64,000 nucleotides of DNA from Saccharospirillum mangrovi (GTDB taxonomy: Bacteria > Pseudomonadota > Gammaproteobacteria > Pseudomonadales > Natronospirillaceae). Of this stretch, positions 1-64,000 are shown one piece after another. Below the pieces are notes generated by a model. The model saw only the letters and a list, made by a program, of their open reading frames with translations, did not search any database and was not told the DNA's origin. Location: positions 2,974,001 to 3,038,000 of the forward strand of contig NZ_CP031415.1 of NCBI RefSeq assembly GCF_003367315.1, written 5' to 3'. A program made the position numbers and the translations under genes. How positions within the stretch are numbered: the first letter of the stretch is position 1; every line of letters begins with the position of its first letter.

Positions 1-1
1 C

Positions 2-2800
2 GGCGCAACCGAAGCCACCCAAGTGCCCAACGTGCGCGCTACACAACAGGAATTGTTCAATGGTCTGGTGGCGCAACCGACGTCTGGTTGGCCGTCATTG
101 AACAGCGACGCACTCGGTTTTGTCGGCAAAACTTTCGGCGCGTTATTGCCGCCCGGCTTCTATTACAAGACGTTTATGTTTCCGCGTTTTGGCTGGAAGC
201 TGTACGAAAAATACATTCGCAAAGCCGCCGGTTTTGGCCGCTCGCCGCGTGAAAACGACGTCGATACTTATGACCATTTAAACCAACATGCCGATGTCTT
301 AATCGTCGGTGCCGGCCCGGCCGGTTTGGCCGCCGCGCTGTCGGCCGCGCGTTCCGGCGCGCGCGTTATTCTGGCCGACGAACAGGCGGAAATGGGCGGC
401 GAACTGCTGCACAGCCGCGACCTTTTAGACGGCAAACCGGCCGCCGACTGGGTTGCGCAAACGCTCACTGAACTGCGCACATACGACAACGTTCTGCTGT
501 TACCACGCGCCACCGTGAACGGCTATCACGACCATAATTTCCTCACCATTCACGAACGCCGCACCGACCATTTAGCCGATCACGCACCGGAAAAAATGAG
601 CCGTCAGCGTCTGCATCGGGTACGGGCGCGTCAGGTGATTTTGGCAACCGGCGCACACGAACGCCCGTTGGTGTTTGGCAACAACGACTTACCCGGCTGC
701 ATGTTGGCGTCGGCGGTCTCGACTTACGTCAATCGTTACGCCGTAGCGCCCGGTAACAAGCTGGTGCTGATGACCTCGAACGACTACGCCTATCGCACCG
801 CCTTCGACTGGCAAGACGCCGGCCGCGAAGTGGTCGCCATAGTCGACAGCCGCATCGGCGTGAACGGTCGCTATCAAAACGAAGCCGAGCGCCGTGGCAT
901 TGCGTTATTGCTCGGCCAAGGCGTGATTGAAGCACGTGGCAGCAAACACGTAACCGGCGCCGTCGTCGCACCGCTGAACGCCGATGGCTCCGCCGTCACC
1001 GGCGCCAGTAACACACTCAGCTGTGACTTGATTGCCTCGTCCGGCGGTTGGAGCCCGGTGGTGCATTTATCGGCACATACTGGAGCGCGCCCGGTTTGGA
1101 ACGACGACATCCTCGGTTTCGTGCCCGGCCAGACCGTGCAACAGATGAAAACCGCCGGCGCCGTTCAAGGCCATTTCAATCTCGATGCCTGTCTGCGCGA
1201 TGGTTCCGAACAAGGCGCCGAAGCCGCCAAACTGGCCGGCTTTGACACCCAACCAGCCACCACACCCAAGACCGATGTCTGGCCCGAACTCAACGCCATG
1301 GCGCTGTACTGCATTCCACACCAGCAACCAAACAGCCGCGCACCGAAACAATTTGTCGATTTGCAAAACGACGTCACCGCCGCCGCCATCGAACTGGCGA
1401 CGCGTGAAGGTTTTGAATCCATCGAACACGTGAAGCGTTATACCGCCATGGGTTTTGGCACCGACCAGGGCAAACTCGGCAACATCAACGGCATGGCGAT
1501 TGCTGCCAAAGCGCTCGGTCAAAGCATTCCCGACACCGGCACGACGATCTTCCGACCCAACTACACGCCGGTCACTTTTGGTGCCGTAGTCGGTCGTCAT
1601 TGCGGCGATCTGTTCGAGCCGGAGCGTTACACCGCCATGCACGATTGGCACGTACAAAACGGCGCAAAATTCGAAAACGTCGGTCAATGGAAACGCCCCT
1701 GGTATTACCCCAAAACCGGCGAAACCATGCAGCAGGCGCTCGACCGCGAATGCATCGCCACGCGTGAAAGCGTCGGCATTCTCGATGCGTCCACGCTCGG
1801 CAAAATCGACATTCAGGGCAAAGACGCACGCGAATTTCTCGGCCGTATTTATACCAACGCCTGGGCCAAACTCGGCGTCGGCAAATGCCGTTACGGTTTG
1901 ATGTGCCACGAAGACGGCATGGTATTCGACGACGGTGTGACCTCCTGCCTCGGCGAAAATCACTTCCTGATGACCACCACCACCGGCGGTGCCGCCGGCG
2001 TTTTGGAATGGCTGGAGTTGTATCACCAGACCGAGTGGCCGGAGCTGGAGGTGTACATGAACACCGTCACCGACCACTGGGCCACCATGACCATCGCCGG
2101 ACCGAACGCACGAAAATTGTTGGCCGAACTGACCGACGACATCGACCTGGATAAAGACAGCTTCAAGTTTATGGACTGGCGCCAAGGCACCGTTGCTGGC
2201 GTACCGGCGCGAGTGTTCCGCATTTCCTTTACCGGAGAGTTGTCGTACGAAATCAACGTCCAGGCCAACTACGGTTTGCACGTTTGGGAGCAATTATTCG
2301 CCCACGGCGAAAAATACAATCTCACGCCTTACGGCACTGAAACCATGCACATTCTGCGTGCCGAAAAAGGCTTCATTATTGCCGGCCAAGACACCGATGG
2401 TTCAGTGCATCCATACGATCTGAATCACGCCTGGGCGGTGAAAGAAGACAAGCCGTTCAGCTTTATCGGCAAGCGCGGTATGAAGCGTGCCGACTGCGTG
2501 CGCGAAGGTCGCAAGCAATTGGTCGGCCTGAAAACCAAAGATCCGAAAGTGGTGCTGCCCGAAGGTGCGCAAGCGGTGAACGACCCGAAACAGCCGTTAC
2601 CGATGGCGATGCTCGGTCACGTCACCTCCAGTTATTACAGCGCCAATCTGGGCCGCTCCATTGCCATGGGGTTGATCAAAGATGGTCTGAACCGCACCGG
2701 CGACAGCGTCTATTACCCCTTGGCTGATGGCCGTGTCGTAGAAGCGGAAATTTGCAGCACCCAGTTCTTCGATCCAAAAGGAGATCGCCAGAATGTCTGA
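2..2800 (+). CDS. soxA: Sarcosine oxidase alpha subunit (5' truncated by window edge)
   Basis: Large subunit of heterotetrameric sarcosine oxidase, which demethylates sarcosine to glycine, passing the methyl group to tetrahydrofolate and making H2O2. The frame is open from the first bases, and a GTG at 23 is not a convincing start because the sequence before it continues the family pattern; full-length proteins are about 1000 residues, so roughly 70-80 N-terminal residues lie outside. A Rossmann dinucleotide-binding motif GAGPAG is encoded near 310-330. The last third, from about 1640, is an aminomethyltransferase (GcvT-like) domain. The last 8 bases overlap soxG, whose ribosome site (AAAGGAG, about 2777) lies inside this gene. 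Identification is strong; only the missing N-terminus is uncertain. Confidence 0.95.
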   Translation, partial: GATEATQVPNVRATQQELFNGLVAQPTSGWPSLNSDALGFVGKTFGALLPPGFYYKTFMFPRFGWKLYEKYIRKAAGFGRSPRENDVDTYDHLNQHADVLIVGAGPAGLAAALSAARSGARVILADEQAEMGGELLHSRDLLDGKPAADWVAQTLTELRTYDNVLLLPRATVNGYHDHNFLTIHERRTDHLADHAPEKMSRQRLHRVRARQVILATGAHERPLVFGNNDLPGCMLASAVSTYVNRYAVAPGNKLVLMTSNDYAYRTAFDWQDAGREVVAIVDSRIGVNGRYQNEAERRGIALLLGQGVIEARGSKHVTGAVVAPLNADGSAVTGASNTLSCDLIASSGGWSPVVHLSAHTGARPVWNDDILGFVPGQTVQQMKTAGAVQGHFNLDACLRDGSEQGAEAAKLAGFDTQPATTPKTDVWPELNAMALYCIPHQQPNSRAPKQFVDLQNDVTAAAIELATREGFESIEHVKRYTAMGFGTDQGKLGNINGMAIAAKALGQSIPDTGTTIFRPNYTPVTFGAVVGRHCGDLFEPERYTAMHDWHVQNGAKFENVGQWKRPWYYPKTGETMQQALDRECIATRESVGILDASTLGKIDIQGKDAREFLGRIYTNAWAKLGVGKCRYGLMCHEDGMVFDDGVTSCLGENHFLMTTTTGGAAGVLEWLELYHQTEWPELEVYMNTVTDHWATMTIAGPNARKLLAELTDDIDLDKDSFKFMDWRQGTVAGVPARVFRISFTGELSYEINVQANYGLHVWEQLFAHGEKYNLTPYGTETMHILRAEKGFIIAGQDTDGSVHPYDLNHAWAVKEDKPFSFIGKRGMKRADCVREGRKQLVGLKTKDPKVVLPEGAQAVNDPKQPLPMAMLGHVTSSYYSANLGRSIAMGLIKDGLNRTGDSVYYPLADGRVVEAEICSTQFFDPKGDRQNV

Positions 2801-3407
2801 CAGCTTGATTGCGGTGATGGATCAACGGCCCAGCGTCGAAGTGCCCACTCGCAGCCCGCTCTATTTGCGTGGCGACGCCAACGGACACGGCCTGTCCATT
2901 CGTGAAAACGCCCTGGCCGCCCAACTGGTGATTCGCGGCAAGGCCAACGATCCCAGCTTTGCCCAAGGCGTGCAGACCGCCACCGGTCTCGCCCTGCCCG
3001 GCACCTTACACAGCAACGCCAACGACGACTGGCGATTGCGCTGGCTAACGCCCGACGAATGGTTGCTGACCGGCCCGGCCGATGCGGCGTTCAGCATGGA
3101 AGCCAAATTACGCGAACAACTGAGCGGTCACTACGCGGTGATCAACGTCAGTGGCGGCCAGACCTTGCTGCAACTGTCTGGCGCTAACGCCAAAACAGTG
3201 CTGATGAAAAGTTGCCCCTACGATGTGCATGACCGAAACTTCCCGGTCGGCAAAGTGGTCTCCACCGTCTTTGCCAAATCGCAGGCGACGCTGTGTCGTC
3301 TTGGCGACGACACTTGGGAATTGGTTATCCGGCGCAGTTTCGCCGATTACATCTGGCGTTGGTTGCTCGACGCCGGTGCTGAATTTGGCTTAAGCGAGCA
3401 GGCATGA
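2793..3407 (+). CDS. soxG: Sarcosine oxidase gamma subunit
   Basis: Small 204-residue subunit of heterotetrameric sarcosine oxidase, assembling with alpha, beta and delta subunits in the cytoplasm. It resembles part of the GcvT fold and is recognised by length, by position directly after soxA, and by regions such as the WLLTGP and HYAVINVSGG stretches in its middle. The ATG lies 8 bases inside soxA with AAAGGAG about 10 bases upstream, so translation is probably coupled. Its end overlaps the next gene as ATGA. soxB and soxD would lie upstream, outside the window. Confidence 0.92.
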   Translation: MSDSLIAVMDQRPSVEVPTRSPLYLRGDANGHGLSIRENALAAQLVIRGKANDPSFAQGVQTATGLALPGTLHSNANDDWRLRWLTPDEWLLTGPADAAFSMEAKLREQLSGHYAVINVSGGQTLLQLSGANAKTVLMKSCPYDVHDRNFPVGKVVSTVFAKSQATLCRLGDDTWELVIRRSFADYIWRWLLDAGAEFGLSEQA

Positions 3408-4270
3408 ACAGCAAGGAAAAACTCTGGATATTAACCGCCCAGTGCCCCAGCCGTTTGGGTACAGTGGATGTGGTCACCCGCAGCCTGGCGGAAACCGAAA
3501 ACTACGTGGTAGCGATGAATTCGTTCGACGATCGCGCCACCAACAGTTTCAGCATTCGCGTTGAGTTCCGGCCGCAAAATGGCGATGCCTCGCTGCAAAA
3601 ACTGCGCGAAATTTTTACCGAACGCGCCGCCGGTTTTAATATGGACTGGCAAATAACCGAACCGGAACATCGCACCCGCGTGGCGATTCTGGTATCGAAA
3701 TACGACCACTGCCTGAACGACTTACTGTACCGCTATCGCACTGGCGAACTGGCCATCGAAATTCCACTGATCATTTCCAACCACCCGGACCTGCAACACC
3801 TGGCCGACTGGCACGGCATCCCCTATCACCATCTGCCAATCACGCCCGACACCAAAGCCGAACAGGAAGCGCAAATCTGGAAACTCATCACCGACGCGAA
3901 TTGCGAGCTGGTGGTACTGGCGCGCTACATGCAAGTGCTGTCGCCGGAGATGTCGGCCAAACTCGATGGCTGGGCGATCAACATTCACCACTCCTTATTG
4001 CCCGGCTTCAAAGGTGCCAAACCCTATCACCAGGCCTGGGCCAAAGGCGTCAAACTGGTCGGTGCCACGGCGCATTATGTGAATGATGATCTGGATGAAG
4101 GGCCAATCATTACTCAGGGTGTGCAAGCGGTCGACCACAGCCACTACCCGGAAGAGCTGGTTGCCAGGGGACAGGATATTGAAAGCCAGACACTCGCCAA
4201 GGCGGTGCGTTATCACATCGAGAAACGGGTGTTTTTGACTGGGAATCGGACGGTGGTGTTTCCGGATTAA
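3404..4270 (+). CDS. purU: Formyltetrahydrofolate deformylase
   Basis: Hydrolyses 10-formyltetrahydrofolate to formate and tetrahydrofolate. The 288-residue protein has an N-terminal ACT-like domain (about residues 5-85, beginning ILTAQCPSRLGTVDVVTR) and a formyl-transferase domain. The catalytic asparagine and histidine are in INIHHSLLPGFKGAKPY and the aspartate in the later DLDEGPIITQ stretch. It overlaps soxG by ATGA, so it belongs to the sarcosine operon. There it probably recycles folate loaded with one-carbon units by sarcosine and dimethylglycine oxidation; that role is inferred from context. The match to the family is full length and nothing is missing. Confidence 0.94.
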   Translation: MNSKEKLWILTAQCPSRLGTVDVVTRSLAETENYVVAMNSFDDRATNSFSIRVEFRPQNGDASLQKLREIFTERAAGFNMDWQITEPEHRTRVAILVSKYDHCLNDLLYRYRTGELAIEIPLIISNHPDLQHLADWHGIPYHHLPITPDTKAEQEAQIWKLITDANCELVVLARYMQVLSPEMSAKLDGWAINIHHSLLPGFKGAKPYHQAWAKGVKLVGATAHYVNDDLDEGPIITQGVQAVDHSHYPEELVARGQDIESQTLAKAVRYHIEKRVFLTGNRTVVFPD

Positions 4271-4272
4271 AA

Positions 4273-4299
4273 AAACTGCCACTGAAATCGTGGCAGTTT
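4273..4299 (-). terminator. Intrinsic terminator between convergent genes
   Basis: A perfect 10-bp stem (AAACTGCCAC / GTGGCAGTTT) with a 7-base loop. On the minus strand it is followed by a run of T, so it best fits termination of the small lipoprotein gene. On the plus strand the T run is poor but it may also slow transcription leaving purU. Confidence 0.75.
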
Positions 4300-4351
4300 G
4301 TGTGGTTTCTACAGAAGCTACTCGGTTCAATATTCTGAATAACACTGAACG

Positions 4352-4654
4352 CTATTCACCCACCACAATGGTGCAATACTGCCCGTAAAAATGCAGTACA
4401 TTAGTGGTCTTGTGCTCTATGTAAGCGATCCTCGAAATTCCGCCGTCTCGTTTTGCCGCAGTGATGGATGCATCACCGGTTGCTACTAGGCCCAAAATAC
4501 TTTGCGCACAAGCTTCACCGGTTCGGCTGTCGGCTACGTCGCTGTCGCCAATCGCCCCATCCCATTTCGTAACGTTAACGGCACCAATAACCGGTGATAT
4601 AGCACAACCGGTCAGAACGAATACGAAAAGCGTAATTAATACAATTCCTTTCAT
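4352..4654 (-). CDS. Small TRL-like family lipoprotein
   Basis: A 100-residue exported protein. The N-terminus is a lipoprotein signal peptide with lipobox LTGC (cysteine 17), so it should be anchored to a membrane by a lipid. The rest resembles the TRL-like family: a conserved SILGLVATGDASI stretch near the middle, then AAKRDGGISRI and a C-terminal TIVVGE. A GAGGG ribosome site sits 8 bases before the ATG. It stands alone between purU (convergent) and hemE (same strand), with its own terminator. The molecular function of TRL-like proteins is not known to me, and no partner is evident here. Confidence 0.8.
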   Translation of the reverse strand: MKGIVLITLFVFVLTGCAISPVIGAVNVTKWDGAIGDSDVADSRTGEACAQSILGLVATGDASITAAKRDGGISRIAYIEHKTTNVLHFYGQYCTIVVGE

Positions 4655-4745
4655 ACTAACGCCCTCTCAGTTAGTTGATCGGGCTTAACGACGCCCGCGC
4701 ATTCAATGTGACAGAGGGCGTGTCGCAGGGTCAATCATCAAACAC

Positions 4746-5810
4746 TTATCGATGATACTTCGGACTCAACTCCACCACCGCCTCAACAAAAGCCCCGGCA
4801 TGTTCCGGATCAATCTGCGGGTGAATGCCGTGGCCGAGGTTGAAGACGTGGCCGCTGCCTTTGCCGAATTCGGCGAGGACGCGTTCGACTTCGTCACGAA
4901 TGCGGTCGGGCGATGAATAGAGTACGGCAGGATCCAGGTTGCCTTGCAGTGCCACTCGGTCGCCGACGCGTTGGCGGGCGTTGTCGAGCGGTGTGGTCCA
5001 GTCCAGACCGAGTGCGTCGGCACCGCTGTCGGCCATGCGTTCCAGCCATTGGCCGCCGCCTTTGGTGAACAGAATCACCGGCACTTTGTTGCCTTGGTGG
5101 CTGCGTTTTAGACCGGCGACAACCCGACTCATGTAGGCGAGTGAAAACGTCTGATAGGCGTCATGCGCCAGCGCGCCGCCCCAGGTATCAAAAATCTGCA
5201 CGGCCTGAGCGCCAGCTTCGATCTGGGCGTTCAGGTAGTCGGTGACGGCATCGGCCAATCGGCTGAGCAGCGCGTGCAAGACGTCCGGTTGGTCGTAAAG
5301 CATGCCTTTGGCGTGACGGAAATCTTTCGAACTGCCGCCTTCAATCATGTAAGTCGCCAGTGTCCAGGGACTGCCGGAAAAACCGATCAGCGGCACCTGG
5401 CCGTTGAGTGCGGCGCGGATGGTGCTGACCGCTTTCATCACGTAACCCAGGTCGGTTTCCATCGACGGGGTTTTCAGTGTTTCGACGTCGGCCATGGAGC
5501 GCACGGTGCGTTCAAAACGCGGGCCTTCGCCGGTTTCGAAATACAGGCCCAGGCCCATGGCGTCGGGCACGGTGAGGATGTCGGAGAACAGAATAGCGGC
5601 GTCGAGCGGGTAACGGCGCAGCGGTTGCAGCGTGACTTCGCAGGCCAGTTCCGCGTTCTTGCACAGGCTCATAAAGTCGCCGGCCTGGGCGCGGGTGTCG
5701 CGGTATTCCGGCAGATAACGGCCCGCCTGGCGCATCATCCATACCGGCGTGCGGTCGACAGATTCGCGCAATAAAGCCCGTAAAAAGCGGTCGTTGGTCA
5801 GCTCAGCCAC
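4746..5810 (-). CDS. hemE: Uroporphyrinogen decarboxylase
   Basis: Removes four carboxyl groups from uroporphyrinogen III to give coproporphyrinogen III in haem synthesis. The signature [14 protein letters not shown] lies near the N-terminus and the [17 protein letters not shown] stretch in the middle. I chose the GTG at 5810 because AGGGGA lies 6 bases upstream and it gives 354 residues, the length of the E. coli enzyme. A longer frame from a TTG at 5828 would add six unneeded residues. The gene is divergent from acpH across about 100 bases. Its place next to gltD matches the Pseudomonas order. Confidence 0.95.
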
Positions 5811-5914
5811 AGTCAGTCCCCTATTCAAAGTGCGCGCATTATACGCACCGATGGCCGCACTGACGAATGCCGGGGGCGTGATAGACTGACGCCAATTAAG
5901 ACGTAGGAGCGGCG

Positions 5915-6508
5915 GTGAACTTTCTCGGCCATTGGTTATTTTCCGATCCGGATGCGGATTCGTTGTTGGGCAGTCTCTGGCCCGATTTTGCGTTGCGACC
6001 CGACCCTAACGCTGTTTCGCCCCTGTTTATTCAGCACTTCGACCGCCACCAATGGCTCGACCGCACCACCGATGCCAGCCCGGAACTGGAACCGCTGCGG
6101 CAGCGGTTGCGCCCCAAATTGCGCAAGACCACGCCCATCGTCATCGATATGTTGCTCGATCATCATCTGGCGTTGCATTGGTCGCGCTATCACCCGCAAG
6201 CGCTCGATGCCTTTACCCAACAACGCTACCGCGAGACGCATCGCTTTAACGCCCTGCCGTTACCGGAGCGTCTGCAACGCACGCTGCATTGGTTGATTGA
6301 GGACGATTGGTTGGGCGGTTACCGACGGCCAGAAAATGTTGTCCGCGCGCTCGGCGGTTTATCGCGTCGGTTAAAGTTTGCCGATGAGATGGAAGCGCAG
6401 GGCTTTTGGGCGATTGCGCAGTTGCAGTTGGAAGAGGTCGCCGTGGCGGCGTTTTTGCGCCGGGTAATGACTGAGGTAGGGGGAAATCCCGGCTCAAGGC
6501 CGGGATGA
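5915..6508 (+). CDS. acpH: Acyl carrier protein phosphodiesterase family protein
   Basis: A 197-residue member of the AcpH family (HD-like phosphodiesterases), which removes the 4'-phosphopantetheine arm from acyl carrier protein. The family start [10 protein letters not shown], an internal LLGSLWPDF, and [12 protein letters not shown] followed by [14 protein letters not shown] give the conserved His/Asp residues. The start is GTG with TAGGAG 7 bases upstream. The last nine residues and the stop codon are encoded by a REP-like hairpin (6486-6510), so the C-terminus is probably not native to the family. Physiological activity cannot be told from sequence. Confidence 0.85.
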
Positions 6509-6510
6509 CG
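6486..6510 (+). repeat. REP-like hairpin overlapping the acpH stop codon
   Basis: Perfect inverted repeat ATCCCGGC / GCCGGGAT with a 5-base loop, followed by GACG. The same head and tail occur in both hairpins at 32308-32429. The acpH TGA stop (6506-6508) is made from the GATGACG tail. This suggests insertion into the 3' end of acpH. Confidence 0.65.
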
Positions 6511-6541
6511 GCGCGTTGTACACGCGCCCAAAAGACACCGC

Positions 6542-12441
<5,900 letters not shown>

Positions 12442-12663
12442 TGTAATAGTGCCTTGCTGAGCCGGTAGCCGAGCGCGCCCTGGCCGTTTTCACGGGGGCG
12501 TTGGAACGCGCAAAGGGAACCGGGGGTTGAACGGCCGGGTACAGAAAAATCCCGGCACCCCTACTGAAGGTTTGGCATTGAGTCTATTCAGTGACGAACG
12601 TCACACAAACTATAACGGTATATTAGGCGGTTGAATTATCGGATTGCCCAATTCTGGCTCACG

Positions 12664-14115
12664 TCAGTTGTTACGCAAACTGGCAAAAGTCCGCGCCCAA
12701 GGCTCCTGATCGCGGAAGCGGGCGGGCAGATTGGCAATGTCAGCGCGGGCCGCCGACGGGCCGGAATAGCGACCATGAATCAGCACATACCAGGGGCGAC
12801 CCTGATAGCTGGACGTGACGATGTCGTAACGCTCCTGATTCGGCAGTTCCGCCAGAATGGATTCGACCGACGCCCGGTTGCGCACCCCAACCAATTGCAG
12901 GGTGTATTCGTTGTCGGCCGCATTCGCCATCAGACCAGATCCTTGGCTGGGCGCGGCAGTCGCTGGTTGCGGCGCCGGAGCGCTGGGCGTTGGCGTGGTT
13001 GCCGGCGTTGCGGTTTGGGTTGATGCCTGAGCGGCCGGTTGTGGACTCGGTGCCGGCTGGCTGGGCTGAGTTGTGGCAGCGGCAGTTTCAGCCTGGTCGG
13101 CAGCTTCTGCTTCCGCCGCAGCGGCCTCTTCACGGCGCGCTTCAACGCGTGCTACCGCTTCGGCCAGACGTTGCTGTACTTCGGATTCGATGGCCTGCGA
13201 ATCGGTTGGCTCCGGTAACGCCAATTCAGCGACCGGCTCCTCAACGTCGGGTTCACCGCCCTGATTGGAATACAGCACCGTCAGCACAATCAGCGTCACC
13301 ACACCGGCACCGGCGAGCACGTGCGTCAACGGGAAACCTTGTTTGCGTTCGGTGGTTTTAAAGGTTCCAGCGATCAGGTAATCGCGCACCACCTGATTCA
13401 ATTCACCCGGCATGCCGCCGGCCATATCGTTCAAACGGGCAATGTCGCTGTCTTTGATCGGTACGCCATTAGCCTGGCCGGAACCAGCGAAGCGGTCGTT
13501 TAAATAGGCGGCGGCTTCGGCGGCGGTGAATGGCTCCAGCACCAGGCTGTACCAATGGTCGTCGTTGTCCGATTGGGCAATGGCGGTGGCTGAACTGGCG
13601 AGCCAGAGCTGACGCAAGCGGATGTCGGTGCGCGGTGCCAGCGTTCGCATCGACTGCAACCAGGTTTGGACGTCCGGCGATAGCAGATCGGCGTTCTGCA
13701 CCACCAACAGGAAATTTTCGCCGTCGTTGCTGCGCTGGGCGGTGGCGTCGGCCATGTTGCGATACAGACTGGCGGTGTCGCCGTCGGTTTTCAGGCCCAG
13801 ACCCAATTGGCCGATCAGTTCGCGACTGGCGCTGTCGAGCCGATCAATATCGCCGCCATCAATCCAAGCAACGCGCCATTCATCGTCCAGTAGACGAATC
13901 ACCTGATGTGCGATGGCCTGTTTGCCGCCTCCGGTGGGCGCCATCAACAAACAATCCTGGGGGCTGAAACTCAACAGATGACGCAGATGTTCGGCCACTT
14001 CCAAACGCTCGCCGGCGCCACTGAAAACTGTCGCGTCCGCCTGATCGCCGAAGGGATCCTGGAACAGGCCGTAGTAATCGAGCATGCGTTGGGTCTGGTC
14101 GGTAAAGTCTTGCAT
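12664..14115 (-). CDS. DamX-like SPOR-domain protein with AAA-type N-terminus
   Basis: A 483-residue inner-membrane protein of the DamX/GspA kind. It has an N-terminal ATPase-like region (about residues 10-240), one transmembrane helix (about 257-283), an Ala/Pro/Gln-rich linker (about 310-395) and a C-terminal SPOR domain (about 400-480) that in this family binds denuded peptidoglycan at the division site. The P-loop reads APTGGGKQ (K65): the usual Ser/Thr after Lys is Gln, so nucleotide hydrolysis is doubtful. It follows aroK-aroB as damX does in E. coli, but dam is absent and gltB follows, the Pseudomonas arrangement. Confidence 0.85.
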   Translation of the reverse strand: MQDFTDQTQRMLDYYGLFQDPFGDQADATVFSGAGERLEVAEHLRHLLSFSPQDCLLMAPTGGGKQAIAHQVIRLLDDEWRVAWIDGGDIDRLDSASRELIGQLGLGLKTDGDTASLYRNMADATAQRSNDGENFLLVVQNADLLSPDVQTWLQSMRTLAPRTDIRLRQLWLASSATAIAQSDNDDHWYSLVLEPFTAAEAAAYLNDRFAGSGQANGVPIKDSDIARLNDMAGGMPGELNQVVRDYLIAGTFKTTERKQGFPLTHVLAGAGVVTLIVLTVLYSNQGGEPDVEEPVAELALPEPTDSQAIESEVQQRLAEAVARVEARREEAAAAEAEAADQAETAAATTQPSQPAPSPQPAAQASTQTATPATTPTPSAPAPQPATAAPSQGSGLMANAADNEYTLQLVGVRNRASVESILAELPNQERYDIVTSSYQGRPWYVLIHGRYSGPSAARADIANLPARFRDQEPWARTFASLRNN

Positions 14116-14211
14116 CGCGTCAACCTGGGCGAGGGGGTTTCATTTAACTCAGTCAATTCTGGCCTGTCCAGCTTCGGCCGTGCTGGGCCAAGCCGTCAAG
14201 GCCAGACGGCA

Positions 14212-15291
14212 TCAAGGCTGCGCCGCCAAACAGGCTTGCAGTTGCTGCGGATCGAAATCCGCCGTCACCACAGCTTTGCCCAAGGCGTGCAACAGCACCA
14301 ATCGCAATTGGCCGGCCTCCACTTTTTTATCGCGCCCCATCTGATTCATAAAATCGTCCGGTGTCATGGTCGGCGGCGGCGTGATCGGTAATCGGGCGCG
14401 TTCAATCAAGGTGCGGGCGCGATTGAGCACCTGGTTATCAATCCAACCCAAACGCTGCGACAGATCGCACGCCATCACCATGCCGGTGCCCACAGCTTCG
14501 CCGTGCAACCAGGCGCCGTAACCTTGCTCGGCTTCGATGGCGTGACCAAAGGTATGGCCCAAATTCAATATCGCGCGGATGCCCTGTTCGGTTTCATCGG
14601 CCGCGACAATCTCGGCTTTTAACTGACACGAACGGGCAATGGCGTCGACCAGCGCTTCGGGCTGTTTTGCCAGCAAGTCGTCCATGCGCTGTTCCAGCCA
14701 GGCAAAAAATTCGGCGTCGTGAATCAGACCGTATTTGATGACTTCGGCTAAACCGGCTGAAAGTTCGCGTTCCGGCAAGGTGTTCAACACGGTTGGATCG
14801 ATCAACACGGCAATCGGTTGCTTGAACGCCCCGATCATGTTTTTGCCCAGCGGATGGTTGATGCCGGTTTTACCGCCGACCGATGAATCGACTTGCGACA
14901 ACAGCGTCGTCGGCACCTGCACAAAGTCGATGCCGCGCTGATAGGTTGCCGCAGCGTAGCCGGTCAAATCGCCGATCACGCCGCCGCCCAGTGCAATCAG
15001 CACCGCCTTGCGGGAAAAACGCCGCTCCAATAAAGCGTCGTAAATCAGCCCCAGGGTGGTGGCATTTTTGTGGGCTTCGCCGTCGGGCAATACCAACGTT
15101 TCGATGCGACGGTTGGGAGCGGCCAGCGCCGACACCACGCCGTCGAGATACAACGGCGCCACGGTTTCGTTGGTCACCACCATCACTTCTTTGTGCGCCA
15201 GCCAGCCTTGCCAGCTGGCGGCATTAGTTAGCAAATCGGCTTCGATAACGATGGGGTAAGAACGATCACCCAGATCCACAGTCAGTTGCAT
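14212..15291 (-). CDS. aroB: 3-dehydroquinate synthase
   Basis: Second enzyme of the shikimate pathway, an NAD- and metal-dependent enzyme converting DAHP to 3-dehydroquinate. The 359-residue length is typical. The [16 protein letters not shown] stretch (NAD binding), the [20 protein letters not shown] signature and the metal-ligand histidines in [12 protein letters not shown] and WLHGEAV are visible. Only 3 bases separate it from aroK, so the two are translated from one message within the pil-aro run. Confidence 0.97.
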
Positions 15292-15294
15292 GAT

Positions 15295-15813
15295 TCAGCG
15301 CTTCAATTGCAGTTGTTTGATGATTTCACGCACCACCGCACGCGGCGATTGGCCGTTGGTGTCGATGGTCAAATGCGCGGTGGCTTCGTAAAACGGTCGG
15401 CGCTCGTCGGCCAGTCGCCGCAAGGTGCCTTCCGGATCGGGGCCGTTCAATAACGGCCGGTTTCGATCTTTGGCGGTACGCAGCAATTGTTGTTCGACCG
15501 AGGTTTTCAGATAGACAACCTGGCCGTTGTTTTTCAACAGTTCGCGATTTTCCGCTCGAATAATAGCACCGCCACCGGTCGCTATAACCTGCCTGCCTTC
15601 TTCGACCAATTCGGCCAACACGGCGGTTTCGCGATCCCGAAAACCGGCTTCGCCTTCCAAGTCAAAAATCCACGGAATATTGGCGCCAGAACGCGCTTCG
15701 ATTTCACGATCGGAATCGACAAAGTTGATGCCCAGGCGCGACGACAGTAATCGGCCAATGGTGCTTTTCCCCGATCCCATGGGACCGATCAGAATAATGG
15801 AGTCGCAATTCAT
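15295..15813 (-). CDS. aroK: Shikimate kinase
   Basis: Phosphorylates shikimate with ATP. The 172-residue protein has the P-loop GPMGSGKST (residues 10-18), the shikimate-contact DSDREIE stretch and the conserved ATGGGAI. It sits between pilQ and aroB as in most gammaproteobacteria. A 90-base gap separates it from pilQ, which could contain a separate start of transcription. Confidence 0.96.
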   Translation of the reverse strand: MNCDSIILIGPMGSGKSTIGRLLSSRLGINFVDSDREIEARSGANIPWIFDLEGEAGFRDRETAVLAELVEEGRQVIATGGGAIIRAENRELLKNNGQVVYLKTSVEQQLLRTAKDRNRPLLNGPDPEGTLRRLADERRPFYEATAHLTIDTNGQSPRAVVREIIKQLQLKR

Positions 15814-15903
15814 CGCGGCAGTTTATCACTGAGTCGCAGACAGGTAACGCGGTACTGCGCGGAGAATCCGACCGCTGAGAGGTGGGGTATTGAGGAAGGA
15901 GGA

Positions 15904-17739
15904 TTAACGACTGACCAGTTGTTGCGTCATCAAACTCGGCGTAATGAACACCAGCATTTCGGTTTTTTCTTCAAATTCGGACGAGCGTCGAAACAGACGA
16001 CCCAGCACTGGCAAGTCACCCAGCCAGGGCGTTTTGTCCACCGAGGTCACGGTTTCGGTGCGATATACACCACCCAACACCAAAGTTTCACCGTCTTTAA
16101 CCAACACCTGAGTGGTGACGGAATTGGTGTCGATGGCACCGCCACCGGCGGCCAGAGAATCTTGAGTGACCAGCAGATCGAGGACGACATGATCGTCCGG
16201 CGTAATCTGCGGTGTAACCCGCAACGACAAGCCGGCATCGACGAAGGTGGTGCCGCCGTCGCCGCCATCAAAGGCGATGGTCTGACCGGAATTGATAAAG
16301 GCTTCCTGACCGTTGGAGGTCACCACCCGCGGTTGCGACACCACTTCGGCGGAACCGCGCGTTTCCAGTGCCGACAATTCCAGATCCAGGGCGTAATCGA
16401 AGGCCGCAACGCCGATGGCGAATGACGTTGCGTTTGGACTCAACACCGGCAGATCGACCACCAGCGCATCGGGATATATCTGTTCGTAACTGGCACCATC
16501 GGACGTATTCAAGTCGCTGCCGATGCTGGCCGTGGATTCCAACGATCCCGACGCCACCACCGGCGATGAACCGCCGCTGTTAACGTTGCCGCCCCAGCGA
16601 ATGCCCAGTTGTTCGCCCACCGATGTCCGTGCGGCAACAATACGCGCTTCGATCAATACCTGGCGTACCGGCACATCAAAATGTTCGACGGCGCGGTGAA
16701 TGCTGTCGAGGTTGCTGACGGTGTCGCGCACGATCAAGGTGTTGGTGCGAGCGTCGATGGACACCGCGCCGCGTTCGGACAAAAACCCGAGCCGGGCTTG
16801 TTCAGCGCCGTCTTCTTTGCCGTTAGGGCCGCTGTGCAGGATGCGCAGAATGTCGTCGGCGTTGGCGTAATTGACCTGAATAAAATCGGTCTGCAACGGC
16901 GCAATTTTTTCTTCCCACTGCAAACTTTCCAGCGCCAGTTTTTCCTGATCGGCCAACTCCTGCGCCGGTGCCACCACCAATACACTGCCGCTTTGGCGTT
17001 TAGCTAAACCTTTGCTGCGCAACACCATGTCCAGCGCCTGATCCCACGGCACATCCTGCAAACGCAGCGTGATATTTCCCTGCACCGAGTCGGACGCGAT
17101 CAGATTCAGACCGACGACATCGGCAATCTGCTGCAACGCGTAACGCACCTCGATGTCTTGAAAATTCAGCGACAAATGCGCGCTGTCTTGCCCGACATCC
17201 TGATCTGCACCGACGGTGGTCTCGGTTGCCGACGTCGCTGTTGTCGAAAACTCTGCGGGCATAAATCCGGCCGAACGGTTGTCCCAATAAGCGACCCGAT
17301 TCATGGCCGGCGTGTCGATAACCGATGGCACTAACGAGGACTGATCGGGCACAACATTTTGCCCAATCAACATTCGGATGCGACGACGGGACACATCCAG
17401 ACTGTAAGGCAGCAGGCTGGTCATACTGAGCACCAGCCGGGTGCGGTTGCCGTTCGAAACAACCACTGCATTGCGCACATTGCCAGTACCGATGGTGTAG
17501 CGTTTTTGCGGCAGACGATTTTCCGTGGCGGGAAAATCCAGCACGATGCGTGCTGGTCGCTCCAGGCTGAATTCAGCGGGCGTCGGGGCGGTGCCATCAA
17601 ATCTCAAATCCAGTTGGGTTACGCCATTGGCTTGAGCGGTGAACTCCAATTGAGTCAGTGCCACTGCCTGAGCGTGCAGGCTGATTACGGCCAGGCCGAT
17701 CAGGCTGGTGAAAGCTTTGAGGAAATTGTTCAGCGTCAT
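15904..17739 (-). CDS. pilQ: Type IV pilus secretin PilQ
   Basis: Outer-membrane secretin through which the type IV pilus emerges. I start it at the ATG at 17739, which opens a clean signal peptide (MTLNNFLKAF to AQAVA), rather than at the longer frame reaching 17823, which would abut the pilP stop. The mature protein has one AMIN domain (peptidoglycan binding), then STN/secretin N domains, then the secretin core with VSQPRVVTSNGQEA and a VLGG near the end. At about 611 residues with one AMIN domain it is shorter than the roughly 714-residue two-AMIN PilQ of Pseudomonas. It is the last pil gene of the cluster. Confidence 0.94.
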   Translation of the reverse strand: MTLNNFLKAFTSLIGLAVISLHAQAVALTQLEFTAQANGVTQLDLRFDGTAPTPAEFSLERPARIVLDFPATENRLPQKRYTIGTGNVRNAVVVSNGNRTRLVLSMTSLLPYSLDVSRRRIRMLIGQNVVPDQSSLVPSVIDTPAMNRVAYWDNRSAGFMPAEFSTTATSATETTVGADQDVGQDSAHLSLNFQDIEVRYALQQIADVVGLNLIASDSVQGNITLRLQDVPWDQALDMVLRSKGLAKRQSGSVLVVAPAQELADQEKLALESLQWEEKIAPLQTDFIQVNYANADDILRILHSGPNGKEDGAEQARLGFLSERGAVSIDARTNTLIVRDTVSNLDSIHRAVEHFDVPVRQVLIEARIVAARTSVGEQLGIRWGGNVNSGGSSPVVASGSLESTASIGSDLNTSDGASYEQIYPDALVVDLPVLSPNATSFAIGVAAFDYALDLELSALETRGSAEVVSQPRVVTSNGQEAFINSGQTIAFDGGDGGTTFVDAGLSLRVTPQITPDDHVVLDLLVTQDSLAAGGGAIDTNSVTTQVLVKDGETLVLGGVYRTETVTSVDKTPWLGDLPVLGRLFRRSSEFEEKTEMLVFITPSLMTQQLVSR

Positions 17740-17823
17740 CTTGGTCTTCTTCTTACGAATGTCTGAATACAAAAGTCTGAAAGTTCTTGAACAGCCGGGC
17801 CGCTCAGCAAAACAACCGAACAA

Positions 17824-18372
17824 TCATGGCCCAAGGTTGGGTTGGCCCAGCAACGCAAAGTTCCGCGTCTGGGTAATCCATCCGCCGTCGACTAACGGCA
17901 CGGTTTCCAACATCTCAACCCGGGTCTCGGTAACGGCCACCAGCCGGGCGTCTTCACGACCGACGCGATCACCCGCCGAGAGCCGATGAATGCGCCCTTC
18001 GTTATCGCGAAACAACGCCTGGCTCGCAGTATGCGGCATGCCGCTGATGGTGCCGACGAGTGTCAACTCATCCAGACTGACACCGGCGAGCAAACGTAAC
18101 TCCGATTGGCTGGAATTCTCCGTCTCGGCACTGGGTGCCGGCAGCGACGAGGTGTCGAGCGCGGTTGCCGTCCGATCAAGAAACGGTGACTGTTCGGTGC
18201 CGGCACGATAGACGGTCAGTCGCTCAACTGCCAGCGTCGTGGGCGTCGTCGGTGCCAAAGTTCCCGGCTCACCCACCTTGCCGACCCACACGCGTAAATC
18301 GGCCAGATCATCCTGACGCTGGCATCCCGCCAGGCCGGTCAGCAGCAATAGCCCAATCCAGAGGTTGCGCAT
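17824..18372 (-). CDS. pilP: Type IV pilus lipoprotein PilP
   Basis: Inner-membrane lipoprotein linking the PilMNO platform to the PilQ secretin. It has a lipoprotein signal with lipobox LAGC (cysteine 17), a disordered linker, and a C-terminal beta domain (LLAGVSLDELTLVGTIS, then LSAGDRVGREDARLVAV) that contacts the secretin. The length, 182 residues, fits the family. Start and stop touch the neighbouring genes, as usual in pilMNOPQ. Confidence 0.93.
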   Translation of the reverse strand: MRNLWIGLLLLTGLAGCQRQDDLADLRVWVGKVGEPGTLAPTTPTTLAVERLTVYRAGTEQSPFLDRTATALDTSSLPAPSAETENSSQSELRLLAGVSLDELTLVGTISGMPHTASQALFRDNEGRIHRLSAGDRVGREDARLVAVTETRVEMLETVPLVDGGWITQTRNFALLGQPNLGP

Positions 18373-19007
18373 TATTCATCACCGGGTGAAGGCTGGCGAT
18401 AGGTCCGGGCCTGCAGTGTCATGAACAAGACATCCGCTGTTTCACCAGGCCAGTCGTCTTGGGCGAAGCTGTGAATATTGAGGTTATGAACAGTGACCAG
18501 ACGGGGTAGCGCCGACAGCGCGGCAATAAAAGCACCCAGCTGGTGATAACGGCCATGCACTGCCATCGACAACGGCGTCTGGCCGAACCCGGCCACCGAT
18601 TGCTCGGCTTCGGGCGTGATGCGTTCGATCACCAAGCCCGTTTGAGTAGCAGCCTGACTGATTTGATCAATCAATTCCGGAAGGTCCAACTGCGCCGGCA
18701 TACTGAGCATCAGCACATCGATCTGATGCTTTATCGCCACCAGTTCTGCATCCAGTTGCGCGGCGTTTTCCAATTCTTCTGCCTGCGACTGATACGCCGC
18801 CATCAGACGTTGCTCTTGTTGTCTGGCCTGCGACAGCCGCGCCTGTTGATCGGCCAACAGCCACCACCAGGCCGCTGCAAATACCACGGTCGCCAGCAAT
18901 CCCAACAGCACAACGCGCAAGCCCAGTGGCCACGACGCCGGTTGTTCGTGCGAAATATGACGCCAGTCGAGGCGGCGAATTTCCTGAACATAAGCGTTGA
19001 GCTTCAT
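18372..19007 (-). CDS. pilO: Type IV pilus assembly protein PilO
   Basis: A 211-residue bitopic inner-membrane protein of the pilus alignment complex. It has a short cytoplasmic N-terminus, one transmembrane helix (about residues 28-50), a coiled-coil (about 50-95) and a ferredoxin-like periplasmic domain that pairs with PilN. It overlaps pilN by 4 bases and pilP by one. Identification rests on topology, length and position. Confidence 0.92.
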   Translation of the reverse strand: MKLNAYVQEIRRLDWRHISHEQPASWPLGLRVVLLGLLATVVFAAAWWWLLADQQARLSQARQQEQRLMAAYQSQAEELENAAQLDAELVAIKHQIDVLMLSMPAQLDLPELIDQISQAATQTGLVIERITPEAEQSVAGFGQTPLSMAVHGRYHQLGAFIAALSALPRLVTVHNLNIHSFAQDDWPGETADVLFMTLQARTYRQPSPGDE

Positions 19008-19576
19008 TCAGCCTCCCCTTCTTCCATCAATTGCTGACTGCGCAACTGCACCAGGAAACGGCGGCTGGCTAAGGCATCGGCATTGCGGTCGGTCTCGATG
19101 TTGATCAGCGTCGCAGCGTCGAACAAAACCGACTCGCTGAGACGACGCAGCAAAGGCGTTAAGTTGGCGGCTTCATCGACGCGGCCAGTCAGTTCGATCA
19201 CCCCGCCATCCTGCATCAGCGACGTCAGATACACGCGGTCAGGTACAGAGCGCGCCAGAGTTTCCAGCATTTGCACCATCAACGCCGGGTTGTGATGAAC
19301 CCACCGCAACCGGGCCAGTTGCGCCGCCTGTTGGTCGCGCTGCTGCAATAAGCTGTGCTGCGCCTGCTGGCGCTCGGTCAGTTCGTTCAACTGACGCTGC
19401 AAAAACGCATTGCGTTGCTGTTGGTGGTGCAGTTGCTCAGCCAACAGATGATGCCAACCCCAGGCGGCGGCCAGGCTGAATATGACCACTATCCAAATGG
19501 CGCGGATAAAACGACGTTGATCTGACTGACGGCGCGATTCGCGCCAGGGCAAGAGATTAACGGTGGTCACGATCAA
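19004..19576 (-). CDS. pilN: Type IV pilus assembly protein PilN
   Basis: A 190-residue inner-membrane protein with the conserved cytoplasmic motif INLLPWR, here VNLLPWRESRR (about residues 5-15), which docks into PilM. One transmembrane helix (about 26-46) follows, then a coiled-coil and a periplasmic domain pairing with PilO. It overlaps pilM by about 20 bases and pilO by 4 bases, so translation is likely coupled. Confidence 0.94.
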   Translation of the reverse strand: MIVTTVNLLPWRESRRQSDQRRFIRAIWIVVIFSLAAAWGWHHLLAEQLHHQQQRNAFLQRQLNELTERQQAQHSLLQQRDQQAAQLARLRWVHHNPALMVQMLETLARSVPDRVYLTSLMQDGGVIELTGRVDEAANLTPLLRRLSESVLFDAATLINIETDRNADALASRRFLVQLRSQQLMEEGEAE

Positions 19577-20630
19577 ACCCCCGCAACGCCAAACTGCTGG
19601 CCATCAACAGCGCCGAGCTGTCGAGTTGGAAACGATATGGATTGATCCCGGCGGCACAATCCAACACCGCCGCTACATCCAATAGATGAGTGCGAATGCC
19701 GGTGGCGCTTTGCCATTGCGCGGCCAGCCCAGGCAAGGCCGACATGCCGCCATAGAGCAAAAAGCCATCAATATTGGCGTTGGCCTGGGTGGCACTGAAC
19801 AACTGCAACTGTTGTTGAACGGCGTCCAACGCCTGGCCGATAAAAGGCGCCAGCAATTGTTGCTGAACGTCGGCTTCGGGGTCCGGTGCGCGCTTTATTT
19901 GTTCGGCGTCGTCAGCGGTGACACCAAGGTGGCGCTGGATGTCGGCGGTCAGTTGACGTCCGGCCAACGGCAGCTCACGTCGAAACAGACTGTGACCGTC
20001 GCGCATCACCGTCAACGCCGAACGGCTGTGGCCGAGATCGACCAGCGCCAGGGTGTCGCTGGCGGCAAACTCGGTGGTGCCGTCCAGCCAGCGCAATGCC
20101 CGCGCCAGCACCAGCGGTTCGATATCTACCACTTCAACGTCCAGACCCGCTTGCTGCACCGCCGCCACCCGCGCTTCAACTTCATCGCGCCGGCTGGCGG
20201 CGAGCAAAACACGAACCCGGTCCGGCTGACCCGTTGACGGCCCCAGCACGGCAAAATCGAGCGCCACATCTTCGATGGCATAAGGAATGTGTTGAGCGGC
20301 TTCCAGTTGCACCAGACTTTCCATGTCCAACGCGGATGGCAGGGCGTCCAGTTCGATGATTTTGGTGATCACCGAGGCACCGGAAACGGCAATGGCCGCG
20401 CCCTTGATGCGACTGCGTGAGCGTTGCAGCGCACGGCGAATGGCCTGCGCCAGACGGTCGCCATCGCGCACCGTTTGATCAACCACCACGCCGTCGTCCA
20501 GCGGCTCAATGGCATAGGCATCAAGACGATAAGACGACCCGGATTGGCTCAAACCGACAATCTTGACGGCAGACGTGCCGACGTCGATGCCAAGCAGCGG
20601 TGCTGGCATCCTTCTGAATATGGTTGTCAC
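19557..20630 (-). CDS. pilM: Type IV pilus assembly ATPase-fold protein PilM
   Basis: Cytoplasmic actin-like protein that anchors the PilNOP platform. The LLGIDVGTSAVKIVGLSQ phosphate-binding stretch is near the N-terminus, and LVDLGHSRSALTV and LLYGGMSALPGL follow as in FtsA-like proteins. I prefer the GTG at 20630, because AAGGGA lies 6 bases upstream, over a TTG at 20651. It is the first gene of pilMNOPQ and is divergent from mrcA, the usual arrangement in this class. Confidence 0.94.
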   Translation of the reverse strand: MTTIFRRMPAPLLGIDVGTSAVKIVGLSQSGSSYRLDAYAIEPLDDGVVVDQTVRDGDRLAQAIRRALQRSRSRIKGAAIAVSGASVITKIIELDALPSALDMESLVQLEAAQHIPYAIEDVALDFAVLGPSTGQPDRVRVLLAASRRDEVEARVAAVQQAGLDVEVVDIEPLVLARALRWLDGTTEFAASDTLALVDLGHSRSALTVMRDGHSLFRRELPLAGRQLTADIQRHLGVTADDAEQIKRAPDPEADVQQQLLAPFIGQALDAVQQQLQLFSATQANANIDGFLLYGGMSALPGLAAQWQSATGIRTHLLDVAAVLDCAAGINPYRFQLDSSALLMASSLALRGFDRDHR

Positions 20631-20741
20631 TGATAATCCCTTCAATAACAATCACTTACGAATGTACCACTTCCTTTTCGACCGGCGATTAGAACGCACG
20701 TAAAGGCGATGTGCAATGTATAAAAAAGACGCAATTCCACC

Positions 20742-20747
20742 TATAAT
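20742..20747 (+). promoter_or_regulatory. Candidate -10 box for mrcA
   Basis: A perfect TATAAT, 53 bases before the mrcA start in the divergent pilM-mrcA region. No good -35 hexamer stands at the expected distance, so this is only a candidate. Confidence 0.35.
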
Positions 20748-20799
20748 GGCCGGCCGTTAAAGCTCTGCGCTGCTAACCCTTTCTTTTAATTGGGAAAAC

Positions 20800-23328
20800 A
20801 TGAAGTTACTGGCCAAAAGCACCCAAGCCGTACTGTGGACGCTCTACGCTCTGATTTGCGCCCTGGTTCTCATTTCAGCCAGTGTCTATCTGTACCTGGC
20901 GCCGACGCTGCCGGAAGTCGAAACACTTCGCGACATCCAGCTGCAAACGCCGATGCGCATTTTCAGTGCCGACAACGAGTTGATCGCGGAGTTCGGTGAA
21001 CAACACCGCAGCCCGTTGCATTACGAGCAAATTCCCACCCAGTTCATCCAGGCGTTGACCGCCGTCGAAGACAGCCGGTTTGAAGAACACCTGGGTGTCG
21101 ATCCGGTCGGCTTTGCCCGTGCGGTACTGACGGTGTTGACCACCGGCGAAACCGACGGCCCCGGCGGCTCAACGCTGACGCAACAGGTGGCGCGCAACTT
21201 CTTCTTAACGCGCGACAAAACCATCACCCGGAAATTCACCGAGATCCTGCTCGCCTTCCAGATGGAGCGCGAACTGACCAAAGAACAGATTTTCGAGCTG
21301 TACGCCAACAAGCACTTCCTCGGCTATCGCTCCTACGGCATTCAGGCCGCCGCCGACGTGTATTACGGCCGCGACATCAACGATCTGACCTTGCCGGAAC
21401 TGGCGATGATTGCCGGTCTGCACCAGGCACCGTCCGCCGCCAACCCGCTGGCAAATCCGGACCGCGCCTTACGCCGTCGCAACTTCGTGCTCGGCCGCAT
21501 GCATGAAATGAATTACCTCAGCGACGCCAGTTACGAAGAGGCCATTAAAGTACCGCTGACCGCCCAGTACCGCGGCAATGGCCCCGGCCTGGAGGCCGCT
21601 TATCTGGCGGAAATGGTGCGCGCCTTTATGGTCGAGCGTTATGGCGACGCGGCCTACACCGACGGCTACACCGTCCACACCACCCTGAATTCCGAATTGC
21701 AGGAAGCGGCCACACGCGGCTTGCGCAAAACGCTCAGCGAATACAGCCGCCGGCACGGTTATCTGGGTGTCGAAGACCACATTCCCGCCGCCGGCCACAC
21801 GCCACCGGAAGCCTACGCACACTGGCGCGAAGTGGTGAACGGCACGCCTCGATTCGGCGGTTTGACGCCGGCCATCGTGGTGCGCGCCGAAGCGCGCCGG
21901 TTGTGGATTCTGCCGCGCGATAGCGGCCTGACGACCCTGGAACTGGCCGACATGGAATGGGCGCGCGAGCGCATCGATGTCGACACGCTCGGCCCTGCGG
22001 TAAGCACGCCGTTCAACATTGCGGTACCGGGCGATCTGATCCGCGTCGAACAGATCGACGGAAAATGGCAACTGGCGCAGATTCCCAATGCGCAGGGTGC
22101 CATGGTGTCGCTGGCGCCGAACGACGGTTCCATTCAGGCACTGGTTGGCGGTTACGACTTCCTGCTGTCGAAATACAACCGCGCCATTCAAGCCAACCGC
22201 CAGCCGGGTTCGAACTTCAAACCCTTCGTGTATTCGGCGGCGCTGGATAAAGATTTCACGCCAGCGACCATCGTTAATGACGCACCCATCGTGCGCTCTG
22301 ATGAAGCGTTGGAAGATGTCTGGCGGCCGCGTAACTCCGGCGACCGTTACCTCGGTCCGATTCCATTGCGCCAGGCGCTGTACCAATCGCGCAACCTGTC
22401 GAGCATTCGCGTGCTGGATTCCATCGGCGTTAATTACGCGCGCCGATACGCCGCCCGCTTCGGTTTCGACAGCGCCAAACTGGCTAACGACATGACGCTG
22501 GTGCTGGGCAGTACGGTGATGTCGCCGCTGGAAATTGCGCGCGGTTACGCTGTTTTCGCCAACGGCGGTTATCTGATCGATCCGTATTTTATTTCCACCA
22601 TCGAAGACAACAGCGGCAACGTCATCTTTGAAGCCAATCCGGCAATCGTCTGCCGAGGCTGCCCGGAAACGCCGACGCCGTACTGGACCGAAGAAAGCAG
22701 CAGCCCCGACAGCACCGCCACCGGCGTGGACATCGAACCCATTGCCTTGAATCTGGAAGACGAACTCATCGACGAGCCGACCCGCACCGAACGCCGCTAC
22801 GCGCCTCAGGTGCTGACATCGCAAACCGCCTACCTGATTGATTCAATGCTGAAAGACGTGGTGCGTCGCGGTACCGGTCTCGCCGCGTACCGGGAACTGG
22901 GCCGCGACGATCTGGGCGGCAAAACCGGGACCACCAACAACGCGGTCGACGCCTGGTTCACCGGCTATAACGGCGACTACGTGGCGTCCACCTGGGTGGG
23001 CTACGACAATCCGGTTGGTCTGGGTCAGATCGAATTCGGCGGCCGGGCGGCACTGCCCGGCTGGATCGAATTCATGAAGACAGCGCTGAACGGCAAACCC
23101 AGTAACAGCCTGCCGCAGCCGGTCGGCATCGTGCGTGTGCGCATCGATCCGCAAACGGGTTTACTGGCACAGCCGGGCCAGGCGGGCGCCATTTTTGAAA
23201 TCTTCAAAGAAGACAATGCCCCCACCGAATACAGCCGCGAAAGCGTGACCATCGATTTCTCCGGCGGCAACAACGGCGGCGATTCCGACAGCAGCGACGA
23301 CACCATCACACCACAAATGCTGTTCTAA
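20800..23328 (+). CDS. mrcA: Penicillin-binding protein 1A (bifunctional peptidoglycan synthase)
   Basis: Class A PBP of 842 residues, building and crosslinking peptidoglycan at the inner membrane. It has an N-terminal membrane anchor (about residues 9-31), a GT51 glycosyltransferase domain with EDSRFEEHLGVD (catalytic Glu) and GGSTLTQQ, and an extra OB-like insertion. The transpeptidase has the nucleophile Ser471 in GSNFK, and KTGT at about 708. Its partner LpoA is not in this window. The gene is divergent from pilM and ends in a strong terminator. Confidence 0.96.
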   Translation: MKLLAKSTQAVLWTLYALICALVLISASVYLYLAPTLPEVETLRDIQLQTPMRIFSADNELIAEFGEQHRSPLHYEQIPTQFIQALTAVEDSRFEEHLGVDPVGFARAVLTVLTTGETDGPGGSTLTQQVARNFFLTRDKTITRKFTEILLAFQMERELTKEQIFELYANKHFLGYRSYGIQAAADVYYGRDINDLTLPELAMIAGLHQAPSAANPLANPDRALRRRNFVLGRMHEMNYLSDASYEEAIKVPLTAQYRGNGPGLEAAYLAEMVRAFMVERYGDAAYTDGYTVHTTLNSELQEAATRGLRKTLSEYSRRHGYLGVEDHIPAAGHTPPEAYAHWREVVNGTPRFGGLTPAIVVRAEARRLWILPRDSGLTTLELADMEWARERIDVDTLGPAVSTPFNIAVPGDLIRVEQIDGKWQLAQIPNAQGAMVSLAPNDGSIQALVGGYDFLLSKYNRAIQANRQPGSNFKPFVYSAALDKDFTPATIVNDAPIVRSDEALEDVWRPRNSGDRYLGPIPLRQALYQSRNLSSIRVLDSIGVNYARRYAARFGFDSAKLANDMTLVLGSTVMSPLEIARGYAVFANGGYLIDPYFISTIEDNSGNVIFEANPAIVCRGCPETPTPYWTEESSSPDSTATGVDIEPIALNLEDELIDEPTRTERRYAPQVLTSQTAYLIDSMLKDVVRRGTGLAAYRELGRDDLGGKTGTTNNAVDAWFTGYNGDYVASTWVGYDNPVGLGQIEFGGRAALPGWIEFMKTALNGKPSNSLPQPVGIVRVRIDPQTGLLAQPGQAGAIFEIFKEDNAPTEYSRESVTIDFSGGNNGGDSDSSDDTITPQMLF

Positions 23329-23348
23329 GCCCGGCAAACTCGAGCGAT

Positions 23349-23378
23349 AAAAAAAGCCACCCGAGGGTGGCTTTTTTT
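23349..23378 (+). terminator. Bidirectional intrinsic terminator
   Basis: GCCACCC / GGGTGGC stem flanked by an A run on the left and a run of seven T on the right, between the convergent mrcA and malic enzyme genes. It should work in both directions. Confidence 0.9.
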
Positions 23379-23394
23379 ATGTCCGTTCGGACGC

Positions 23395-24642
23395 TCAAAC
23401 TTTGTATTTCTCCGGCAACGCCACGCGCGCCACGCCGGTTTCGACCGCCGCCCGCGCCACCGCGCCGGCAACGCGATCGAGCAAACGCGAATCCATCGGC
23501 TTGGGAATGATGTAGTTGCGACCGAAGGTCCACTGCTCGCCGCCGTAGGCTGCCACCACTTCCGGCAACACCTCTTCGCGCGCCAGGTCTTTGATGGCAT
23601 ACGCCGCGGCCAGCTTCATGGCTTCATTGATCGCCGTGGCGCGAACGTCCAGAGCACCACGGAAAATGAATGGGAAGCCCAGCACGTTGTTGACCTGGTT
23701 CGGGTAGTCCGAACGGCCAGTCGCCATCACCAGATCGTCGCGTGTCGCCAGCGCCAGTTCCGGACGGATTTCCGGATCGGGGTTGGCGCAGGCAAAGACG
23801 ATCGGGTTCGGCGCCATCTTTTTCAGTTGTTCGGCCGACAGCATGTCCGGGCCGGACAGGCCCAGGAAGATGTCGGCGCCATCAATGGCGTCGTCCAGCG
23901 TGCGCGCTGGGGTGGTCGGGTTGGCAAACTCGGCCTTGTACTGGTTCAGATCGTCACGACCGGCGTGAATCACACCTTTGCGGTCAACCATCAGAATGTT
24001 TTCCAGCGGCATACCGGCCGACATCAACAGACGCGAACAGGAGATGGCGGCAGCGCCGGCACCGAGCACCACCAGTTTGGCGTCGGTCAGGGTTTTGCCC
24101 TGCACTTCCAGCGCGTTCAGCATGCCGGCCACGGTGACGATGGCAGTGCCGTGCTGGTCGTCGTGGAAAATCGGAATCTTGCAGCTTTCAATCAACCGGC
24201 GCTCCACTTCGAAGCATTCCGGCGCTTTGATGTCTTCGAGGTTGATGCCGCCAAAGGATTCGGCGATCAGCTCAACGGTGCGGACGATTTCATCGACGTT
24301 TTCGCTGTCGACTTCGATGTCGATGGCATCGACATTGGCAAACCGTTTGAACAGCAGCGCCTTGCCTTCCATCACCGGCTTGCTCGCCAGCGCGCCCAGA
24401 TTGCCCAGCCCCAGAATGGCCGTGCCGTTGGACACCACACCCACCAAATTGCCCTTCATGGTGTATTTGAAGGCGTTCTCCGGATCTTCCGCGATGGCGC
24501 GCACCGGCTCGGCAACGCCCGGGCTGTAAGCCAATGACAGATGGCGCGACGTTTCCGCCGGCGTGGTGATTTCGATACTCAGTTTTCCCGGCCGAGGCAG
24601 GGCGTGGTATTCAAGCGCGTCGCGCTTTAAGTCATCCGACAT
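23395..24642 (-). CDS. NAD(P)-dependent malic enzyme, short form
   Basis: Oxidatively decarboxylates malate to pyruvate, supplying NADPH and linking the TCA cycle to gluconeogenesis. The malic N-terminal domain contains LAYSPGVAEP and VVSNGTAILGLGNLGA; the NAD(P) domain has VLGAGAAAISCSRLL. At 415 residues it lacks the C-terminal phosphotransacetylase-like domain of the longer MaeB. It lies beyond mrcA as in Pseudomonas. The cofactor choice (NAD or NADP) cannot be settled by eye. Confidence 0.9.
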   Translation of the reverse strand: MSDDLKRDALEYHALPRPGKLSIEITTPAETSRHLSLAYSPGVAEPVRAIAEDPENAFKYTMKGNLVGVVSNGTAILGLGNLGALASKPVMEGKALLFKRFANVDAIDIEVDSENVDEIVRTVELIAESFGGINLEDIKAPECFEVERRLIESCKIPIFHDDQHGTAIVTVAGMLNALEVQGKTLTDAKLVVLGAGAAAISCSRLLMSAGMPLENILMVDRKGVIHAGRDDLNQYKAEFANPTTPARTLDDAIDGADIFLGLSGPDMLSAEQLKKMAPNPIVFACANPDPEIRPELALATRDDLVMATGRSDYPNQVNNVLGFPFIFRGALDVRATAINEAMKLAAAYAIKDLAREEVLPEVVAAYGGEQWTFGRNYIIPKPMDSRLLDRVAGAVARAAVETGVARVALPEKYKV

Positions 24643-24852
24643 GTCCGTCTTCCGTCTGTTCTTATTGGTGGGGAGGCAAGGAAAGTGAAGTTAGCATAAA
24701 CAACGGACAGGGGTGGCTCAAGCCGGCCAAACGGCGGTTCACGCACGACAGTTATGCCGGTCAGGCAAGGTACTGAATGCCGGGGCCTGAGCAGGTTTTC
24801 GATCTCTGGTCGGCTGCGTTCCACACCGGCAACCATCGCCCTGCACAGGCAT

Positions 24853-24885
24853 AAAAAAACCCGGCCAGAGCCGGGCTTTTTCTTG
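24853..24885 (-). terminator. Intrinsic terminator downstream of rpmE
   Basis: CCCGGC / GCCGGG stem with a CAGA loop, with seven A on one side and CTTTTTC on the other. It lies just past the rpmE stop on the minus strand, where the A run reads as T. Confidence 0.85.
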
Positions 24886-24912
24886 TCGGAACTTCTTGTC
24901 GGAGCATCGGCC

Positions 24913-25131
24913 TTATTTTTTGCCGATAGCACGACCACCGAAACGGGTGTTGAAGCGGTCAATACGGCCGCCGGAGTCGACGATTTTCTGCTTGCCGGTG
25001 TAGAACGGGTGGCAAGCCGAGCAAACGTCGAGGTGCATTTCACCGCCACGGGTAGAATGGGTTTTGATGACGTTGCCGCAAGAGCAGGTCGCCGTCAGAA
25101 CTTCGTATTTCGGATGGATGTCAGCTTTCAT
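24913..25131 (-). CDS. rpmE: 50S ribosomal protein L31, zinc-binding form
   Basis: Bridging protein of the large ribosomal subunit, 72 residues. Zinc ligands Cys16, Cys18, Cys37 and Cys40 are all present, so this is the zinc-containing form and not the zinc-free paralogue (YkgM type) made under zinc starvation. It is a single gene with its own terminator, divergent from priA. Confidence 0.97.
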
Positions 25132-25273
25132 GGGTCACCTCGCTGTGCCGCCACCCGGTCTATTGCCGGGCACCGCAACTTTGACGTAAGAATCGGCTTC
25201 GGGGCACAATGCGCCTGCCCTGTCGCCGTGACCCCCATTTTGGGGGAGCGCAATCATACCAGAGTCTTTTCGA

Positions 25274-27460
25274 TTGACAACCACCGCCGTTCAGCTCGCC
25301 GATATCGTCGTTCCCGGCCCGTTTTCGGGTCCACTCAGCTACCGGATTCCGGTCGATCTGTCAGTGGTTGTCGGCGCTCGTTGCCAGGTGCCGCTGCGCA
25401 ACAAAATCGTGGTTGGCATCGTGGTCGAAGTGCGTTCGGCCAGCAACGACGACAAGCTCGATAAACTCAAACCCATCGACACCGTTTTAGATGCAACGCC
25501 TTTGCTCGACGCCAGCCTGCTCGACGTCGCGCAATGGATGTCTCGCTACTATTTATACGACGCCGCCAGCGCTTACTTGCTGGCATTGCCAACGCTGCTG
25601 CGCAACGGCGAATCGGCCGAGCTGATTCGCGAGGCCCGGGTGGAATTGACCATCGCCGGCGAACACCTCGAAGCCAGCCAGTTAAAAGGCAAACGCCAGA
25701 GCGAAGCGCTGCTGTGGCTGCAAACCCACGGCGCAGCCACGCCATCCGAGCTGCGCCGTCACGGCATCGACCGGCCACACTGGCGCGGCTTGATCGACAA
25801 ACGCCTGGCGCACGAAGTGGCGCTCAGCGTTGAACCGCGTGCACCGACCGGCCAGTTACGCCAATCGCCACTGACGCTGAACGACGAACAACAGTCGGCG
25901 TTATTAAAGCTGCACGACGACGCTTTCAACGTGCTGCTGCTCGAAGGCGTCACCGGCAGCGGCAAAACCGAAGTCTATTTACAAGCGATGGCGCGCACGC
26001 TGGCTGCCGGTAAACGCGTGCTGGTGCTGGTGCCGGAAATCGGCCTGACGCCGCAAACGCTGGAACGTTTTCAACAGCGCTTCGCCGACGAACTGGTCGC
26101 CCTGCATTCGGGCCTGACCGACAAGGAACGCCACAACGCCTGGCTGCAAGCGCAACACGGCGAGGCCGCCATCGTCGTCGGTACGCGCTCGGCGGTGCTG
26201 ACCCCGTTGCCCGATCTGGGTTTGATCGTTATCGACGAAGAACACGATGCGTCCTTTAAACAGCAGGACACGCTGCGCTACCACGCCCGCGACGTGGCTA
26301 TTTTCCGCGCCCGCCAGGCCGATATTCCGGTCATTCTCGGTTCGGCGACGCCGTCGCTGGAATCGCTGCATAACGCCCGCAACGGCCGCTACCAACACGC
26401 CGAGCTGAAACAACGCGCCGCCGGCCGCGCCCGGCCGCAGCTGGAAACCATCGACATGCGTCGGCAGCAACACGAGCACGGCATTTCCGAACGGCTGCGT
26501 TATCGCATCGCCGACCATCTGGCTCAGGGCCAGCAAGTGTTGTTGTTCCTGAACCGACGCGGCTACGCGCCAAGCTGGTTTTGCAGCGCCTGCGGCTGGA
26601 TGGCCGACTGCCCGTTTTGCGATGCCCGCCTGACTTACCATCGCGGCCGCCACCAAACCATTTGCCACCACTGCGGCTATCAATCGCGCCCGGAAACCAC
26701 CTGCCCGGATTGCGGCAGTCACGAACTGATGCCGCTCGGTGCCGGCACCGAACGCGCTGAAGAGGCGCTGGAACAATGGTTTCCACAGATACCCATCATC
26801 CGTTTCGACCGCGATGCCATCACCACCGCCGACGCCCTGAACCGGCAACTGGAACGCACCCGCGAAGCCGGGCCGGCGATTCTGGTTGGCACGCAGATGC
26901 TGGCCAAAGGCCACCATTTCGAAAACGTCACCCTGGTCGGCATTCTCGATCTCGACGCGGGTTTGTTCAGCGCCGATTTCCGCTCGCGTGAACGCACCGG
27001 ACAATTGCTGGTGCAGGTCGCCGGCCGCGCTGGCCGAGGTGATGCCGCCGGCGAAGTGCTGCTGCAAAGCTGGCACCCGGACCATCCGTTTTTTGAACCC
27101 TTGTTGCAGCAGGATTATCCGCGCTTCAGCGACCAGTTATTGCGCGAACGCCAACCGGCCGGTCTGCCACCGTTCGGGTTTCTGGCCTGTCTGCGTGCCG
27201 ACTCCGCTTACCCGCAGCAAGCGGAAAATCGGCTCGCCGAAATGGCCGACTTTTTATTACAACATCCGGGCATTCGGGTGTTCGGCCCGCTGCCGGCAAT
27301 TTTGTCGCGCCGCGCTGGCAAACATCGCTTTGTGCTGGTGGTGCAATCGGATAAACGCAGCCAGTTGCACGCCGCGCTCGAACCGCTGGTGCGACACTAC
27401 CCGCGCCAGCAACGCGCACTCAGTTGGCACCTCGACATCGACCCCTTGGAAACGCTGTAA
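25274..27460 (+). CDS. priA: Primosomal replication protein N' (helicase PriA)
   Basis: Superfamily 2 DNA helicase that restarts stalled replication forks. It has an N-terminal DNA-binding domain, Walker A in VTGSGKTE (about residues 226-234), the DEEH Walker B motif (about 320), and eight cysteines in CSACG, CPFC, CHHCG and CPDCG pairs (about 436-480) binding two zinc ions. At 728 residues the length is normal. The only available start at this end is a TTG at 25274 without a clear ribosome site; a slightly later start is possible. Confidence 0.95.
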   Translation: MTTTAVQLADIVVPGPFSGPLSYRIPVDLSVVVGARCQVPLRNKIVVGIVVEVRSASNDDKLDKLKPIDTVLDATPLLDASLLDVAQWMSRYYLYDAASAYLLALPTLLRNGESAELIREARVELTIAGEHLEASQLKGKRQSEALLWLQTHGAATPSELRRHGIDRPHWRGLIDKRLAHEVALSVEPRAPTGQLRQSPLTLNDEQQSALLKLHDDAFNVLLLEGVTGSGKTEVYLQAMARTLAAGKRVLVLVPEIGLTPQTLERFQQRFADELVALHSGLTDKERHNAWLQAQHGEAAIVVGTRSAVLTPLPDLGLIVIDEEHDASFKQQDTLRYHARDVAIFRARQADIPVILGSATPSLESLHNARNGRYQHAELKQRAAGRARPQLETIDMRRQQHEHGISERLRYRIADHLAQGQQVLLFLNRRGYAPSWFCSACGWMADCPFCDARLTYHRGRHQTICHHCGYQSRPETTCPDCGSHELMPLGAGTERAEEALEQWFPQIPIIRFDRDAITTADALNRQLERTREAGPAILVGTQMLAKGHHFENVTLVGILDLDAGLFSADFRSRERTGQLLVQVAGRAGRGDAAGEVLLQSWHPDHPFFEPLLQQDYPRFSDQLLRERQPAGLPPFGFLACLRADSAYPQQAENRLAEMADFLLQHPGIRVFGPLPAILSRRAGKHRFVLVVQSDKRSQLHAALEPLVRHYPRQQRALSWHLDIDPLETL

Positions 27461-27486
27461 CCGGCTCTTGCCTTTGGTTCTCTGTC

Positions 27487-27508
27487 GGTGGTTCAGACCA
27501 CCCATTTT
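27487..27508 (+). terminator. Weak intrinsic terminator after priA
   Basis: GGTGGT-TCAG-ACCACC hairpin followed by CATTTT, 26 bases past the priA stop. It has a short stem and short T run, so probably only partial termination before argS. Confidence 0.5.
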
Positions 27509-27561
27509 GTGGATAATGCGGCCCTTTCCCATTTCCCGCTCGACCCGGAGTAACCCGACCC

Positions 27562-29247
27562 ATGAAAGACGCTGTTGTTGAACTGTTGAACCAGGCCGTC
27601 GCACGGCTGAAAAACGAAGGCCAGATCCCAGCGGATCTGCCCGTGCGCGTTATGGTCGACAACAGCCGCGATAAGACTCATGGCGATCTGGCCTCCAACC
27701 TGGCGCTGATCCTGGCGAAACCCTGCGGCAAGCCGCCGCGTGCCATCGCCGAAGCGCTGATCGCGGCGCTGCCGGATAACGATTTGATCGACAACGTCGA
27801 AATCGCCGGCCCCGGTTTTATCAACTTTTATCTGGCCGGTGCGTCGCAAGCGGAAATCGTCAAAGACATTCTCGCTGCCAAGACTGACTTCGGTCGCAAC
27901 AGCAACGGCGCGCAGCAAAAAGTGCAGGTGGAATTTGTTTCCGCCAACCCGACTGGCCCGTTGCACGTCGGTCACGGTCGCGGTGCAGCGGTCGGCGATT
28001 CGCTGTGCCGCGTGCTGGCCGCCAACGGCTGGGACGTAACCCGCGAGTTCTACTACAACGATGCCGGCGCGCAGATTCAGAACCTGGCGTTGTCGGTTCA
28101 GGCGCGAGCCCAAGGCATCGGCCCGGACGACGCCGGCTGGCCGGAAGACGGCTACCGTGGCGACTACATCGCTGATGTCGCTCAGGCCTACATGGACAAA
28201 GCCACCATCGACGCCGACGACCGCCACGTCACCGGCAGCGGCGATGCCAACGATCTGAACGCCATCCGCGACTTCGCCGTCGCCTATTTGCGCCGTGAAC
28301 AGGATTTGGATCTGAAAGCCTTCGGCGTCGAATTCGATGTGTTCTATCTGGAATCGTCGCTGTATGAAACCGGCAAGGTCGAAGCCACCGTCAAGCAGTT
28401 GATTGAGCAAGGTCACACCTACGAACAGGACGGCGCGCTGTGGCTGCGCACCACCGATTTCGGCGACGACAAAGACCGCGTCATGCGCAAACAGGATGGC
28501 CTCTACACCTACTTCCTGCCGGACGTTGCCTACCACAAAGACAAGTTCGAACGCGGCTTCAAGCGCGTCATCAACGAACAGGGCGCCGATCACCATTCAA
28601 CCGTCAACCGCGTTCGCGCCGGTTTGCAGGCGCTGAACGAAGGCATTCCGGCCGGCTTCCCGGATTACGTGCTGCACCAGATGGTGATGGTCACCAAGGG
28701 CGGCGAAGAAGTGAAACTGTCGAAACGCGCCGGCAGCTATGTGACGCTGCGCGATCTGATCGACGAAGTTGGCCGCGACGCCACGCGTTACTTCCTGGTC
28801 TCGCGCCGCGCCGATTCGCAACTGACTTTCGACATCGACCTGGCACGCAGCCAAAGCAGCGACAACCCGGTCTACTACATCCAATACGCCCACGCCCGCG
28901 TGCATGCGCTGTTGCGCAAATTGAACGAGCAGGGCCACGACTACGATCAGGCCGCCGGTATCGAAGCGCTTGGTCAGTTGGAGCTGGACGACGAACGCGA
29001 ACTGATCACCCAGTTGCGTCGCTACCCCGAAGTGGTGGAACATGCCGGCAACAGTTTGGAACCGGCGGTCATCGCAACTTATCTGAAAGACCTGGCAGGC
29101 CTGTTCCACGCTTACTACAACAACAACCGCATGCTGGTGGACGACGCGGCCTTGCGTAACGGCCGCGTGGCGTTGTCCGTCGCCATCGGTCAGGTGTTGT
29201 TCAACGGTCTCGACCTGCTCGGCGTCAGCGCCCCGGAGACGATGTAA
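27562..29247 (+). CDS. argS: Arginyl-tRNA synthetase
   Basis: Class I aminoacyl-tRNA synthetase charging tRNA-Arg. It has an N-terminal additional domain (about residues 1-110), the HIGH motif as HVGH (135-138) after VSANPTGPL, a KMSKS-like KLSK (385-388) and a C-terminal DALR anticodon-binding domain. The length, 561 residues, is typical. A canonical KMSK is often lost in ArgS, so KLSK is not alarming. The next gene begins at the base after its stop. Confidence 0.97.
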
Positions 29248-29853
29248 GTGGCCAGAGATTACGCCAACAAGCGCCAACCCGAACCCGATCGTTCACGCGT
29301 TCCGCGCTGGGTATGGATTTTCACCGCCTGTGCTTCGGTCGCTTTTGTTGGCTTCCTCTATTACCTCAGCCAAGTGCCCCCCGATGGCAGCAGCAGCGGC
29401 ACTCAGGCGCTGAAAGAACGTTTGCAACAGGCGTTGCCGGAAGCCTCGATCAACAACGACGACAGCAAAAACAGCAGCGCGCGCACGCCAACATTGGAAG
29501 AAGCGTTCGAGTTTTACCAATTGCTGAAAGACGACGAAGTGCCGGTGCCCGCCGCGACGCCTCGGCCGTCTACTAACAGCGGCGGCAGCACCTCGCCAGC
29601 GGCACCTGCGTCCGGCAACCGTTGGGAAATTCAGGTCGCTTCGTTCAGCGACGTAACCGACGCCGAACGGCTGCGCGCCCAGTTGATCATCAACGGCCTG
29701 ACCAACACCCATCTGACCGAGGCCGACCTGGGCGACCGTGGCATTTACCATCGCGTGATGGTCGGTCCGTTCAGTGACCGCTCGCAGTTAAACAAAGCGC
29801 AAGACATCCTCGCCGACCTGAACCATCAGGTCATGGTGCGCAGCCTCAACTGA
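29248..29853 (+). CDS. FtsN-like SPOR-domain protein
   Basis: A 201-residue bitopic protein. It has a basic cytoplasmic N-terminus, one transmembrane helix (about residues 22-42), a low-complexity linker, and a C-terminal SPOR domain (about 125-200, starting WEIQVASFSD) that binds peptidoglycan at division sites. It starts with GTG directly after the argS stop, so translation is coupled. The same gene stands between argS and hslV in Pseudomonas. Role in division is likely from the family, but whether it is the true FtsN cannot be decided here. Confidence 0.85.
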   Translation: MARDYANKRQPEPDRSRVPRWVWIFTACASVAFVGFLYYLSQVPPDGSSSGTQALKERLQQALPEASINNDDSKNSSARTPTLEEAFEFYQLLKDDEVPVPAATPRPSTNSGGSTSPAAPASGNRWEIQVASFSDVTDAERLRAQLIINGLTNTHLTEADLGDRGIYHRVMVGPFSDRSQLNKAQDILADLNHQVMVRSLN

Positions 29854-29882
29854 TCGCGTACCCGCCATCAAGATCGCCCGTC

Positions 29883-29918
29883 GGGAAGCCAAAGGTCACA
29901 GCCTGACTCTGGCTTCCC
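29883..29918 (+). terminator. Hairpin after the SPOR gene, possible terminator
   Basis: Perfect 9-bp stem GGGAAGCCA / TGGCTTCCC with an 18-base loop, followed by TTTG. It may end argS-SPOR transcription before hslV. Confidence 0.5.
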
Positions 29919-29945
29919 TTTGAAATCCCATCCCTGCCCCCACCT
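29919..29945 (+). promoter_or_regulatory. Candidate heat-shock (sigma-32) promoter for hslVU
   Basis: TTTGAA at 29919-29924, a 13-base spacer, then CCCCACCT at 29938-29945, resembling the sigma-32 pattern CTTGAA-N13-17-CCCCATNT. hslVU is a classical sigma-32 operon. The start of transcription would give a leader of about 60 bases. Seen by eye only. Confidence 0.4.
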
Positions 29946-29950
29946 AGCTC

Positions 29951-29997
29951 GCTTGAAGTCAGCTCTTGAAGTCAACTTTAAAGCAACTTTTAAGTCA
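29951..29997 (+). repeat. Four imperfect CTT/AAG boxes in the hslV leader
   Basis: Four consecutive 11-13 base units: GCTTGAAGTCA, GCTCTTGAAGTCA, ACTTTAAAGCA and ACTTTTAAGTCA. Each has a CTT...AAG core that is itself near-palindromic. They end 16 bases before the hslV start. Confidence 0.6.
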
Positions 29998-30013
29998 CCC
30001 AAGGTAAGTACGC

Positions 30014-30532
30014 ATGACTACGATAGTTTCTGTGCGCCGCGACGATGCTGTGGTTGTCGGTGGCGACGGCCAGGTTTCCCTCGGCAACACCGTGATGAAA
30101 GGCAACGCCCGCAAAGTCCGCCGGCTGTACAACGACCGCGTCATTGCCGGTTTCGCCGGTAGCACCGCCGATGCCTTCACCCTGTTTGAAAAATTCGAAA
30201 GCCACTTGCAACAGCACAGCGGCCACCTGACGCGCTCGGCCGTCGAACTCGCCAAAGAATGGCGCAGCGACCGCGCCCTGCGACGGCTCGAAGCGATGCT
30301 GATCGTCGCCGATAAAGAAACGACGTTGGTGATCTCCGGTAATGGCGATGTGGTTGAACCCGAACACGGCATTACCGCCATCGGTTCCGGCGGCAACTTT
30401 GCATTGGCCGCCGCCCGCGCTTTGCACGAAAACACCGAGATGGGCGCCGAAGACATCGCCCGCAAGGCGCTCGATATTGCCGCCGATATTTGCGTGTTCA
30501 CCAACCACAACGCCATTTACGAATCGCTCTGA
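30014..30532 (+). CDS. hslV: ATP-dependent protease proteolytic subunit HslV
   Basis: Proteasome-like peptidase of the HslUV (ClpQY) complex, degrading misfolded and regulatory proteins in the cytoplasm. Thr2 (in MTTIVSVRR) is the N-terminal nucleophile exposed by methionine removal, and [16 protein letters not shown] is highly conserved. The 172-residue length is normal. hslU follows after 10 bases, and a possible heat-shock promoter and repeated boxes lie upstream. Confidence 0.97.
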
Positions 30533-30542
30533 GGTCATATAG

Positions 30543-31889
30543 ATGTCGACCATGACTCCCCGTGAAATTGTCCACGAACTGGACAAGTACATCATCGGCC
30601 AGGACAACGCCAAACGCGCTGTCGCCATCGCCCTGCGCAACCGCTGGCGTCGCATGCAACTCGACGACACCATGCGCGAGGAAATCACGCCGAAAAACAT
30701 TTTGATGATCGGCCCGACCGGCGTCGGTAAAACCGAAATCGCCCGACGTCTGGCGAAACTCGCCAACGCGCCCTTCATTAAAATTGAAGCCACAAAATTC
30801 ACCGAAGTCGGTTACGTTGGCCGCGACGTCGAAAGCATCGTTCGCGACTTAGTGGAAACCGGCATAAAAATGTTCCGCGAACAGGCCATGCAAAGCGCCC
30901 GTCCGCGCGCCGAAGACGCCGCCGAAGATCGCATTCTCGACATCCTGCTGCCGCCCGCGCGCGACAGCAATTTCGGCGACGACGGCGTAGAAAAACCCAA
31001 AGCCGACAGCAACACCCGGCAGATTTTCCGCAAGAAACTGCGCCAGGGTGAACTGGACGACAAAGAGATCGAAATCGAAGTCGCGCAAGCCAGCGTCGGT
31101 GTCGAAATCATGGCACCGCCGGGCATGGAAGAAATGACCAGCCAGTTGCAAAGCATGTTCGCCAACCTCGGCGGCCAGCATCGCAACAAGAAAAAGCGCA
31201 CGCTGAAAGTGAAAGACGCGCTGAAGCAGTTGGTCGAAGAAGAAGCCGCCAAGCTGGTCAATGAAGAAGAGTTAAAGCAGGAAGCGGTAAAAGCGGTCGA
31301 GCAAAACGGCATCGTTTTCCTCGATGAAATCGACAAGATCGCCAAGAACGATCAACGCGGTGGCGGCGATGTCAGCCGCGAAGGCGTGCAGCGCGATTTG
31401 CTGCCGCTGATCGAAGGCAGCACCGTCAGCACCAAATACGGCATGATCCGCACCGACCACATTTTGTTCATCGGCAGCGGCGCGTTTCACTTCTCCAAAC
31501 CGAGCGATCTGATTCCGGAATTGCAGGGTCGTTTGCCGATTCGTGTTGAACTCGATGCGCTGACGCCGAACGATTTCAAACGCATTCTGACCGAGCCGGA
31601 TTACTGCATCACCGAGCAATACAAAGCCTTGATGAGCGCCGAAGGTTTGAACGTGGATTTCACCGACGACGCCATCGAAGCGCTGGCGCAAACCGCCTAT
31701 CAGGTCAACGAAAGCACCGAGAACATTGGCGCACGCCGACTGCACACCATCATGGAACGCTTGTTCGAAGACCTGTCGTTCCGCGCCAGTGAACTCTCTG
31801 GCGAGAAAGTCACCATCGATGCGGCTTACGTCGAAAAATTCCTCGGCGAACTGTCGAAAAACGAAGACCTGAGCCGGTTCATTCTCTGA
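30543..31889 (+). CDS. hslU: HslUV protease ATPase subunit HslU
   Basis: AAA+ unfoldase that feeds proteins to HslV. It has [24 protein letters not shown] at the start, Walker A GPTGVGKT (residues 57-64), Walker B IVFLDEID (about 256-263), an inserted I-domain between them, and the C-terminal tail RFIL that docks into HslV. Its 448-residue length fits. The DUF971 gene starts two bases after its stop. Confidence 0.97.
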
Positions 31890-31890
31890 T

Positions 31891-32271
31891 ATGAGCCAAG
31901 CCCCGACCGCACTCAACTATCGCCGCGTCGACACCGAGCTGGACATCACCTGGCCGGACGGCACGGTGCATCGGTTGAGCGCCGAGTATTTGCGCGTGCA
32001 TTCGCGCTCAGCCGAAGTGCGCGGCCACGGTGCCGGTCAGGCGATTCTGCAACACGGCAAACGCGGCGTCGGCATCAACGCCATCGAGCCGGTCGGCCGC
32101 TACGCGGTGCGACTGGTGTTCGACGACGGCCACGATTCGGGTCTGTACGACTGGGGCTATCTGCGCGAACTGGGCGATCGGTTCGACGATCATTGGCAGG
32201 CTTATTTGGATGCATTGGCCGCTGCCGGAAAATCGCGCGAGCCGATGTTTATTCAGGCGAAGCAGCTTTAG
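31891..32271 (+). CDS. DUF971 domain protein
   Basis: A 126-residue cytoplasmic protein made almost entirely of the DUF971 domain, also seen as the N-terminal domain of gamma-butyrobetaine hydroxylases. The typical ITWPDGTVHRLSAEYLRVHSRSAE and SGLYDWGYLREL stretches are present. It follows hslU by one base, the same context as in Pseudomonas, so it belongs to that transcript. Stand-alone members are thought to bear on iron-sulfur or metal handling, but the function is not settled. Confidence 0.85.
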   Translation: MSQAPTALNYRRVDTELDITWPDGTVHRLSAEYLRVHSRSAEVRGHGAGQAILQHGKRGVGINAIEPVGRYAVRLVFDDGHDSGLYDWGYLRELGDRFDDHWQAYLDALAAAGKSREPMFIQAKQL

Positions 32272-32307
32272 GTTCGCTGGTTAGCTGGTCTGTTCCAAGC
32301 CTCTGTT

Positions 32308-32429
32308 GAGATCCCGGATATGGCTGCGCCATTCCGGGATGACGGGGTCAGTTCAGTTGCCAAGTTATAACCTGACTTCAGTTACCGCCTCGTCATCCCG
32401 GAAAGGCCAACGGCCTTATCCGGGATCTC
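32308..32429. repeat. Pair of inverted REP-like hairpins
   Basis: Two hairpins in opposite orientation between hslU-DUF971 and ubiD. Left: ATCCCGGA / TCCGGGAT (32311-32318 with 32333-32340) then GACG. Right: the mirror image at 32391-32429 (CGTCATCCCGGA to TCCGGGATCTC). The outer 13 bases (32308-32320 and 32417-32429) and the inner 13 bases (32332-32344 and 32391-32403) are each perfect reverse complements, so the whole 122 bases can also fold as one cruciform. Confidence 0.8.
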
Positions 32430-32523
32430 ACCAAACCACCGCACGCCCTGCCGACCTCCATTTGGGCTTTACCGCGCGATGCATTAGCATGGCGGCCGAC
32501 TTCCCAAGCAGCGATTTTTCCCG

Positions 32524-33987
32524 ATGAAATACCGCGATCTGCGCGACTTCCTGACCGGCCTGGAACAACGCGGCGAATTGCTGCGCATCACCGAGCCGGT
32601 GAATCCAAAACTGGAAATGACCGATCTGTGCGACCGGGTGTTGCGCAAGGCCGGCCCGGCGTTGTTATTCGAAAACCCGACCGGATTCGATATGCCGGTG
32701 TTGGGCAATTTGTTCGGCACACCGGAACGTGTCGCCATGGGTATGGGCGCGGAATCGCTACAGGATTTACGCGAGATCGGCAAAGTGCTGTCTTACCTGA
32801 AAGAACCCGATCCGCCCAAGGGTTTAAAAGACGCCTGGGACAAAGCGCCGCTGCTGAAAAAAGTGCTGTCGATGGCGCCGAAAACGGTGCGCAAGGCCGC
32901 CTGCCAGGAAGAAATCTTCGAAGGCCCGGATGTCGATCTGGGCAAGTTGCCGGTCTGGACCTGCTGGCCGGAAGACGCCGCACCCTTGGTCACCTGGCCG
33001 TTGGTCATCACCCAAGGCCCGCAAGGTGGCCGCGTTAATCTGGGTATTTATCGGCAGCAGGTGATCGGCAAGAACAAGCTGATTATGCGCTGGTTGTCGC
33101 ATCGTGGCGGCGCGTTGGATTTTCAGGCCTGGCAAAAAGAAAAACCCGGCGAGCCGTTTCCGATTGCCGTTGCCCTCGGTGCCGACCCGGCGACGATTTT
33201 GGGCGCGGTCACCCCGGTGCCGGATTCGTTGTCCGAATACGCCTTTGCGGGTTTGTTGCGCGACAGCCGTACTGAGTTGGTCAAATGCGGCATTCACGAT
33301 TTAAAAGTGCCGGCCAGCGCGGAAATCATTCTCGAAGGCTTTTTGTACCCGGGCGAGATGGCCGACGAAGGTCCGTACGGCGACCACACCGGCTATTACA
33401 ACGAAGTCGAGTGCTTCCCGGTGTTCACCGTCGAGCGCATGACGCATCGCCACAACCCCATCTACCACTCCACCTACACCGGCCGCCCGCCCGATGAACC
33501 GGCGGTTCTGGGTGTGGCATTGAACGAAGTCTTCGTGCCGATTCTGCAAAAGCAGTTTCCGGAAATTGTCGACTTCTACCTGCCACCAGAAGGCTGCTCT
33601 TACCGACTGGCCGTGGTCAGCATGAAGAAGCAGTACGCCGGCCACGCCAAGCGCGTGATGATGGGCGTCTGGTCGTTCCTGCGGCAGTTTATGTACACCA
33701 AGTACGTGATCGTGGTCGATGACGACGTTGATGCGCGCGACTGGAAAGACGTTATCTGGGCGATGACCACGCGCATGGACCCCAAGCGCGATACCGTGCT
33801 GATCGAAAATACACCCATCGATTACCTCGATTTCGCCAGCCCGGTAGCCGGTCTCGGCTCGAAGATGGGCATGGACGCAACCAACAAGTGGCCGGGCGAA
33901 ACCGACCGCGAATGGGGCCGGCCGATCAGCAAGGACGCCGAGGTGTCCAAAAAAGTGGACGAATTGATGAACAAATTGGGTTTATGA
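32524..33987 (+). CDS. ubiD: 4-hydroxy-3-polyprenylbenzoate decarboxylase
   Basis: Prenylated-FMN-dependent decarboxylase of ubiquinone synthesis. The 487-residue protein has the family regions [25 protein letters not shown] (cofactor and metal contacts) and [12 protein letters not shown], and the C-terminal [18 protein letters not shown] signature. It needs the flavin prenyltransferase UbiX, not seen here. The Fre-like reductase two genes on mirrors the ubiD-fre pairing of E. coli. Confidence 0.95.
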
Positions 33988-34073
33988 GTCGCAGACCGGT
34001 ACCTTGATTTCCCAGGATTCAGCAATAAAATCCTGACCGTTCATTCAAGTATTGCAAGGCAAGGGCACCCTTC

Positions 34074-34487
34074 ATGCAGTGGTTAGAAATCTACGGTTAC
34101 CTCGGTTCCGCCTTGATCGCCATCTCGTTGATGATGGGCGACATCCGCAAACTCCGTTGGATCAATCTCGTCGGCGCCAGCACATTCTCCAGCTATGGTC
34201 TGATGATTCAGGCCTGGCCGGTGGCTCTGCTGAACGGCTTTATCGTGCTGATCGACATCGTGCATCTGTGGCAGATTTACCGCCGCCCGGCGCCATTGAG
34301 CCAGGTCGATTTCGATGGCGACGACGCCTACGTGCGCAATGTGCTGGTGCAGAGCCTGCCGCAGGCGAGCGCCGTTGAAGCCGGCCAACGCATTCGCGTC
34401 AGCTACCGTGGCAGCCAGCCAGTGGCGTTGGAATTGCTGGCTTCGGAAACCCCGGCGCTGCGCAACAACGAGTCGCTCGCCGCCTGA
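34074..34487 (+). CDS. YgjV-like inner membrane protein
   Basis: A 137-residue protein with three or so hydrophobic helices in the first 70 residues (LEIYGYLGSALIAISLMM, WINLVGASTFSSYGLMI, VALLNGFIVLIDIVHLW) and a soluble C-terminal tail of about 65 residues. The membrane part resembles the YgjV-like family of inner membrane proteins. Function unknown. It lies between ubiD (about 90 bases upstream) and the Fre-like gene, on the same strand. Confidence 0.65.
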   Translation: MQWLEIYGYLGSALIAISLMMGDIRKLRWINLVGASTFSSYGLMIQAWPVALLNGFIVLIDIVHLWQIYRRPAPLSQVDFDGDDAYVRNVLVQSLPQASAVEAGQRIRVSYRGSQPVALELLASETPALRNNESLAA

Positions 34488-34500
34488 GTCATTCCGCTAA

Positions 34501-34559
34501 AAACAGGCTCCGTTGACTGTGTATAATGTCCATTGACATTGACCAAACGGAGCCTGTTT
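34501..34559 (+). promoter_or_regulatory. Perfect 14-bp inverted repeat before the flavin reductase gene
   Basis: Arms AAACAGGCTCCGTT (34501-34514) and AACGGAGCCTGTTT (34546-34559) enclose 31 bases. Inside is a second hairpin AATGTC-CATT-GACATT (34525-34540) and a perfect TATAAT (34522-34527). The right arm contains the GGAG ribosome site of the next gene and ends one base before its GTG, so a transcript reading through from upstream could hide that site. It may instead be an operator. Confidence 0.75.
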
Positions 34560-34560
34560 C

Positions 34561-35274
34561 GTGTCCACACCCCAGCTGCACACCGCCACCCTCCACGATC
34601 TCAAAGCCCTCAGCGGCGACGTCTGGCAGGTGCAACTGAAACCGCTCACCCCCTATTCCTTTGAAGCCGGCCAATACCTGCAATTGCACATTCCTGGCTT
34701 CAACGACCTGTATTACACCATCGCCTCTGCGCCGCAGAACCCCTGTCTGGAACTGCACATTCAGACCGGCACCGACCAGGCCGACGCGTTGATCGCGCAT
34801 TTGAAACACGCCGAATCGGTACAACTGAGCGACCCCGGTGGCGACACCCGCCTAAGCCAATTGCCGGTTGAAACCGGCCCGCTGCTGCTGATCGCCTCCG
34901 GCACCGGCTTCAGCCAGATCAAAGCCATCGTCGATGACTTGCTGGCGCAACACAGCACGCGACCGCTGTATCTGTACTGGTCCGGCCACCGGCTCAGCCA
35001 GTTGTACATGCTCGAGCGCGCCGAACATTGGGCCGATCAATATGCCAACGTCCACACCTCGGCGCTGATTTTTGAGCAGAGCCATTGGGACGACAAACAC
35101 CAGATGCTGGTCAACGCCATTCATGGCGACCACGACGATCTCGACCAATGCCAGGCCATTTGCTGCGGCTCACCGGCCATGGTCTACACCCTGCTCGATG
35201 CGCTGTGCGAACAAGGCTTCCGAACCGACGCCATGCTCAGCGACGTCTTTCAATTCGCCCCGAGGGAAGCTTGA
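34561..35274 (+). CDS. Fre-like NAD(P)H-flavin reductase
   Basis: A 237-residue ferredoxin-reductase-fold protein that aligns along its length with E. coli Fre. FEAGQYLQLHIPG and LYYTIASAP mark the flavin domain, and LIASGTGFSQIKA the nucleotide domain. Fre-type enzymes reduce free flavins with NAD(P)H. The RPFS flavin motif is LYYT here: Leu50 stands where Arg is expected, so flavin handling may differ. The start is GTG with GGAG 8 bases before it. It overlaps the TrmB-type regulator by one base (TGATG). The ubiD neighbourhood supports the Fre assignment. Confidence 0.8.
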   Translation: MSTPQLHTATLHDLKALSGDVWQVQLKPLTPYSFEAGQYLQLHIPGFNDLYYTIASAPQNPCLELHIQTGTDQADALIAHLKHAESVQLSDPGGDTRLSQLPVETGPLLLIASGTGFSQIKAIVDDLLAQHSTRPLYLYWSGHRLSQLYMLERAEHWADQYANVHTSALIFEQSHWDDKHQMLVNAIHGDHDDLDQCQAICCGSPAMVYTLLDALCEQGFRTDAMLSDVFQFAPREA

Positions 35275-36020
35275 TGAACACCGCCGATGTACTGCGCACC
35301 TTTGGTTTGGAACCGCGCGAAACGCGCATTTATCTGGCCTTGCTGCAATCCGGCCCGGCGTCGATTCGCGACATCGCCGACCGCGCTGGCATCAACCGCG
35401 GCACCACGCACGAGTTGCTCAAGCGCATGCAGCAAAAAGGCGTGGTCAGCTATTTTCCCAAAGGCAAGCGCCGCCATTTCAGTGCTGAGCCGCCGAAGCG
35501 ATTGAAAGAGCTGGCGCTCAATCACCAGCAGCAGGTGACCGAGGCGATGGAGTTGCTGGATGAAAAAGTGATACCGGAACTGAGCCATTTACGGCCAGCC
35601 ACCGGCAACGCCGATGTGCATTACTACGAAGGCGACGACGGCATTGAGCTGGTGTTGAAAGACATTCTGTCGACCGTCAGCGAACAGGAAAACCCGTCTT
35701 ATTGCATTTATTCGGCCAAGGCGATTCGAAAATACCTGTACCGGCCGTTCCCGAACTACACCCGTCAGCGGGTCAAGCTGGGCATCAAGGTGCGGGTGAT
35801 CGCGATTGGTGAAGGCGGCGAGGAAGCGGCGTTGGCGGATCGGAAATGGATCAACGAAGCGTCGAGCGAACGCGCCGGCAGTTACATCGCCATCTACCCG
35901 CCGAAAATGGCGATGATTTCGTTAAGCCACGGCGACCTGCCGACCGCCGTGGTCATCAACTCTCCCACCATCGCCAACACTCAGCAGACCATTTTCAATA
36001 CCCTCTGGGATTCGCTGTAA
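35274..36020 (+). CDS. TrmB-type helix-turn-helix transcriptional regulator
   Basis: A 248-residue regulator. The first 80 residues form a winged HTH (LGLEPRETRIYLALLQ-like opening, here starting FGLEPRETRIY, then IADRAGINRGTTHELLKRM) of the TrmB family, followed by a short coiled segment (about 85-105) and a C-terminal effector domain of unclear ligand. The ATG at 35274 has GAGGGA upstream; a longer frame from 35085 lies over the reductase gene and is rejected. Overlap with the reductase stop suggests one operon and possibly autoregulation through the upstream inverted repeat. Confidence 0.8.
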   Translation: MNTADVLRTFGLEPRETRIYLALLQSGPASIRDIADRAGINRGTTHELLKRMQQKGVVSYFPKGKRRHFSAEPPKRLKELALNHQQQVTEAMELLDEKVIPELSHLRPATGNADVHYYEGDDGIELVLKDILSTVSEQENPSYCIYSAKAIRKYLYRPFPNYTRQRVKLGIKVRVIAIGEGGEEAALADRKWINEASSERAGSYIAIYPPKMAMISLSHGDLPTAVVINSPTIANTQQTIFNTLWDSL

Positions 36021-36199
36021 GCCAATTGCGACGGCACCTGCGGCACCGTTTCGTGCAAGGCGGGATGGTGCAAGTGTGCGGATGATGAATGCGATCGTGC
36101 CAACTGGCCGGGGCTGTCGCAGCCAGTGAAAATCAAACACGCCAGTGCGGCCAAAATGCCCAACCAGCGTTGACGATCCGTGTCGAATATAGGGCGCAT
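35981..36199 (-). CDS. Small putative lipoprotein
   Basis: A 72-residue reading frame beginning with a plausible lipoprotein signal: a basic N-terminus, a hydrophobic stretch GILAALACLIF and lipobox FTGC (cysteine 27). A strong AGGAG site sits 7 bases before the ATG, which is the best support for it being real. The mature part is short, rich in Ser and His, and not recognised. Its 3' end overlaps the end of the TrmB gene by 40 bases, tail to tail. Confidence 0.55.
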   Translation of the reverse strand: MRPIFDTDRQRWLGILAALACLIFTGCDSPGQLARSHSSSAHLHHPALHETVPQVPSQLAYSESQRVLKMVC

Positions 36200-36345
36200 A
36201 AACGTTCTCCTGCCGAACCAAAAGGCAGGTGATCGCTGACCCGGATAAACATCGCCGGCCGCCAGAGATCACCCATCGCAGGCATCGTCTCAGGCGACCG
36301 TTTGAACAAATGTTGGACCGAACGTGGTTTTTTGCCGCAAGCGTG

Positions 36346-36367
36346 AAAAAAAGCGCAATTAATGCGC
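36346..36367 (-). terminator. Intrinsic terminator of the chemoreceptor gene
   Basis: GCGCA-ATTAA-TGCGC hairpin with seven A on the low-coordinate side, which is a T run on the minus strand, about 60 bases past the chemoreceptor stop. Confidence 0.75.
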
Positions 36368-36425
36368 ACGCAGGGCGATGAAGAAGGAGAAAGCGGAGAA
36401 ACGGAACGCCCTCCGAACGGACGAA

Positions 36426-38258
36426 TCAGACGGTAAAGCGTTCCGTCTGCTGGCGCAGCCGGTTGGATTGCTCGGCAATGTCATGCACCCCGGCCACCGT
36501 ATGTTGTGCCTGCTCGGCCACCTGCGCGATCAGGCTGGCAATGCTGGTAACGCTGCCGTCGATGGAATCGGTGGCTTCGCTTTGTTCCTGCGTGGCCTGG
36601 GAAATGTGCTCGTTGGTGGCGCGAATCTCGGCGACGATGGCAAACACCCCGTCCATCACCACGCTGGCCTCCTCACTGAGTTCACCTGCGGCTTGCGCCG
36701 ACTGCACCGCCTGATCCATCGCTTGCACGGTAGTGCCCACTTCGGCGGCGAACTGCTCGATCATGGTTTTGATTTCCGCCGAGGAGTTTTCCGTTTTCTG
36801 CGCCAGAGTGCGTACTTCCTCGGCTACGACCGCAAAACCACGGCCGTATTCGCCAGCGCGCGCCGCCTCAATAGCGGCGTTCAGCGCCAGCAGGTTGGTC
36901 TGCTCCGACACTTCCTGAATCACATCGATCACCGCCTGAATATCGCTGGCGCGTTCCGCCAGGCGGTTCAGGTTGCCGGCGGCGGTACCGATTTCCTCTT
37001 GCAGGCGCGCTTCCTGTTCGCCACTGGCGCGAGAGCGTTCGGCGCCGTGGCGACATTCCTGCTCCGCTTGCGACGCGCGTTCGGCCGCCTCCGACGTGCT
37101 TTGGTTGATGCCGCGCACCGTCGCCGATAATTCATTGATGGCTGCGGCCACCTGTTCCACTTCGTCGTTCAGCCGGTCCAGAATGCGGCCCACTTCTTCG
37201 TTGGCGCGGCTGTTGTCGCCAACCCGATCGGACATCGTTGCCGCACCACTGCGCACATCGCGGATGATGTCGCCAAAACTCTGCAACATGGCGTTAACGC
37301 TCTGCGCGATCAGGCCGACTTCGTCGCGCCGCTTCAGATGCACGCGTTCGCTCAGGTTGGCGGTTTCGTCGATGCGCTTGATCGAGCGTTGCAACTGCAA
37401 CACCGGCCCACTGACCGAACGCGCCAGCACCCAGCCAACACCGATAAACAACACGCCGATCACCGCCAACGTCATCCAACCCTGTACGCCGGTGGCGTTG
37501 GCCTGATCGACCACGGCTTCGATATCGACCGATAAGTTAGTGCCCACTTCCGCCACGCTGGCCGCCGCCTGTTCAACATCGAGCACCGTCGCTTCCAGTT
37601 CCGACAGCGCATCCGCTACCCGGTCGTTGGCCGCCACCACGGATTCATTCGCCATGTCGGCCACCACTTCGACCATGGTGTTCATCGAAATAAAGGGTGT
37701 TTGGGTGGTTTGCACCAGACGGCGGCCGCCGGCGTCGTCACCGGAGCGGAAGGCTGCGATGGCATCGCCGATGCGTTTATTAAAGCTGTCGAGATCGAGC
37801 AAGAAGACGTCCATCGCTTCGCCCAGATCGGCATCCAGATCCGACAATACGGCCACGGCCTCGCGCAATTCGGTTTCGCTGCGGTCTCCTTCGCCGATAT
37901 CGGTATTGGATTGGGACGCGGTAGAGGCAAAGCGCCAGAACAAAAATTCGGGGTAAAGCTGCAACACCACGCTGGCCTGCTGCTGAATAGCCAGGGCGTT
38001 CAATTGATCGTCGAGGGTGCTGTGCTGCTGCGCCAACTGGGCTTTTTGCGCCTGCACGACGTCGTTCTGATGCGCCAGGGTTTGCTGTTGCTGGCCGATG
38101 CGGTCGAGTTGTTGCCGGTTGCGCTCCACCAGTTGCTGCAAGTCGATCAACACCCAGGCAAATCCGACCGCCAGCAACGCCACCATCAAGGCCACCAACA
38201 CCTGAGTGCGCACAAACAGCGACCAGCGGTTGGGGTGCAGTGATTGCAGTGACAACAT
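36426..38258 (-). CDS. Methyl-accepting chemotaxis protein
   Basis: A 610-residue transmembrane chemoreceptor. It has a first membrane helix (about residues 16-40), a helical periplasmic sensor of about 220 residues with coiled-coil character, a second helix (about 262-284), a HAMP domain (about 285-335), and the cytoplasmic signalling domain with the highly conserved hairpin tip [20 protein letters not shown]. No CheR-binding C-terminal pentapeptide is obvious. The ligand is unknown. Its place beside the choline-binding protein and choline-sulfatase makes a quaternary amine stimulus possible, but that is only context. Confidence 0.92.
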
Positions 38259-38439
38259 CTCAAAACCTCGACTGGATCACAAAAAGCCCAGTCTAGCAAA
38301 GCCGGGCGCAAACGGCTTGGCCGGAACACCGTTACGCCGCTGGAACCCGACGTTCCATGCGATATTCCGACCAGTTACAGCGGTTATCGACCTTTTATAA
38401 CCAGACTTGAAAATTCCCCGGCAACAATCATGCGGCAAT

Positions 38440-38470
38440 AAAAAAGCCCCGATCGCACAACGACCGGGGC
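38440..38470 (-). terminator. Intrinsic terminator downstream of choX
   Basis: GCCCCG...CGGGGC stem with an AATAAAAAA run that reads as T on the minus strand, 53 bases past the choX stop. It separates choX from the chemoreceptor gene. Confidence 0.8.
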
Positions 38471-38522
38471 AACACCCGAAGAGGCATCGGGTCAGGAGCG
38501 TAGGGTTGCGCTCAAAACGGAG

Positions 38523-39470
38523 TTACAAACCCAGAGCCGCACGCACCGCCGGCAAGCCGGGCTCGCCATCGACGGTCTCAACGCCATCAAGCCAGCCAGC
38601 CAACACCTCGGGGTGTTGTTTCAGGTAATCGCGCGCGGCGGTGTCGGCATCGGCGTCACCACTGAGCACGGTGCCCATGATGCCGCTTTCCATATCCAGA
38701 CCGAATTCCAGGTTGGCAAGTAATTGGCCGACGTTGGCGCAGTCGTCGCTGTAGCCTTTGCGGGTCAGCGTATAAACGGTGGCGCCGCCGTAGTTGGCAC
38801 CGAAGTAATCGTCACCGCCGGACAAATACGCCAGGTCGAAACGGATGTTCATCGGGTGCGGTTCCCAGGCCAGGAAGACAATAAAGTTGTCACCACGCAC
38901 CTGACGGCCTACCTGATTCAGCATCGCCTGCTCGCTCGATTCCACCAGCTCCCAGTCGTTCAGGCCGAAGTCGTCGCTGTCGATCATCGACTGAATCGAT
39001 TCGTTGGCCGGTGCGCCCGGTTCGATGCCGTAAATCTGGTGATCGAATTCGTCGCCGTAGGCGGCAAGATCGGCAAAGCTTTCCACGCCCGCGTCCTGCA
39101 CAAATTGCGGCACCGCCAGGGTGAATTTCGCGCCTTCGAGGTTGGCACCGAGTTGGTCGAAACCGTCGCGGTATTCATCGAAAAAGCCTTGCTGCGCCGG
39201 CATCCAGTTACCCAGAAAGACGTCGATTTCATTGGTGGTCAGCGCCTGAAAACCGATCGGCACTGCCAACAGTTTCACTTCGGTCTGGTAACCCAGGCCT
39301 TCGAGTACGGTGCTGGTCAGCGCATTGGTGACGCCGATGTCGGTCCAGCCCGGATCGCTGAAACGAACCGTCTGGCATTGCTCGGCCACGTCGGCCTGAA
39401 CGGTCGGAACGATGGCGGCGCTGGCGCAGAGGGCCAGAGTGAACAGTCCCGGGCGAATGTGCAGTGTCAT
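38523..39470 (-). CDS. choX: Choline ABC transporter substrate-binding protein
   Basis: Periplasmic binding protein of the OpuAC/ChoX kind, about 315 residues from the ATG at 39470 (AAGAGGA before it), with a signal peptide ending near VQA. The four aromatic residues forming the choline box of S. meliloti ChoX appear in matching contexts: FSDPGWTD, FLGNWMP, IYGIEPG and FLAWEPHP. The Asp after GWT also matches. So choline or a close relative is the likely ligand. It lies 35 bases after betC and is cotranscribed. No permease or ATPase gene is nearby, so it must share an unlinked transporter core. Confidence 0.88.
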   Translation of the reverse strand: MTLHIRPGLFTLALCASAAIVPTVQADVAEQCQTVRFSDPGWTDIGVTNALTSTVLEGLGYQTEVKLLAVPIGFQALTTNEIDVFLGNWMPAQQGFFDEYRDGFDQLGANLEGAKFTLAVPQFVQDAGVESFADLAAYGDEFDHQIYGIEPGAPANESIQSMIDSDDFGLNDWELVESSEQAMLNQVGRQVRGDNFIVFLAWEPHPMNIRFDLAYLSGGDDYFGANYGGATVYTLTRKGYSDDCANVGQLLANLEFGLDMESGIMGTVLSGDADADTAARDYLKQHPEVLAGWLDGVETVDGEPGLPAVRAALGL

Positions 39471-39505
39471 GGTGTGTCCTCTTGCTGGGGTTTGGGGACG
39501 CAGCC

Positions 39506-41029
39506 TCATTCGGCCACGCGGGGAAAACGGGCGCGGTATTCGACATCGCCCAAGTCAAAGGTGTTGCGCATGTACTGGCCGCTGGCATCGGTGTGCGGCT
39601 GATGATCCCAGGATGTGACCTTGCCTTTGGCCAGCGCACTAGCAACCAGCCGGCGGCGGCGCTGGCTGTCGAGAACATCCTGATGCACCGCATCGAGATT
39701 CCAGTTATCCGCAATTTCCTGCCGGAAGGCGGCCAGGCGTTCAGCTTCGTTCGGATCATCGACCCGATTGTGAATTTCCTGCGGATCATCCGCCAGGTTG
39801 TACAACTGATCGGGATCGACCGGCGAATGAATGAACTTGTAGTCGCCGCGCCGAATCATCAACAGCGGCGCGGCCGTGCCTTCGCCCATGTATTCGCCGA
39901 TCACTTCGTCGTGGCCGCCACGGCCGGTCAGATGCGGCACCAGGCTGCGGCCTTCCAGATCAGTTGCATAGTCGACACCGCCGCCGGCCAGTTCCACCAG
40001 CGTCGGCAGCAGATCCATGGTCGAAACGCTTTCCTTTACCCGGCGCGGCGAAAATTGCTTCGGCGCGCAGACAATCAACGGCACCCGCGTTGACCATTCG
40101 AAGAAGCTCATTTTGTACCAGAGCCCACGCTCACCAAGCATGTCGCCGTGGTCGCCGCAGAAGACGATTAAGGTGTTGTCGGCCAGACCCGTTTCATCGA
40201 GCGTATCGAGCAGCGCGCCAATCTGATCGTCAACGTAACTGATGGCACCGAAGTAAGCGTGGCGGGCGTTGCGGATTTGCTGCTCGCTGATCTCGGTCGT
40301 ATCGACCTGATACAGCTGGCGCAACCGCTGCGAATGCGGATCGCTCGGCGCGTCGCTGTAACTGAGCGACGGCAGCGGAATGTCGTCATCGCGGTAGCGA
40401 TCCCAGTATTGCTGCCCAATGGCGTACGGATCGTGCGGGTGCGTCATCGAAACGGTCAGGCAGAACGGCCGGTCGCCGGCGTCGTCACGGGCGCGATCGT
40501 ACAGATAGCGCTTGGCGTGGAACACCACTTCGTCGTCAAAATCGAGCTGGTTCGAACGCACGCACGGCCCGGCCTGCGTCACCGACGACATATCGTGATA
40601 CCAGGTCGGCCGGCTGGCATCGCCGTCCCAATTCACCGCCCAGCCGTAATCGGCCGGATAAATATCGGTGGTGAAACGCTCTTCGTAGCCGTGCAACTGG
40701 TCCGGCCCGCAGAAATGCATCTTGCCGGACAGGGCGGTGCGATAGCCCATCTCACGCAGATAGTGCGCAAAGGTCGGCACGTCGGAACGCAACTCGGCAG
40801 CATTGTCGTAAGCGCCAATTTTCGACGGCAGCCGCCCGGTCATAAACACAAACCGCGACGGTGCACACAGCGGGCTGTTGCAGTAAGCGGACTCGAACAG
40901 CACGCCGCGCTCGGCCAGCTTCATCAGATGGGGAATCTGCACCGGGCTGTTGGGATCGTGCAGCGGCAATAGCGGCGCGGTCATCTGGTCGGCCATCAGG
41001 ATCAGGATATTGGGTTGGGCTTGGGTCAT
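39506..41029 (-). CDS. betC: Choline-sulfatase
   Basis: Type I sulfatase releasing choline and sulfate from choline-O-sulfate, about 507 residues. The formylglycine site is Cys55 in LCAPSRFVFMTGRLPS, with metal ligands in ILILMADQM and VFCGDHGDMLGERG. The C-terminal sequence is as in BetC of rhizobia and pseudomonads. I start at the ATG at 41029, where the sulfatase fold begins; a longer frame to 41107 would add an unsupported 26 residues and run towards the LysR operator. The gene is divergent from that LysR gene and followed by choX. Confidence 0.92.
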   Translation of the reverse strand: MTQAQPNILILMADQMTAPLLPLHDPNSPVQIPHLMKLAERGVLFESAYCNSPLCAPSRFVFMTGRLPSKIGAYDNAAELRSDVPTFAHYLREMGYRTALSGKMHFCGPDQLHGYEERFTTDIYPADYGWAVNWDGDASRPTWYHDMSSVTQAGPCVRSNQLDFDDEVVFHAKRYLYDRARDDAGDRPFCLTVSMTHPHDPYAIGQQYWDRYRDDDIPLPSLSYSDAPSDPHSQRLRQLYQVDTTEISEQQIRNARHAYFGAISYVDDQIGALLDTLDETGLADNTLIVFCGDHGDMLGERGLWYKMSFFEWSTRVPLIVCAPKQFSPRRVKESVSTMDLLPTLVELAGGGVDYATDLEGRSLVPHLTGRGGHDEVIGEYMGEGTAAPLLMIRRGDYKFIHSPVDPDQLYNLADDPQEIHNRVDDPNEAERLAAFRQEIADNWNLDAVHQDVLDSQRRRRLVASALAKGKVTSWDHQPHTDASGQYMRNTFDLGDVEYRARFPRVAE

Positions 41030-41144
41030 CTTGGTAAACACTCTGACGATTGAAACGGTCACCCACGAAACATAAGAAAAAGGAATGCTATGTAACGCTG
41101 TCGTCATGGTGTTGGGCCAGAAAACGGCTGTAAACTGGGTGCCG

Positions 41145-41173
41145 ACTTATAGAAACCATAAGTATGACTTATG
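41145..41173. promoter_or_regulatory. Candidate LysR operator with three half-sites
   Basis: ACTTAT (41145-41150), ATAAGT (41158-41163) and ACTTAT (41167-41172) alternate in orientation. CATAAGT-ATG-ACTTATG is a perfect palindrome with the T-N11-A character of LysR sites. It lies in the betC/lysR divergent region, and the last half-site covers the LysR start codon (41171), which would suit autorepression. Confidence 0.65.
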
Positions 41174-42094
41174 CACCAAAAGAGCGATTTGCCACCGTTG
41201 GCGACGTTGCAGGCGTTCGAGGCCGCAGCCCGACTGAATTCGTTCACCGCTGCGGCCAAAGCGTTGAACAGCACCCAGCCGGCCATCAGCCAGCATGTGC
41301 ACCGCCTTGAAGCAGATTTGGATGTGCGTTTGTTTGAACGCCAGGCACGCGGCGTGCGGCTGACGCGTGTCGGCCAGCAACTCTACGAAGCAGTCGCCGA
41401 CGGCCTGGCCCGGCTGGCGCAGGGTTACGACGAAGCGCGCCGCCACAGCGACAGCACGGTGATCAATCTGGTCACCGATTTCGCCGTCGCCACCTACTGG
41501 ATACTGCCGCGCCTGCGCCGTTTCCGCGACGCCCATCCGGACGTCGATGTGCGCATCATCACCTCTCAGCAACCGCTGTTGCCGGATCAGGCTGAGGCCG
41601 ACATCGCCATCCTGTTCGCCCGTGGCTCAACCTTGCGCGCGCCATCGCGGCGGCTGTTTTCCGAAGCCGTCTCGCCGGTGGTCAGCCCGATATTGCTCGA
41701 CCGACTGCAACTACCAGCCAGTGCCGAGGCACTGAATCAGTTACCGTTGCTGCAATTGGAAGCCGACTACCACAGCGGCTGGTTCGACTGGCCGGCGTTG
41801 TTTCCCAAGCTCGGCCTGGGCCGCTCACCGCAGGAAGCCGAGTTGATCTTCAACAACTACACCCTGCTGTTGCAGGCAGCGCTCTCGGGCCAGGGCGCGG
41901 CCATCGGCTGGTCGCCTTTTATCGAACCGATGCTCGCCAGCGGCGGCCTGGTAGCGTTGACCGACACCCCGGTTCGCGGCGATGACGACCTGGGTTATCA
42001 CCTCGCTTTTCCCAGCCACCAGCGGTTGGCCCCGGCCGTCTGGACGCTGGCCGACTGGTTGCAGGAAGAAAGCCGGAGTGCGCGTCACCGCTAG
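41171..42094 (+). CDS. LysR-family regulator of choline-sulfatase genes
   Basis: A 307-residue LysR-type regulator of the GcvA-like group. It has an N-terminal winged HTH (LQAFEAAARLNSFTAAAKALNSTQPAISQHVHRLE, about residues 12-50) and a periplasmic-binding-like effector domain. It is divergent from betC-choX with a palindromic operator between, the same arrangement as the LysR gene next to betC in Pseudomonas. The inducer is probably choline-O-sulfate or choline, by context. Its start codon lies within the proposed operator. Confidence 0.88.
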   Translation: MHQKSDLPPLATLQAFEAAARLNSFTAAAKALNSTQPAISQHVHRLEADLDVRLFERQARGVRLTRVGQQLYEAVADGLARLAQGYDEARRHSDSTVINLVTDFAVATYWILPRLRRFRDAHPDVDVRIITSQQPLLPDQAEADIAILFARGSTLRAPSRRLFSEAVSPVVSPILLDRLQLPASAEALNQLPLLQLEADYHSGWFDWPALFPKLGLGRSPQEAELIFNNYTLLLQAALSGQGAAIGWSPFIEPMLASGGLVALTDTPVRGDDDLGYHLAFPSHQRLAPAVWTLADWLQEESRSARHR

Positions 42095-42177
42095 CGCCTT
42101 GGTCTGAACGCCGCAGCCCAGTATCATCGCTGAGCGATCTGCCACCCGCCCGAACAACAACAGGAGTCCACCCCAAG

Positions 42178-43137
42178 GTGACCGAGCGAATCGGCTTTAT
42201 TCTGCTGCCCGGCTACTCGTCCATGGCGTACGTTTCAGCCATGGAACCCTTGCTGGTGTGTAACGACCTGACCGGCGAAAACCGCTTTTCCGCCTTCACC
42301 GTCGCGCTCGACGGCAACAAAACCCACTCCAGCCTGGGCAACAAAGTTGACACTCATTATTCGCTGGCCGACGCGCCCGACGCCGATGTCTGGATTGTCG
42401 CCGGCACCTCGCCGGCGCGGCATCCGGCAACGCCTGGATTGGACGATTTTCTGCGTTCGCGACCGGCGCACTGCGCGCTCGGTGGTCTGGCCTCGGGCAG
42501 TTATGTATTGGGCAAAGCCGGTTTGCTGAACGGCTATCGCGCCGTGGTGCATTGGCTCGGTTATGAAGACTTATTGAAAGAACACCGCTCAATCCTGCTG
42601 GCGCCGGAGCAGTTCTGCATCGACCGCAACCGCCTCACCTGCCGAGGCGGCAGCGCCAGTCTCGATATGATGTTGATGTGGATAGCGCGCAGCCTGGGCG
42701 CCGATACCGCCGAAGCCGTGTCGCGGCATTTCGTCAACGAACGCTTGGGCGTGCCGTCCGACGCCCTGCCGCAACAACTGAGCGAACGCACCCGCGCCGA
42801 GCAACCCAAGCTCGCCGAAGCGCTGGAATTGATGGAAGCCAATATCGAGGAACCGCTGAGCACCGACGATGTGTCGTACCACGTCGGCATCAGCCGGCGG
42901 CAGTTGGAGCGGCTGTTCAAGAAACACCTGAACGCCGTGCCCAGCCGTTATTACTTGCAGATTCGCCTGGAGAAAGCCCGCACCCGTTTGCTCGGCCGCA
43001 ACGACAGCATCGCCGACATCGGCCTCAGTTGCGGGTTCAGTTCCGGCGCGCATTTCTCCACCGCCTACCGCAATCAGTACGGCTTAACGCCGTCGGAAGA
43101 TCGCAGCCTGCATCAGCAGATGGCGGTGGATAAATAA
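42178..43137 (+). CDS. GATase1-like AraC-family regulator, GbdR-like
   Basis: A 319-residue regulator with an N-terminal DJ-1/PfpI (class I amidotransferase-like) sensor domain (about residues 1-185) and a C-terminal AraC double HTH (about 215-310, with ISRRQLERLFKKHL and IADIGLSCGFSSGAHFSTAYR). GbdR of Pseudomonas, which senses glycine betaine and dimethylglycine, has this architecture. The nearby choline genes and the sox operon at the left end fit. Other members (ArgR, CdhR, SouR) share the fold, so the exact ligand is open. GTG start, with AGGAG 12 bases upstream. Confidence 0.8.
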   Translation: MTERIGFILLPGYSSMAYVSAMEPLLVCNDLTGENRFSAFTVALDGNKTHSSLGNKVDTHYSLADAPDADVWIVAGTSPARHPATPGLDDFLRSRPAHCALGGLASGSYVLGKAGLLNGYRAVVHWLGYEDLLKEHRSILLAPEQFCIDRNRLTCRGGSASLDMMLMWIARSLGADTAEAVSRHFVNERLGVPSDALPQQLSERTRAEQPKLAEALELMEANIEEPLSTDDVSYHVGISRRQLERLFKKHLNAVPSRYYLQIRLEKARTRLLGRNDSIADIGLSCGFSSGAHFSTAYRNQYGLTPSEDRSLHQQMAVDK

Positions 43138-43143
43138 GCCGTT

Positions 43144-44139
43144 TTACATCAGTTGCGGCAACACCACGCTCAGCACCACGCCCAAAAACATCAGGCTGCT
43201 GAAACGCTTGTTGTACAAGAACGCCACGTGCACCAGATACAGCGGCCAGGCTTGGGGTGACCAATCGTCCGGGCAGGTATCCGGTCGCGGTTGACGATAA
43301 CGCCGCCAGGCTTCGAAAAACTTCGGCAGCGCCAGCCAGATCATCAGATACGCCCAATGCAACGTGCCGAGCACCACACCAGCGGTGACGCCAGCGTACT
43401 GAACCAGCCACAAACCCAGCACGCTGGCGCGACTGAATTTTTCGCCCAACTGCACCGGCAGCGTGCGCACGCCTTTGGCCCTGTCTTCTTTTAATTTGTC
43501 GATGTGTTTGCCGAACACCACCGTGGTCGGGCCGATGCCGTACAGGCACGACACCCAGATCGCCGTCGTGTTGTACTCGCCCGACACCACCAGCGACGAC
43601 GCCAACACCATCAACGGTCCCCAGACGATCCACACCGCTGGCTCGCCCAGGCCGATGTATTTCAGCGGCCAGGTATAAAACAGCACAAAGAAAGCACCGG
43701 CGAGCATCCAGTACAGCGTTTGCAGATCGGTGCGGGCAATCAGTGCGACGCCAACCAGAATCGCCAGGCCGCCGGTCAGGGCGATGTAGCCAAACAATTG
43801 CCGCTCGCTCAGCAAACCGCTTTCCAGCGGTTGCGGGCCGTATTGGGTGCGGAAGTAGTTGTCTTTATCGACGCCTTTTTTGAAGTCGGTCCAGTCGTTC
43901 ACCAGATTGTTGGTGGCGTGCGCCAACACCAGACCGATGCACACCAGCAACGCATTGACGCCATCAAAGTGGGCATTGGGAATAGCCAGGATGATGCCGA
44001 TCAACGCCGAGAACAGCGTCATCACAAAAACCGCCGCGCGGGTCGCCACGAACCAACGCTTGAGCACGCCCATCGCTTGCCAGTCGCCATTTTCCAGGCG
44101 GGGAATTTTGGTCAGCACATCGTGCCAGGTGGGTATCAT
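43144..44139 (-). CDS. UbiA-family prenyltransferase (MenA-like)
   Basis: A 331-residue integral membrane protein with about eight hydrophobic helices. The prenyl diphosphate/Mg sites are visible as NLVNDWTDFKKGVDKD (about residues 79-94) and DKLKEDRAKG. Its layout is closer to 1,4-dihydroxy-2-naphthoate prenyltransferase (MenA) than to UbiA, but the acceptor cannot be told from sequence, and no other menaquinone genes are in view. The C-terminus contains an unusual soluble stretch (KFFEAWRRYRQPRPDTCPDD) before the last helix. It is convergent with the GbdR-like gene, 6 bases apart. Confidence 0.8.
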   Translation of the reverse strand: MIPTWHDVLTKIPRLENGDWQAMGVLKRWFVATRAAVFVMTLFSALIGIILAIPNAHFDGVNALLVCIGLVLAHATNNLVNDWTDFKKGVDKDNYFRTQYGPQPLESGLLSERQLFGYIALTGGLAILVGVALIARTDLQTLYWMLAGAFFVLFYTWPLKYIGLGEPAVWIVWGPLMVLASSLVVSGEYNTTAIWVSCLYGIGPTTVVFGKHIDKLKEDRAKGVRTLPVQLGEKFSRASVLGLWLVQYAGVTAGVVLGTLHWAYLMIWLALPKFFEAWRRYRQPRPDTCPDDWSPQAWPLYLVHVAFLYNKRFSSLMFLGVVLSVVLPQLM

Positions 44140-44265
44140 CGAAAGCGTCCTCAGCTCTGTCGTAAATCGCCGTTCAATGTACCAAATAAACGGTGATGCG
44201 AAAGAACGCTTCGATGACGATTCAACCTCAGTTGACTTATATCAGTCCGGCGATCAGCCCGACGA

Positions 44266-45585
44266 TCAGCCTTCGCCGGATGTCGGCTTGCGACGCCGCA
44301 TCGGTGCCGAGCCATCGCGTTCGGCGGGTGTCGAACGTGGCCGTTTTGGCGCTGGCTTTTTGGCCGCGCTCTTGGCTTTGCCCGTGGTTTTTTTCTTGGG
44401 TTTTTTCTTGCCGTACGCCTTGCCCGAAGCCCGAACTTTGGCCGGGCCCTGATACGAACTTTTCAGCCCTGGCAGTTCGATGCGCTCGAATATCTGGCCG
44501 GTGTAGCGCTGAATGCTGGCGAGCAGATTCCATTCGTTCGGTGCAATCAGACTGATGGCTTTGCCTTCCTGCCCGGCGCGACCAGTACGGCCAACACGGT
44601 GCACGTATTCGTCGCCTTTGCGCGCCAGATCGAAGTTGATCACCAGCGCGACATCGGGCAAATCCAGACCGCGTGCGGCCACGTCGGTGGTCACCAGGGT
44701 TTTGAATTTACCGCTGCGCAAACCGCTGACCACGGCGTTGCGCTCGTCCTGCGTCAAGTTGCCGTGCAGCAAACCGCTGCGGCGTTCGCCGTTGCGCAAA
44801 CGCGCCTGCAAGCGTTCGGCTTTAACGATGGTGTTGGTGAAAATAATCACCGGCTGTCGGCCCATCTTGCTCAACAACGCCAGCACTTGTTTCTCTTTAA
44901 AGGCATCGTCGTCCGACAGAATAAATTGCTGGGCAATGTTGTCCGGCACCGCACGCGCTTCGTGCAGCGCAATGGTTTCCGGTTCGTTCAATAATTTTTT
45001 CGCCAGGCCAATCACACCACGGTGATCGAGTGTGGCCGACAACAACAACGTCTGCCGTTCAACCGGGCATTGTTCGATGATGCTCAGCACTTCGTCGCGA
45101 AAACCCATGTCGAGCATGCGGTCGGCTTCATCGAGTACCAGACAATCGATGTCGCTCAAATCGACCGAGCCTTGCTTCAAATGTTCAGCCAGACGGCCAG
45201 GGGTGGCGATCAGAATATCCGGCACTTTGCGCAGCGCCGCGTTCTGCTCTTTAAAGGTCGCACCGCCAGTCAGGCTGAAACTGCCAACCTGAATGCCGCT
45301 GCCCAACTGCCGGCACACCTGATGAATCTGCCGCGCCAGTTCACGCGTTGGCACCAGCACCAGCGCACGAATGCCGGTGCGGGCGGTCGCCGTGCGGTTG
45401 TAACGCAGCATCAATGGCAAGGCGAACGCCACCGTTTTGCCGCTGCCGGTCTGAGCGCTGACCAACAAATCCTGGCCGTTCATCACTGCTGGAATCACCG
45501 CTTGCTGCACATCGGTGGGTTCAACAATGCCCTGTTTGGTCAGAGCGGCGGCGAGGGGTGGTGGCAATTGAAGGCTGTCGAACAC
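44266..45585 (-). CDS. DEAD-box RNA helicase
   Basis: A 439-residue ATP-dependent RNA helicase. Q motif before AVIPAVMNGQDLL, motif I AQTGSGKT, motif II DEAD (LVLDEADRMLDMGF), motif III SAT, and motif VI HRVGRTGRAG are all present. The last 75 residues are rich in Lys, Pro and Ala, a typical basic RNA-binding tail. It belongs to the RhlE/SrmB-type group; which one is unclear. The start is a GTG with a weak AGG 11 bases away. Ribosome assembly or cold adaptation is the usual role. Confidence 0.92.
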   Translation of the reverse strand: MFDSLQLPPPLAAALTKQGIVEPTDVQQAVIPAVMNGQDLLVSAQTGSGKTVAFALPLMLRYNRTATARTGIRALVLVPTRELARQIHQVCRQLGSGIQVGSFSLTGGATFKEQNAALRKVPDILIATPGRLAEHLKQGSVDLSDIDCLVLDEADRMLDMGFRDEVLSIIEQCPVERQTLLLSATLDHRGVIGLAKKLLNEPETIALHEARAVPDNIAQQFILSDDDAFKEKQVLALLSKMGRQPVIIFTNTIVKAERLQARLRNGERRSGLLHGNLTQDERNAVVSGLRSGKFKTLVTTDVAARGLDLPDVALVINFDLARKGDEYVHRVGRTGRAGQEGKAISLIAPNEWNLLASIQRYTGQIFERIELPGLKSSYQGPAKVRASGKAYGKKKPKKKTTGKAKSAAKKPAPKRPRSTPAERDGSAPMRRRKPTSGEG

Positions 45586-45730
45586 GGCGTGAGTTACCTG
45601 AGCTGAGGTCTGAAGTTTGTCGGGCGCGACTATAGCAGAGCCCGCCGCGCTTGGATGCTTTTAACCGGGGTATTAACCAGCGCTATTAACGTGACAATCG
45701 GTCCATGAAACAGTCGGCATCTTCTGCCAC

Positions 45731-45770
45731 AGTGCCGAACTGCGATCAAAAGTGCCGAACTGCGATCAAA
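45731..45770 (+). repeat. Perfect 20-bp tandem duplication
   Basis: AGTGCCGAACTGCGATCAAA occurs twice head to tail, 26 bases before the lipoprotein gene start. Three TTAAC boxes (45661, 45673, 45686) lie 40-70 bases further upstream at 12-13 base spacing. Confidence 0.85.
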
Positions 45771-45795
45771 AACCGAACAATAAGGACAGCAACGC

Positions 45796-47178
45796 ATGAG
45801 AGACCTAAAAGGTATTTTCGGAATCCTGGCGGCAACAACACTGCTCGCCGCCTGCCAGAGCACGCCATCACACCCTTCCGCCGAGATAGACCAGACCGCT
45901 CAAGACGTAATGCAACGCTACGCCGTACCGGGCCTGGCCCTGGCGCGCATTGAAGACGGCGAACTGCTGTGGACGCGCAGCTACGGCCAGGCCGATGCCG
46001 ACCAACCGCTGACCGCCGATACCATCTTTAATGTCGCCTCACTGACCAAGCCGTTGTTCAGCCTCGGCTACCTGCATCAGGTCGAAGCCGGCCGCGCCGA
46101 TCTGGACGCACCGCTGGCCGATGACTGGATCGACCCGGACGTTGCCGACGACCCGCGCCTGCCGCAACTGACCGCCCGTCTGGCGCTCAGCCATCAAAGC
46201 GGCTTTCCCAACTGGCGCGGCCGCGATGGTTTGTTCTTTATGTTCGCGCCGGGCGAGCGTCACGAATATTCCGGCGAAGGTTATGAATACGTGCGCCGCG
46301 CGTTGGAAAGCCAGACGGGCGAATCGATGTCGGCCTGGATGCAGCGCGACGTACTGAAACCGGCGGGCATGAACGACACCGTCTTTGGTTGGGACGACCG
46401 TTTAAACGGCCGCGTCAGCGCCGGTTACGACGAAGCGGGCCATACCGTGGAGCTGACCTCACACACCCGCGAACCCAACGCCGCCGCCAACACCTTCACC
46501 ACCATCGGCGATTACGGCCGCTTCGCTGCTTGGGTAGCGCGCGGTGCCGATCTCGACCCGGCCCTGTTTGCGCAAATGATCACACCGCAATCGGCGCATC
46601 CCGACCCGCTGGAATTCTGGGGCCTGGGTTGGCGGCTGACGCAAATGCCCGATCGCACCTTGATCGAACACGACGGCCGCGAACCCGGCATCCGCACGCT
46701 GGTCATCATCGACCCGAGCAACGGCGATGGCCTGGTGATGCTGACCAACAGCTCCAACGGCGAATTAATTGTGCGCGATCTGCTCAAAGCCACCTGGCCC
46801 GACGCCGATGCGGTACTGGCGCAACGCGACCGCGACACCTGGCATTATCTGTCGGCGTTGCCGGCACCGGCCTTGCCCGGATTGCTCGGCTTTATCGCCC
46901 AGTCGCCGTCGTTCAGCATGAAACTGCTGTACGCCGCCAAAGCCGGTCTGATCGATGAAGCCGGTTTGAGCGCGGCCGAACTGGCAAAGGCAGACGCCAC
47001 GCTGTCGGCCCTGGTGGAAACCCAATTCGACGGCGAGGTTTCGCCCGACACCTTGCGCGAACTGTTTATGCAATTGGGCACGCCGACCGAACAAGGTTTC
47101 GCCTTCGCCGAAGCCTTGAGCGCCGACCAGGCCCGCAACTGGCTGGACTCAGCCGCCACTCTGGCAGACGCCCGCTGA
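45796..47178 (+). CDS. Beta-lactamase-fold serine hydrolase lipoprotein
   Basis: A 460-residue member of the class C beta-lactamase/DD-peptidase/EstB family. The signal ends in lipobox LAAC (cysteine 20), so it is lipid-anchored. The active-site SxxK is SLTK (Ser82), the YxN-like motif is YSG (Tyr158), and an HDG (about 292) stands where KTG would be in beta-lactamases, as in many esterases of this fold. Substrate unknown; a cell-wall or ester hydrolase is more likely than antibiotic resistance. It is monocistronic, with a hairpin terminator downstream. Confidence 0.85.
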   Translation: MRDLKGIFGILAATTLLAACQSTPSHPSAEIDQTAQDVMQRYAVPGLALARIEDGELLWTRSYGQADADQPLTADTIFNVASLTKPLFSLGYLHQVEAGRADLDAPLADDWIDPDVADDPRLPQLTARLALSHQSGFPNWRGRDGLFFMFAPGERHEYSGEGYEYVRRALESQTGESMSAWMQRDVLKPAGMNDTVFGWDDRLNGRVSAGYDEAGHTVELTSHTREPNAAANTFTTIGDYGRFAAWVARGADLDPALFAQMITPQSAHPDPLEFWGLGWRLTQMPDRTLIEHDGREPGIRTLVIIDPSNGDGLVMLTNSSNGELIVRDLLKATWPDADAVLAQRDRDTWHYLSALPAPALPGLLGFIAQSPSFSMKLLYAAKAGLIDEAGLSAAELAKADATLSALVETQFDGEVSPDTLRELFMQLGTPTEQGFAFAEALSADQARNWLDSAATLADAR

Positions 47179-47286
47179 ATTCATCTTGCCGGGGCGCTTG
47201 CCAGCGACAGGCGCCCTAGCGATATAACCGCATGTCGCACCGACGTAACCCGGTTGCGTCGCTTATCCTTAGAATGTTTCCGATAA

Positions 47287-47311
47287 CGAGCCGCCGCGTG
47301 CGGCTCGTTTT
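47287..47311 (+). terminator. Hairpin with T run in front of aruC
   Basis: CGAGCCGC-CGCGT-GCGGCTCG followed by TTTT. It lies 108 bases past the lipoprotein gene and 34 bases before the aruC start. It may end the former gene's transcript or act as an attenuator for the arginine genes. Confidence 0.7.
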
Positions 47312-47344
47312 GCCCATCCAACCATCCCAACAATGGAAGTCGAT

Positions 47345-48550
47345 ATGAGCGCCGTTACCCGAGAACAATTCGATGCCGTCATGGTCCCCAATTACGCCCC
47401 TGGAAAAATCATCCCGGTGCGCGGCAAAGGTTCACGCATCTGGGATCAGGCCGAGCGCGAATACATCGACTTCGCCGGCGGCATTGCCGTCAGTGCGCTG
47501 GGCCACGCCCACCCGAAACTGGTCGCAGCGCTGACCGAGCAGGGCCAGAAACTCTGGCACCTGTCGAACGTTATGACCAACGAGCCGGCCATTGAGCTGG
47601 CGCAGAAACTGACCGAGCTGACCTTTGCCGACAAAGTCTACTTCTGCAACTCCGGCGCCGAAGCCAACGAAGCCGCGTTGAAGCTGGCGCGTCGTCACGC
47701 TTACCTGAACGTCGGCCCGGAAAAACACGAAATCATTTCCACGCTGCAATCTTTCCATGGCCGTACCCTGTTCACCGTCTCCGTCGGCGGCCAGGCCAAA
47801 TACAAAGAAGGTTTCGAGCCGACACCGGGCGGCATCAGCCACGTGCCGTATAACGATCTGGACGCCATGGCCGCCGCCATTTCCGACAAAACCGCCGCCG
47901 TCATCATCGAACCGATTCAGGGCGAAGGCGGCATCACGCCTGCGGTGGAAGGCTACCTGCAAGGCCTGCGCGAGTTGTGCGACCAGCACGGCGCGCTGCT
48001 GATTTTCGATGAAATCCAATCCGGCGTCGGCCGCACCGGCTCGCTCTACGCCTACCAGCGTTATGGCGTTACGCCCGACATTCTGACCACCGCCAAAGCC
48101 CTCGGCGGCGGCTTCCCGATCGGCGCCATGCTGACCACCGACGCCGTGGCCCCGAGCCTCGGTTTCGGCACCCACGGCTCCACTTACGGTGGCAACCCGC
48201 TGGCCTGTTCGGTATCGCTGGCGGTGCTGGATGTGCTGACCAACGACGGCGTGCTCGATGGCGTCGCCGCCAAATCCAAGCGCTATTTCGATGGCCTGAA
48301 ACGCATCAATGAACAGTACAAAGTGTTCAAAGACATTCGCGGCATGGGTTTGTTGATCGGCTGCGAATTGATCGACGAACGCAAAGGCCAGGCGAAAGAC
48401 CTGAACGCCCTGGCGCTGGAAGAAGGCTTGCTGTGTCTGGTGGCCGGCCCCGACGTTCTGCGTCTGGCACCGGCGTTGAACATTCCCGATGCCGACATCG
48501 ACGAAGGCCTGGCCCGACTGGAAAAAGCCGTCGCCCGCTTCGTTGGCTAA
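47345..48550 (+). CDS. aruC: Succinylornithine/acetylornithine aminotransferase
   Basis: PLP-dependent class III aminotransferase of 401 residues, third step of the arginine succinyltransferase pathway. The PLP lysine is Lys251 in [13 protein letters not shown], with [15 protein letters not shown] and [13 protein letters not shown] regions. I use the ATG at 47345 (GGAAG before it); an in-frame ATG at 47333 would add four residues. The enzymes of this family often also act in arginine synthesis (ArgD), but the following four genes point to catabolism. Confidence 0.93.
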
Positions 48551-48571
48551 GCTCGGAATCTTGGTTTAAAC

Positions 48572-48594
48572 GGGGTCGCACTGCGGCCCCTTTT
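48572..48594 (+). terminator. Intrinsic terminator-like hairpin between aruC and aruF
   Basis: GGGGTCGCA / TGCGGCCCC stem (one G-U pair) followed by TTTT, in the 67-base gap between the two genes. It probably lowers read-through into the rest of the operon. Confidence 0.65.
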
Positions 48595-48617
48595 GCGCAA
48601 GTGCAAGAGGAAACACC

Positions 48618-49631
48618 ATGCTCGTCGTCCGACCGAGTGCATTCGCCGATCTGCCCAGTATCGAACGGTTGCTCTACGCCACCGACGCCCGCGTTACCAC
48701 CCTGCCCAAGGAACGCGACAAGCTGTCGGAAAAAATCACCCAGTCCGAAGATGCCTTCGACACCGGCCTCGACCAGGACGGCCCAGCGGCGTTTTTGTTT
48801 GTGCTCGAAGATACCGAGCAACAGCAACTGCTCGGCACGTCCGGTTTGGATACCGAAGCCGGCGGCGGTTATCCGTTCTTTAATTACCGCCTCGATGAAG
48901 TCGTCCACGCTTCGCACAATTTAAACGTCAGCGCCAAAGTACCGATTCTGTTTTTGTCGCACGAACTGACCGGCAAGACTTTGCTGCGTTCGTTTGCAAT
49001 CGAACCGGCACTGAAAAAAACCGACGCTTTTGAATTGCTGTCACGCGCCCGATTGTTGTTCATCGCCTGTTTGCCGGAGCGTTTTCAGCGCCAGGTGATT
49101 GTCGAAGTGCAGGGCATTTTTGACGAAAAAGGCGACTGCCCGTTCTGGGATGCCGTCGGCCGACATTTCTTCGGCATCGACTTCAATACCGCCGATTATT
49201 ACTGCTCGGTAAAAAGCAAAACCTTCATGTCGGAATTGATTCCGCAACACCCGGTTTACGTGCCGCTGTTGCCGGAACGCGCGCGCGGCACCATCGGCCA
49301 GAACCACGAAGCGGCCAACCGCGCCTGCGGTTTGTTCTATCGCGAAGGCTTTGAGAAAACGCCCTTTATCGATCCGTTCGATGGCGGCCCGGTGCTCTCG
49401 GGCGAGGTGCGCGATCTGCACACCGTGCGTCAGGTTCGGTTCAAAAAAGCGCGCCCGAGTGAAGTGGTCGGCGGTCTGAAATATCTGATCTGCAACCGCT
49501 CGCTGAAAGACTTCCGCTGCACCATCGGCACCTTGGTCGATGGCATCGGTGAAACCATTCGTCTGCCGTTGGATGTTGCCGAAGCGCTCGGCGTGTCCGA
49601 AGGCGACCCCATCGCCTACGCGCCGCTGTAA
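48618..49631 (+). CDS. aruF: Arginine N-succinyltransferase, alpha subunit
   Basis: First step of the pathway: transfers succinyl from succinyl-CoA to arginine (and ornithine). The 337-residue protein has the AstA-family fold with SFHG-type regions such as ARLLFIACLPERF and EVQGIFDEKGDCPFWDAVGRHFF. A second AstA-like gene follows, and in Pseudomonas the two make a heteromeric enzyme (AruF/AruG). I assign alpha to the first by order. RBS AAGAGGAAA lies before the ATG. Confidence 0.92.
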   Translation: MLVVRPSAFADLPSIERLLYATDARVTTLPKERDKLSEKITQSEDAFDTGLDQDGPAAFLFVLEDTEQQQLLGTSGLDTEAGGGYPFFNYRLDEVVHASHNLNVSAKVPILFLSHELTGKTLLRSFAIEPALKKTDAFELLSRARLLFIACLPERFQRQVIVEVQGIFDEKGDCPFWDAVGRHFFGIDFNTADYYCSVKSKTFMSELIPQHPVYVPLLPERARGTIGQNHEAANRACGLFYREGFEKTPFIDPFDGGPVLSGEVRDLHTVRQVRFKKARPSEVVGGLKYLICNRSLKDFRCTIGTLVDGIGETIRLPLDVAEALGVSEGDPIAYAPL

Positions 49632-49642
49632 GGGAGACTGCC

Positions 49643-53491
<3,849 letters not shown>

Positions 53492-53499
53492 CCCAAACC

Positions 53500-53521
53500 C
53501 GCGCCGAAAAAAAGCGGCGCG
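53500..53521 (+). terminator. Candidate terminator of the arginine operon
   Basis: CGCGCCG-AAAAAAAG-CGGCGCG perfect stem 9 bases after the astB stop, followed by only TTTC. The position fits the end of the operon, the T run is short. Confidence 0.55.
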
Positions 53522-53659
53522 TTTCAAACACTTCAACGAAAAAAACACATTTTCTAAAACGTTTAGTCAAACGGCGGCTTTGTAAGCTGGGTTTCCAAAC
53601 CAAGGACTGGTGATCACCAACGCACGTTCAGGTGATCCTCGACTTCAGGAAACCCGCCC

Positions 53660-55087
53660 ATGCCCAACTTTTCCATACCCGGCTTTGTCGTCTGCGTATC
53701 GTTGTTCTGCACCTGCCTGGCCGTTCACGCCGAGTCGCTGTACGAACCTTCGCCCGTGCCCGCCTTCCCCGCGCCGGCGCAGCTGGAATTGCAATTCGAT
53801 GCCAGCGATCGCGTGGTCTTCAGTTGGCAGCCAGTGCCCAACGCCACCCTGTACCACCTCCAGGAACAGCGCGACAACCACGACCATTTTCTCGACCTGG
53901 CAGCCAACCTGCCGGCCTCCACACAGCGTTACCGAATTCTGCCTGCGTTGTACGGCCGCCATACCTCGCATTACCGGCTGCTCAGTTGCAACGCCGCCGG
54001 TTGCAGCCAGTCCAACACCCTGATGATTCGCACCAACCCGGAAACACCGCTGGCCGATTTAATGCCGCCGCAACGCAGCGATTTATTCGGCTCCGCGCTG
54101 AGCCTCAATGAAGACGGAACCATCCTCGCGGTGGGCGCGCCTACGGCCAATGTCCGCAACATCAAAACCGGCATGGGCGCCGGCGCGGTTTACGTTTTTC
54201 AGCACCACCAGGGCAACTGGTCGGCACCGGCCACCCTGGTATCCGCCACCGACAGCGCAGTGGAACGCTTTGGCTACGCCGTCAAAATCGACGCCGAAGG
54301 CCGTGTGCTGTCCATCGACAGCCAGGCGAAAAGCAACAACAACGGTCGCGCCATTACCCAGGTGTTCGCGCACAAAACCGCCGGCGGCTGGTACCCGGAA
54401 CTGGATTCAAACCAATACGACAGCGCCCAGAATGACCAACCCATCCTACCCATCAGCCTGAGTACCGATGGCAATGTCCTCGCCATCACCATCCGCTATG
54501 AATTCGCCAGCCTGTCGCCCACCAGCCCGTGGAATGACACAGCGTTCAACACCGGCACCCTGAGCTCGGTCTACCTCTTCGACCAAACCCGCTTAGGCTG
54601 GGCACCGCCGGTGCAGGTAACCTCGGCCACGCCACAGCCCAACGGCCTGTTCGGCTACGCCATCAGCCTCAGCGGCAACAGCCGGGTACTGGCGGTGGGT
54701 GAACCCGTCTTCACCGACGCCGCCAACCAGGCGGCCTACAGCGGCGCGGTGTATATCTTCGAGCGCCAGAACAGCGGCCATTGGCAGCAACAGGCCTACT
54801 TGCATTCGCACGTGGCAATGGTCGACCCCTGGTTTGGGCATTCGCTCAGCCTGAATGGCGATGGCACCGTGCTGGCCGTCGGCACCTTTGATCGCCTCTC
54901 GGCATCCAACGCCACCACCACCGGCCTGCCCCGGCTCGGCACCGGCCAGGTGCAGGTATTCACCCGCACCGCCTCCACCGACTGGCAATTCAACACCCGG
55001 CTGGAAGCCGATTCGCATCGCACTGTGCAAGCAGCATGGCAACCGCCCAGCGATGCCGGCCTGGCATTGAATACCCCAGCGCCCTGA
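53660..55087 (+). CDS. Exported FG-GAP-like beta-propeller protein
   Basis: A 475-residue secreted protein. The first 24 residues form a signal peptide (VVCVSLFCTCLAVHA). Residues about 35-125 look like a fibronectin type III-type domain (VFSWQPVPNATLYHLQEQ ... YRLLSCNAAGCSQSNTL). The rest has FG-GAP-type propeller units recurring about every 60-70 residues: FGSALSLNEDGTILAVGAP, FGYAVKIDAEGRVLS, FGYAISLSGNSRVLAVGEP and FGHSLSLNGDGTVLAVGT, each leading to a GAVYVF-like strand. Function not recognised; binding of carbohydrate or protein at the surface is usual for such folds. It is followed 44 bases later by the kelch-like lipoprotein gene. Confidence 0.8.
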   Translation: MPNFSIPGFVVCVSLFCTCLAVHAESLYEPSPVPAFPAPAQLELQFDASDRVVFSWQPVPNATLYHLQEQRDNHDHFLDLAANLPASTQRYRILPALYGRHTSHYRLLSCNAAGCSQSNTLMIRTNPETPLADLMPPQRSDLFGSALSLNEDGTILAVGAPTANVRNIKTGMGAGAVYVFQHHQGNWSAPATLVSATDSAVERFGYAVKIDAEGRVLSIDSQAKSNNNGRAITQVFAHKTAGGWYPELDSNQYDSAQNDQPILPISLSTDGNVLAITIRYEFASLSPTSPWNDTAFNTGTLSSVYLFDQTRLGWAPPVQVTSATPQPNGLFGYAISLSGNSRVLAVGEPVFTDAANQAAYSGAVYIFERQNSGHWQQQAYLHSHVAMVDPWFGHSLSLNGDGTVLAVGTFDRLSASNATTTGLPRLGTGQVQVFTRTASTDWQFNTRLEADSHRTVQAAWQPPSDAGLALNTPAP

Positions 55088-55131
55088 TCAACCAACAGCA
55101 ACCGCCCAACGTTCACCCAGAGGAATCGACC

Positions 55132-57537
55132 ATGCATCACCCCAACCGACTGCTGCACCTCGTCACCAGCCTGCTACTCAGCCTCGCGCTCACCGCCTGC
55201 AACCTCGAAACCTTTGAATTCGCCCAAACCGGCACCGCCCAGCTCGTCACCGGCGAAACCTACACCAACCCGGTGCCGGGCAGCTTTCGCGGCGTCGATT
55301 ACGCCAGCAGCAACCCCCAGGTCGCGCAGGTGGATGGCAGTGGGCGCGTCACCGCCGTTGGCCCCGGCCGGGCACGCATCAGTGCGCGGCTGGATGGGCA
55401 GTCGATTGCTTACTCGGTTGAAGTGGTGAACCGTCGGCTGCGGGTCAGCGCCTGGGTGGGGCCAACCGGAGCCGATTGGCAACTCTCAGACGGCACCGAA
55501 GGCACCTGGCTGCACACCACCAGCGACGCCAATTGCAACCCAGTTCAAACCGGAAACTGCGCCAATGCCGCCAGCCAGTTAATGCTCGGCACCGGGTCGG
55601 TATTGCCGAGCGCGGCACTGACGCTGAGCCAGCCGGGGTATTTTCGGGTGCAGTATGGCGAACATCAGGCGGCCGGGGCGTTGGCGGCGGATCGGTTTGC
55701 GGGGCGGTGGTTCCACTCGGTAGTGGCTTTTCGCGGGCGGCTTTGGGTGATTGGTGGGCTGGATAACGGTGGCCAATACCGAACCGACATCTGGTCGTCC
55801 ACCGACGGCACCACCTGGGTGCCCGAACAGTGGGACAACCAGTCGGAGCTGTTGCCCAGCGGCGATGCGTCAGTCGTTGGCGACGTCATCCGGGTGGTGC
55901 TGTTCAATAACGCCCTCTGGCTGATCGACACCCACACCGGGGCGCTCTGGTCGACGCTCGATAGCCCCGAGCACGCCCGCGGTTTTGTCTGGCAGGAGCA
56001 GGGGTCGATCGGTGCCGGGTTTGAGGGCCGCAGCGGTAGCCCGGTGGTTGTCTCGCACGACGGCGACGGCACCGAGCGGCTGTGGCTGATCGGTGGGTGG
56101 TCTACCGGGAACGACAATCGGAACGACGTCTGGACCTCGCCCAACGGCACCGATTGGGCGCGCCGGGAACCCAGCGCCAACGGCCAGGCCTTTACGGGTC
56201 GTTCTGGTCACCAGGCGGTGTTTTTCAAGAATCGGCTTTGGGTGATTGGTGGTCTCATTGGTCCTCAATACGTCAACGACATCTGGTCGTCCGCCGATGG
56301 CCGAGACTGGCGAGAGGAAACCAGCCAGGCTGAATTTTCGGGCCGAACCGGGCACCGCGTTGTGGTGTACAACGATGGCCGTGGCGAGCGGTTGTGGTTG
56401 GTGGGTGGGGACAATGACGACAATGAATTAAACGACGTCTGGTCCTCGTCCGATGGCATTCACTGGCGCCAAGAGGCGGTGGATGCCGCGTTTCCGATTC
56501 GCCGCGCCCACGCCCTGGCCGTCTTCAACCAGCAGCTTTGGGTGGTGGGTGGGAATGGCGGGTCTTACCTGAACGACGTCTGGTCCAGCCGCAACGGCCA
56601 GGACTGGCAACCCCACACCGCCGAAGCCGCCTTCAGCGGGCGCGATAGCCACCAGGCGATTGCCTTCGCCGACCGGCTTTGGGTGATCGGCGGTTTGGGC
56701 GGCAGTTATAACAACGACGTCTGGTCCTCCGCCGATGGCCTGCACTGGCAGCAACACCGCGTCCACGCCGATTTCTCGCCACGGCGTAACCATGGGGTGG
56801 TCGTGTTCAACCAGCGGCTGTGGCTGGTGGGTGGGAGCTACCGGGACGACGTCTGGTCCAGCGCCGATGGCGTGCAGTGGCAACGCGTGCTGGCCGAAGC
56901 GCCGTTCAGCCCACGCGCAGCGCACGCGTTAGTGGTGTTCGACCATCGCCTGTGGGTAATCGGCGGCTCAGTTCGGATAGACGGTCGGTATCAATGGGTG
57001 AATGACGTCTGGTCGTCCAGCAACGGCCGCGACTGGATCGAAGAAACCGCCCAGGCCGGCTTCTCCGCCCGCGTCGGTCACCAGGCGGTGGTCTTCAACG
57101 GCCAGCTTTGGGTGATCGGTGGCCGTGGCGCTGGTGGCGACAATGGCGTGGTGTGGTCCTCCCACGATGGCCGCCACTGGCAGTCGCGCCCCGATGCCAA
57201 CCTGACGGCCCGTTATGGGCACCAGGCCCTGGTCACCCAGGATGCCCAAGGCGAGCGGCTTTGGGTGCTGGGCGGATACAACAGCGAAGGCAAACCAGAC
57301 AACCAAGTCTGGACCACCCGCAACGGCACCCACTGGACCGCCGTTGACAGCCCCCAAAGCCAAGCCAACCGCTTCACCGCGCGCACCTACCACCAGGCCC
57401 TGAGCTTCCGCAACCAACTCTGGGTGATCGGTGGGACTGATGAGAGTGGCACGCCACTGCACGATGTCTGGCGTTCAGCCGAGGGTGCGAACTGGCAGAA
57501 GGGGGTGCAGGTGGAGGTTGAGTTTGAGGGGCCTTGA
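55132..57537 (+). CDS. Kelch-like repeat lipoprotein with BIG2 domain
   Basis: About 801 residues. The lipoprotein signal ends in lipobox LTAC (cysteine 22). A BIG2-type Ig-like domain follows (VDYASSNPQVAQVDGSGRV). From about 55680 to the end there are about twelve repeats of 44-60 residues, each with a strand LWVIGG and then NDVWSSxDGxxW, i.e. kelch-like blades, enough for two six-bladed propellers. I start at the ATG at 55132 (AGAGGA upstream); a longer frame from 55036 overlaps the previous gene. Base use is more G-rich (many GGG glycine codons) than in neighbours, hinting at acquisition or repeat expansion. Ligand and function unknown. Confidence 0.82.
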   Translation: MHHPNRLLHLVTSLLLSLALTACNLETFEFAQTGTAQLVTGETYTNPVPGSFRGVDYASSNPQVAQVDGSGRVTAVGPGRARISARLDGQSIAYSVEVVNRRLRVSAWVGPTGADWQLSDGTEGTWLHTTSDANCNPVQTGNCANAASQLMLGTGSVLPSAALTLSQPGYFRVQYGEHQAAGALAADRFAGRWFHSVVAFRGRLWVIGGLDNGGQYRTDIWSSTDGTTWVPEQWDNQSELLPSGDASVVGDVIRVVLFNNALWLIDTHTGALWSTLDSPEHARGFVWQEQGSIGAGFEGRSGSPVVVSHDGDGTERLWLIGGWSTGNDNRNDVWTSPNGTDWARREPSANGQAFTGRSGHQAVFFKNRLWVIGGLIGPQYVNDIWSSADGRDWREETSQAEFSGRTGHRVVVYNDGRGERLWLVGGDNDDNELNDVWSSSDGIHWRQEAVDAAFPIRRAHALAVFNQQLWVVGGNGGSYLNDVWSSRNGQDWQPHTAEAAFSGRDSHQAIAFADRLWVIGGLGGSYNNDVWSSADGLHWQQHRVHADFSPRRNHGVVVFNQRLWLVGGSYRDDVWSSADGVQWQRVLAEAPFSPRAAHALVVFDHRLWVIGGSVRIDGRYQWVNDVWSSSNGRDWIEETAQAGFSARVGHQAVVFNGQLWVIGGRGAGGDNGVVWSSHDGRHWQSRPDANLTARYGHQALVTQDAQGERLWVLGGYNSEGKPDNQVWTTRNGTHWTAVDSPQSQANRFTARTYHQALSFRNQLWVIGGTDESGTPLHDVWRSAEGANWQKGVQVEVEFEGP

Positions 57538-57683
57538 GGGTTGTGGGGGTTGGGTGCTTGGGTGGCTAGGTAATCGAATGCTTAAGTGACTAGGTGGCTA
57601 AGGCAAGCAACCAAGCAACCCCGAACACACCCTGGCAATCAAACATACCCCGTCATCCCCAGACAACATCAACAGGACTATAC

Positions 57684-58631
57684 TTGAACAAAATTCACCC
57701 ATGGAGCCCGCCCATCCAACGCCTGCCGCCGCTCAATTCATTGCGCAGTTTCGAAGCCGCCGCCCGCCTGGGCAGTTTTCAACGGGCGGCGCGGGAGCTG
57801 TTTGTTACGCCTTCGGCGGTAAGCCACCAGATCAAGTCGTTGGAGGCGTTTCTGGAAGTCGAGCTGTTTATCCGCCAGACACGCCGCATCGAATTAACCT
57901 CGGCCGGCAAGGACTATCTGCACACCATCCAGGGCGCACTCAACGAGATTGAAAAAGCCACCGCCAAACTGACCGCCACCCACAACAGCGGCGAGTTGCG
58001 ACTGGCGGTAGCACCGGCGTTTCTTTCCCGCTGGGTGTTGCCGCGCATCAGCCGCTTTTACGACCAGTACCCCAACATCGAGTTGGACATTGCCGCCTCG
58101 GTAGACCGCCTCGACTTCGCACACAGCGCCACCGATATGGCGGTCTATTACGGCGACGGCCATTGGGACGATGTGGCAAAACTGCATTTGAAAGACGTGG
58201 CGCTGGTGCCGGTGTGCTCGCCCGATTTACTGGCCGCGCACCCTATCCGGCAACCGGCCGATCTGGCTCAGTTCACGCTGTTGCATGTCATGGAACGCCC
58301 GGACGAATGGCCGGCCTGGTTTAGCGCCACCGGCGCTGAGTTTCGGGAAACCCGCAAGGCCCAGCATTTTTCCAGCGGCCTGTTAACGGCTCAGGCAGCG
58401 GCCCGAGGGCTGGGTGTGGCGCTGACCGACCTAAGCCTGGTCAGCGAGGAATTGCAAAGCGGCCAGTTGGTCATCGCCTGGCCGACCCAACTGGAACTGG
58501 GCAAGGCACTCTATCTGGTCTACCAGAAAGACCGACCGATGAGTTTTGCCATGCGCCAGTTCCGCGATTGGATTATGGCCGAGATGGCGGCCGACGCCGC
58601 CCTGCCCCCGGCCGAAACAGACGCCGATTAA
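57684..58631 (+). CDS. LysR-family transcriptional regulator
   Basis: A 315-residue LysR regulator of the GcvA type, with HTH LNSLRSFEAAARLGSFQRAARELFVTPSAVSHQIKSLE near the N-terminus (about residues 16-55) and an effector domain. The start is a TTG at 57684 with AGGA 7 bases before; a longer frame from 57594 runs through an odd G-rich region and is less likely. It is convergent with the GH43-like gene (its last bases overlap that gene's stop). It may control the carbohydrate locus to its right, but no operator was seen. Confidence 0.8.
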   Translation: MNKIHPWSPPIQRLPPLNSLRSFEAAARLGSFQRAARELFVTPSAVSHQIKSLEAFLEVELFIRQTRRIELTSAGKDYLHTIQGALNEIEKATAKLTATHNSGELRLAVAPAFLSRWVLPRISRFYDQYPNIELDIAASVDRLDFAHSATDMAVYYGDGHWDDVAKLHLKDVALVPVCSPDLLAAHPIRQPADLAQFTLLHVMERPDEWPAWFSATGAEFRETRKAQHFSSGLLTAQAAARGLGVALTDLSLVSEELQSGQLVIAWPTQLELGKALYLVYQKDRPMSFAMRQFRDWIMAEMAADAALPPAETDAD

Positions 58632-60037
58632 TCGACCGGCACAAACCGCACCGAGTCGGCCACGGTGCGGCCGAGGTCACTGGCGGCATCAATAGAGACG
58701 CGGTTATTGGCTAAGTCGTTGGCATCGAACCAATAGGTGCCGAGCGACTGCCAACTGTTGCCGTTGATGGTCTGGTTTTTCCAAACCTCGGTCACCTGCC
58801 CCTGGTGATAGACGCGATACAACACCGCATCCGGCCGGTTGCTGTGCGCAGCCCAACGCGCATACACCTGATACTCGCCGCTGGCGGGCAAGGTTGGTTG
58901 CCAGACCGCCCAGACGCCGATGTCGGTGCCGGCGTTTTCATCAACCAGATAATCCGAACCCCAATAACCGTGGCTGCCGGTGCTGCTCAGCCAACCGTTG
59001 CTGCTGCGCAGGAAACCGGCGCTGCCGTTATCAACAATGATTTCATTGCCCGACGTCGGCGGCGGGTCGCTTTCGTTGGCGTAGGCGATTTTCTGGCTCA
59101 GGCGTGGGCCGACTGAATAAAACATGTGCCACTGGCCGTTTTCGTAATGCAAAAACGGTTCGGCGGCTTTGTTGTATTCCGGACCGACACTGGCAGGGTC
59201 GTAAAACACGCCGCGGTGAATTTCCTGATCGAAGTTGGCGCCCACTTCGGTGTAATAAATGTTGTTGGCGCCGTGATAAATCACATAGTGCTTGCCGGCA
59301 TCCTGCCAGTAAAACGCGCCGGAAATGTTGCTCTGGCCATCCGGTCCCGGCGACACCAAAGCGCCATCACGCGGGGTGAAATGTTTGCCGTCGTTCGACG
59401 TTGCCAGTGCAATGCTGCGCGTGCCGTTGCGGTTGACCATCAACACCATGGTGTAGCGGTCGCCCCAGGTTGGAATGGTGTATTCGAATACACGCGCGTA
59501 GGAGGTTTCGGTAAAACCGCTGCCAAAGGCGGCGTTGAAATCGGCGGCGGTGACGGCCACGTTGTCGTTCGCGATGGTCCAGTTCAGGCCGTCGGTCGAC
59601 CAGGCCCAGCGCGTGGTGTTGTTCTCGCCGTGGAAGTAGAGGAAATACTTGTTGTATTGCTCCATCCAGATCACGTTCGGGCTGGAGACGTGCGACACCG
59701 TTGCGGTCTCAAACTGCCCTTGACCGGCATTATCAATCAACGGGTTACCGGCGTACTCGGTGTACGGCCCTTCGATGTTGTCGGCGTACACCAGTTTGAT
59801 GCCACCGGGTTGATTGTGCGGTGCGAAATACAGGTAGTAATTGCCCAACGGATTGGCGACGTGATCGGACACGCGCAGCAAGCTTGGGAAAATAATTTCG
59901 CCGGTTAGATCTTCCGCCAGGTCGGCCGGATCGACGACCACACTTTGATGATTCAGATTCGGCGGTGCCGCATACAGGCTGACCGCTGTCAGTGCGCCGA
60001 GCAGTGTTGCTAATAATTGCTTCGAAAATATTGTCAT
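58628..60037 (-). CDS. Exported GH43-like protein with golvesin/Xly C-terminal domain
   Basis: A 469-residue secreted protein with a signal peptide (to about residue 23, LYAAPP). Residues about 30-330 look like a five-bladed propeller of the GH43/GH117 kind (NYYLYFAPHNQPGGIKLVYADNIEGPYTEY, WMEQYNKYFLYFHGEN). Residues 335-469 (EIIVDNGSAGFLRSSNGW ... ARWAAHSNRPDAVLYRVYHQG ... VADSVRFVPVD) match the golvesin/xanthan-lyase-associated carbohydrate-binding domain. It probably binds or cleaves an extracellular polysaccharide; catalytic residues were not identified. A GAGGAAA ribosome site is present. A terminator separates it from the ABC operon, so it has its own promoter. Confidence 0.75.
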   Translation of the reverse strand: MTIFSKQLLATLLGALTAVSLYAAPPNLNHQSVVVDPADLAEDLTGEIIFPSLLRVSDHVANPLGNYYLYFAPHNQPGGIKLVYADNIEGPYTEYAGNPLIDNAGQGQFETATVSHVSSPNVIWMEQYNKYFLYFHGENNTTRWAWSTDGLNWTIANDNVAVTAADFNAAFGSGFTETSYARVFEYTIPTWGDRYTMVLMVNRNGTRSIALATSNDGKHFTPRDGALVSPGPDGQSNISGAFYWQDAGKHYVIYHGANNIYYTEVGANFDQEIHRGVFYDPASVGPEYNKAAEPFLHYENGQWHMFYSVGPRLSQKIAYANESDPPPTSGNEIIVDNGSAGFLRSSNGWLSSTGSHGYWGSDYLVDENAGTDIGVWAVWQPTLPASGEYQVYARWAAHSNRPDAVLYRVYHQGQVTEVWKNQTINGNSWQSLGTYWFDANDLANNRVSIDAASDLGRTVADSVRFVPVD

Positions 60038-60113
60038 TTTTGTTTCCTCGAAGTGTTGTTGAGAAATGCGTTGGAATTAAAAAAACGAGTCCGCTGCCTC
60101 CTTTTTCAAGATG

Positions 60114-60142
60114 AAAAAAAGCGGCGACCCGAAAGCCGCCGC
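60114..60142 (-). terminator. Intrinsic terminator of the sugar ABC operon
   Basis: GCGGCG / CGCCGC stem with an AAAAAAA tract on the low-coordinate side (T run on the minus strand), 13 bases past the stop of the FAD oxidoreductase gene. Confidence 0.8.
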
Positions 60143-60154
60143 AACCCCCTTTAT

Positions 60155-61558
60155 TCAGAGTTTCAGTTTCGCGCCCTGATCTTGCAGCGCTTGCTGCACC
60201 GCTTTCGGGTCGAGTTCCGCGACACTGGTTTTTGCCGCCGCCGCCAACGCCGCCGCGGCACCGGCCGCCTGGCCGATGGACATGGCAATGGGCGTTACCC
60301 GAATGGCTGAAAACGCATTGTGATCGGCGCTGATGCAGCGACCGGCCACCACCAGATTGCTGACTTGCGGCGCGTACAAACTGCGCAACGGAATGAAGTA
60401 GGTGTGATGCGGCGACAGGTGAATGGATTCGGTGGCTTCTTTATCCGGCGAATGCACGTCGATCGGATAAGCGCCCTGAACCACGGTGTCGTCGAACTTC
60501 ACCTGATTCATCACATCATCGCCGGTCAGGGTGTAAGCGCCCTTGATGCGACGCGAATCGCGCACGCCGACGTGATACGGCGTCGATAACAGCACGCTGT
60601 TTTCAAAACCAATCGCTTCGTCTTTTAAGAAGCGATACAGCTGATAACACTGACGCCGACCTTCAATTTCCGCCCGCGTTACGTCCCACGGATTGGTGGC
60701 ATCGAAACCCTGCAAGCGGGACGAATTCACCACCACGGTGCCGCGTTCATGCGTTTCAAAAAACAGAATGTATTCACGCGGAATGGTGACGTTGTTGCGG
60801 CGGCGATAGTCCATCCATTGCTTGCCGAACGCCTTCAGGCTGAGACGCTCGGAAGACACCACCCGGCGCACGCCTTCTTCCGGGCCGAGGTCGAATTCGT
60901 AATTGTCCGGGTGTGCCTGCACATCGGCTTTGATGCGTTCGATATCGACGTTGCCGATTTTCACGTTCATCGTCATCGGCTGGGTGGCGTGGTCGCCTTC
61001 GCGGCCCATTTCAAACGGAATGCCAGCGCGTGTTGCCAGGTCACCATCGCCGGTGGCGTCGATAAAATGATCGGCCGTTACTTCCGACAAACCGGCTTTG
61101 TTGCACACCACCAGATGCTTAACGCGGTCGCCTTCCACCGCCACATCCGCCAGCATGGTGTGGTACAGAATATCGGCGCCGGCTTCGACCACCATTTCTT
61201 CCAAAACGCGTTTCAACGCTTCGGCATCGAAGGGTGTGACGGTTGAACAATAGGTCACCGAATCGACCACGTGGCCGGGCGATGCGCCGAGCGCTTTCAG
61301 GCGTTCAACCATTTCGTCAGCCAGGCCCCAGACGACCTGTTCGCCAGCCGGGTTGTGGAAGGTCATCATCGGGCTGACGCCCATCATGGTCAGGGTGCCG
61401 CCGAGAAAACCGCCGCGTTCAATCAATAAAGTTTTCACGCCCAGACGCGCGGCCATGGTGGCGGCCATCGCGCCGGACGGGCCGCCACCCATCACCACCA
61501 GTTGGTAGTGCGGTGCCGGTTGCGTGGCGACGGTGGTGGTTTTGGTTGTTTGAGACAT
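60155..61558 (-). CDS. FAD-dependent oxidoreductase, carbohydrate-locus type
   Basis: A 467-residue flavoprotein of the FAD_oxidored family. It has the dinucleotide motif GGGPSGAMAATMAARLG at about residues 25-41, LLIERGGFLGGTLTMMG after it, DATGDGDLATRAGIPFE in the middle and VAGRCISADHNAF towards the end. There is no signal peptide, so it is cytoplasmic. It is the last gene of the operon with two sugar permeases, 2 bases after the second. Members often accompany polysaccharide lyase loci and may oxidise a sugar or inositol-like substrate; the substrate is unknown here. Confidence 0.85.
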   Translation of the reverse strand: MSQTTKTTTVATQPAPHYQLVVMGGGPSGAMAATMAARLGVKTLLIERGGFLGGTLTMMGVSPMMTFHNPAGEQVVWGLADEMVERLKALGASPGHVVDSVTYCSTVTPFDAEALKRVLEEMVVEAGADILYHTMLADVAVEGDRVKHLVVCNKAGLSEVTADHFIDATGDGDLATRAGIPFEMGREGDHATQPMTMNVKIGNVDIERIKADVQAHPDNYEFDLGPEEGVRRVVSSERLSLKAFGKQWMDYRRRNNVTIPREYILFFETHERGTVVVNSSRLQGFDATNPWDVTRAEIEGRRQCYQLYRFLKDEAIGFENSVLLSTPYHVGVRDSRRIKGAYTLTGDDVMNQVKFDDTVVQGAYPIDVHSPDKEATESIHLSPHHTYFIPLRSLYAPQVSNLVVAGRCISADHNAFSAIRVTPIAMSIGQAAGAAAALAAAAKTSVAELDPKAVQQALQDQGAKLKL

Positions 61559-61560
61559 GC

Positions 61561-62451
61561 TTACCCCTTAACGCCCGACATCGCGAAACTTTCGACGATT
61601 TGTCGCTGGGCGATGATGTACACCAACAAGACCGGAATCACCGACAGCGAGGTCGCCGCCAGTTGCAGATGCCACAGCGGTAAACCGTAGGCATCGGAAA
61701 AATTGGTCAGTGCCAGTGGTACGGTGAATTTGTCCAGATCACTGAGGAACACCAACGGTTCCAGCAGCAGATTCCAGGAATGCAGGAAGGAAATGATGGC
61801 GACGGCCGCCAATGCCGGTTTCGACAACGGCAGCGCAATGCGCCAGAAAATGCCGAAGCGACTGAGGCCATCGAGCTTGGCCGCTTCTTCCAGCTCCACC
61901 GGCAAAGCCGCGAAGAACTGGCGCATTAAAAAGGTGGCGATGATGCCTTGCGAACCGAAAACCGGCAGCAAAATCAACGGCCAATGGGTGTTCACCAAAC
62001 CCAGATGCTTCATCCAATAGAAGTTGGGAATGATGGTGACTTCCTCGGGCATCATCAGCCCCATCAACAGGAAGATGAACAGGAAATTGCTGCCGCGAAA
62101 TTTCAGGCGCGCGAAGGCGTAACCGGCCAGCGACGACACCGCCAGAATTAAAATCGTCACCGCCGCTGCTATGTACAGCGAGTTGAAATACTGCTGCGCA
62201 AACGGCTGGTAACTGAAAATCTCGACGTAGTTTTCCCAAGCTGGATGTTTCGGAATCAGGGTCGGCGGGAAGGCGGTGATTTCGCTTTGTGTTTTCAGCG
62301 ATCCGGACACCATCCAGATAAACGGAAACACGAACGGAATGCTCAGCCCGAGCAACGCCAGATACCAACAGATTTTTTTCAGCGACAGCCGAATAATCCG
62401 GCCGCGCTGGCTCAGTTCGAAGTGGCGGTTTTGAGTCAGAGTCATCGACAT
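61561..62451 (-). CDS. Carbohydrate ABC transporter permease (MalG type)
   Basis: Inner-membrane permease of about 296 residues with six hydrophobic helices and the EAA loop ELEEAAKLDGLSRFGIFWRIALPLSKPAL, which contacts the ATPase. I use the ATG at 62451, which overlaps the stop of the first permease as ATGA; an upstream in-frame start at 62478 would lie inside that gene. It forms the second half of the membrane pore. The ATPase gene is not in the window. Confidence 0.92.
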   Translation of the reverse strand: MSMTLTQNRHFELSQRGRIIRLSLKKICWYLALLGLSIPFVFPFIWMVSGSLKTQSEITAFPPTLIPKHPAWENYVEIFSYQPFAQQYFNSLYIAAAVTILILAVSSLAGYAFARLKFRGSNFLFIFLLMGLMMPEEVTIIPNFYWMKHLGLVNTHWPLILLPVFGSQGIIATFLMRQFFAALPVELEEAAKLDGLSRFGIFWRIALPLSKPALAAVAIISFLHSWNLLLEPLVFLSDLDKFTVPLALTNFSDAYGLPLWHLQLAATSLSVIPVLLVYIIAQRQIVESFAMSGVKG

Positions 62452-63365
62452 CAGTGGCTCTCCTTCTTCATAAACCACTGCGCCAACGTCAGCCCCAGTG
62501 TGACAATAAACAGCACCACGGCGAGCGCACTGGCGTAACCCACCTCGAAGAACTCGAAGGCGCGTTCGTAGATGTAATAGGCCAAAACGAGGGTGGCGTT
62601 TTCCGGCCCGCCGCCGGTCATCAGATAGATGTGATCGAACACTTTCAGTGACCCGACCACGGTAACGATGCTGATCACCAAGGTGGTGGGTGCCAGCAAC
62701 GGCCAGGTGACGTGACGGAAAATATGCCAGCGACCGGCGCCATCGAGCGTGGCCGCTTCGGCGTAATCGCGGGGAATGGTTTGCAGCGCGGCGAGATACA
62801 AAATCATATTCAGGCCGACGTTTTTCAGCACCCGGGTGACGATGACGCTGACCATCGCCCAGTCCGGTTGACGCAACCAGTTGGGGCCGTCGATGCCGAC
62901 CAACGCCAGCATTTGGTTAATGCCGCCGGATTCTTTTTGCAGCAAAAACGTCCAGACAATGGCCCAGGCCGCACCGGCGGTAACGACCGGCGCAAAAAAC
63001 ATCGTGCGGAAAATAATAACGCCGTGAAAGGCGCGGTTCAGCGCCAGCGCCAGCATTAAGGCGAGTGCCACGTTCAGCGGCACCAGGCCGCCAGCGAACA
63101 CTAATGAGTTGCGCAACACTTCCCAGAATTCAGGATTTTCAAACAAGATATCGCGGTAATTTTCCAAGCCAACGAAGCTGGACTGCTGCGACAAAATGTT
63201 CCACTCGGTCAGCGAATAGCCAAAGATGGCGATCAGCGGGCCGACAAAAAACAGACAGAAACCGGTCAGCAACGGGCCGACAAATAACCAGCCCGACAGG
63301 CTTTCGTAAAAGCGCGCAGAGCGGTACGACGGTTTCGATGCAGAGACTTGAGTTGCCGAAGACAT
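62451..63365 (-). CDS. Carbohydrate ABC transporter permease (MalF/UgpA type)
   Basis: A 304-residue inner-membrane permease with six helices and the EAA loop YAEAATLDGAGRWHIFRHVTWPLLAPT. It is the usual first permease of CUT1-family sugar importers, 57 bases after the binding-protein gene and overlapping the second permease by 1-3 bases. The imported sugar is unknown; context with a golvesin-domain protein suggests oligosaccharides from a polysaccharide. Confidence 0.92.
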   Translation of the reverse strand: MSSATQVSASKPSYRSARFYESLSGWLFVGPLLTGFCLFFVGPLIAIFGYSLTEWNILSQQSSFVGLENYRDILFENPEFWEVLRNSLVFAGGLVPLNVALALMLALALNRAFHGVIIFRTMFFAPVVTAGAAWAIVWTFLLQKESGGINQMLALVGIDGPNWLRQPDWAMVSVIVTRVLKNVGLNMILYLAALQTIPRDYAEAATLDGAGRWHIFRHVTWPLLAPTTLVISIVTVVGSLKVFDHIYLMTGGGPENATLVLAYYIYERAFEFFEVGYASALAVVLFIVTLGLTLAQWFMKKESH

Positions 63366-63423
63366 AGTTCTTTCCAGGCAAAAATCAGCACAGGGCGTCG
63401 GCCGGAACCGACGCCCGCGTCAA

Positions 63424-64000
63424 TTACAGTTCGCGTTCAATACGGCGGCAGGCGTCCGCCATAATTTCTTCCACATCGGCTTCGGGCAGCCACAGACGAT
63501 CCAGCGTGCCGCGCGTGGCGGACTTGATCATCGGCAGACGCTCGTGCGCCGGCAGTACGCGGCCGTGTTCAATCTGCTCACCGACAACGGTCATCATCTC
63601 GGCGTTCAGGCGCGGGTTGGAATTCAAAAACGCGGTCGATGCCAACACTGAAGTACGCGCCGGCGGGAAGTATTCGGCCATGCGTTCAACGCCAATTTGG
63701 GTGGTCATGTAGGCCAGAAATTCGGTCGCCAGTTCAGCGTTCGGGCTGCCTTTGAATACCACGATGGCGGCCTGACCGATGATCGGGCTGGCACCAGCGG
63801 GGCCAGACGGCATCGGTGCAATGCCCCAGTCAAAATCGGCTTCGTCCAGTTTGGAGGCGCGCGAGATCTGGGTGTAAGTCATGGCCGACTGGCCGTTGAA
63901 GAAGTCGCCCATTTCACCCGGCGGTACGGCAGACTGATCGGCAAAAATCATGTCGTGGTAGAGCTCGACCGCTTGCACGGCTTCGGGGCTGTCCAAGGTG
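63424..64000 (-). CDS. ABC transporter sugar-binding protein (N-terminal part outside window)
   Basis: C-terminal part of a CUT1-type extracellular solute-binding protein, open to the window edge. The visible part has DFFNGQSAMTYT, a PMPSGPAGASPIIGQAAIVVFKGS lobe stretch and FLAYMTTQIGVERMAEYFPPARTSV, as in the MalE/UgpB family. The stop is followed by 57 bases before the first permease. Signal peptide and first lobe are not in the window. Confidence 0.88.
   Translation of the reverse strand, partial: TLDSPEAVQAVELYHDMIFADQSAVPPGEMGDFFNGQSAMTYTQISRASKLDEADFDWGIAPMPSGPAGASPIIGQAAIVVFKGSPNAELATEFLAYMTTQIGVERMAEYFPPARTSVLASTAFLNSNPRLNAEMMTVVGEQIEHGRVLPAHERLPMIKSATRGTLDRLWLPEADVEEIMADACRRIEREL

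Follow-up and report, generated by a model that had tools for sequence, protein, structure and literature searches.

Introduction

Work by Davis, Simons, and Kleckner in 1985 reportedly concerned the protection of Tn10/IS10 from external promoters; inward read-through messages are said to fold over the transposase ribosome site, and messages from the element's own promoter are said not to do so. For gene e of phage T4, passages of PMC3014915 (where McPheeters et al. 1986 is given as the original paper) describe longer, upstream-started messages that form an inhibitory structure over the ribosome site and yield 100-fold less lysozyme, late-promoter messages that lack the 5' portion of the helix, and, in related phages, a late promoter located within the region encoding the 5' strand. 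According to an excerpt of PMC2988022, the hairpin of I-TevI is present on read-through messages only, late-promoter messages lack it, and an operator overlaps the promoter.

Here we describe a candidate for a comparable arrangement in a 64,000-nucleotide stretch of Saccharospirillum mangrovi DNA (contig NZ_CP031415.1, positions 2,974,001 to 3,038,000 of the forward strand), referred to below as the window. A literature search returned no paper with both Saccharospirillum and flavin reductase, and this locus was absent among the matches listed. Read-through masking is not treated in the passages considered from PMC8450116 and PMC4265352, and related terms are absent from PMC5006887.

Gene content and order at the fre locus

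The gene at the center of this study, fre (34561..35274, plus strand), has a GTG start and encodes a 237-amino-acid NAD(P)H-flavin reductase-like protein, for which the best NCBIfam match, NF005963, scores 143.8 bits, under the cut-off of 230. Its stop codon is overlapped by the ATG of trmB (35274..36020, plus strand), which encodes a TrmB-type HTH regulator of 248 amino acids (PF01978, E 3.2e-12). Upstream of fre and codirectional with it are ubiD, for 4-hydroxy-3-polyprenylbenzoate decarboxylase (32524..33987, plus strand; NF008175 at 918.9 bits, exceeding the cut-off of 788), and a small gene (34074..34487, plus strand) that ends 13 bases before the left arm of the inverted repeat described below and is a possible source of read-through. 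The 137-amino-acid protein that it encodes had no Pfam match at 0.001, and we read its sequence as that of a membrane-type protein. A separate 20-base inverted repeat (32328-32407), 90% complementary and with a 40-base spacer, lies between ubiD and an open reading frame of 126 amino acids (31891-32271).

Matches to fre (E <= 1e-30) occur in 20 of the 22 genomes of the family, and TrmB orthologues (E <= 1e-8) in 13 of 22. The same-genus genomes Saccharospirillum sp. MSK14-1, MAG M30B14, S. impatiens, and S. salsuginis all have ubiD, the small membrane-type gene, fre, and trmB in this order. The same arrangement is also found at five of seven loci of the next genus, g2, which we take to be Reinekea; there, L007 is without the small gene and L011 without trmB. 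TrmB identity is 94 to 98% within the genus and 84 to 89% in the next genus, whereas the overlapping fre is only 71 to 80% identical within the genus.

An inverted repeat ends at the fre start codon

The arms of the repeat, AAACAGGCTCCGTT (34501-34514) and AACGGAGCCTGTTT (34546-34559), are 100% complementary (14/14 pairs) across a loop of 31 bases, and an inverted-repeat search confirmed the exact placement of these perfect arms and loop in the original prediction. On the plus strand, the left arm includes GGCTCC, which is complementary to the ribosome site, and in relatives the two arms covary; GGAG (34549-34552), located 8 bases ahead of the GTG, is part of the right arm. As had been claimed, GGAG lies in the right arm and that arm ends at 34559, one base short of the GTG at 34561. 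Both can be read directly in the sequence, as can the second 6-bp inverted repeat reported for the loop (AATGTC, 34525-34530, and GACATT, 34535-34540) and the TATAAT that overlaps it (34522-34527).

Perfect 14-base inverted pairs with loops of at most 40 bases were present in 2 of 100 base-shuffled windows. The real window has two of this class, the fre repeat and a terminator-like hairpin at 23347-23380; the latter, a perfect 16-base hairpin with an A run before it and a T run after it, resembles a bidirectional terminator. When folded as RNA, positions 34482-34600 reach -34.3 kcal/mol (z -3.98), with none of 200 shuffles as good. An exact 13-mer of the arm occurs in its own genome only as the two arms, and thus the arm is not a dispersed repeat.

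Instead, the repeat could terminate or attenuate transcription of the ubiD operon upstream and extend to the fre start codon by chance. T residues follow a GC-rich stem in two genomes (TTT at the arm end in the window, TTTTT in MSK14-1), as such a role would predict. However, the loop is about 30 bases long (31 in the window) rather than short, and no T run follows the stem in S. impatiens or the MAG. A terminator scan of 33900-34700 found none, and hence no short-loop terminator between the upstream genes and fre; as it allows loops of 3 to 8 bases only, it could not have found this one. We consider termination or attenuation quite improbable.

A conserved promoter-like block lies between the arms

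In the spacer alignment of the five fre-bearing members of the genus, the block ACTGTGTATAATGTCCATTGACAT (34516..34539, plus strand) forms 24 consecutive invariant columns between variable arms and is followed by invariant ACCAA and GGAG; the arms otherwise vary. The block, a putative promoter and operator, includes TATAAT (34522..34527, plus strand; invariant in 5/5 sequences of the genus), the putative -10 element of a nested fre-trmB promoter. No recognizable -35 element accompanies this TATAAT, and the promoter scan did not report a promoter here. The -10 element and the expected start point are overlapped by the inner palindrome AATGTC-CATT-GACATT (6+4+6; 34525..34540, no strand assigned), which is likely an operator.

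At the fre promoter, the palindrome core is ATGTCCATTGACAT in all five fre-bearing genomes of the genus (G000, G001, G002, G004, and G005), and in the other genus it is ATGTCCATGGACAT in G020 and ATGTCTATGGACAT in G018. The exact form of the palindrome occurs at one place only in each of the five. ATGTCYATKGACAT has exact matches in 8 of the 22 genomes, seven of them at fre and the eighth, in G019, elsewhere. The fre pairing tests exclude G019 (L009), whose fre spacer reads N.

Arm letters change and pairing is kept

The original prediction proposed that a lack of conservation or of covariation of the arms in relatives would count against it. When this was examined, the letters of the arms proved to differ between relatives, and their complementarity was kept. 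Because MAFFT alignments leave the left arms unaligned by pairing, pairs were counted from per-sequence duplexes. The window and MSK14-1 have most of their arms in common. At start-anchored position -5, four of the five genus members pair, as A-T, C-G, G-T, and T-A; the register of pairing in the window is shifted by one because its ribosome site sits one base further from the start codon. In S. salsuginis, a different stem, of 9 bp, occupies the same position; in it, CGGAAACTC pairs with GAGTTTCCG and the first base of the start codon is included. G018 has another stem, of 10 consecutive pairs (TCTTCGCGCG with CGCGCGAGGA), one of which is a T-G pair.

This pattern bears on an alternative in which the TrmB-type protein binds the DNA of the outer arms, or of the inner palindrome only, and represses its own operon, with no role for RNA. 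A protein site would keep its letters, whereas the outer arms change theirs and remain complementary. T-G pairs, tolerable in RNA but not in a DNA palindrome, are found inside the stems of S. impatiens (-8), S. salsuginis (-11), and G018 (-10). These pairs, together with bulges and changing letters, favor action in RNA.

In arm exchange, left and right arms of different loci were combined, and for the seven palindrome-bearing loci, from two genera, the native pairing was the single best of 5,040 arrangements; this subset was picked by the palindrome after the shuffle z-scores and opening energies had been seen. A single event may be counted twice when loci are related, and close relatives were therefore removed one after another: the native arrangement was the best of 720 once the window was out and the best of 120 when S. 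impatiens was removed as well. Among the five genus members, it ranked 1 of 120. With all 10 scored loci, 5 of 200,000 random arrangements were as good using a 36-base left region (7 of 200,000 with 50 bases), and 47 and 51 of 200,000, respectively, were as good when the window was removed from this set. The native left arm ranked first for 6 of 10 right arms (36-base region). L013 (G015), a near-copy of L012, was kept in the per-locus z-scores and omitted from the Fisher sum, arm exchange, opening energies, pair-type counts, and upstream 36-mer comparison. At the level of sequence, these comparisons demonstrate that the pairing of the arms is conserved between relatives.

Shuffle controls

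Against dinucleotide shuffles with a 70-base left window, the arm-pairing z was -4.05 for the window, -3.72 for MSK14-1, -2.22 for S. impatiens, -1.53 for the MAG, -2.06 for S. salsuginis, -1.68 for G020, and -4.51 for G018. All seven palindrome-bearing loci are thus at or below -1.5, as are 6/7 with a 30-base and 5/7 with a 50-base left window; z falls to -1.27 (30) and -1.23 (50) for the MAG and to -1.36 (50) for G020. Four of the seven loci are weak when considered individually, with z by window of -1.23 to -1.53 for MAG M30B14, -1.36 to -2.25 for G020, -1.62 to -2.22 for S. impatiens, and -1.79 to -2.51 for S. salsuginis. Upstream 36-mers that pair as well with the right arm numbered 18 of 1,278 for S. 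impatiens, 49 of 1,278 for S. salsuginis, and 28 of 1,278 for G020, and none of 1,278 for the window, MSK14-1, the MAG, and G018.

Among 248 other gene starts of the same genome, picked by rule and with coding sequence in many of the left regions, 27 reach z -1.5 and 1 reaches -4.05 (mean, -0.02). The crude gene caller behind this set omitted fre, for which it preferred a longer overlapping frame, and the left windows of the per-locus and genome-control scoring are the same for the window's gene and a few bases apart for others. Control starts at fre loci without the palindrome and at glmU were likewise picked by rule (3 of 21 glmU loci yielded none); z -1.5 is reached by 1 of 8 of the former (mean, -0.44) and 1 of 18 of the latter (mean, 0.05). 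No pairing was seen with the 70-base window in G017 (z 1.49), G021 (0.65), or G015 (0.65), in which trmB is present and the palindrome is absent. G006, without trmB and the palindrome, has z -2.87, and its predicted read-through RNA is no more closed than its promoter RNA (opening at 9.6 versus 10.0 kcal/mol). In view of these four exceptions, few loci support the association of the hairpin with the palindrome.

The weakness of four loci taken singly is what would be expected if the pairing in the window were due to chance and the relatives were alike by descent. This explanation was already disfavored, as the native arrangement is also the best without the window and the controls are without such pairing, and we regard it as extremely improbable.

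Predicted accessibility of the ribosome site

We compared predicted read-through RNA, carrying 80 extra bases upstream of TATAAT, with promoter RNA starting 12 bases past the first base of TATAAT. Opening the region from GGAG (GAGG in G018) to the start codon costs 9.4 to 21.6 kcal/mol in the former and 3.5 to 8.3 kcal/mol in the latter. The paired values (read-through/promoter, in kcal/mol) are 21.6/8.1 for the window, 18.5/8.3 for MSK14-1, 9.4/6.5 for S. impatiens, 15.0/5.3 for the MAG, 12.6/5.5 for S. salsuginis, 15.6/7.3 for G020, and 14.2/3.5 for G018. At all seven palindrome-bearing loci, the ribosome site of the predicted read-through RNA is wholly or partly enclosed in a stem formed with sequence upstream of TATAAT, and its mean unpaired probability is 0.08 to 0.26, versus 0.29 to 0.52 in promoter RNA. 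S. impatiens is the weakest case: its predicted left partner sits further upstream than in the other loci, and with 45 upstream bases its read-through RNA is no more closed than its promoter RNA (0.36 versus 0.31).

A message starting just after TATAAT had been expected to be open. It is indeed predicted to be easier to open, but the ribosome site is not free in the predicted fold: in the best fold of the window's promoter RNA, GGAG pairs with CUCC inside the gene, at -8.9 kcal/mol, which is no better than shuffles (z 0.48).

The enclosure of ribosome site and start codon in predicted read-through RNA would also suit a regulated RNA switch (a thermosensor, a ligand sensor, or a coupling device), in which the read-through transcript would be the principal message and a signal would open the hairpin. 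Against this, Rfam 15 gave no matches in the window at gathering scores and none in 34400-34700 up to E 1, leaving the ligand-sensing sense of the switch originally suggested without support. In addition, arms and loops vary, and the only conserved element is the promoter block. Across the seven palindrome-bearing loci, the distance between TATAAT and the upstream stop codon ranges from 11 to 258 bases (the upstream stop of G006 was left out of this comparison), and a fixed distance for coupling is thus not seen. We also disfavor translational coupling to the upstream gene because the hairpin persists in S. salsuginis, where the stop is 258 bases ahead of TATAAT. We judge a regulated switch of any of these kinds to be highly improbable.

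The TrmB-type regulator and its possible operator

At E <= 1e-40, 68 of the 390 genomes from the order have a TrmB orthologue, and 56 of these 68 belong to other families; no match was found in a plasmid collection at E 1e-20. None of the 18 out-of-family trmB loci that were fetched has fre within about 1.5 kb, whereas 7 are beside glmU and 5 beside glmS. An exact TTGTCA-N9-TGACAA is found upstream of 11 of these 18 trmB genes, and all 11 are glm linked. Within the family, the motif (at most 2 mismatches, in the 300 bases before glmU) is present in 13/13 TrmB-bearing genomes, for which 0 to 9 of 200 shuffled controls were as good, and in 1/8 without TrmB. The exception is G003, of the same genus, which has no close fre (E <= 1e-30) and no TrmB orthologue, yet a good TrmB-type motif before glmU; recent loss and an assembly gap are alternative explanations for what is missing there. 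Given that trmB adjoins glmU or glmS at 12 of the 18 out-of-family loci and that TTGTCA-N9-TGACAA goes with these loci and with the glmU promoters of the family (window 35274-36020, L100-L110, L114, and L138-L158), the TrmB orthologue is probably a controller of UDP-GlcNAc synthesis. TrmB is not named among the literature matches listed for this regulator.

The repeat at fre had been put forward as an operator for TrmB. For the outer 14-bp arms this finds no support, as their letters are not conserved; the conserved inner palindrome could serve. The operator interpretation therefore shifts from the arms to the palindrome, which is a possible site for TrmB although the orthologues go with a differently spaced one: the half-sites TGTC and GACA of the fre palindrome are common to TTGTCA-N9-TGACAA, and the spacing differs (4 versus 11). 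As for repression through DNA with no part played by RNA, the trmB gene is co-encoded with fre and overlaps it, and the palindrome, in its exact form at one place per fre-bearing genome of the genus, is conserved over the -10 element. These features fit such repression, but the association of TrmB orthologues with TTGTCA-N9-TGACAA at glmU and glmS, of which there is no exact copy at fre in the window's genome, points the other way, as do the changing letters and T-G pairs of the stems. On balance, we find this explanation unlikely.

Discussion

We think it reasonably probable that an RNA hairpin enclosing a promoter keeps read-through messages of fre-trmB from being translated, in the manner of T4 gene e and I-TevI, a view in which the read-through masking proposed originally is backed by covarying arms, predicted folding, and the T4 precedent. 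A message reading through from ubiD and the small membrane-type gene would carry both arms. Its right arm, with GGAG and reaching the start codon, would be locked in the stem, and fre would be poorly translated. Transcription from the nested promoter would start about 7 bases after TATAAT, near 34534, and the resulting message, without the left arm, would open its ribosome site more easily and be translated. With a repressor on the palindrome over the -10 element, fre-trmB could then be controlled in a way that read-through does not circumvent. A candidate for this repressor is the co-encoded TrmB, in which case the loop would be autoregulatory. Together, the block, the promoter in the loop, and the repressor would ensure that read-through from ubiD does not evade control at the nested promoter.

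More tentatively, and as a suggestion that falls somewhat short of probable, we propose that this cellular metabolic operon has the three-layer lock of T4 (a repressor site, a promoter nested in a hairpin, and a ribosome site masked on read-through), which keeps fre-trmB under its own promoter only, and that such locks could be common at internal promoters. As the hairpin is kept by compensating changes and its letters drift freely, locks of this kind would be invisible to sequence searches. If we are right, the locus provides a comparative case, on a bacterial chromosome, of translational insulation against read-through at an internal promoter of a gene cluster. It also suggests a genome-wide test, in which covarying pairing would be sought between the region just upstream of internal -10 elements and the ribosome site that follows. 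RNA-seq coverage would, moreover, say less about expression, as read-through RNA over fre may be largely silent.

T4 gene e, I-TevI, and Tn10/IS10 are the closest described systems. In T4 gene e, as described in the passages of PMC3014915 cited above, the ribosome site is likewise held in a helix only in upstream-started messages, as predicted here. There, however, the setting is the timing of phage lysis and the effect is a measured one (100-fold), whereas fre, for a flavin reductase, and the regulator gene paired with it are chromosomal and have a putative operator, and the effect here is predicted from opening energies. I-TevI, in the part of PMC2988022 considered, combines the same three layers that we propose for fre, namely, hairpin, nested promoter, and overlapping operator. 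Its binder is I-TevI itself, and it is an intron-borne homing endonuclease rather than a cellular operon with a putative operator. Covariation between relatives, which we bring in as further evidence at fre, is not part of how these two reviews define such hairpins. Tn10/IS10 is a mobile element, whereas the fre arm has no further exact copy in its genome. We do not claim homology with any of these; the way of working that fre would share with T4 gene e and I-TevI suggests the same known kind of lock, placed in a cellular setting.
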